A DNA stretch of 31,576 nucleotides from Oscillospiraceae bacterium (GTDB lineage Bacteria > Bacillota > Clostridia > Oscillospirales > Oscillospiraceae), in contig JAEDKB010000001.1 of NCBI GenBank assembly GCA_016296045.1, positions 1 through 31,576 on the forward strand, read 5' to 3'. The translations under genes were made by a program, and so were the position numbers. Position 1 is the stretch's first letter, and each line of letters begins with the position of its first letter. Positions 1 to 31,576 of this stretch are shown here, in pieces. The notes below the pieces were generated by a model. That model was not told the DNA's origin, made no database searches, and saw only the letters and a list, made by a program, of their open reading frames with translations.

Positions 1-143
1 ACGCGGCACATCTCCTTTGCCGTGTAGATGCCCTTGCATTTGACTACGAACAGGTATCGTTCACACGCTTGCATCTGTGGATTCTCATGATTATCAGGTA
101 TATGCTTGCATAATGGTATACGGTAATTATAAAAATACCCCAT
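1..143 (-). CDS. Possible partial gene at the left edge (unrecognised)
   Basis: An open frame runs on the minus strand from an ATG at 143 to the window edge, 47 codons without a stop, and would continue outside. The part from about residue 16 on (IPDNHENPQMQACERYLFV) looks like ordinary soluble coding sequence, but I do not recognise a family. Against it: the ATG lies inside the terminator stem of the upstream ltaS-like gene and has no Shine-Dalgarno sequence, so the real start could be elsewhere or the frame could be chance. Confidence 0.25.
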   Translation of the reverse strand, partial: MGYFYNYRIPLCKHIPDNHENPQMQACERYLFVVKCKGIYTAKEMCR

Positions 144-168
144 AGCAATTCTGAACTGCAATGGGGCA
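131..168 (-). terminator. Rho-independent terminator after the LtaS-like gene
   Basis: CCCCAT (138-143) pairs with ATGGGG (161-166), extended by GC/GC inside. On the minus strand the stem is followed by a T-run (131-135). It lies just past the stop of the sulfatase gene. Confidence 0.75.
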
Positions 169-172
169 TTCT

Positions 173-2272
173 TTATTCGAAGGTATCCGCTCCGAACAGA
201 AGTCCGTAGAAATCATAATTGAGAAGCGCTTTGGACATTGCCATTTTGTTGCTGACCATTGCCTTCATTTCTTCTACATAGCCTTCCTCTGTTTCAGTGT
301 CTTCTGCAGGCGTAAATGTTCCGTTTGCTGCATTGTAATAACCTTTATCCGTCAGCCAGCTGCAGTCCATCCATAGAACCATCGGCTGCGCATCAGACAG
401 GACATCCCGGCCGATCAGAAGCCTCGAATCATAGGGAAGACCGAAGAGGTTGGAAAGGGTAGGAACCAGATCAAGACTGTAGCTCGGAGCTGAAACAACA
501 ATCGGCTCCTCGAGCTTTTCAAGGCAGCCGCTCCATATGATTGCAGCATTATGATCCCTCGTAATGTTATTGATGGATTCACAGTCAAAAAGCTCCAGCA
601 GATAATCCTGATCGTTTCCCCATGTCACACTCTTTTCCAGACCGTACGGATAATGGTCTGTGCAGATCGCAATGACGGTATCATCCGCAATTCCTGCCTG
701 CTCCAGTTGGTCAACCAAATAGGAGAGAGCGTATTCAAGTTCTTGATTGGCTGCATAGTATGCTAAAACCTTTTCGGAACCATCCATGCCGTCTGTAACA
801 GCTTTATTTTTAACCGCGAGTGCATTTACGCCGTCACGGAACAGGTAATTGCAATGACCGCTGATGGACATATAGTACACGCTGAAAGGCTGCTGATCGA
901 TGTAATCGGAAAGGGTAAACTCCAACATCTCCAGATCGCTCTCCGGCCAGATATTTGATAAGCCTTTTTCCATTCCGTTTCCTTTTGCAATGTATTCGGA
1001 ATAGCCCAGATTCTGATGCGTCAGATGTCGGTTATAGTACTCGACATCACCGTTATGATAGGCTCTGCTGAAATATCCCTCCCGCTGCAGTTGGTTACCC
1101 AGCGTGAAATAGAGATTATGACCAATGGTTTTTTGAATTGCGGAAGGCGTGGTGGGGATAATGCCGGTGAGGAAAGAGAATTCGCCCGTTGAAGTACTGC
1201 CGCCCCATGCAGGCTGATAGAAATCTTCAAATACGATGCCCTTGTTTGCAAGACGGTAAAGTGTCGGCGTGCGAATAGGATCAATCAGCTCTTTCGTGAA
1301 GGATTCCGCTGTGATCAGAATCAGATTCTTTCCTTCAAACAATCCGGTATATGGGTTCTGCTGACTGGGCTGAAGGGAAGATACATACGAGTATACGCTG
1401 CGCAGCGTTTTATCGTCCGTATTCGCGATCAGCGTATCAAAGTCAATATCGAGTGCATTATATCCGTATTCAATCGGCTCTTCCGGTATTTCTTCAATTT
1501 CGGGCTCAGCCTCCTCTTCGGGTTCGGAAATCTGATCCTGATCGTTATCCTGATCTGTTTCTTCTAAAGGAGGCGTCGGATCTGCGATTTCAGGTTTAAA
1601 TTCTTCAGGGGCGAAAACGATTTCATCGGTCTGCTCCGGATCTGCCAAATGGTACAGATCCAACCCGAGTGCAGGCAGAACGCCAAACTGACGAACAGCG
1701 CTGTCATAGAAATACTCTGTGGTGCATTTTGCATTCAGCGCATCCGTGCGCGTATCTGTAAGATATGCAGCAAAAACGCAGACAGCGGAACCAATCAATA
1801 AAAGCGCAGAAATCAGCCAACGCCTATGGCTACCGAAATGCAGCTTCTTTCGGAAAAGAATCCAAAGCAGAGATGGAACATGATAGAGAAGAATGATTGG
1901 AAGCCCTTTGGTGCAGATCGTAATTATGGCGCTGCCAAAACCTTTGACTACATTTTTTGCTCCGCCGAATATGGTTTCGACATCCATAAAAGCCTGAAAG
2001 GAAACGCCGGTAAAATAAGCGACCAAGAACCAGATCGTCAGCGCTTCAAGCAGGATAAAACCAATCACGCGGGATAATTTGTCTGTTCCGATTGTAAAGC
2101 AAACTGCGCCAAATAGAAGTCCGACCGCCGCAGCAGCTGCGAACATGCCAACCGCTGCATCATTGAACAGAGGCAGATGCGAGGTAAGGCGAAAAACAAG
2201 CTCTAAAAAAATAACCGCGATAGGGAATGACAGTATAGATCCCACGCTGCAGGTTTTCTTCTGATCAATCAT
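173..2272 (-). CDS. LtaS-type membrane sulfatase (lipoteichoic acid synthase family)
   Basis: Predicted polyglycerol-phosphate transferase or related phosphoglycerol transferase acting outside the membrane. The 699-residue protein has five N-terminal membrane segments (about 12-28, 40-62, 69-90, 112-138, 150-170). A long Asp/Glu/Pro-rich linker (about 210-275) follows, then an alkaline-phosphatase-like sulfatase domain. Family catalytic features are visible: the metal-binding Glu in LILITAESF, a Thr nucleophile in GGSTSTGEF (Thr360) and the metal site TDHYPYG. I chose the ATG at 2272 because AGGAGG lies 7 nt upstream; an in-frame GTG at 2320 has no such site. The acidic linker is longer than in classical LtaS. 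It neighbours an MBOAT/DHHW pair, which suggests surface-polymer work. Whether the product is true lipoteichoic acid or another phosphoglycerol decoration cannot be told from sequence. Confidence 0.88.
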   Translation of the reverse strand: MIDQKKTCSVGSILSFPIAVIFLELVFRLTSHLPLFNDAAVGMFAAAAAVGLLFGAVCFTIGTDKLSRVIGFILLEALTIWFLVAYFTGVSFQAFMDVETIFGGAKNVVKGFGSAIITICTKGLPIILLYHVPSLLWILFRKKLHFGSHRRWLISALLLIGSAVCVFAAYLTDTRTDALNAKCTTEYFYDSAVRQFGVLPALGLDLYHLADPEQTDEIVFAPEEFKPEIADPTPPLEETDQDNDQDQISEPEEEAEPEIEEIPEEPIEYGYNALDIDFDTLIANTDDKTLRSVYSYVSSLQPSQQNPYTGLFEGKNLILITAESFTKELIDPIRTPTLYRLANKGIVFEDFYQPAWGGSTSTGEFSFLTGIIPTTPSAIQKTIGHNLYFTLGNQLQREGYFSRAYHNGDVEYYNRHLTHQNLGYSEYIAKGNGMEKGLSNIWPESDLEMLEFTLSDYIDQQPFSVYYMSISGHCNYLFRDGVNALAVKNKAVTDGMDGSEKVLAYYAANQELEYALSYLVDQLEQAGIADDTVIAICTDHYPYGLEKSVTWGNDQDYLLELFDCESINNITRDHNAAIIWSGCLEKLEEPIVVSAPSYSLDLVPTLSNLFGLPYDSRLLIGRDVLSDAQPMVLWMDCSWLTDKGYYNAANGTFTPAEDTETEEGYVEEMKAMVSNKMAMSKALLNYDFYGLLFGADTFE

Positions 2273-2322
2273 AGAAATTCCTCCTTCCGAAAAAACAGAA
2301 CGGTTCTTTGATTTGTTCACCC

Positions 2323-2351
2323 AGTATAACGCAAATAGCGAAAAATGTCAA
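2323..2351 (-). promoter_or_regulatory. Promoter of the LtaS-like gene
   Basis: On the minus strand TTGACA (2351-2346), 17-nt spacer, TATACT (2328-2323). The -35 box overlaps the T-run of the preceding regulator's terminator, so the gene appears to have its own transcript. Confidence 0.7.
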
Positions 2352-2385
2352 AAAGCGTCTGCATCACCGAAATTGTGATGCAGAC
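2349..2385 (-). terminator. Terminator of the DeoR-type regulator
   Basis: Perfect 11-bp stem GTCTGCATCAC (2357-2367) / GTGATGCAGAC (2375-2385), followed on the minus strand by a T-run at 2355-2349. Confidence 0.85.
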
Positions 2386-2392
2386 TCTTTGA

Positions 2393-3169
2393 TTATAACG
2401 CTGATTCCGCAGGATAAATGCATTCAATGCCGTGGTCGTCCAAAAGCTTCAGCCATGCAGCGGAGGGCTTTTCATTCGTAACGACAATATCGATCTGATC
2501 CAGCGTGGCAATGTTTACAAAAGATATTTTATCAAATTTCGTGTCATCCAAAACAAGGATACGCTTCTTTGCGGCCTGCATCATGGACTGCTTGGTTTTG
2601 GCATGGAATTCGCTGGAATCTGTGATTCCTGCATCGGTATTCATTCCTTTGCAGGAAAAAAGAACTTTATCCACATGGAAATTGTGCAGCATCTTCTGCG
2701 TTTGCTCACCGACAAGGGAAAGAGAATCTGCTTTCAGTCTGCCGCCCGTAAGCATGATGTTCCAGTTTTCAATGCCAGAAAGCTCAACAACCAACTCTAC
2801 TGAATTTGTGATGACCGTCAGATTCTTCTTATCTTTCAGCTTCTTGGCGGCAAAAAGGGAAGTGGAGCTGTCATCTACCATCAGATGGTCACCGTCTTCG
2901 ATCAAGCCTTCAACAAGATCCGCAATGGCATTTTTCGCTTCAACATTCGTTTTATTCCGAATCGTATAAGATAAGTCGGTCTTTGTACTGTTTCCAAGGA
3001 TTGCGCCGCCGTAAGTTTTTGTGGCGTATCCCTCTTTTTCCAGTTTGTCGAGATCGCGGCGGATCGTTTCCTCTGTTACATTATAAAAAACAGCAAGCTC
3101 GCTGACGAGTACACGCTGCTCTGCTCGAAGCTTATTCAGAATCTCGTTTTTGCGTTCAATAGCAAGCAT
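2393..3169 (-). CDS. DeoR/GlpR-family transcriptional regulator
   Basis: A 258-residue regulator of the DeoR family, which usually represses sugar-utilisation genes and responds to a sugar phosphate. The N-terminus carries the winged helix-turn-helix (about residues 5-55), with the recognition helix VTEETIRRDLDKLEKEG typical of the family. The rest is the DeoRC sensor domain, with the TNSVELVVEL and LVLDDTKFDK segments. I prefer the ATG at 3169 (MLAIERKNEIL), which matches family length and has GGAG upstream; an upstream ATG at 3214 would put the promoter inside the gene. It is monocistronic, and no sugar operon is in view, so its target and effector are unknown. It could control the neighbouring surface-polymer genes, but nothing in the sequence proves this. 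Confidence 0.9.
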   Translation of the reverse strand: MLAIERKNEILNKLRAEQRVLVSELAVFYNVTEETIRRDLDKLEKEGYATKTYGGAILGNSTKTDLSYTIRNKTNVEAKNAIADLVEGLIEDGDHLMVDDSSTSLFAAKKLKDKKNLTVITNSVELVVELSGIENWNIMLTGGRLKADSLSLVGEQTQKMLHNFHVDKVLFSCKGMNTDAGITDSSEFHAKTKQSMMQAAKKRILVLDDTKFDKISFVNIATLDQIDIVVTNEKPSAAWLKLLDDHGIECIYPAESAL

Positions 3170-3202
3170 CTCGAGTTTCTCCTTTATCATGTTGTCAAAA
3201 TA

Positions 3203-3210
3203 ATTATACC
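3203..3210 (-). promoter_or_regulatory. Extended -10 promoter of the DeoR-type regulator
   Basis: Minus-strand TATAAT (3208-3203) preceded by TG one base upstream (extended -10). No good -35 box is visible. It sits about 35 nt upstream of the chosen start. Confidence 0.55.
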
Positions 3211-3347
3211 ACATAAAACAACATCAGTATATCACGGGATTCTCAGGAATGCAAGCATCGGCAAAATCATATATTAAGAGCGAAATCAATACGCTGACGG
3301 TCAGGTATGAAAGATATCTTAATTTTGCGAAAAATGTCGAATCATGC

Positions 3348-3376
3348 TTGAAAAGAAGCGGCTCGTCTGCTAAATT
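3348..3376 (+). promoter_or_regulatory. Promoter of the MBOAT-DHHW operon
   Basis: TTGAAA (3348-3353), 17-nt spacer, TAAATT (3371-3376), 58 nt before the MBOAT start. Confidence 0.5.
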
Positions 3377-3434
3377 ATAGCTGTTATGATTATGTAAATC
3401 AAATACAAGTAAATGTAATCGGAGATATCGGATC

Positions 3435-4844
3435 ATGGTCTTTTCCAGTCTGATTTTTTTGTTTCTATTCCTGCCGGCATGTCTGCTTCTTTATCTGATT
3501 CCAGGCGGCATTCGTTATAAAAATGCAGTTCTCATTCTGTTCAGTCTGTTCTTTTACGCATGGGGAGAACCGGTCTATCTGTTCTTGATGATTGCAATGG
3601 CACTTGTAAACTGGTGCTTTGGCATGCTGCTCGGCAGAAAACGAAGACAGATTTTGATTGTCCTTGCCGTAGTATTTGATCTCGGCTGCCTTGCAGTATT
3701 CAAATATTCCGGATTTCTTGTTGAGAACGTCAACGCTTTATTCTGTCTCAGTATTCCGGTGCCGCAAATCGCGCTGCCCATCGGTATTTCCTTCTATACC
3801 TTCCAGGCGCTGACCTATACGATTGATGTATGGCGGGGCGAGGTACCGGTGCAAAGATCTTTTTGGCGTTTCCTGCTTTATGTTTCCCTTTTCCCGCAGC
3901 TCATTGCCGGCCCCATTGTTCGTTATGCCGATGTTGAGAAGCAGCTTTCTGACAGAAGCAGTACGCCAGAGGAACTGTTCCTCGGAATGCGGCGCTTCTG
4001 TATGGGACTTGCAAAAAAAGTGCTTCTGGCAGACTATTGCGGCAAGGTCGCTAGTCAGATCCTAGACGGCGCTTTATCCACAAGTACAACGCTGATGGTT
4101 TGGCTTGGCGTGCTGCTTTTCATGTTCGAAATCTTTTTCGATTTCTCCGGCTATTCCGACATGGCCATCGGTCTCGGCAGACTTTTCGGATTTACATATA
4201 TGGAAAACTTTGATCTGCCTTACTGTGCAAAATCCATTACGGAATTTTGGAGAAAGTGGCATATTTCCCTGAGCAGCTTTTTCCGCGATTATGTGTACAT
4301 TCCGCTTGGCGGCAACCGCAGACATGTGTATCTGAATCTTGCCGTTGTTTGGACGCTGACCGGCCTTTGGCATGGCGCAAGCTGGAATTTTGTGCTATGG
4401 GGTGTCTATTTCTTTGTACTGCTGACATTGGAACGCCTTCTGAATAAGATCGTCACCAAAGTTCCCAATATTCTGCGCCATATTTTCACGCTGGCGCTGC
4501 TTCTGATCGGATGGAATATTTTCTATCACACGGATTTCTCAAGACTGCTTGAGAGCTTCCGCGTCATGTCCGGTGCAGCAGGAATCGGCTTTACGAATGA
4601 AATGACAAAGATTACCCTGATCAACAATCTTCCGCTTATCATTCTATGCGCAGTTTGCTGCACGCCGATCCCGCGTTTTATGGACGTCCTTCTGGCAGCA
4701 TGCTTTGCCGAAAAGAACGAGTCCGGTTCACGGCATAAAATCTATGTTGGTCTAGTATTTGTATTTTGCCTGATTCTGCTGATACTGTCCACTGCTTCGT
4801 TAGTGGGATCGAGCTACAATGCATTTCTATACTTCAGATTTTGA
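3435..4844 (+). CDS. MBOAT-family O-acyltransferase (AlgI/PatA/DltB-like)
   Basis: A 469-residue polytopic membrane protein with the MBOAT fold. It is expected to move an acyl group, usually acetyl, across the membrane for transfer to an extracellular polymer. The family signature is clear: SITEFWRKWHISLSSFFRDY, the YIPLGG segment, and the catalytic His in GLWHGASW (His313). The hydrophobic N-terminus MVFSSLIFLFLFLPA is the usual AlgI-like start, with GGAG 10 nt upstream. The next gene, a DHHW protein, starts 13 nt after the stop. Pairing of AlgI-like with AlgX/AlgJ-like proteins is the known architecture of polysaccharide O-acetylation systems. No dlt genes are present, so D-alanylation is less likely. 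The polymer substrate is not indicated. Confidence 0.92.
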   Translation: MVFSSLIFLFLFLPACLLLYLIPGGIRYKNAVLILFSLFFYAWGEPVYLFLMIAMALVNWCFGMLLGRKRRQILIVLAVVFDLGCLAVFKYSGFLVENVNALFCLSIPVPQIALPIGISFYTFQALTYTIDVWRGEVPVQRSFWRFLLYVSLFPQLIAGPIVRYADVEKQLSDRSSTPEELFLGMRRFCMGLAKKVLLADYCGKVASQILDGALSTSTTLMVWLGVLLFMFEIFFDFSGYSDMAIGLGRLFGFTYMENFDLPYCAKSITEFWRKWHISLSSFFRDYVYIPLGGNRRHVYLNLAVVWTLTGLWHGASWNFVLWGVYFFVLLTLERLLNKIVTKVPNILRHIFTLALLLIGWNIFYHTDFSRLLESFRVMSGAAGIGFTNEMTKITLINNLPLIILCAVCCTPIPRFMDVLLAACFAEKNESGSRHKIYVGLVFVFCLILLILSTASLVGSSYNAFLYFRF

Positions 4845-4857
4845 GGAGGGCAATGTT

Positions 4858-6327
4858 ATGAAAAAAACCTATCTTGTCCTTCTGTCCGCCATCCTTGCAT
4901 TGATTGCAGTAGTTGGCTTGACATCCTTATTTGTAAAAGGGGATAGCAATGCTCTGCGTGAATCTACTGCAAAGAAACCCGAATTCACGCTTTCCGCTCT
5001 TTCGGACGGCAGCTACATCCATGAGCTGGAGGAATATTATACCGATACATTTCCCATGCGCCAGTCTCTTCTGAAGCTGAGCAAATTCATGAACGGCTTC
5101 TATTATTATTCCGGCGCAGCGGAGGAAGAGCAGATGCTTGTGATTGGCGGCAGCACCGGTGCAGAGCAGGGCGGCGAATCTCTGCATAATGTGCAGTCGC
5201 AGCTCGGCATTGAAGATACGGAGATTTTAAGTCCGGCTGAACCCGAACAGAAGTTACCGGAAACTGATCCCGTTTCAGAAGAATCCTCCGAACCGGTGGA
5301 CGAACCTGATCAGGAAACGCTGGATCCCGATGAGAAAACTACCCTTGAAGAAGAAAAGCCCGCGCCTGCAGAACTGCCGGAGTTGGACAATCCCGCAGAC
5401 TCCGAGGCAACCTATGCAGGCAATGTAGTCGTTGTCGGAACGCGTGCCATGGAGATCCCGACGGCAAGTAATTCCGTTATAGAATCCTATGCCGCAACTA
5501 TCAATCATCTGGCTGCTGCTTTGGGAGATAATGTCCGTACTATCTCTCTGCTTACGCCCAACGGCGGCGAATTCTATTCTCCTGAAAGTATGCACACCGG
5601 TGCAAACAGTCAGAAGGATATGATCCAGTACTGCTATGACCACATGAATGATGGAATTGTGACTGTGGACGCTTACAGCAAAATCCGGGAACATGTGGAT
5701 GAATATGTATATTTCCGCACCGATCACCATTGGACCCAGCTTGGTGCGTATTATGCCTACACGACCTTCTGCGAGGCAGCCGGCTTTGAAACAGTTGATC
5801 TGTCCTTGTTCCAAACCGGACGGTATGACCGCTTCCTAGGCTCCATGTACACATTTACCAGCAGTTATCCACAAAGTGAAGTTCTGAAGGCAAATCCCGA
5901 TTATCTTGACTACTATATTCCGGTGGCGGAAACACACGCAAAATACTATGCGGACGCAACGCTGCAGAACGGTGTTCCCATCAGCGTGGTATACACCAAG
6001 CTTGACGAGTCTGTCGGAAACAAATATCTTTGTTTCATCGGCGGCGATACACCCATCTGCATAGTGGAAACAAATACGAATGGACCGGTCTGCGTGGTGC
6101 TGAAGGAATCCTACGGCAATGCCTTCGTGCCGTTTTTGACAAGCCATTACAGTAAGATCATCGTGATTGATCCGCGCGAATTCAACCGTGACGGAAAGCC
6201 GTCGTTGGATCTTTCGTCCTTTGCTGCAGAGCAGGGGGTTGATGATCTGATCGTCATCAACTACCCCTATATGATCAATAACAGCTATTACATTGGATGG
6301 CTTGACCGCCTTGCCGGTAATCAGTGA
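4858..6327 (+). CDS. DHHW (AlgX/AlgJ-like, SGNH-fold) extracellular protein
   Basis: A 489-residue protein with one N-terminal membrane anchor or signal segment (about 5-25), an acidic Pro/Glu-rich linker (about 120-185) and a C-terminal DHHW/SGNH-hydrolase-like domain. The DHHW motif is at residues 289-292 (RTDHHWTQLGAYYAY), and the likely nucleophilic Ser lies in LKESYGNAF (Ser418). Proteins of this family accept the acetyl group delivered by the partner MBOAT protein and pass it to the polymer. The start at 4858 has GAGGAGG 8 nt upstream and lies 13 nt after the MBOAT stop; an in-frame ATG at 4819 would overlap that gene. The acidic linker resembles the one in the LtaS-like protein of the same locus, which may reflect a shared need to span the wall. 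Confidence 0.88.
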   Translation: MKKTYLVLLSAILALIAVVGLTSLFVKGDSNALRESTAKKPEFTLSALSDGSYIHELEEYYTDTFPMRQSLLKLSKFMNGFYYYSGAAEEEQMLVIGGSTGAEQGGESLHNVQSQLGIEDTEILSPAEPEQKLPETDPVSEESSEPVDEPDQETLDPDEKTTLEEEKPAPAELPELDNPADSEATYAGNVVVVGTRAMEIPTASNSVIESYAATINHLAAALGDNVRTISLLTPNGGEFYSPESMHTGANSQKDMIQYCYDHMNDGIVTVDAYSKIREHVDEYVYFRTDHHWTQLGAYYAYTTFCEAAGFETVDLSLFQTGRYDRFLGSMYTFTSSYPQSEVLKANPDYLDYYIPVAETHAKYYADATLQNGVPISVVYTKLDESVGNKYLCFIGGDTPICIVETNTNGPVCVVLKESYGNAFVPFLTSHYSKIIVIDPREFNRDGKPSLDLSSFAAEQGVDDLIVINYPYMINNSYYIGWLDRLAGNQ

Positions 6328-6330
6328 ATA

Positions 6331-6361
6331 AATCCCCGAATCTAATGATTCGGGGATTTTT
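6331..6361. terminator. Bidirectional terminator between the DHHW gene and the XerC-like gene
   Basis: ATCCCCGAATC (6332-6342), 4-nt loop, GATTCGGGGAT (6347-6357), then TTTTTG. The stem lies between convergent stops. Confidence 0.9.
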
Positions 6362-6362
6362 G

Positions 6363-7349
6363 TTAATCAATCTTGAGCTTTGAGATCGGATTCGCTTCCG
6401 CGGCAATCTTTTTATCCGTATTTTCTATGTGTGTGTAAATCTGCGTGGTATTGAGGTTTTCATGGCCGAGAACCTCCTGCAGCGTTTTCAGATCAACACC
6501 GTTGGCAAGCATCAATGTTGCGGCAGTATGCCGCAGCTTGTGCGCGGAAAACTGCTCCGGGTCGAGTCCGGCCTCCAGAAGATGCTTTTTTACCAGCCGA
6601 TGAACGGCAGAAACGCTGATTCTGTTGTGATCTCTGGAGCCGAAAAGTGCCTTGTTATCCGATAAAACGACCTTGCTTCGAACTTCCATGTATCGTTCAA
6701 TTGCTTTTCGGCAGGCAGATCCCATATAAACGATACGTTCTTTGTTGCCTTTGCCGACAACCCTGATCCGATCTTCATATACATCGGTGGTATTCAGTCC
6801 AACTAACTCCGACCGACGGATTCCACAGTTCAAAAACAGCATCAGAATGGCAAAATCCCTTGCCTGATTCGGCCCGTCCACAGATTTCAGCAGGGAAGTG
6901 GATTCCTCAAATGTCAGGTATTTTGGCAAAGACTTTCGAATTTTCGGGAATTCCATGTCCTTGACCGGATTATTTACGAGCATTTTTGTGCTGACAGTCA
7001 GATATTTATAAAAGGATTTGATTGCCGAGAGTTTGCGCGCACGGCTGGATGCGCTTATGCCGTTTCCGGAAGATTCCGGGTTATCCCGGTCATTTGCAAG
7101 ATAGGAAAGGAAATCAAATATTTCCGAGGTTGTAATCGAAGAAAGAAACTTGTCATCTACATCTTGAATCGGGATATCATCCAGACAGGTAGAATACGGC
7201 ATTTCGTTTTTCATGAGCTTCATGAACCTTAAAAACATCCGAAGATCCAAATAGTATTCAGAAACGGTTTTCTTAGACTGACCCTTGATTGATTCATGAT
7301 AAGATAAGAAATCCCGCAGAATCTGCGGTGCATCCGCATAGCGTTCCAT
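6363..7349 (-). CDS. xerC: Tyrosine recombinase, XerC-like
   Basis: A 328-residue site-specific recombinase. Residues about 1-110 form the SAM-like core-binding domain (FLSYHESIKGQSKKTVSEYY). The catalytic domain follows with the full set: Arg in LNCGIRRSEL, Lys in VVGKGNKER, HKLRH, and His/Tyr in LGHENLNTTQIYTHI. AAAGGA lies 6 nt before the ATG. It is probably one half of the XerC/XerD pair that resolves chromosome dimers at dif, because a XerD-like gene lies 5 kb away on the same strand. It could instead be an extra Xer paralogue, since the core-binding domain is somewhat longer than usual. A rolling-circle element has inserted 125 bp upstream of its start, leaving its promoter intact. Confidence 0.85.
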   Translation of the reverse strand: MERYADAPQILRDFLSYHESIKGQSKKTVSEYYLDLRMFLRFMKLMKNEMPYSTCLDDIPIQDVDDKFLSSITTSEIFDFLSYLANDRDNPESSGNGISASSRARKLSAIKSFYKYLTVSTKMLVNNPVKDMEFPKIRKSLPKYLTFEESTSLLKSVDGPNQARDFAILMLFLNCGIRRSELVGLNTTDVYEDRIRVVGKGNKERIVYMGSACRKAIERYMEVRSKVVLSDNKALFGSRDHNRISVSAVHRLVKKHLLEAGLDPEQFSAHKLRHTAATLMLANGVDLKTLQEVLGHENLNTTQIYTHIENTDKKIAAEANPISKLKID

Positions 7350-7381
7350 AAATAATCCTTTCTGATCATCATTACAATTTG

Positions 7382-7390
7382 ATTATAGCA
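7382..7390 (-). promoter_or_regulatory. Extended -10 promoter of the XerC-like gene
   Basis: Minus-strand TGCTATAAT: extended -10 with TATAAT at 7387-7382. It lies outside the inserted element, so the host gene keeps its promoter. Confidence 0.55.
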
Positions 7391-7473
7391 TGAGAAAACC
7401 TGCTTGAACAGTTATATTTTCGTGGAGAGATGCCGAGGGGGATTGAACGACGTTATAAACCCTGTCTGCGCCA

Positions 7474-7505
7474 AACGCAACAAAATAAAGATGTTTTGAT
7501 GCGTT
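7474..7505. repeat. Left attachment site (attL candidate)
   Basis: Imperfect inverted repeat: AACGCAACAAAAT (7474-7486), 6-nt spacer, GTTTTGATGCGTT (7493-7505). The two arms match at 11 of 13 positions. The first 16 bases are repeated exactly at 10379-10394. The layout matches the core sites of Xer/Int-type tyrosine recombinases, two arms around a short crossover region. Confidence 0.65.
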
Positions 7506-7572
7506 AGGCGCTTCAAAAGCGCGACCAGTCGAGCAGCCCCCGTCCCCGCCGCAGCGAAACCGTGACCTCGCG

Positions 7573-7606
7573 CCCCCCTCTTCCCAGCGGGAAGAGGGGC
7601 GGGGGG
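7573..7606. repeat. Perfect 11-bp GC-rich hairpin
   Basis: CCCCTCTTCCC (7575-7585), AGC loop, GGGAAGAGGGG (7589-7599), flanked by C- and G-runs that extend the pairing. It lies just inside the left end of the element in non-coding sequence; function unknown. Confidence 0.7.
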
Positions 7607-7648
7607 GAGATGGGAGAATCCCCGACTTGGAAATACATGGAAGCATAA

Positions 7649-7683
7649 GAAAAGCCCGCCCGGAAAAATTCGGGCGGGCTTTC
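7649..7683. terminator. Bidirectional terminator-like hairpin inside the element
   Basis: AGCCCGCCCG (7653-7662), 8-nt loop, CGGGCGGGCT (7671-7680). TTCT follows on the plus strand, and TTTCTT on the minus strand. It would block read-through between the host xerC side and the element. Confidence 0.6.
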
Positions 7684-7745
7684 TGCCGTCCCACGGGATA
7701 GGCTGCACACGAGATGCAGCCGGGAACGACCTCGCAAGAACAGCG

Positions 7746-7809
7746 TATCACGGCAGCGCAGATTTGTCAAGGGCATTTCGGAACCCTTTACAAATCAAGC
7801 GCCGTGATA
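7746..7809. repeat. 64-nt segmented hairpin
   Basis: Three successive paired blocks fold on each other: TATCACGGC (7746-7754) with GCCGTGATA (7801-7809), GATTTGT (7761-7767) with ACAAATC (7790-7796), and AAGGG (7769-7773) with CCCTT (7784-7788). The arrangement resembles a single-strand origin, a folded single-stranded recombination site or an RNA stem. It marks the left border of the very GC-rich island. Confidence 0.7.
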
Positions 7810-7819
7810 AAATCGGAGC

Positions 7820-8370
7820 GCAGGGCGACCGGGCCCCGCCGCAGCGGAAACCCGCCGCAGCGAGCGCAGCGGGCGCAGCACGCGAGCACTTGCGCCCGGG
7901 GGCGGGGGCGCAAAGGCTGCCCGAAGGGCAGCCAAAAGCCCCCGGGCGCGGAGGAGCCGGGCCCGAAGCCCCGAAGGGGGCCGCCCAAGGGGGGGCCCGG
8001 CGGGCCGCCGACCCGGAGCACGCGAGGGCAGAGCGGACGAGGACGGCGAAGCAACGCGCAGCCGGGCGAGGAAGCGGCAGACCGAGCAGCGAACGGCGGC
8101 GGCTAGGGGCTGCGGGCCGAAAGACGCAAGCGGGCTCAGCCCGCGCAGCAAGCGAAGGCACGCGCCCCGGAGAAGCCGGGGGGAAGGGCGGCGGCCCGGG
8201 CCCGGAGGCCGAAGGCCAGCGCGGAACGCGCGGAACGGGCCCGCGAAGCGGCGACGGGCGAGCAGGCAACCCGCCGGGCCGCGGACGCGACAGCGGACGC
8301 AAAGGCCCAAGGGCTGCCGAAAGAGCCGCCGGGAAAAGCCGAGGCACGAGGCCCGGCGGCTGCGAGCACT
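7820..8370. other. Very GC-rich structured non-coding island
   Basis: About 550 bp, roughly three-quarters or more G+C by eye, in a genome near 48%. Long open frames exist in several phases on both strands but none has protein-like composition; they are products of stop-codon scarcity. Nested perfect stems are visible. Positions 7892-7903 pair with 7938-7949 over 12 bp, enclosing GGCTGCCC-gaa-GGGCAGCC (7915-7933). Positions 7956-7964 pair with 7993-8001, enclosing GCCCC-GAAG-GGGGC (7968-7981). There are further stems at 8165-8181 and 8207-8217. Many loops are GAA or GAAG. CCCGCCGCAGCG occurs at 7545, 7835 and 7851. It may be a structured RNA or a folded single-strand origin; no promoter was found for it. 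Confidence 0.6.
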
Positions 8371-8379
8371 TCCTCTTGA

Positions 8380-8405
8380 TGTTTGCCGCTTCCATGCGGC
8401 AAACA
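8380..8405. repeat. Perfect 10-bp hairpin at the right edge of the GC-rich island
   Basis: TGTTTGCCGC (8380-8389), loop TTCCAT, GCGGCAAACA (8396-8405). A short palindrome-rich stretch (AGGCGCTTGCGCCT, about 8436-8449) follows. It has no T-run, so it is not an obvious terminator. Confidence 0.65.
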
Positions 8406-8570
8406 AACCGGACGCAAGTGGGGGCAGCACGGCGCAGGCGCTTGCGCCTATGCCGCGCGGAACCCCCGCAGCGCCCGGCGCGTACATCTTCGAGCGTTCA
8501 GCCGGCTTTCGATTCGCGCCGCGGCAGTCCGGCGGCGGTGAAGCGAGTCTATGGGACGCACCCCCCCTTT

Positions 8571-8587
8571 ACTTGATAATAGGACAG
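8571..8587 (+). promoter_or_regulatory. Candidate double-strand origin (Rep nick site)
   Basis: CTTGATAATA at 8572-8581, 20 nt before the rep start codon. Rolling-circle plasmids of the pC194/pUB110 group are nicked within CTTGATA, and the phiX174 origin carries CAACTTGATA. The motif, its position next to rep, and the YxxxY-type Rep agree with each other. Cleavage would be expected between G and A. No experiment is implied; the motif alone is short. Confidence 0.6.
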
Positions 8588-8600
8588 TATTCCGTCATGG

Positions 8601-9401
8601 ATGGCAGCCATGGCATACAGGCCGAATACTGGCTCAGAACTTCGACACAACACAAAGTGCATAATCTTCCCGGATGGCAGCCGCGAATATCTTTGGTGCG
8701 ATAAGCCTATATTCGGGCTTTCCGGTTGGGAAGAGTCCAATAAATGGGACACTTGCAAATCAACCCGGAGAAAGAGAGAAAGGGGAGATTCAAGCCCGGA
8801 CGCGACTGACCGGGCGCAGCGACGCGCGAAGGCTCGCGTCCATGTTTTGGCGATGGCGAATGAATTTGACTGGTTCGTGACGCTGACATTATCGAGTGAC
8901 AAGATTGACCGCTATGACATGGACGCGATCACGCGCAAGCTGAATGTGTGGCTTGACAATCAGGTTCGCCGGAAGGGATTGCGGTACGTCCTTGTGCCGG
9001 AGCGGCATAAGGATGGAGCAATCCATTTCCATGGCTTCTTCAATGACGCGCTGCCCGCGACAGATAGCGGGCATACAGACCGCGCCGGGCACCCGATATT
9101 CAACCTGCCCGGTTGGACGCTCGGTTTCTCCACGGCGATTCGGCTTTATGGCAGCTACCGCAGTGCGGTCGGCTATGTGTGTAAGTACATAGGCAAGCAG
9201 GGCGAAAAGCCCGGCGGCAGATGGTATTACAGCGGCGGCGATTTGAAAGAGCCTGTGTATAAGTTTGTGGATATGTTCCGGGATGACCTTCCCGCAGACG
9301 CCTACACCTTCCGTGTAGACGATGCGGGAATGGCGATGGCGAAATGGACGGAAGGGGGTGACGATGATGCATTGTTCTCTGGAATTGAGGAAGAGGCTTA
9401 G
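8601..9401 (+). CDS. HUH rolling-circle replication initiator (Rep, phiX174 gpA/G2P-like)
   Basis: A 266-residue Rep that should nick one strand of the element's origin and stay joined to the 5' end through a tyrosine. All three superfamily I motifs are visible: motif I WFVTLTLS (from residue 91), motif II IHFHGFF with the metal-binding His142 and His144, and motif III GYVCKYIGK with two tyrosines, 192 and 196, spaced YxxxY as in phiX174 gpA. There is no helicase domain. The N-terminal 80 residues are basic and probably bind DNA. The start is uncertain: no good Shine-Dalgarno sequence lies before the ATG at 8601 or the in-frame ATG at 8610. The nick-site motif lies immediately upstream. The 3' end overlaps the next gene by 38 nt. 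The family occurs in small ssDNA phages, inovirus-like prophages and Firmicutes plasmids. Confidence 0.88.
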   Translation: MAAMAYRPNTGSELRHNTKCIIFPDGSREYLWCDKPIFGLSGWEESNKWDTCKSTRRKRERGDSSPDATDRAQRRAKARVHVLAMANEFDWFVTLTLSSDKIDRYDMDAITRKLNVWLDNQVRRKGLRYVLVPERHKDGAIHFHGFFNDALPATDSGHTDRAGHPIFNLPGWTLGFSTAIRLYGSYRSAVGYVCKYIGKQGEKPGGRWYYSGGDLKEPVYKFVDMFRDDLPADAYTFRVDDAGMAMAKWTEGGDDDALFSGIEEEA

Positions 9402-9567
9402 AGAGGTGGAATACCACCTCGACCATGCAGGAGCAAAGGCTTCCCTTTGCAGCGGCGATTGCATGACCGATGAAGAATCGAAGTGCATTGTCTACGCGAG
9501 CGCGTGGGAGGATGTGCAGAAAGCATACGACACGCTCATGAGCATTTTTGCTCAAATCAATGGGTAA
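9364..9567 (+). CDS. Small helical protein of unknown function
   Basis: 67 residues, starting MMHCSLELRKRLREVEYHLD. It starts inside the 3' end of rep (38-nt overlap) behind a G-rich ribosome binding site (GGAAGGGGGTG), so it is probably translated by coupling to Rep. It is predicted mostly alpha-helical and soluble, with three cysteines (MHCS, SLCSGDC) that do not form a classic zinc motif. I do not recognise a family. Its place between rep and the integrase suggests an accessory or regulatory role in replication or excision, but this is position-based inference only. Confidence 0.6.
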   Translation: MMHCSLELRKRLREVEYHLDHAGAKASLCSGDCMTDEESKCIVYASAWEDVQKAYDTLMSIFAQING

Positions 9568-9579
9568 GAATTTTCGCCC

Positions 9580-9605
9580 GGTTGACAATTTAGGGATTGT
9601 CAACC
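9580..9605. repeat. Perfect 10-bp inverted repeat before the integrase
   Basis: GGTTGACAAT (9580-9589), TTAGGG loop, ATTGTCAACC (9596-9605). GGTTGACAA recurs at 10218-10226 beyond the integrase gene. It could be an operator or a binding site for the element's own protein. Confidence 0.6.
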
Positions 9606-9616
9606 CCGCGAAAAAA

Positions 9617-9656
9617 TGCCCGCCCGCGCCCGGTTTCCGGGCGATCGCGGCGGGCA
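9617..9656. repeat. GC-rich hairpin upstream of the integrase
   Basis: Outer stem TGCCCGCC (9617-9624) / GGCGGGCA (9649-9656), inner stem CGCCCGG (9627-9633) / CCGGGCG (9637-9643) with a TTT loop. There is no T-run, so it is more likely an attenuating or origin structure than a classic terminator. Confidence 0.65.
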
Positions 9657-9691
9657 TGGCTGACAAGAAAAAGAGGGGAGAGAACGAATGA

Positions 9692-10210
9692 GTGAAAACG
9701 GAATACCTGTTGAACAGAGAGGTAGACCGGGTTTTAGCTGCGCTCATGCCTGTCAACCGGCTGGTCATGCGTGTGGCGCTGCATACCGGTTTACGGGTTG
9801 GGGATGTTTTGGCGCTCCGCACGGCAAGCCTTGCACCGCGCTTTTGGGTGACAGAGCAAAAGACCGGGAAACGGAAACTTGTGGGGCTGCCGAAAGAGCT
9901 GCTTGAAGAGCTGCGCGACCAAGCCGGGTATGTTTGGGTGTTTGAGCATCAGGCAGACCCGGAAAAGCACAGAACCCGTCAAACTGTTTGGAAAGATGTA
10001 AAAAGGGCTGCAAAGGCTTTTCGGCTGCCGCAGAACGTGGCCCCGCATAGTTTCCGCAAAGTCTACGCCGTAAAGCTGCTGGAAAAGTACGGAGATATCG
10101 AGAAAGTCCGCAGAAATCTGAACCATAGCAGCGAAACGGTTACCATGATATATGCCATGGCTGACCAACTTTTTACGGCAAAGTACCAAAAAAAGCCTCA
10201 TCATGTGTAA
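9692..10210 (+). CDS. Minimal tyrosine integrase (catalytic domain only)
   Basis: A 172-residue tyrosine recombinase, about half the usual length of 300 or more. It starts directly with the catalytic domain and has no recognisable core-binding or arm-binding domain. The active-site set is complete: Arg35 in TGLRVGDVL, a beta-hairpin Lys near residues 57-61 (KTGKRK), His119-x-x-Arg122 in PHSFRKVYA, His145 in LNHSSE and the nucleophile Tyr154 in MIYAMAD. The start is a GTG at 9692, 11 nt after GGGGAG. An ATG at 9688 is better spaced but opens another frame (71 codons), so initiation is unusual. It is likely the enzyme acting at the flanking repeats, perhaps with help from host XerC/XerD. I see no frameshift that would restore an N-terminal domain. 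Confidence 0.8.
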   Translation: MKTEYLLNREVDRVLAALMPVNRLVMRVALHTGLRVGDVLALRTASLAPRFWVTEQKTGKRKLVGLPKELLEELRDQAGYVWVFEHQADPEKHRTRQTVWKDVKRAAKAFRLPQNVAPHSFRKVYAVKLLEKYGDIEKVRRNLNHSSETVTMIYAMADQLFTAKYQKKPHHV

Positions 10211-10218
10211 ACTGATGG

Positions 10219-10273
10219 TTGACAAATGCCGCTCCATTCGCTAGACTGAAAGCAGTCTAGGAAAGGAGCGGCA
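10219..10273. promoter_or_regulatory. Nested hairpin carrying a promoter-like sequence
   Basis: Outer stem TGCCGCTCC (10227-10235) / GGAGCGGCA (10265-10273), inner stem CTAGACT (10241-10247) / AGTCTAG (10254-10260). TTGACA (10219-10224), 17 nt, TAGACT (10242-10247) reads as a promoter through the fold. In some rolling-circle plasmids a folded single-stranded promoter is used by RNA polymerase to prime the second strand, so this is a candidate single-strand origin. The alternative is a simple promoter or operator. Confidence 0.5.
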
Positions 10274-10319
10274 CACTGTCGATTATCAGAGTAGAGCGCG
10301 ACATTACAACCGGGCGCGA

Positions 10320-10350
10320 AACGCGGCAAAACAAGTATTTTGTTTGCGTT
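10320..10350. repeat. Second core-like inverted repeat near the right end
   Basis: AACGCGGCAAAAC (10320-10332) faces ATTTTGTTTGCGTT (10337-10350). It is a degenerate copy of the attachment core, 59 bp left of the better copy. It could be an accessory integrase site or a relic of an earlier insertion. Confidence 0.45.
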
Positions 10351-10378
10351 CGTTTCCGCTTTTTCTTTGCTTTATCGG

Positions 10379-10408
10379 AACGCAACAAAATAAAAATTTT
10401 GTTGCGTT
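10379..10408. repeat. Right attachment site (attR candidate)
   Basis: Perfect inverted repeat: AACGCAACAAAAT (10379-10391), AAAA, ATTTTGTTGCGTT (10396-10408). Its first 16 bases are identical to the left site. The right arm doubles as the -35 region of a promoter-like sequence. Confidence 0.65.
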
Positions 10409-10429
10409 TGAACTGCGATTCTTTATAAT
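10402..10429 (+). promoter_or_regulatory. Promoter-like sequence reading out of the right end
   Basis: TTGCGT (10402-10407), 16 nt, TATAAT (10424-10429). It points to the AT-rich gap before pfkA, and its -35 box is part of the attachment site. Confidence 0.4.
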
Positions 10430-11095
10430 AACGGCAATAGAATAAGTAAATCTATAAATACGGCCTTTCGGCATATGAATCAGCATGACCGCAAGCGTGG
10501 GAATCTGTATGCTCTCGATGTTGATAAGAATCCGTTTATGTATGATTGCTGCAATGAATTCTCCGGCTGAACGAAATATAATAATTCAATGTCTTCTTCG
10601 ATAATTCTGTTAAATCCATCAGATTATCTTACATAAATATAACTCAAAGTCTGGGAGACTTTTTTCTGATTAACCCGTTGTTTTGGGAGGATTTCATATA
10701 TGATTCTGATCGCTTCACTGTATGCTTGTTTATATACAATCTGATGTATGTTTCTATTTGCTAGCAGAATTGTAATGCGTCTTTTCGATCAATTCGAAAC
10801 AGAGCTGTTTTTTGACATCTTTGAAAAATTAGTCATGTGACTATCAGGATCCTTAAATTTTGCAAAAGTTGTATTGAAGGAGATTTTGTTGCGTTCGTTT
10901 ATATATTACAGTTCTGTTATTTTGAATTGTGTGACTGATTCCCGGATAACGGATAAATATTCAATTAAATTGTTGAATAATCAACTGTAATATGCAAATA
11001 TATTCCACTTTGATCAACATAATTTGTGATATATAAGCTTGGTTTTGCTGATTTCTCACTGCACACTTCCCTTCTGACTTTTTACTGCAAATATG
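10409..11095. other. AT-rich gap between the element and pfkA
   Basis: About 690 bp without a convincing gene. It holds a 31-codon ATG frame at 10475-10570 (MNQHDRKRGNLYALDVDKN...) with no ribosome binding site, a terminator-like hairpin at 10646-10664, and an isolated half of the attachment core, ATTTTGTTGCGTT, at 10883-10895. The rest is low-complexity AT-rich DNA, possibly decayed mobile-element sequence. Confidence 0.5.
10646..10664 (+). terminator. Terminator-like hairpin in the AT-rich gap
   Basis: AAAGTCT, GGG loop, AGACTTT, then more T residues (10646-10664). The stem is short but the T-tract is good. Confidence 0.5.
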
Positions 11096-11124
11096 TTTAC
11101 TTTTCCGTGAAAGTATCGTAAAAT
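11096..11124 (+). promoter_or_regulatory. pfkA promoter
   Basis: TTTACT (11096-11101), 17 nt, TAAAAT (11119-11124), 26 nt before the start codon. Confidence 0.6.
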
Positions 11125-11150
11125 ACGAAAAAAACTTAGGGGTGATTTTT

Positions 11151-12131
11151 ATGGAACAGGCAGTAAAACGAATCGGTGTTCTTACTTCGGGCGGTGACGC
11201 GCCGGGAATGAACGCAGCAGTTCGTTCCGTTGTTCGCTCTGCTATCGCAAGAGGTATTGAATGCATTGGTATTCGCAGAGGTCTGAATGGCCTGATTACC
11301 GGCGATTTTATCAAGCTGGATGCTGACAGCGTTGCACATACGATCAATCGCGGAGGCACGATTCTGTATACCGCCCGCAGTCAGGAGTTTATGACGCTGG
11401 AAGGTCAGAAAAAGGCAGCTGCAACTTGCAAACTGCTTGGCCTTGAGGGAATTGTTGGCATTGGCGGAGATGGAACCTTCCGAGGTCTGATGGCGCTTTC
11501 TAAACAAGGAATCAGCGTTGCCGGCATCCCGGCAACCATTGATAACGACATTGTCTGCACAGACTATACCATCGGTTTCGATACTGCGGCCAATACAGCC
11601 GTAGAAGCCATCGACCGACTTCGTGATACCATGCAGTCACATGAGCGCTGTTCCGTTGTAGAAGTCATGGGACGAAATGCCGGACATCTTGCCCTCTATG
11701 TCGGTCTGGCAACGGGTGCAACTGTTGTGCTTGTTCCGGAAGAACCAGTGAATTTCAATGAAGGCGTAGTTGAGCGGATTCGTCAGGCTCGCCTTGCAGG
11801 CAAGACTCATTTCATGATCGTTGTAGCGGAAGGTGCAGGCAGCGCCGTTGAAATCGGCGAAAAGATCCATGAAACACTCGGCCTTGACCCACGCGTAACG
11901 ATTCTGGGCCATATCCAGCGCGGCGGCACACCGACAGCAAGAGACCGTGTCATGGCCACACGCATGGGCTATCACGCCGTAGAATGTCTTGCTGCAGGAA
12001 AAACAAACCGCGTTATTTGCGCAAGAAACGGTCAGATGGTTGATTTGGACATTGCCGAAGGCTTAAAAATGAAAAAAGGAATCAACGAGCAGCAGTATGA
12101 AGTACTGAAGGCTATGACCGGCATTGAATAA
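11151..12131 (+). CDS. pfkA: 6-phosphofructokinase, ATP-type
   Basis: Phosphorylates fructose 6-phosphate to fructose 1,6-bisphosphate, the committed step of glycolysis. 326 residues, the normal bacterial PfkA length. Family motifs in order: nucleotide loop TSGGDAPGMNA, RRGLNGLI, RGGTILYTARS, GIGGDGTFRG, PATIDNDIVCTDYTIGFDTA with the catalytic Asp, EVMGRNAGHLAL, and LGHIQRGGTPTARDR. The GGDG segment and lack of Lys before TIDND indicate ATP rather than pyrophosphate as donor. The usual Gly of PGTIDND is Ala here, a mild variation. The ATG at 11151 follows AGGGGTG; a GTG at 11142 is inside that ribosome binding site. The gene stands alone, with its own promoter and terminator; pyruvate kinase, often its partner, is not in view. 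Confidence 0.96.
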   Translation: MEQAVKRIGVLTSGGDAPGMNAAVRSVVRSAIARGIECIGIRRGLNGLITGDFIKLDADSVAHTINRGGTILYTARSQEFMTLEGQKKAAATCKLLGLEGIVGIGGDGTFRGLMALSKQGISVAGIPATIDNDIVCTDYTIGFDTAANTAVEAIDRLRDTMQSHERCSVVEVMGRNAGHLALYVGLATGATVVLVPEEPVNFNEGVVERIRQARLAGKTHFMIVVAEGAGSAVEIGEKIHETLGLDPRVTILGHIQRGGTPTARDRVMATRMGYHAVECLAAGKTNRVICARNGQMVDLDIAEGLKMKKGINEQQYEVLKAMTGIE

Positions 12132-12149
12132 CCCGATTTAGATACCAAA

Positions 12150-12178
12150 AGCCCCTCCGTTACCGGAGGGGCTACATT
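12150..12178. terminator. Terminator between pfkA and xerD
   Basis: AGCCCCTCCG (12150-12159), TTAC, CGGAGGGGCT (12164-12173), then ACATTT. On the minus strand TTTTGG follows. It serves both convergent genes. Confidence 0.85.
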
Positions 12179-13059
12179 TATGCCTTGGGATGATACTTAT
12201 TATATACGGATTTCAGGTTCTGCTTCACAAGCTGCGCATAAACCTGCGTAGAAGAAATATCGCTGTGACCAAGCATTTCCTGAATGGAGCGAAGATCTGC
12301 ACCGTTTTCAAGAAGATGCGCGGCAAAGCTGTGACGCAAGGTATGCGGTGTGATATCCTTGTCAATCTTTGCCTTTTCCTGATAGTACTTGATGATCTTC
12401 CAAAAACCCTGACGGCTCATGCGCTCACCGGAAACATTTACAAAAAGTGAATGCTCCGTTGGGATCGCAATCATTCTGGGGCGAACAGTTTCGATATACT
12501 CTCTCAGCGCAGAAACTGCAGCGGGATAAATCGGAATGATTCTGGACTTCTCTCCGTTTTCGCAGCGGATAAAGCTTCCGGGAATACTGACATCGTCAAT
12601 GTTTAATCCGATCAGTTCAGAAACACGGATACCGGTGGCATAAAGCACCTCAAGCATCGCTTTATCGCGGCAGCCTTTCATATCTGCGCTTTTCGGCTGC
12701 TCAAGAAGCAGTTCTACTTCTTTGCCGGTCAGAATCTGCGGCAGCTTCTTTTCTGCTTTTTCGACCTTGATGTTGTGAACTGGATTCTGCTCAAGTTCTT
12801 CCACATCGAGTGCAAAATTATAAAGACTCTTCAGCGAGGCCAGCGATCTTGCAATCGTAGAAGCAGACTTCCCTACATCATGCAGGTACTGCATATAGCC
12901 ATTGACAGTCTGTGCATTTGCATCCAGAATGTCGACATCAACAGTCTCAAGATATGACGCATACTGTCTGAGATCCCTCAAATAAGAGGAAATCGTATTA
13001 GACGATGCGTGTTTGATATGAATGAGATAATCTTCATATCGCGCAATAATATTGACCAT
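12178..13059 (-). CDS. xerD: Tyrosine recombinase XerD-like
   Basis: A 293-residue site-specific recombinase of standard XerD length, likely partner of the XerC-like gene for resolving chromosome dimers at dif. The N-terminal SAM-like domain spans about 1-95 (YEDYLIHIKHASSNTISSYL). The catalytic residues are Arg in YATGIRVSEL, Lys in ENGEKSRI, HTLRHSF, and His/Tyr in LGHSDISSTQVYAQL. GGAAGG lies 8 nt before the ATG. XerC and XerD assignments follow length and general resemblance only; the two could be swapped. Together with the XerC-like gene it flanks the inserted replicon. Confidence 0.88.
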   Translation of the reverse strand: MVNIIARYEDYLIHIKHASSNTISSYLRDLRQYASYLETVDVDILDANAQTVNGYMQYLHDVGKSASTIARSLASLKSLYNFALDVEELEQNPVHNIKVEKAEKKLPQILTGKEVELLLEQPKSADMKGCRDKAMLEVLYATGIRVSELIGLNIDDVSIPGSFIRCENGEKSRIIPIYPAAVSALREYIETVRPRMIAIPTEHSLFVNVSGERMSRQGFWKIIKYYQEKAKIDKDITPHTLRHSFAAHLLENGADLRSIQEMLGHSDISSTQVYAQLVKQNLKSVYNKYHPKA

Positions 13060-13415
13060 ACGACTGACCTTCCGAAAACAATTCTGTCAAAGCAGCTGCA
13101 TACCAAATTATGCAAAGAGCGATTATTTCTACCGCTTTACAAAAGGGAACGTTCATACTATATCGCAAACGTCTTGATATTGCAAGGAAAAACAGAAGAA
13201 ATCATAATTTTTGTAAATTATGACAAAGTTTTATGTAAACAGTATTATGTTAATTTGTCAACCGGTTTTCCTTTGCGCCAATGGGTTTTGGCGAAAGATA
13301 CAAGATGTAGTGTTCCTGAAACCAGGAAATCCGAAATCTTGAACTTGCAGCCTTAGCTGAATCTTGTTTCATAAGGTAAATACTGTTTACTATTTATTGC
13401 ACTGCAATTTTTCCG
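13060..13415. other. Intergenic region upstream of xerD
   Basis: About 355 bp without a gene. A minus-strand TTGACA (13261-13256) with a weak TACATA 18 nt on may be the xerD promoter. A short stem (TTTGCGCCAA / TTGGCGAAA, about 13273-13296) and TTCCTG / CAGGAA near 13313-13328 are the only structures I see. Confidence 0.4.
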
Positions 13416-13817
13416 TCACCATGTTCTTCTCTTATTTCTTTTTTTGCCGGCAATTGTCAAAATTCCTCCGATAATTGCACCTGCCCCCGTGGAAAGCAGA
13501 ATCGGCAATATGTTCCAGTTTCTGTCCTTTAGAAATAGCAGGTTCCCCAGTGTAAGGAGCAGCAGATATCCTATCCAAATACACAAGACGTAAATCATTT
13601 TTTTGTTCTGTGCTTTATTTAAAGAAATCAAGCAGCCAAGCAGTGCTGCAAAAGAACTGCATACTACACCTGTTTCCCGGATCACTGTCTGAGGCAGAAC
13701 TCCGGAAAGCAGTAATCCTGCTGCAAACGCAGTCAGAACGACTGCAAACACCATACAGAGTACGATGCCGCTGACGATCGGGTTTTGAAAGAGCTTTAAA
13801 GATTTTGACCTTTTCAT
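13416..13817 (-). CDS. Small four-helix membrane protein, TIGR04086-like
   Basis: A 133-residue integral membrane protein with four hydrophobic segments (about 14-40, 50-67, 73-94, 100-122) and basic ends (MKRSKS..., GKKRNKRR). Length, topology and position beside yajC fit the TIGR04086/YrzE family of Clostridia, whose function is unknown. The ATG at 13817 has a strong GGGGAGGGG ribosome binding site; an upstream in-frame start at 13862 does not. It lies directly after the yajC terminator on the same strand, so it may be expressed only by read-through or a weak own promoter. Family assignment rests on topology and context. Confidence 0.7.
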   Translation of the reverse strand: MKRSKSLKLFQNPIVSGIVLCMVFAVVLTAFAAGLLLSGVLPQTVIRETGVVCSSFAALLGCLISLNKAQNKKMIYVLCIWIGYLLLLTLGNLLFLKDRNWNILPILLSTGAGAIIGGILTIAGKKRNKRRTW

Positions 13818-13860
13818 ATTTTCCCCTCCCCTTTTGATAAGATGATATGGACGGGAAGGC

Positions 13861-13892
13861 AAAAAAAGAACCGACTGAAAAACAGTCGGTTC
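13861..13892 (-). terminator. yajC terminator
   Basis: GAACCGACTG (13868-13877), 5-nt loop, CAGTCGGTTC (13883-13892), followed on the minus strand by seven Ts (13867-13861). Confidence 0.9.
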
Positions 13893-13904
13893 AGATATGA
13901 GAAA

Positions 13905-14270
13905 TTACTTCTTTTCTTTCTTTTCCTTGCGGGCTGCAAGTGCAGCAGCCTTCTGCTTGGCCGCTTCTTTTTCTGCGGTATTGTTGGTGGAGACTGCAAA
14001 CTTTGCAAACTCAACACGGACACGGTCAGCGCTGGTTTCAATCACGATGGACTCATCCTTGACAGAAACAATATCACCAATGACGCCGCCGATGGTCGTG
14101 ATGTTATCGCCGACCTTCAGAGCATTGCGCATAGCCTGTGCTTCTTTTTTGCGCTTGTTTTCCGGACGGATCATGAAGAAATAGAAAACAGCAAGCAGCG
14201 CGATCATCATGATGAGCATGCCGCCTGTTCCGGTAGTAGGATCAGCAGCACTGGTCAGATACAGATACAT
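13905..14270 (-). CDS. yajC: Preprotein translocase accessory subunit YajC
   Basis: 121 residues, an accessory subunit of the SecDF-YajC complex at the Sec translocon. It has one N-terminal membrane helix (about 18-34, MLIMMIALLAVFYFFMIRP) followed by RPENKRKKE. The conserved cytoplasmic part LKVGDNITTIGGVIGDIVSV, typical of the family, comes next. The tail is rich in Lys, Glu and Ala. TTGGAGGA lies 6 nt before the ATG. It is located just downstream of the tgt gene on the same strand, the classic queA-tgt-yajC order, but has its own promoter here. secD and secF are not in the window. Confidence 0.95.
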   Translation of the reverse strand: MYLYLTSAADPTTGTGGMLIMMIALLAVFYFFMIRPENKRKKEAQAMRNALKVGDNITTIGGVIGDIVSVKDESIVIETSADRVRVEFAKFAVSTNNTAEKEAAKQKAAALAARKEKKEKK

Positions 14271-14305
14271 AGTGGTTCCTCCAATATTATAATTAACTGC
14301 GGATT

Positions 14306-14334
14306 ATTATACTGTGCTTTTGTTTCTTTTGCAA
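14306..14334 (-). promoter_or_regulatory. yajC promoter
   Basis: Minus-strand TTGCAA (14334-14329), 17 nt, TATAAT (14311-14306). Confidence 0.6.
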
Positions 14335-14370
14335 GACAGACAGATAAAAAACAATGAATATTTTGTAAAA

Positions 14371-15501
14371 TCAGATTTTCTGTGCCAGCTTGTCAGAGTA
14401 TTCAGCCCGGAAATCACCGAAGCTGTCCGTATCGATCGCATTCCGGATACGCTCGGTCAGCTTATTATAGAAATAAAGATTATGCATGACACCAAGCCGC
14501 ATAGCAAGCATTTCTTCCGCCTGGAACAAATGATGGATATAGCTTCTTGAATACCGTTTGCAGACGGGGCAGTCGCATTGCGGATCGATTGGTCTGTCAT
14601 CATGAATGTATTTTGCGTTTTTCATATTGACCGCGCCGGACCATGTAAAGAGTCTGCCGTGTCTTGCATTTCTTGCCGGCATCACACAGTCAAAGAAATC
14701 TACACCTCTTGCCACACCTTCTATGATGTTGCTGGGAGTTCCGACACCCATGAGATAGCGAGGCTTATCCTTCGGCATATAGGGCTCGACGGCATCGATG
14801 ATCTCATACATCACTTCTGTCGGTTCACCGACAGCCAGACCGCCGATCGCATAACCCGGAAGATCTAGCTTCGCGATTTCCTTCATGTGCCAGATGCGAA
14901 GATCTGCAAAAGTTGCGCCCTGGTTGATGCCCCAAAGCTGCTGTCCCGGATTGACCGCATCGGGTTCGGCATTATACTTTGCAAGCGCTTCTTTGCATCT
15001 TGCAAGCCAGCGTGCCGTTCTTTCGCAGGAAGCTTTCGCATATTCATATCGGGCGGGGTTCTCAACGCACTCGTCAAAAGCCATAGCGATATCCGAACCA
15101 AGATTGGACTGGATTCGCATACTCTCTTCCGGACCCATGAAGATTCTGTGTCCGTCCAGATGTGAAGCGAACGTCACGCCCTCTTCCTTGATTTTCCGCA
15201 GACCTGCCAGCGAAAACACCTGAAATCCGCCGGAATCAGTCAGAATCGGGCCGTTCCATGTCATGAACTTATGAAGCCCCCCCTGCTCTTTTACCACGGT
15301 GTCACCCGGGCGAAGATGCAGATGATAGGTGTTTGAAAGCTCGACCTGCGTCCCGATCTTTTCCAAGTCTTCTGCGCTGAGTCCGCCCTTGATGGCAGCC
15401 TGTGTACCGACATTCATAAATACCGGTGTCTGAACCGTACCGTGCGGGCAGGTGAATTCTCCGCGGCGTGCTTTTCCCACTTGTTTGATCAGTTTAAACA
15501 T
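14371..15501 (-). CDS. tgt: tRNA-guanine transglycosylase
   Basis: Exchanges guanine 34 of GUN-anticodon tRNAs for preQ1 in queuosine synthesis. 376 residues, normal bacterial size. The active-site Asp lies in PILTDSGGFQVFSL, the nucleophile Asp in GVDFFDCVMPARNARHG, and the zinc site is CDCPVCKRYSRSYIHHLF (three Cys and a His). I chose the ATG at 15501 (AGAGG 5 nt upstream); a GTG two codons earlier is possible. It lies 9 nt after queA and is surely co-transcribed with it. No queuosine precursor genes (queCDEF) are in view, so preQ1 may be imported or made elsewhere. Confidence 0.97.
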   Translation of the reverse strand: MFKLIKQVGKARRGEFTCPHGTVQTPVFMNVGTQAAIKGGLSAEDLEKIGTQVELSNTYHLHLRPGDTVVKEQGGLHKFMTWNGPILTDSGGFQVFSLAGLRKIKEEGVTFASHLDGHRIFMGPEESMRIQSNLGSDIAMAFDECVENPARYEYAKASCERTARWLARCKEALAKYNAEPDAVNPGQQLWGINQGATFADLRIWHMKEIAKLDLPGYAIGGLAVGEPTEVMYEIIDAVEPYMPKDKPRYLMGVGTPSNIIEGVARGVDFFDCVMPARNARHGRLFTWSGAVNMKNAKYIHDDRPIDPQCDCPVCKRYSRSYIHHLFQAEEMLAMRLGVMHNLYFYNKLTERIRNAIDTDSFGDFRAEYSDKLAQKI

Positions 15502-15510
15502 AGGCACCTC

Positions 15511-16536
15511 TTAATATAAGAACATGGCATCGCCGAAGGAGAAAAAGCGGTAGCGCTCTTCGACAGCCTTTTTATAAGCATTCAGTATATGCTCTCTTCC
15601 TGCAAATGCCGAAACCAGCATCACAAGCGTACTCTCCGGCAGATGGAAATTGGTGATCAGCGCATCCATCGCCTTGAACTGATAGCCGGGATAAATGAAG
15701 ATCTCCGTCCATGCAGAACTCTCGGCAAAGGTGCCGTCCGGTTTTACCAAAGATTCAATTGTACGACAGCTTGTCGTGCCGACGCAGACGACCCGACCGC
15801 CGTTTCGTTTGGTTTCATTGATGATATCAGCTGTTTCCTGCGACATCATGCAGAACTCGCTGTGCATATGATGATCAGTGATCTCATCCGCCTTGACCGG
15901 TCGGAAAGTTCCGAGACCCACATGCAGCGTAACAAACGCGAGCTTAATTCCCTTGGCTTCGATTTTTGCAAGCAGTTCTTTAGTAAAGTGAAGGCCCGCC
16001 GTCGGCGCGGCTGCGGAACCGTTGATTTTGGAATAAACCGTCTGATAGCGCTCTCCATCTTCCAGTTCCTGCTTGATATAGGGCGGCAGCGGCATTTTAC
16101 CGAGGCGCTCCAGTACCTCAAGAAAGATGCCTTCATAATGAAACTGTACCAGCTTGTTGCCGTCATCGACTTCGCCGATGACTGTTGCCGTAAGGGTTCC
16201 TTCTCCGAAGGAAAGCTGCGTACCCGTATGTGTTTTTCTTCCGGGTTTGGTCAGACATTCCCACACGCCATCGCCTTTATCCCGCAGCAGAAGCACTTCC
16301 ACCGCGCCACCGGTCGGTTCGCGTTTTCCGAGCAGTCTTGCAGGAAGAACGCGGGAATTATTGAGAACAAGGCAGTCACCCTGGTTCAGCAGATCCACAA
16401 TATCATAGAAGTGTTTATGGCAGATTTCACCGGTTTCACGGTTCAGTGTCATAAGTCTTGATGCGTCCCGATGCTCCAAAGGGGTCTGCGCAATCAACTC
16501 TTCCGGCAGATCATAGTAGAAGTCGTGTGTTTTCAC
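15511..16536 (-). CDS. queA: S-adenosylmethionine:tRNA ribosyltransferase-isomerase
   Basis: Transfers and isomerises the ribosyl group of S-adenosylmethionine onto preQ1 in tRNA, giving epoxyqueuosine. 341 residues with family hallmarks: the N-terminal [54 protein letters not shown] and [13 protein letters not shown] near the middle, and [19 protein letters not shown] sequence near the C-terminus. The start is GTG at 16536, 10 nt after AAGGAG. First gene of the queA-tgt unit, driven by a minus-strand promoter that overlaps the control region of asd. Confidence 0.97.
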
Positions 16537-16580
16537 TTATAAAATGCTCCTTTTTGCGCTGGATTTCATATATTTTCACA

Positions 16581-16609
16581 TTGACAATACCGAATGCATA
16601 TGCTATTAT
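16581..16609 (+). promoter_or_regulatory. asd-dapA promoter
   Basis: TTGACA (16581-16586), 17 nt, TATTAT (16604-16609): near-consensus sigma-A promoter. It leaves a leader of about 140 nt before asd. Confidence 0.8.
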
Positions 16610-16627
16610 GAGTGCATTCAATTTGGC

Positions 16628-16724
16628 GGACATTTGTCCATGTGTTGCGTACATTTTTGCGTACAATGTTCATGAATTCAGAGCCATTATAGTACATTCC
16701 AAAGTTACATGCAACCGTAACTTT
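16628..16724. promoter_or_regulatory. Repeat-rich control region between queA and asd
   Basis: It contains the 5-bp palindrome GGACA-TT-TGTCC (16628-16639), the direct repeat TTGCGTACA at 16645-16653 and 16657-16665 (12-bp period), and the inverted repeat AAAGTTAC-N8-GTAACTTT (16701-16724). The last covers the -35 box of the queA promoter. These look like operator or leader elements. I see no lysine riboswitch signature. Confidence 0.45.
16686..16714 (-). promoter_or_regulatory. queA-tgt promoter
   Basis: Minus-strand TTGCAT (16714-16709), 17 nt, TATAAT (16691-16686). Confidence 0.65.
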
Positions 16725-16756
16725 GACAACAATTCAACGGATTGGAGCAAGAGATT

Positions 16757-17845
16757 ATGGAAAAATTCAAAGTTGGTATCATTGGTGCAACCGGTATGGT
16801 CGGTCAGCGTTTCGTTCTTCTGACTGCAAACCACCCCTGGTTTACCCCTGTTGTGTTGGCTGCAAGTGCGCACAGCGCAGGTAAATCCTACAAAGAAGCC
16901 ATTGGCAGCCGCTGGCATATGGCGGACCCGATGCCGGAAACTGTTGCGGATATGCAGGTCATGGATGCAGAAGCGGATGCTGAAAAGATCGCCTCCATGG
17001 TTGACTTTGTCTTCTGTGCAGTCAACATGAAAAAAGATGAGATCAAGGCGCTGGAAGAACGCTATGCGAAGCTTGAATGCCCGGTCGTATCCAATAACTC
17101 CGCCCATCGCGGCACGCCGGATGTTCCCATGGTTGTGCCTGAAATCAATGCCGATCACATCCGCATCATCGACGCCCAGAGAAAGCGCCTCGGAACGAAG
17201 CGCGGCTTTATCGCTGTCAAGTCCAACTGCAGCCTGCAGAGCTACGTTCCCGCGCTGCATCCTCTCATGAAGTATGGCATTGACCGCGCTCTGGTCTGCA
17301 CCTATCAGGCCATCTCCGGCGCAGGCAAGACCTTTGAAACCTGGCCCGAAATGATCGATAATGTGATCCCCTATATCGGCGGTGAGGAAGAAAAGTCCGA
17401 GCAGGAACCCATGAAGCTTTGGGGCAAAATTGAAGGCGATGTCATTGTCAACGCACAGGAGCCCTCTATCACCGCGCAGTGCCTGCGTGTTCCCTGCTCC
17501 GACGGTCATATGGCTGCCTGCTTTGTAAAGTTTAAGGGCGAAGCTCCCTCTATCGAAACGATCAAGGCAGACTGGGCTTCTTTTGCCGGCCGTGCGCAGG
17601 AATTGGAGCTGCCTTCTGCACCCAAGCAGTTCCTGCATTATTTTGAAGAAGCTGACCGCCCGCAGACCAAACTGGATCGGAATCTCGAAAACGGCATGGC
17701 AGTTTCCATCGGCAGATTGCGTCCGGATACCCAGTACGACTACAAGTTTGTCTGCCTGTCTCATAATACCCTGCGCGGCGCAGCCGGCGGCGCTGTTCTG
17801 CTTGCCGAGCTTCTGTGCGCAGAAGGATATATCACCAAAAAGTAA
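16757..17845 (+). CDS. asd: Aspartate-semialdehyde dehydrogenase (archaeal/fungal-type)
   Basis: Reduces aspartyl phosphate to aspartate semialdehyde for lysine, threonine and methionine synthesis. 362 residues, with NADP-binding GIIGATGMVGQRFV at the start, VSNNSAHRG, the catalytic Cys in VKSNCSLQSYVPALHP, and the substrate-binding QAISGAGKTFETW. The SNCSLQ pattern and SNNSAHR place it in the class first known from archaea and yeast (TIGR00978-like), not the usual E. coli class; several Clostridia have this form. GGAG lies 9 nt before the chosen ATG. It is followed 22 nt later by dapA, the next step towards diaminopimelate, so the pair forms an operon. Confidence 0.93.
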   Translation: MEKFKVGIIGATGMVGQRFVLLTANHPWFTPVVLAASAHSAGKSYKEAIGSRWHMADPMPETVADMQVMDAEADAEKIASMVDFVFCAVNMKKDEIKALEERYAKLECPVVSNNSAHRGTPDVPMVVPEINADHIRIIDAQRKRLGTKRGFIAVKSNCSLQSYVPALHPLMKYGIDRALVCTYQAISGAGKTFETWPEMIDNVIPYIGGEEEKSEQEPMKLWGKIEGDVIVNAQEPSITAQCLRVPCSDGHMAACFVKFKGEAPSIETIKADWASFAGRAQELELPSAPKQFLHYFEEADRPQTKLDRNLENGMAVSIGRLRPDTQYDYKFVCLSHNTLRGAAGGAVLLAELLCAEGYITKK

Positions 17846-17867
17846 AACTTCAAAAAGGAGCGGTTTC

Positions 17868-18749
17868 ATGAAAAAACCAGTATTTGAAGGCACAGCCACC
17901 GCAATCGTGACGCCCTTCAAAGACGGTACGATCGATTTTGACATGTTTCGTCAATTACTGGAACGACAGATATCCGCCGGCATCGATGCGATCGTTGTCT
18001 GCGGCACTACCGGAGAATCCGCTACCCTTTCCGATCAGGAAAAGCTTGACCTGATCGCCTGCGCAGTTCAATATACCGCCGGCAGATGCAAGATCATCGC
18101 CGGTACCGGATCAAACAACACGGCTCACGCCATTGGCCTGAGCCGTGTTGCCGCGTCCATGGGTGCGGACGCGCTTCTGCTCGTCACACCCTATTACAAC
18201 AAATGCACGCAGGAAGGCCTGTTCCGTCATTTTCTGACCGTCGCAGATGCGGCACAAATACCTTGCATCGTCTATACGGTACCGAGCCGCACCGGGATGG
18301 ATATAACACCGGAAACCTGCCAGAAGTTCTCGGAACATCCCTTAATGAACGGAATCAAGGAAGCATCGGGGAATATCGCGAAAGCCGCCAGAATCCGTAA
18401 CCTTTGTAAAGACGAATTTCATATCTGGTCCGGCAATGACGATCAGATCGTGCCTTTGATGTCCATCGGCGCAAAAGGCGTCATTTCTGTTTTGTCGAAT
18501 GTTCGTCCGGAGCTGACGGTCAAGATGACGCATATGTGTCTGTCAGGAAATATTCTGCAGGCGGGCAGACTACAGACATCTTTGATGCCGCTGATCGATG
18601 CACTATTCTGTGAAGTCAATCCGATTCCCGTGAAAAAAGCACTAGAAGTGGAAAACATGAATGCGGGTGCGCCGCGGCTTCCTTTGACGGAGCTGAATCC
18701 AAAGCATTTATCGCAGTTGGAGAAAGCGCTCGAACTGTGCATAACCTGA
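17868..18749 (+). CDS. dapA: 4-hydroxy-tetrahydrodipicolinate synthase
   Basis: Condenses pyruvate with aspartate semialdehyde, the first committed step to diaminopimelate and lysine. 293 residues, a typical TIM barrel. Visible active-site residues: Thr-Thr in VCGTTGESATLS, Tyr in VTPYYNK, the catalytic Tyr in VYTVPSRTG, and the Schiff-base Lys in NGIKEASGN. AAAAAGGAG lies 7 nt before the ATG at 17868. It uses the product of asd just upstream. dapB is not in the window. Confidence 0.97.
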   Translation: MKKPVFEGTATAIVTPFKDGTIDFDMFRQLLERQISAGIDAIVVCGTTGESATLSDQEKLDLIACAVQYTAGRCKIIAGTGSNNTAHAIGLSRVAASMGADALLLVTPYYNKCTQEGLFRHFLTVADAAQIPCIVYTVPSRTGMDITPETCQKFSEHPLMNGIKEASGNIAKAARIRNLCKDEFHIWSGNDDQIVPLMSIGAKGVISVLSNVRPELTVKMTHMCLSGNILQAGRLQTSLMPLIDALFCEVNPIPVKKALEVENMNAGAPRLPLTELNPKHLSQLEKALELCIT

Positions 18750-18835
18750 CAATCTTTTCGAATTTCGGCATTGACGAACCATCAATTTTCCATAGAAGTT
18801 CACCATAATCATAAATTTTTTACACTTGAACAAAG

Positions 18836-18900
18836 TTGTTCACACTGTCAACAGGGTTGTGCACAGGCAAATTCCCTTTGATTTCCAACTATTTTCCACG
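18836..18900. promoter_or_regulatory. Cluster of DnaA-box-like sequences
   Basis: TTGTTCACA (18836-18844) and TTGTGCACA (18857-18865) each differ from the DnaA box TTATNCACA at one position. TTTTCCACG (18892-18900) differs at two. They lie in a 280-bp AT-rich gap between convergent genes. They may titrate DnaA or be chance; no dnaA or dnaN gene is near. Confidence 0.25.
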
Positions 18901-19001
18901 ATATTTACAGAATTTTGAAAGACAAATAATGCAGTTCTTTCACGATAGACATTGCGATTATTGTTGACATAACGAAAATTTTCATCGTTTTTTGCAGGAA
19001 A

Positions 19002-19027
19002 AACGCCGCACAGTTTTGTGCGGCGTT
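19002..19027 (-). terminator. Terminator of the polA-rimI-tsaD-amidotransferase operon
   Basis: AACGCCGCACA (19002-19012), GTTT, TGTGCGGCGTT (19017-19027): perfect 11-bp stem followed on the minus strand by TTTTTCC. It also stands at the end of the dapA side. Confidence 0.9.
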
Positions 19028-19033
19028 CAATCG

Positions 19034-19726
19034 TTATTTGGAGATATACTCAAAAATGCAGTTCAGTTCGGAGTCCACATCCGGATGGAACTGTGTGCCT
19101 ATGATTCTGTCTCCGTATTCGATTCCCTCAATCGTTCCGTCCTCTGCCAAAGCAGAAACAGTAACACCGGGAGCCGGATCAAACACGCACAACCTATGTA
19201 GAGAGGCTCCCATCAGTTCTGTTTTCCCGGTGATCCGATTGAGAAGCGATCCTTCGTTTACAAGTACCTTGTGTTTGGTATCACTTTCGTGGCCGCGGGG
19301 AAGCTTTTCCCAGCGATGCCCTTCAACGCCTTTGAGATAGCTTACGCCCTCTTTTTCGAGCAGCTCCCAAAAATCACCGATACCGCCGGTGTAACCCCTA
19401 CGCTTCATTTCCTCCACGGTTTTGAAATAGCTATGGACTGCCTGGTGTCCGAGGCAGATACCAAGGAGCTTTTTTCCGTTCTTCACGGCATGATCAATGA
19501 CTTCAAGATGGAACGGCCAGATATGCTTTCCGCCGCAGAGAATAAAACAGTCGCACAGCTCCAGCGACTCTTTCACGACTCTTCCGTCAACGGATAGTAT
19601 ACCGACCGGCATCATTCCGACCTCAGCGGCCCGTTTCACATAGGTGTTTGGAAAATGATATGTATCGTCGTATACATTGTCTGTGTAGAATAAATCTGCG
19701 GTTGGAACGATTCCGACTCTTTTCAT
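19034..19726 (-). CDS. Class I glutamine amidotransferase-like peptidase (C26, PuuD-like)
   Basis: A 230-residue protein of the gamma-glutamyl-gamma-aminobutyrate hydrolase family (peptidase C26), a class I amidotransferase fold. The nucleophile elbow is LLGICLGHQAVHS and the His lies in IGTQFHPDVDSE. The third triad residue, normally Glu in HPE, is Asp here. The N-terminus RVGIVPTADLFYTDNVYDDTYHFPN resembles the substrate-side segment of C26 hydrolases. The ATG at 19726 has GGGAGG 8 nt upstream; longer frames would run into tsaD. It lies 40 nt after tsaD and ends the operon. The substrate is unknown: gamma-glutamyl compounds are the family guess. No puu genes are near. Confidence 0.78.
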   Translation of the reverse strand: MKRVGIVPTADLFYTDNVYDDTYHFPNTYVKRAAEVGMMPVGILSVDGRVVKESLELCDCFILCGGKHIWPFHLEVIDHAVKNGKKLLGICLGHQAVHSYFKTVEEMKRRGYTGGIGDFWELLEKEGVSYLKGVEGHRWEKLPRGHESDTKHKVLVNEGSLLNRITGKTELMGASLHRLCVFDPAPGVTVSALAEDGTIEGIEYGDRIIGTQFHPDVDSELNCIFEYISK

Positions 19727-19766
19727 AAACGAAGCCTCCCTGACTGATTCTTTTTTATCCTGTGAG

Positions 19767-20777
19767 TTATCCGACCTCAATGGACATGGTTGCAAAGGCG
19801 TTGAGATCCTGCCCTGCCCGCTTTCCGGCAAGATATTCATAATACCCCTGGCTGCCGATCATCGCGCCGTTGTCGCCGCAGAGCTTAAGGGGTGGTGCAT
19901 ACATGGTGACTCCCATCTTCTCGCATTCCGATTTAAAATCACGGCGGATACGGGAATTGGCAGCAACGCCGCCTGCAATGGCAAGCTTCTTATATCCGGT
20001 CTGCCGCAATGCTTCCATGGTTCTCGGCACCAGCATATCGCTGACTGCTTTTGAGAAAGAGGCGCAAAGGGACGGAATATCCAACTCTTCCCCACGCTGC
20101 TCGGTGGTATGGATCAGATTGAGTGCAGCTGTTTTCAGACCGGAGAACGAAAAATCAAGAGGATTGCCGCTGAGTTTTGTGTGCGGCATTGCGTACTTGG
20201 TATCATCACCGCTCTGCGCACATTTATCAAGTGCAGAACCGCCGGGATACGGCATTCCCAAAACCCGCGCGACCTTGTCAAAGCTCTCGCCAGCTGCATC
20301 GTCACGGGTTGTTCCCATAATATGAAACTCTGTATAGCTTTTCACATCCACGATCAGACTGTGACCGCCGGAAACAACAAGACAAAGGAACGGCGGTTCA
20401 AGCTCAGGATATGCGAGATAATTTGCTGCAATATGTCCGCGGATATGGTGTACCGGAATGAGCGGCACATCCAGCGCCATGGCTGCGGCCTTTGCGAAAT
20501 TCACGCCAACCAATACTGCACCGATCAAACCCGGCGCATAAGTAACAGCAACCGCATCGACGTCCTTTCTTGTCAGTTTCGCCGTGTCCAGCGCCTGATC
20601 TGCCAAGGCATAGATAGCCTCCATGTGCTTTCTGGAAGCGATTTCCGGGACAACGCCCCCGTAGAGCTTATGCAATTCTACCTGTGAGGCAATGCAGTCC
20701 GTCAAAACTTCGCGTCCGTCACGGACGATGGCAACCGCGGTTTCATCGCAGGAAGATTCTACAGATAAAATATTCAT
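19767..20777 (-). CDS. tsaD: tRNA N6-threonylcarbamoyladenosine transferase TsaD
   Basis: Transfers the threonylcarbamoyl group to adenosine 37 of ANN-decoding tRNAs, with TsaB and TsaE. 336 residues, standard size, ASKHA fold. Visible are the N-terminal LSVESSCDETAVAIV, the metal-binding His pair in VHHIRGHIAANY, the LVVSGGHSLI nucleotide loop, GGVAANSRIR, and the C-terminal Asp in LCGDNGAMIG. The ATG overlaps the rimI stop by 4 nt (ATGA), so the two are translationally coupled. tsaB and tsaE, often adjacent, would lie elsewhere. Confidence 0.97.
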   Translation of the reverse strand: MNILSVESSCDETAVAIVRDGREVLTDCIASQVELHKLYGGVVPEIASRKHMEAIYALADQALDTAKLTRKDVDAVAVTYAPGLIGAVLVGVNFAKAAAMALDVPLIPVHHIRGHIAANYLAYPELEPPFLCLVVSGGHSLIVDVKSYTEFHIMGTTRDDAAGESFDKVARVLGMPYPGGSALDKCAQSGDDTKYAMPHTKLSGNPLDFSFSGLKTAALNLIHTTEQRGEELDIPSLCASFSKAVSDMLVPRTMEALRQTGYKKLAIAGGVAANSRIRRDFKSECEKMGVTMYAPPLKLCGDNGAMIGSQGYYEYLAGKRAGQDLNAFATMSIEVG

Positions 20778-21223
20778 TCAGTCAGATCCTTTCTCAGGAT
20801 GCGTGCATCCTCTGTCGGATGATAATAATAGCGTGGGCGGACTCCGACTTCGCGGAATCCGATTTTTTCATACAGAGCCGCTGCCGGAGCGTTCGAGACC
20901 CGAACCTCCAGCGTAAGCGTGAGGACGCCTTTTTGCCGCAGACAGTCGCAGAGCGCCTGAACAAGCGCTTCGGCAATTCCCTGCCGTCTTGCATCGGCCG
21001 CAACGGCGATGTTCATCATGTCCGCCTCATCCATCACACTCTGTGAGCCGACGTAACCGAGAACTGCGTTATCAGAAACCGCAACAAGCCAAAGGCTCAG
21101 CTCATTGTGCAGCTCGTTTTCGATAATGTTCTGCGGCCACGGATCGGAAAAGCAGGTCTTTTCAAGTTCTGCAATCTGCGCCGTATGTTCGCGCTGCATA
21201 GAAATAATCTGATACTCCATCAT
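20774..21223 (-). CDS. rimI: Ribosomal-protein-S18-alanine N-acetyltransferase
   Basis: A 149-residue GNAT acetyltransferase of the RimI type, acetylating the N-terminal alanine of ribosomal protein S18 in E. coli. Visible are the early CFSDPWP motif, the acetyl-CoA loop ARRQGIAEALV, and NAPAAALYEKIGFREVGVRPRYY towards the end, with the YYYHPTEDA tail common to RimI. Its ATG overlaps the polA stop by 4 nt and its stop overlaps the tsaD start by 4 nt. The tsaD linkage is widespread and supports the RimI name. Confidence 0.92.
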   Translation of the reverse strand: MMEYQIISMQREHTAQIAELEKTCFSDPWPQNIIENELHNELSLWLVAVSDNAVLGYVGSQSVMDEADMMNIAVAADARRQGIAEALVQALCDCLRQKGVLTLTLEVRVSNAPAAALYEKIGFREVGVRPRYYYHPTEDARILRKDLTE

Positions 21224-23835
21224 TTTGCCTCATACCAGCTTGCGCCGATCTTTGCTTCAGCAAGAAGCGGAACGGCAAGCTGCACCGTCTGCTGCATCTG
21301 TTCAGCAACAATCTTCCTGACGCGCTCCGCCTCTTTCAGCGGACATTCCACGATCAGCTCGTCATGCACCTGCAGCAGGAGCTTTGCTCCGCAGTTCGCC
21401 TTCTGCAGCGCTCTGTCGACCTTCAGCATTGCCAGCTTGATGATATCGGCGGCAGTTCCCTGAATGGGCGAATTGAGCGAACACCGCTCGCCGAAGGACC
21501 GAACCTGGAAATTACTGCTTTTCAGCTCCGGCAGCAGCCGTTTTCTGCCGAAAAGCGTTTTCACGAAACCGTCCAGTTTCGCCTGCTCCACGATAGTTTT
21601 CATATACCGGCGCACACCGTCATAATTTGCTAGATAATTGTCAATATATTCGCGGGCTTCCTTACGGGATACGCCGATATCCTCTGCAAGAGAAAACTCG
21701 GAAATTCCGTAGACGATGCCGAAATTGACTGCCTTTGCATTTCTTCGCATCAGCGGTGTGACGGCAGCCGGATCCACGCCGAATACCTGCGCAGCCGTTG
21801 CCGTATGCACGTCCATGCCCGATTGGAAGGCCTCCTGCATCCGTTTGTCGTCTGCGATATGGGCAAGCACGCGCAGCTCAATCTGACTGTAATCCGCATC
21901 CACGAAGACGCAGCCATCCGCCGGAATAAACATCTTCCGAATCTCACTGCCAAGCTCTGTGCGTACGGGGATATTCTGCAGATTCGGTTCTGTAGAAGAA
22001 AGTCTGCCGGTGGTTGTGACCATGTTCTGCAGCGTGGTGTGGATTCTCCCGTCCTCCGCAATCTCTTTTACAAGACCGTCGGCGTAGGTGGATTTCAGCT
22101 TGATCAGCATTCGGTAATCTAAAATCGCCGGAATGATGGGATGTTTGTCCTTCAGCTTTTCCAATACGTCAGCATTGGTGGAATAACCGCTTTTGTTCTT
22201 TTTTCCGGCGGGCAGCATGAGATCGTCGAATAAAACTTCGCCCAGCTGCTTTGTGGAATTGATATTGAATTCTTTTCCGGCATAGCCGTAGATGATTGCT
22301 TCATCCGCCGCGATCCGCTCTGACAGAAGACTGCCGAAAGCGACCAGCGCCATCTGATCAACAAGAACACCGTTGTATTCCATCCGAGCCAGCACGTCGC
22401 AGAGCGGCAGCTCGATCTCATAATAGAGCTTATCAGCGCCTTCTTCTGTCAGTTTTTTTGACAAAACATCATAGAGCGCGGAAACAGCGGAGGTTTTGCT
22501 CATCAGTTCTCCCATAAACGCCGCTTCTGTCCCGGTTTTCTCTGCATCAAATTTCGGAATCTCAAATCCAAGATAACTGACCGTCAGCTGATTGATGTCA
22601 TATTTTCCGCTGGTTGCGTCCAGTACATAGGCAGCCAGTGCTGTATCGAAGATAAATCCGTCCGCAGGCAGTTCTGCGCGCAGGAGCTTTCCCATCAGTC
22701 CCTTGACGTCATGACTGATCTTTTTCACGGAAGCGGAAAACAGTCTTTCAAGAACAGCCGTATAGGAATTATCCAATGCCTGTTTGGAAAAAACAGACAT
22801 CTGTCTGCCGTCGTCAATGAAAACGGTTTCAAGCTTCTCATCGCAAAGGACGCAAACGTAGGGCATTTTTTCAAAGCCTGCCAGCAACGCCATGGCGCGT
22901 TCTGCGCTCGATACGATCTCGCTGACGCACTCACCTGAAAATTCCTGTGCAGTTTCCGTCTGCTTTCCCGGTGCGTGCAGATGATATCGATCAATGAGCT
23001 TCAAAAACTCCAGCTTGACAAAGAGTGCATACAGTGCATCGTTATCCGGCGCCTGCACAAGACAGTTCTCCGGTTTCAGATCCACCGGCGCATCCAGATG
23101 AATGGTGGCAAGCTCATAGCTGAGATAAGCGGAATCCTTCCCTGCCTCCAGCTTCTTTCGCACGGATTCTTTGATGGCATCGAGGTTCTGATAAATGCCG
23201 TCCAAAGTACCGTATTCCAAAAGAAGGCTCGTTGCCGTTTTCGGGCCGACACCGGCAACACCCGGCAAATTGTCGGAGCTGTCACCTATCAGGCCCTTCA
23301 GGTCGATCATATGAATGGACGCAAAGCCGTACTCCTGTTCAAAGACATCCGGCGTGTAATTCGTTGTGACGGTCTGTCCCTGCTTGCTCGTTACGAGCTT
23401 TACCGTCACGCGGTCGTTGACCAGCTGCAGACTGTCCCGGTCACCGGTTACGATCACACAGTCCCAGTTACTTTCCCGGCAGATGCGTCCGGCAGTACCA
23501 AGAATATCGTCTGCTTCCCAGCCTGCGCATTCAAATGTCGGAATGTGCATGGCGTGCAGTACATCCTTCATGATGGGCATCTGCATCGCCAGCTCTTCCG
23601 GCATACCGTGGCGGGTCGCCTTGTAGCCGTCATACTGCAGATGGCGGAAGGTCGGTGCATGCACATCAAAGGCAACGCAAAGTGCGTCCGGGTTCTCCTC
23701 CGCGCGGAGCTTTTCCAGGATATTCAAAAAACCAAAAATTGCATTTGTGAACAATCCGTCCTTTGTAGACAAAAGACGGACACCAAAAAATGCCCGGTTG
23801 ATGATACTGTTTCCGTCGAGGATCATCAGCTTCAT
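21220..23835 (-). CDS. polA: DNA polymerase I
   Basis: 871 residues with the three-domain PolA layout. The 5'-3' exonuclease spans about 1-290 (MILDGNSIINRAFFGV, CAGWEADDILG, VTGDRDSLQLV, DLKGLIGDSSDNLPGV). A 3'-5' exonuclease-like domain covers about 300-470. The polymerase spans about 480-871, with motif A VDADYSQIELR, the O-helix RRNAKAVNFGIVYGIS and motif C LLQVHDELIVEC. The proofreading Asp-x-Glu is missing (the matching stretch reads YVCVLCDEK), as in B. subtilis and Taq enzymes, so editing is probably absent. GGGGAG lies 6 nt before the ATG. It leads the polA-rimI-tsaD-amidotransferase operon and fills gaps in replication and repair. Confidence 0.98.
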   Translation of the reverse strand: MKLMILDGNSIINRAFFGVRLLSTKDGLFTNAIFGFLNILEKLRAEENPDALCVAFDVHAPTFRHLQYDGYKATRHGMPEELAMQMPIMKDVLHAMHIPTFECAGWEADDILGTAGRICRESNWDCVIVTGDRDSLQLVNDRVTVKLVTSKQGQTVTTNYTPDVFEQEYGFASIHMIDLKGLIGDSSDNLPGVAGVGPKTATSLLLEYGTLDGIYQNLDAIKESVRKKLEAGKDSAYLSYELATIHLDAPVDLKPENCLVQAPDNDALYALFVKLEFLKLIDRYHLHAPGKQTETAQEFSGECVSEIVSSAERAMALLAGFEKMPYVCVLCDEKLETVFIDDGRQMSVFSKQALDNSYTAVLERLFSASVKKISHDVKGLMGKLLRAELPADGFIFDTALAAYVLDATSGKYDINQLTVSYLGFEIPKFDAEKTGTEAAFMGELMSKTSAVSALYDVLSKKLTEEGADKLYYEIELPLCDVLARMEYNGVLVDQMALVAFGSLLSERIAADEAIIYGYAGKEFNINSTKQLGEVLFDDLMLPAGKKNKSGYSTNADVLEKLKDKHPIIPAILDYRMLIKLKSTYADGLVKEIAEDGRIHTTLQNMVTTTGRLSSTEPNLQNIPVRTELGSEIRKMFIPADGCVFVDADYSQIELRVLAHIADDKRMQEAFQSGMDVHTATAAQVFGVDPAAVTPLMRRNAKAVNFGIVYGISEFSLAEDIGVSRKEAREYIDNYLANYDGVRRYMKTIVEQAKLDGFVKTLFGRKRLLPELKSSNFQVRSFGERCSLNSPIQGTAADIIKLAMLKVDRALQKANCGAKLLLQVHDELIVECPLKEAERVRKIVAEQMQQTVQLAVPLLAEAKIGASWYEAK

Positions 23836-23867
23836 GGCAGACTCCCCTTTTATTATTATTTTATATC

Positions 23868-23896
23868 AGTATACCATGAACTTTCTGCGCTTTCAA
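23868..23896 (-). promoter_or_regulatory. polA operon promoter
   Basis: Minus-strand TTGAAA (23896-23891), 17 nt, TATACT (23873-23868). Confidence 0.7.
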
Positions 23897-23911
23897 GAAA
23901 AGATGACCTGC

Positions 23912-23939
23912 TTGACAGAGAAAACCCATCGTTTATAAT
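23912..23939 (+). promoter_or_regulatory. Promoter of the PPOX/Nim-like gene
   Basis: TTGACA (23912-23917), 16 nt, TATAAT (23934-23939): both boxes match consensus. It diverges from the polA promoter. Confidence 0.8.
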
Positions 23940-23974
23940 GAAATCAGAAAAAGTATCGTGGGAGGTTATGCAGC

Positions 23975-24445
23975 ATGAGAAGATCAGACCGAGAAGTAAA
24001 GGATCTGCAAAAAATCAGAGAGGTATTTGATAGCAGTCAATGCTGTCATGTTGGTCTCTGCGATGACGGCAAGCCCTATGTTCTGCCTCTGAATTTCGGC
24101 TATGCAGAAAAAGACGGACATTTTACGCTCTATTTCCACGGTGCAAACGAAGGGCGGAAAATCGATCTGCTTCAGAGAACACACTACGCCTGCGCCGAGC
24201 TTGACTGCGGATTTGAACTGCATACCGCAGACATTGCCTGCAAATACTCTGCCGCTTTTCGCTCCGTTATCGGAGAAGGTCCGACTGAGATCATTTCTGA
24301 TCCGGAGCGCAAAGCAGCGGCACTCAGCATCATAATGTCGCATTACACGGCAAGAGCCGACTGGAAGTTTGACGCCGCAATGATCAACGCAGTTACCGTA
24401 TGGAAACTGGAACTGGATCAGATGCAATGCAAAGAACATCTGTAA
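23975..24445 (+). CDS. Flavin-binding PPOX-fold protein, NimA-like
   Basis: A 156-residue protein of the pyridoxamine-5'-phosphate-oxidase-like split-barrel fold, in the NimA-type group (pfam Pyridox_ox_2). Recognisable are the start MRRSDREVKDLQKIREVF, CCHVGLCDDGKPYVLPLNFGY, FHGANEGRKIDLL and the near C-terminal VTVWKLELDQM. Members bind FMN or heme, and a few reduce nitroimidazoles, but most have unknown substrates; drug resistance should not be inferred. GGGAGG lies 11 nt upstream of the ATG; another ATG at 23969 is in a frame that stops early. Monocistronic with strong promoter and terminator, suggesting steady expression. Confidence 0.88.
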   Translation: MRRSDREVKDLQKIREVFDSSQCCHVGLCDDGKPYVLPLNFGYAEKDGHFTLYFHGANEGRKIDLLQRTHYACAELDCGFELHTADIACKYSAAFRSVIGEGPTEIISDPERKAAALSIIMSHYTARADWKFDAAMINAVTVWKLELDQMQCKEHL

Positions 24446-24452
24446 ATTTGAA

Positions 24453-24485
24453 AAAAGATGGATGAGAAATCTCATCCATCTTTTT
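24453..24485. terminator. Bidirectional terminator between the PPOX and SLH genes
   Basis: AGATGGATGAG (24456-24466), AAAT, CTCATCCATCT (24471-24481) followed by TTTTG on the plus strand and by TTTTTTC on the minus strand. Confidence 0.9.
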
Positions 24486-24487
24486 GC

Positions 24488-25873
24488 TTATTTCATAGTA
24501 CGGATCAGTTCATCCAGTCTTTGCTGCTCTTTTTGGATATACCCGCGGACATACGCTTCCGGTGCATCATAGGAAAACCCGTCCATGACCTCCGGGCGTC
24601 CGGCCTGAAAATCAATTACAGCGATCTGAACGGCACCGTCATATCTCGGTACGCCGCCGGGTGCGCTTGTGAGCGCATAAGTGTAAATGTCACAATTTCC
24701 CATGCCGACATCGTGCGCTGCATAGAACTGAATCGCAGAATCCACGGCGTTGATATTTGCAATCCCGATCTTGCCGCCGATTTGTGAAGGAAGCAATACC
24801 GCTTCTTCTCCGCTGAAATTGCAGTCGCAGTTTATGATCATGTCGGCATCGTTCAGTACAGAAAGCTTCTTCTGCGTGCTTAAATCAAAAGTCAGAATGA
24901 TGGGTCCGGAAGCTTCCGGACCGTTTCGGACGAACGTAAGATTTTTGACCGGTCTTGTGCTGACCTGCCGCAGATTGCCGTCCCGGAATTCATAGAGCCC
25001 GGCAGAACCAAAGTACCAGGCATAGAGTCCCTGCTTCTGATAAGAACTCAATCTCAGGAAAAGGTGCGGATTTTCATCCGAAAAGACTGCCGGAACATCA
25101 TATCGGTTCACAAGCGTTGTCAGCGCTTCATACATCGCAACGACCCAAGAACCGTTTTCCTCCCAGGTGTAGATGTCATACCCCTCGCGGTGATCGACAA
25201 GAACGGCGTTATCCGGGACAAATTTCGAATTCGGAAGTACACTCAGCATTTTTCCGGCGATTTTTATGGCCTGCTCTCTTGTGTTTTTTCCTTTCGGTTC
25301 AAAACGGTTTCCGCCCATGCCGTCGATAATCGTTTTTGCGCGCATAAACCGGACGGAATCCACCGCCCAGTCTGATATTTCCGGCTGATCTGCAAACGCA
25401 GGCGGCGCATCGTATAGTTTCTGAAAAAGATCTGCATAGGCGGCTTCTGTCGTTCTAGACCAGTCGGGAAACGTGTATTTTTTGAAAACCCGCGTCAGCA
25501 TGGTTGCCGCCTGCTCCCGCGTCAGATTCTCCCCCGGCGCAAATCTGCCGCTGCCCACGCCGTCGGCAATTCCGAGAAAAAGCGCTTTCCGCACATATTC
25601 ATCGTCGCAGTCCTTGTAGCTGCCAGAGGGAGCCGCTTCCGTCTGTTTCTTTCCGGTAAGCGCTTCGTAAAGCTTGACGGCAACGGCTGCAAATTCCGCA
25701 CGGGTGATGTTCTGTGTCAGATCAGCATTTTTCAGACTCTCCGGAATCATGTCCAGCTCCTGCGCCAGCTGCACATAGGGTTCGGCCCAATCAGAATAAT
25801 GCAGCGCATAGGAAGGGATCGCGAGAGAAAACAGAATCACCATGGCTAAAAGAAGACAAAGTAACTTTTTCAT
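24488..25873 (-). CDS. Secreted SLH-domain protein with uncharacterised C-terminal domain
   Basis: 461 residues. A clear signal peptide (MKKLLCLLLAMVILFSLAIPSYA) is followed by three S-layer-homology repeats at about 25-75, 85-135 and 145-210. Landmarks are ITRAEFAAVAVKLY, LTREQAATMLTRVF and NTREQAIKIAGKML, typical of wall-polymer binding. The C-terminal half (about 215-461) has no family I can name. It includes HREGYDIYTWEENGSWVVAM, an IIINCDCNFSGEE-like patch with two cysteines, and a Glu/Arg-rich end. SLH proteins usually bind pyruvylated secondary wall polymers; csaB is not in view. A clear ribosome binding site is lacking (only GAAAG). Confidence 0.82.
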   Translation of the reverse strand: MKKLLCLLLAMVILFSLAIPSYALHYSDWAEPYVQLAQELDMIPESLKNADLTQNITRAEFAAVAVKLYEALTGKKQTEAAPSGSYKDCDDEYVRKALFLGIADGVGSGRFAPGENLTREQAATMLTRVFKKYTFPDWSRTTEAAYADLFQKLYDAPPAFADQPEISDWAVDSVRFMRAKTIIDGMGGNRFEPKGKNTREQAIKIAGKMLSVLPNSKFVPDNAVLVDHREGYDIYTWEENGSWVVAMYEALTTLVNRYDVPAVFSDENPHLFLRLSSYQKQGLYAWYFGSAGLYEFRDGNLRQVSTRPVKNLTFVRNGPEASGPIILTFDLSTQKKLSVLNDADMIINCDCNFSGEEAVLLPSQIGGKIGIANINAVDSAIQFYAAHDVGMGNCDIYTYALTSAPGGVPRYDGAVQIAVIDFQAGRPEVMDGFSYDAPEAYVRGYIQKEQQRLDELIRTMK

Positions 25874-25955
25874 CGTTCATTTTCTTTCTCATCAGTCAAA
25901 TATTCGATTGGAAAGCTCAAGCCTGAACCGGTTATGCAGCCGGGCAAAAAATCAC

Positions 25956-27407
25956 TCAGATTCTTCTCCACTTGGCGCCGCCGGCGATATCCGTGACCTC
26001 AACACCCATAGTTTTCAGTTCATCGCGGATCGCATCTGCCTTGGCAAAATCTTTGGCCTTCTTGGCATCTCTTCTGGCAAGGATCAGCTTCTCAACAGCT
26101 TCATCCTTTTCGCCGGACTCGGAAACGATATTGAATTCGCCGCCGCTGGCGGAAGCAGCCGCCGCCTTTTTCCGTGCTGCATCCGCTTTTTCAATAAGAT
26201 CAAGACCGAGAACCTGATCAAAATCAGCAAGGACTGCAAGCTTGGTCGCATCGTTGGTCTGATACTTCAATACATCATACAGCGCGGTGACAGCCAAAGA
26301 GGTATTGAGATCGTTGCTGAGTGCAGTCATAAACTTTTCTTTCAGCGCAGAGAAAGCGGCTTCATCAACAGTATCCACAGAAGGCTTCAGCGCGGCAATC
26401 TTTGCAATCAGTTTATTGAACGCACCCTGCGCATTCTCGAGGTTTTCCCAGCTGAATACAAGTGCCTTGCGATAGTGACTCTGCAGGCAGAAGAAACGGT
26501 AAACCAGCGGATCAAAGCCCTTTTCTTCAAGCAGAGAAACTGTCAGGAATTCACCCTTGGATTTGGACATCTTGCCGTCGTTGGTATTCAGATGTGCAAC
26601 ATGGCACCAATGGGGGCACCAGGCATGGCCGAGATAGCTTTCGCTCTGCGCGATCTCGTTGGTATGGTGCGGGAACGCATTATCAACTCCACCGCAATGC
26701 AGATCGAGGTATTCACCGTTATACTTCATGGAAATGCCGGAGCATTCAATGTGCCAGCCGGGATAACCGACACCCCAGGGAGATTCCCACTTGAGGGCCT
26801 GATCTTCAAACTTTGACTTGGTGAACCAAAGGACGAAGTCGTTCTTGTTTTTCTTGTTGGTATCTTCTTCAACGCCTTCGCGCACACCGACAGCCAGGTC
26901 TTCCTCGTTATGGTCGTTAAAGATATAATAACGACTCAGCTTGCTGGTATCAAAATAAACATTTCCGCCGGCAAAATAGGCAAAGCCTTTTTCAATCAGC
27001 GTAGAAACGATGCGGATATAGTCATCGATCAGACCGGTAGCGGGCTGCACCACATCCGGGCGCTTGATATTGAGCTTTTTGCAGTCGGAGAAAAATGCGT
27101 CCGTATAGAACTGGGCGATTTCCATGACGCTCTTATGCTCGCGCTTTGCGCCCTTAAGCATCTTGTCTTCACCCTCGTCCGCATCGGAAGTCAGATGGCC
27201 GACGTCCGTAATGTTCATCACGCGATTGACATCATAACCGGCATAACGCAGATACTTTTCCAGAACATCCTCCATCAGATAGGAGCGAAGGTTGCCGATA
27301 TGTGCGAAGTGATAGACCGTCGGGCCGCAGGTATACATCTCGACATGACCGGGGGTATGGGTTTTGAATTCCTCTTTTTTATGCGTAGCAGAATTATAAA
27401 GATACAT
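25956..27407 (-). CDS. cysS: Cysteinyl-tRNA synthetase
   Basis: Charges tRNA-Cys with cysteine. 483 residues, class I. The zinc-binding and HIGH-like elements are YTCGPTVYHFAHIGNLRSY near the start; later GYPGWHIECSGIS and HTNEIAQSE complete the zinc site. The KMSKS loop is GKMSKSKGEFLTV. The C-terminal DALR-like and helical parts follow. AGGAGG lies within the last codons of cysE and the start is only 4 nt past its stop, so the two are coupled. Expression is set by the Cys T-box ahead of cysE. Confidence 0.98.
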   Translation of the reverse strand: MYLYNSATHKKEEFKTHTPGHVEMYTCGPTVYHFAHIGNLRSYLMEDVLEKYLRYAGYDVNRVMNITDVGHLTSDADEGEDKMLKGAKREHKSVMEIAQFYTDAFFSDCKKLNIKRPDVVQPATGLIDDYIRIVSTLIEKGFAYFAGGNVYFDTSKLSRYYIFNDHNEEDLAVGVREGVEEDTNKKNKNDFVLWFTKSKFEDQALKWESPWGVGYPGWHIECSGISMKYNGEYLDLHCGGVDNAFPHHTNEIAQSESYLGHAWCPHWCHVAHLNTNDGKMSKSKGEFLTVSLLEEKGFDPLVYRFFCLQSHYRKALVFSWENLENAQGAFNKLIAKIAALKPSVDTVDEAAFSALKEKFMTALSNDLNTSLAVTALYDVLKYQTNDATKLAVLADFDQVLGLDLIEKADAARKKAAAASASGGEFNIVSESGEKDEAVEKLILARRDAKKAKDFAKADAIRDELKTMGVEVTDIAGGAKWRRI

Positions 27408-27411
27408 TGTT

Positions 27412-28038
27412 TTAATCCTCCTGATTGTTTTGCATTTTTATCATATCTTCCAAGGCAGAGATTCGACTGTTTATTGCATCGATTTCCAGCATGATCGGGT
27501 CCGGCGTATGAATCTGATCAAGTTTTTCGCCGCTGATTCGGACAATTCTGCCCGGCACACCGACAACCGTCGCATTATCCGGCACTTCACGCAGCACAAC
27601 GGAATTGGCGGCGATGCGAACATTGTTCCCGACAGTAAACGGGCCGAGTACCTTTGCGCCGCTGCCGACCATGACATTGCTGCCAAGCGTCGGATGGCGC
27701 TTGCCGGTATCCTTGCCGGTGCCGCCCAGCGTGACGCCTTGATACAGCAGGCAGTCATCGCCGATTTCGGCAGTCTCACCGATTACAATCCCGGTACCGT
27801 GGTCAATGACCAACCGTCTGCCAATTTTTGCACCCGGATGAATTTCGATTCCGGTCCAAAGTTTGGACCATTGTGAAACGAATCTTGCGAGAAAACGAAG
27901 CTTGTGTGTATGCAGGAAATGTGCGATTCGATAATCGATCGTTGCATGCAGGCCATTATATAGCAGAAGTACTTCTGCTGCACTTCGTGCAGCGGGGTCA
28001 TTTTTCTGATAAGCGCGAATATCCTCCAACAGATACAA
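27412..28038 (-). CDS. cysE: Serine O-acetyltransferase
   Basis: Acetylates serine with acetyl-CoA, the first step of cysteine synthesis. 208 residues, the shorter EpsC/Firmicutes form. A helical N-terminus is followed by left-handed beta-helix hexapeptide repeats (IHPGAKIGRRLVIDHGTGIVIGETAEIG, then GVTLGGTGKD). The catalytic Asp-His is in VIDHGTG and the second His in GKRHPTLG. The start is a TTG at 28038, 7 nt after GGAGG; no ATG fits. It is directly downstream of a T-box leader with a Cys-type UGGA and forms an operon with cysS. Confidence 0.95.
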   Translation of the reverse strand: MYLLEDIRAYQKNDPAARSAAEVLLLYNGLHATIDYRIAHFLHTHKLRFLARFVSQWSKLWTGIEIHPGAKIGRRLVIDHGTGIVIGETAEIGDDCLLYQGVTLGGTGKDTGKRHPTLGSNVMVGSGAKVLGPFTVGNNVRIAANSVVLREVPDNATVVGVPGRIVRISGEKLDQIHTPDPIMLEIDAINSRISALEDMIKMQNNQED

Positions 28039-28275
28039 AAGGATCCCTCCAAAAAAGAAAAATCCGCCTCCTGATCACTCAAGAGGCGGGTAAAAACTCG
28101 CGGTTCCACTCTGATTTCTAACTTTTGGCTTTGACGCAGCCCATACGGGGTCTCCCCTCGCTCACGAACGCACTTTCTCATTCTGCTCACCATTTCCGCT
28201 TTCAGCCGGTGACGGAAACTCTCTGCGGTTTGCAGACATGATACTCTTTTCGGTCAACGCGATATGAAATTTTCC
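28039..28275 (-). promoter_or_regulatory. T-box riboswitch leader (tRNA-Cys) of cysE-cysS
   Basis: Read on the minus strand, the leader holds a GCTGAAAG element of stem I, a likely specifier TGC (about 28169-28167, a Cys codon), and the T-box AGAGTGGAACCGCG (28112-28099). A terminator stem at 28064-28089 ends in a T-run. The UGGA of the T-box would pair with ACCU-type ends: tRNA-Cys has U73, which fits. Uncharged tRNA-Cys would favour read-through into cysE-cysS. Confidence 0.88.
28051..28090 (-). terminator. T-box terminator hairpin
   Basis: CCGCCTC (28089-28083) and GAGGCGG (28070-28064) on the minus strand form a stem, followed by a T-rich stretch. It is the expression platform of the leader and mutually exclusive with the antiterminator. 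Confidence 0.85.
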
Positions 28276-28277
28276 TC

Positions 28278-28306
28278 ATGATACCATCTGACGAAAACAA
28301 AGTCAA
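28278..28306 (-). promoter_or_regulatory. cysE-cysS promoter
   Basis: Minus-strand TTGACT (28306-28301), 17 nt, TATCAT (28283-28278), placing the transcript start near 28271. Confidence 0.65.
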
Positions 28307-28308
28307 GC

Positions 28309-28845
28309 TCAGAGATTCAGACAGTCCCAGTTCTTTGCAAAGTATTCTATGCCGGAATAGACCGTTGTGACAAGAATTACCCATTGAGCGATCTGATCGA
28401 TGGCAGATACATTCGGAATTGCCATCATTGCAATCAGACCGATCATGGTGCAGGTCGTTTTGATCTTTCCCGACCAGCCGGCGGCGATCACGCGACCATT
28501 TTCGACTGCAATCAGACGAAGTCCGGTAACTGCAAACTCCCGGGCAACTACGATTACAATGATCCAGGAAGCCATTCTGCCGGCGCCAACGAAGATAATC
28601 ATTGCAGCAGTAACCAGCAGCTTATCTGCCAGCGGATCCAGGAATTTCCCAAAATCCGTTACTTGATTGTAATGTCTTGCAATATAGCCATCTGCAAAAT
28701 CAGAAAGACTGGCAATGATGAAAATCAGAAGTGCGCTCCAACGCAGAATTGAAAGCGCCGGAAGCTTGAGACTGAAAATCAATGCAGCCATAAATAACGG
28801 TACCAGAAAAACGCGAACAAGCGTAATTTTACTCGCTGTCGTCAT
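28309..28845 (-). CDS. pgsA: CDP-diacylglycerol-glycerol-3-phosphate phosphatidyltransferase
   Basis: Makes phosphatidylglycerol phosphate from CDP-diacylglycerol and glycerol 3-phosphate. 178 residues, polytopic membrane protein with about six hydrophobic segments. The CDP-alcohol phosphotransferase motif is intact: DFADGYIARHYNQVTDFGKF followed by LDPLADK (D-x2-DG-x2-AR-x8-G-x3-D-x3-D). The ATG at 28845 has GAGGAGG upstream and overlaps the rimO end by 17 nt. The product also feeds glycerol-phosphate polymer synthesis such as that of the LtaS-like protein. Confidence 0.95.
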   Translation of the reverse strand: MTTASKITLVRVFLVPLFMAALIFSLKLPALSILRWSALLIFIIASLSDFADGYIARHYNQVTDFGKFLDPLADKLLVTAAMIIFVGAGRMASWIIVIVVAREFAVTGLRLIAVENGRVIAAGWSGKIKTTCTMIGLIAMMAIPNVSAIDQIAQWVILVTTVYSGIEYFAKNWDCLNL

Positions 28846-30178
28846 GGAAATCCTCCTCAAGAACACCAACCAGTTCTCCATCATATGTATCGATTACATG
28901 CACATCGGCAAAGCTGCCGGTTTTGATATGTTTTTCGGAAGTAAACCAGATTCTGCCGTCAATATCCGGCGAATCGGCAAAGGTTCTGCCGAAATAAGAG
29001 TCCTCGTCCGGATCGTATCCTTCACACAGAACACGCATGACTTCTCCGATACACGATGCATTGTAATCATCCATAATGCGTGACTGAATCTGTTCGATCA
29101 GATCTCTGCGCTGCATCGCAGTATCGAGATCCACATGCGGCATTTCGGCCGCCTTCGTACCCTCCTCGGGAGAATATGCAAACACGCCGACTCGCTCCAA
29201 ACGGAACTCCTTCAAAAACGCGCAAAGCTCTTCAAACGCAGCCTCATCCTCGCCGGGAAGGCCCGTGATCAGGCTGGTACGCAGGACCAGACCCGGAATC
29301 CGCTCACGAAGCTTTCTGAAAAGCTCACGCAGATACGATGAATTTCCGCGGCGGTTCATCATGGACAGGATCATATCATTGATATGCTGAATCGGCAGAT
29401 CAAGATACTTTACGATCTTCGGTTCGGACGCAATGACGTTGATCAGCTCGTCGCTGATCTCATCCGGATAGAGATAGTGGACACGGATCCATTCCAACCC
29501 ATCAATTCTGCAAAGCTCTTTCAGAAGCTCTGCAAGGCGGTTTCTGCCATAGAGATCGGTTCCGTATCGGGTCGTATCCTGCGCGACGACGATCAGCTCC
29601 TTCACGCCGTCTTGTGCAAGATTCTTTGCCTCGTAGATCAATTCCTCCATCCGGCGGCTGCGGAAGCGTCCGCGAAGTGTCGGAATGATACAATAGGAGC
29701 ACTTGTTGTCACAGCCCTCCGCGATCTTCAGATAAGCAAAATGCTCCGGTGTTGTCAGAATGCGTGGAACATCATCGATTTTTGCATCGTTGATGTCACC
29801 GAATTTTGCAAAGGTTTTGCCATTCAGCAGCTGTTTGACTGCATTCACGATTTCGTAATATGATCCGGTTCCGAGAATACCGTCAACCTCCGGCATTTCA
29901 TCCAATATCTCCAGCTGATATCGCTGTGCAAGGCAGCCGGTAACAAGGATCTTGCCGATACGGCCTTCCGCCTTCAATGCTGCCATTGCAAGAATATGAT
30001 CGATGGCTTCACTTTTTGCAGACTCAATAAAACCGCAGGTGTTGATAATGACAAGATCGGCGCCGTCCGGATCCGGCAGAACTTCGTATCCAGCCTCCCG
30101 CAGCAGCCACAGCATCTGCTCTGCATTGACCTGATTTTTTGCACATCCGAGGGATATCATCCCTATGGTGTTTTTCAT
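28829..30178 (-). CDS. rimO: Ribosomal protein S12 methylthiotransferase
   Basis: A radical SAM enzyme that methylthiolates an aspartate of ribosomal protein S12. 449 residues. The N-terminal UPF0004 domain starts with IGMISLGCAKNQVNAEQ. The radical SAM cysteines are in EGCDNKCSYCIIPTLRGRFR. The C-terminal TRAM domain runs over about the last 65 residues. The Asn-Ala-Glu in place of the usual Asp-Ser-Glu near the start is a small variation. GGAGGG lies 5 nt before the ATG at 30178. It could be confused with MiaB; the length, TRAM end and pgsA/recX context favour RimO. Confidence 0.93.
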   Translation of the reverse strand: MKNTIGMISLGCAKNQVNAEQMLWLLREAGYEVLPDPDGADLVIINTCGFIESAKSEAIDHILAMAALKAEGRIGKILVTGCLAQRYQLEILDEMPEVDGILGTGSYYEIVNAVKQLLNGKTFAKFGDINDAKIDDVPRILTTPEHFAYLKIAEGCDNKCSYCIIPTLRGRFRSRRMEELIYEAKNLAQDGVKELIVVAQDTTRYGTDLYGRNRLAELLKELCRIDGLEWIRVHYLYPDEISDELINVIASEPKIVKYLDLPIQHINDMILSMMNRRGNSSYLRELFRKLRERIPGLVLRTSLITGLPGEDEAAFEELCAFLKEFRLERVGVFAYSPEEGTKAAEMPHVDLDTAMQRRDLIEQIQSRIMDDYNASCIGEVMRVLCEGYDPDEDSYFGRTFADSPDIDGRIWFTSEKHIKTGSFADVHVIDTYDGELVGVLEEDFHDDSE

Positions 30179-30214
30179 GTTATCCCTCCGAATATTTGAA
30201 AACATGTTTTTATT

Positions 30215-30856
30215 TTACGAAAAATTGTCCGGATCGAATTCCGGCTCTATTTCACAGTCAGCCCGATAGCGCTGCAGGGCGTTTTGAATATCGCCGTAGC
30301 TGTGCCCGCGGCGAAGCAGCGCATCGACTGTTTTTTTGATCAGCTTCTCATCAACCTCATGACCGTCCAAACGCTGACGGAGAAAACGGTCAATCGCATC
30401 GTCCATATCCGGAACCTGAGAAAGTGCCTCATCCCAAAACTGCCGCGGAATTCCCTTCTCATAAAGCAGATTCCGAACTCTTGCACGGCCATAGCCTCTG
30501 TTCACCGCAGAGCGGACGATCTGCTCCGCGGTTTGTTTATCGTCCAGAAGATGAAGCTCTTTGAGCCATTGCACCGCAGATGCAGCGTCCTGCTCCTGCT
30601 CACCCTTCTGTATCAGCCGCTTTTGCAGTTCCTTTTCGGAAACGCCTACTGCAGAAACGATGCGTACGGCACGCTGCTTTGCGGACATGGCAGAAGCTGC
30701 CTCTCGAAGCGCCTGCATCTGCGCTTCATCCAGCTCCGAATTCTCTGTCAGAAAAAACTGTTCTACCACAGAAGGGACTGTCTTCAGCTCGGATCCGTCA
30801 TCAAAAAGCAGTTTCAGCTGACCGCTGCGAAGGCTGACGATATGAAGCAGCTTCAT
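30215..30856 (-). CDS. recX: Regulatory protein RecX
   Basis: A 213-residue modulator of RecA filaments. The N-terminal 60 residues are a variable beta-rich extension. The RecX helical repeats follow, with [37 protein letters not shown] and [21 protein letters not shown], and [14 protein letters not shown] at the end. Its ATG overlaps the recA stop by 4 nt (ATGA), so it is translated with RecA. It is longer than E. coli RecX (166) but usual for Firmicutes. Confidence 0.92.
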
Positions 30857-31576
30857 TTCTCGTCATCAAAGTCATCTGCAGAAACGCCGACGGGCTGTGC
30901 TGCCGGCTGAATCGGCGGCTTTGCGCGACCACCCTGCAGTTTCCACAGATTATCGCGCACCTGCTGCTCAACCTGCTCTGCAATATCCGGATTTTCCTGC
31001 AGCCAGGTCTTGACATTGTCCTTGCCCTGCGCGATGCGGGTATCACCCATGGAGAACCAGCTGCCGGACTTCTGAATGATATCCAGCTGTACAGCCAGAT
31101 CGACCAACTCGCCCCACTTGGAGATGCCTTCACCGTACATGATATCGAAGAACGCTTCCTTGAAAGGAGGTGCAACCTTGTTCTTGACGATCTTTGCCTT
31201 TGTGCGGTTGCCGACAATCTCATTGCCGTTCTTGATGGCTTCGGTACGGCGGATATCGATACGGACAGAAGCATAGAACTTGAGTGCATTACCGCCGGTA
31301 GTGGTTTCTGGGTTGCCGTACATGACGCCGATCTTCATACGAAGCTGGTTAATAAAGATGACCACGCAGTTTGTTTTGGAGATATTGCCTGCCAGCTTGC
31401 GAAGTGCCTGTGACATCAGTCTGGCCTGCAGGCCGACAAAGGTATCGCCCATTTCACCTTCAATTTCTGCACGCGGCGTCAAAGCGGCGACAGAGTCAAC
31501 AACAACCACATCGACTGCACCGGAACGAACGAGGGCATCCGTAATTTCCAGCGCCTGCTCGCCGGTATCCGGCTGA
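30853..31576 (-). CDS. recA: Recombinase A (partial, 5' end outside)
   Basis: The C-terminal 240 or so residues of RecA; the N-terminus with the Walker A loop lies beyond the right edge. The Walker B strand is [12 protein letters not shown]. Loop L1 is [18 protein letters not shown], the [21 protein letters not shown] segment carries L2, and the C-terminal DNA-binding domain follows ([17 protein letters not shown]). The acidic end DDFDDEK is common. It leads the recA-recX-rimO-pgsA unit. A LexA box would be upstream, out of view. Confidence 0.98.

Follow-up and report, generated by a model that had tools for sequence, protein, structure and literature searches.

Gene content of the element

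The window, as we call the whole stretch of DNA analysed here, covers positions 1-31,576 of contig JAEDKB010000001.1 from an Oscillospiraceae bacterium (GCA_016296045.1). Within it, a 2.9-kb insert was confirmed at 7474-10408, carrying a GC-rich island, a rep gene, a 67-aa open reading frame (ORF) and an int gene between att repeats. The initial annotation, which described an integrated replicon of rolling-circle type with a catalytic-only integrase, is borne out by the domains of Rep (PF23343) and Int (PF00589). The rep gene (8601..9401, plus strand) encodes an HUH-type replication initiator (PF23343, E 2.1e-14), and directly 5′ of it lies a conserved box, TACTTGATA...GGAC..TATTCC.TCA (8570..8597, plus strand), which is likely the Rep nick and origin region. 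TACTTGATA precedes rep in 27 of 31 sequences, the window included, and such a pairing of an HUH Rep and a conserved box close by is the arrangement of a rolling-circle plasmid. The nick motif originally placed next to Rep, CTTGATAATA, overlaps this box, but its longer form is not conserved: the regular expression TTGATA[AG]TA matched the window alone among the 31 sequences, and the exact motif is therefore replaced here by the longer conserved box.

The 67-aa ORF (9364..9567, plus strand) overlaps the 3′ end of rep and is an open frame to which no function is assigned. We rejected it as a conserved partner, as it has one other known relative (78% identical) and none confirmed in IMG/VR. Of the three genes that had been proposed to travel together, Rep and Int do so, 34 of 39 genome loci having a relative of Rep encoded upstream of int, whereas the 67-aa gene does not. 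The non-coding island (7506..8569, no strand assigned) is GC-rich and T-poor, with 71% G+C and 8% T. Both strands of its 7790-8570 part fold better than 20 shuffles each (z -3.9 and -4.2), in keeping with the structured island first described; conserved structure, however, was not demonstrated, as the island has no match in Rfam, diverges fast, and aligns to two relatives too poorly for covariation analysis.

No capsid or morphogenesis gene was matched among the proteins of the element, and so it does not qualify as an ssDNA phage provirus. A phage origin was also rejected on a scan of IMG/VR with Int, in which none of 27 pattern matches was confirmed as an Int relative. A scan of three proteins of the element recognised no relaxase or mobilisation gene, which agrees with the original description; some integrative and mobilizable elements (IMEs) use Rep-like relaxases (sections of PMC5704250), however, and the element's Rep may itself be one.

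The recombinase gene int (9692..10210, plus strand, GTG start) encodes a tyrosine recombinase consisting of the catalytic domain only, matching PF00589 (E 2.3e-21) over residues 6-158 of 172. The catalytic residues Arg35, Lys57, His119-x-x-Arg122, His145, and Tyr154 are all present, and in a 13-row alignment all are invariant except His145, which is nearly so. The short length is shared by the relatives, with 119 of the 120 among the matches listed being 171-189 aa long, in a search that admitted candidates of 95-301 aa only. The top fold match of the structural model is the integron integrase 2a3v. We also considered whether Int derives from the neighbouring host Xer by shortening; this is unsupported, since the two align over 43 residues at 26% identity (E 0.004).

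The insertion site as a likely dif

The 16-bp repeats that start at 7474 and 10379 are exactly identical, as first reported, but they lie within longer dif-like sites and are not a core private to the element. On the right, attR (10379..10408, plus strand) is a perfect 30-bp palindrome (13+4+13), probably the regenerated host dif. On the left, attL (7474..7505, plus strand) has the same left arm as attR, followed by the 8-nt centre TAAAGATG, which is of the element type, and a right arm that is imperfect. A two-domain host xer gene of 328 aa (6363..7349, minus strand) starts 125 bp from attL, and in relatives it is linked to the palindrome, the xer orthologue lying 37-530 bp from the palindrome core in 19 of 20 genomes. 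The 18-bp core occurs as a single exact copy in 172 of 300 family genomes (the reversed control in 2), the distance from palindrome to dnaA is 0.47-0.57 of the chromosome, about opposite, in 4 of 4 single-contig genomes, and GC skew falls across the palindrome in 20 of 20 genomes. Because of its single copy, xer linkage, place opposite dnaA and GC-skew drop, we read the palindrome as the likely chromosomal dif, the predicted site for separating joined chromosomes.

It is very improbable, in our estimate, that the palindrome is instead some other single-copy site used as attB, for example an operator of the neighbouring xer gene. Its position upstream of xer would suit an operator, its perfect symmetry is unusual among XerC/XerD sites, the exact core is absent from 128 of the 300 genomes, and there is a further full-length Xer, which is a XerD equivalog; the conservation of the site, its place opposite dnaA, and the fall in GC skew all argue for dif, as does a xer-linked layout that resembles XerS/difSL and XerH/difH. 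In these single-recombinase systems, the xer gene is found next to dif (sections of PMC5357621 and PMC9765430), and the host locus likewise has xer beside a dif-like site near the terminus. It differs from them by its perfect palindrome and the additional XerD-type gene, the dif function of the host site being a prediction from sequence. In the open-access literature we found no paper on a xer-linked palindromic dif in Oscillospiraceae.

Related elements and the role of the host Xer

Unoccupied sites, which the initial annotation had proposed to look for, do exist: 28 of 31 fetched sites were empty, and L001 and L148 form a pair of filled and empty sites. Tandem copies were seen among relatives, and free circular forms were found for relatives other than the window's own element, on the circular contigs L011 and L033, both with Rep and Int. 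Int relatives are also carried by seven circular plasmid records of 2.2-3.8 kb from rat caecum, in which the Rep families, where a Rep was recognised, differ from that of the element. By pattern, four of the seven carry dif-like site pairs and three show none, a point against the folded-ssDNA model set out below. The paper on these plasmids counts integrase domains and, in the sections considered here, does not discuss dif (PMC3913684).

The palindrome is also occupied by two IMG/VR contigs that carry a Phage_F capsid gene but no relative of the element's Int; L141 has two dif-like sites paired at a distance of 80 bp. The host Xer may therefore suffice as the catalyst of insertion. With the host xer gene adjoining the site, Xer could insert the element as it does known IMEX, while Int would just activate Xer, promote excision or resolve plasmid dimers. 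From sequence, the element resembles IMEX in its apparent insertion at the host dif (by position, copy number and xer linkage) and in the apparent regeneration of an intact dif. However, IMEX encode no dedicated recombinase, whereas the element has int. Moreover, Int also accompanies the palindrome or the site pair on circular DNA with other plasmid Rep families, and its catalytic residues are kept, which suggests selection on Int activity at the site. We regard this reading, with Xer as the catalyst, as unlikely.

S2 and a predicted single-stranded attachment site

Beside attR lies a second dif-like site, S2 (10319..10351, plus strand), inverted with respect to attP and complementary to it. 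This telling part of the element was missing from the initial annotation. S2:attP pairing exceeds that of 100 shuffles at 20 of 21 junctions (18 of 19, and 2 of 2 further circles). In their outer bases, the sites match their own partner at 107 positions, compared with 65.7 (s.d. 6.1) when partners are permuted, a value reached in 0 of 20000 permutations that ignore lineage. The element has the layout of a folded attP(+) of the CTXphi type, with two close inverted dif-like sites and the longer centre in attP, though there are exceptions that count against a folded-ssDNA model: L027 has no S2, L028 passes the shuffle comparison only narrowly, and the minimum-energy folds of L014, L027 and L028, judged by eye, lack S2:attP. 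Only 11 of the 15 pairs, moreover, have an attP centre longer than the 6-nt centre of the host.

Across all 15 attL/attR pairs, the palindrome is found at attR and a different centre at attL, a crossover position compatible with a one-strand exchange on ssDNA; selection for an intact dif could be an alternative cause of these one-sided centres. A conventional integrative plasmid, whose Int joins a double-stranded attP to dif by two strand exchanges and whose S2 is an accessory or plasmid dimer-resolution site, would also use the full set of catalytic residues, ordinary integrases are also expected to give tandem copies, and a second dif-like site could act in dimer resolution. Yet the centre of attP differs from the host centre by sequence in all 15 pairs and by length in 12, which is awkward for a shared overlap, and S2:attP pairing extends past the shared core. 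We hold this explanation to be rather unlikely.

The reading that we favour, at about an even chance of being right, takes the segment for an integrated plasmid, of rolling-circle type to judge by the family of its Rep, that sits in the host's likely dif and would have entered as folded ssDNA, where S2 and attP are predicted to form a bulged dif-like duplex and the catalytic-only Int would exchange one strand with dif. Here, Rep, judging by its family, would nick near 8570-8597 to give a single-stranded circle. S2 would then pair with attP except at a few nucleotides in the centre of attP, as in the predicted fold, which is backed by comparison between elements. Next, Int would make its cut, by itself or together with the neighbouring host Xer, where the left arm meets the centre, the crossover position seen in attL and attR. 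Finally, replication would complete the reaction, a putative route to the products observed, which are an attL of the element type and an attR that is still the intact palindrome. Because the palindrome at attR is left intact, dimer resolution would be kept.

Comparison with known systems

CTXphi, the cholera-toxin phage, has in common with the element insertion at dif and regeneration of an intact dif on one side, and its attP1 and attP2 follow the same plan of two nearby inverted dif-like sites, with the longer centre in attP1 (sections of PMC3089051). In contrast, CTXphi is a filamentous phage that encodes no recombinase, while the element is plasmid-like with its own catalytic-only recombinase, and its target, unlike that of CTXphi, is a xer-linked palindrome in Clostridia. 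The integron integrase IntI acts on folded attC. It resembles Int as a tyrosine recombinase working on folded single-stranded DNA, which for Int is a prediction, and an integron integrase is the top fold match of the Int model; the element differs by having no attC array or cassettes, a likely dif as its target, and an Int without an N-terminal domain. More tentatively, and with somewhat less than an even chance, a catalytic-domain-only recombinase and twin inverted dif-like sites may form a portable module that inserts the ssDNA of unrelated gut-Clostridia rolling-circle plasmids into dif with its own enzyme. Recombination on folded ssDNA, known from integrons and CTXphi, would then have a third type, and its enzyme would be the smallest.

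The element unites two known ideas, insertion into dif and folded single-stranded att sites, within a plasmid that is very small and encodes a minimal recombinase of its own. Int and the twin att sites offer a two-part system in which to ask if a catalytic-only tyrosine recombinase can act on ssDNA, and the locus suggests that a palindromic dif linked to xer exists in Oscillospiraceae.

Gene content and relatives of the element

The initial annotation described an integrated rolling-circle replicon with a catalytic-only integrase, and this element is real: a HUH-type Rep (PF23343; 8601-9401), a 67-residue ORF, a 172-residue tyrosine recombinase (Int; 9692-10210) and a GC-rich island all lie between 7474 and 10408. 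On sequence grounds, it is read as a plasmid that sits in the likely dif, the chromosome-dimer resolution site, and encodes a minimal recombinase of its own. A scan of genome contigs returned 39 loci with an Int relative, most of them under record titles of Oscillospiraceae and other Clostridia. A Rep relative lies upstream of Int on the same strand in 34 of these; among the exceptions, L013 starts near int, int is partial in L025, and L026, L030 and L031 have no Rep match. Upstream of rep, TACTTGATA, part of a longer box, is found in 27 of 31 sequences, the window included. The island diverges fast; T makes up 7-17% of it in most elements (12 of 15), and 20-40% in the more distant L032, L034 and L035.

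Int is matched by its catalytic domain only. Its relatives are 171-189 aa in 119 of the 120 listed out of 4462 found, in a search restricted to candidates of 95-301 aa, where longer relatives could not show up. Because of this uniform length, the absent N-terminal domain looks like a family trait and not damage. An AlphaFold model built from 13 sequences (mean pLDDT 75.8) structurally matched XerH, XerA, an integron integrase and the catalytic cores of P2, HP1 and lambda solved in isolation. The same protein collection held 3261 Rep relatives, and many of the listed Rep and Int relatives lie on contigs of a few kilobases. Int was found at E up to 1e-25 in 7 of 300 family genomes that the same search supplied, with the palindrome described below 181-264 bp beyond int on the same contig in six (G070 is at a contig end); small circles presumably escape genome binning.

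Tandem copies occur in L001 and L035, where the repeated unit measures 3417 and 4047 bp, respectively. Since exact terminal repeats mark circular assemblies, L011, L026 and L033 (repeats of 141, 116 and 141 bp) are read as circles of 3583, 3486 and 2895 bp, of which L011 and L033 carry both Rep and Int. L033 is assigned to a Paludibacteraceae bin, probably through mis-binning. Int also occurs at 38-62% identity on seven circular plasmid records from a rat-caecum study, so the circular forms that had been anticipated exist among relatives. For that study as a whole, the expected inverse PCR product is reported for 38 of 40 tested circles (PMC3913684). The element's Rep profile had no match on the seven rat circles at E up to 1 (ORFs of at least 60 aa). 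Among six coding sequences scanned from these circles (all but L045), three matched Rep_1, one Rep_OBD/RepB, one RepL and one nothing, and we take these Rep proteins to be rolling-circle initiators; two of the Rep_1 proteins also matched PF23343 weakly, under its cut-off. A pattern search for pairs of dif-like sites found them in four of the seven circles and none in the other three.

The attachment site is a likely host dif

The element ends in two dif-like sites, attL (7474-7505) and attR (10379-10408), the right one being a perfect palindrome of arm, ACAAAAT, AAAA, ATTTTGT and arm. Within 2.5 kb beyond int, ACAAAATNNNNATTTTGT is present in 29 of the 39 relatives; the outer arms vary by locus (AACGC, AACTC, AATTG, AATTA and others) but mostly keep their symmetry. 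A loose form of the palindrome occurs in one or two copies in 19 of 20 host genomes and is absent from one, while its reversed control was found in none of the 20. The exact 18-bp core is present in 172 of 300 genomes of one family, apparently as a single copy in each (reversed control, 2 of 300). Empty sites, a further expectation, exist: of 31 inspected sites, 3 are occupied by Rep with a close Int, and the other 28 lack this pair in the sequence examined, which is short for some of them. Filled L001 and empty L148 are 90.3% identical in 2964 aligned columns of the left flank and 88.9% in 3005 of the right flank, and in L148 the palindrome alone separates the two flanks.

A relative (54-75%) of the window's xer gene begins close to the site (37-530 bp) in 19 of 20 genomes, the exception being G035, where the distance is 32 kb. 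Four genomes have a single contig that covers the stated genome size; in these, counted from dnaA, the site lies at fractions of 0.55, 0.51, 0.47 and 0.57 of the chromosome (a fifth, G084, has dnaA on another contig). GC skew is higher in the 10 kb to its left than in the 10 kb to its right in all 20 (left positive in 16, right negative in 18); the window's own difference is weak, -0.011 to -0.029. The layout is that of XerS/difSL and XerH/difH, in which dif lies beside its xer gene (PMC5357621, PMC9765430). Because of this linkage, position opposite dnaA, skew drop and shared layout, the palindrome is likely the host dif. Of 100 Firmicutes in a 2011 survey, 97 were predicted to have a dif, and the palindromic form does not appear in its available portion (PMC3025954).

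The window's xer gene (minus strand, 6363-7349; top NCBIfam match XerC, under that family's cut-off) is on the attL side, and in G001-G004 the gene adjoins the palindrome on the attR side. Relative to xer, the AAAA of the window points in the less common direction, which it shares with 3 of the 19 linked genomes (G104, G118, G248). To the right lie a 6-phosphofructokinase gene (11142-12131) and a XerD equivalog (12178-13059), so that two full-length Xer-type genes less than 5 kb apart flank the element. Among relatives, the second Xer gene is often tens of kilobases or less from the palindrome. A further exact 13-bp palindrome half, ATTTTGTTGCGTT, lies at 10883-10895 (10878-10900 region), 475 bp beyond attR in AT-rich non-coding DNA, and may be the remnant of an earlier insertion.

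Crossover position and a second dif-like site

Fifteen attL/attR pairs were compared, one from the window and 14 from other loci (L027 and L032 being called less securely). Every pair has the palindrome as its attR and a different centre in its attL; the attL centre exceeds 6 nt in 11, is 6 nt in L014, L027 and L028, and 2 nt in L032. The middle junction is attL-type in both tandem loci. Together, these features place the crossover at the inner boundary of the left arm.

A further, inverted dif-like site, S2 (10319-10351), lies between int and attR. We compared the 200 bp preceding attP, the element's own joined site, with attP at 19 junctions, 13 script-joined from both ends of integrated copies and six natural (two tandems, four circles). 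In 18 of them the S2:attP pairing energy was better than that of any of 100 shuffles, by a small margin in L028; L027 is the failure. Two further circles, L011 and L033, gave -31.0 and -25.5 kcal/mol, where the best shuffle reached -19.3 for both. The element's own attP was the best of 19 partners in 15 junctions, as was its own upstream region for attP in 15. By eye, the minimum-energy DNA fold contains the pairing in 16 of 19 (not in L014, L027 or L028), usually leaving 2-6 unpaired nucleotides on the attP strand (none in L032).

Since any two dif-like sites have the core in common, bases outside it were scored separately. Over 15 non-redundant junctions (L027, without S2, and the near-duplicates L005, L012 and L022 omitted), outside-core matches numbered 107; permuted partners gave 65.7 (s.d. 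6.1), and 0 of 20000 permutations reached 107. Over all 18 junctions with S2, they numbered 131 against 80.7. Host-type arms may contribute part of this excess, because the permutation ignores lineage. The pairing frequently reaches into the element-specific flank. In L023, the palindrome is ~7 kb beyond int yet an S2-like site immediately follows int; a second insert between the two is possible.

Proposed mechanism of insertion

The arrangement of S2 and attP follows the plan of CTXphi, the cholera-toxin phage, whose attP1 and attP2 have centres of 12 and 7 nt, opposite orientation and a spacing of ~90 bp (PMC3089051). Sequence comparison establishes the anatomy, the target and the crossover position of the element. 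Beyond these, the plasmid most likely makes single-stranded circles, in which S2 and attP would fold into a dif-like site; a single strand exchange with dif, presumably catalysed by Int, would insert the plasmid, and replication would finish the insertion. Alternatively, host Xer may be sufficient, with Int aiding or directing it, because the IMG/VR contigs L141 and L146, which encode a Phage_F capsid protein, carry the same palindrome without a relative of this Int; this is the strongest contrary fact. In L141, two dif-like sites are also paired at a spacing of 80 bp. In both contigs, the palindrome is near one end, and the pair in L141 is near the other. L137, an IMG/VR contig of 6.5 kb that encodes a PF23343 Rep, shows at 5319-5470 a dif-like core with a second dif-like site ~122 bp before it. 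The att site, the second dif-like site and the likeness to CTXphi-type insertion make the element more specific than first proposed.
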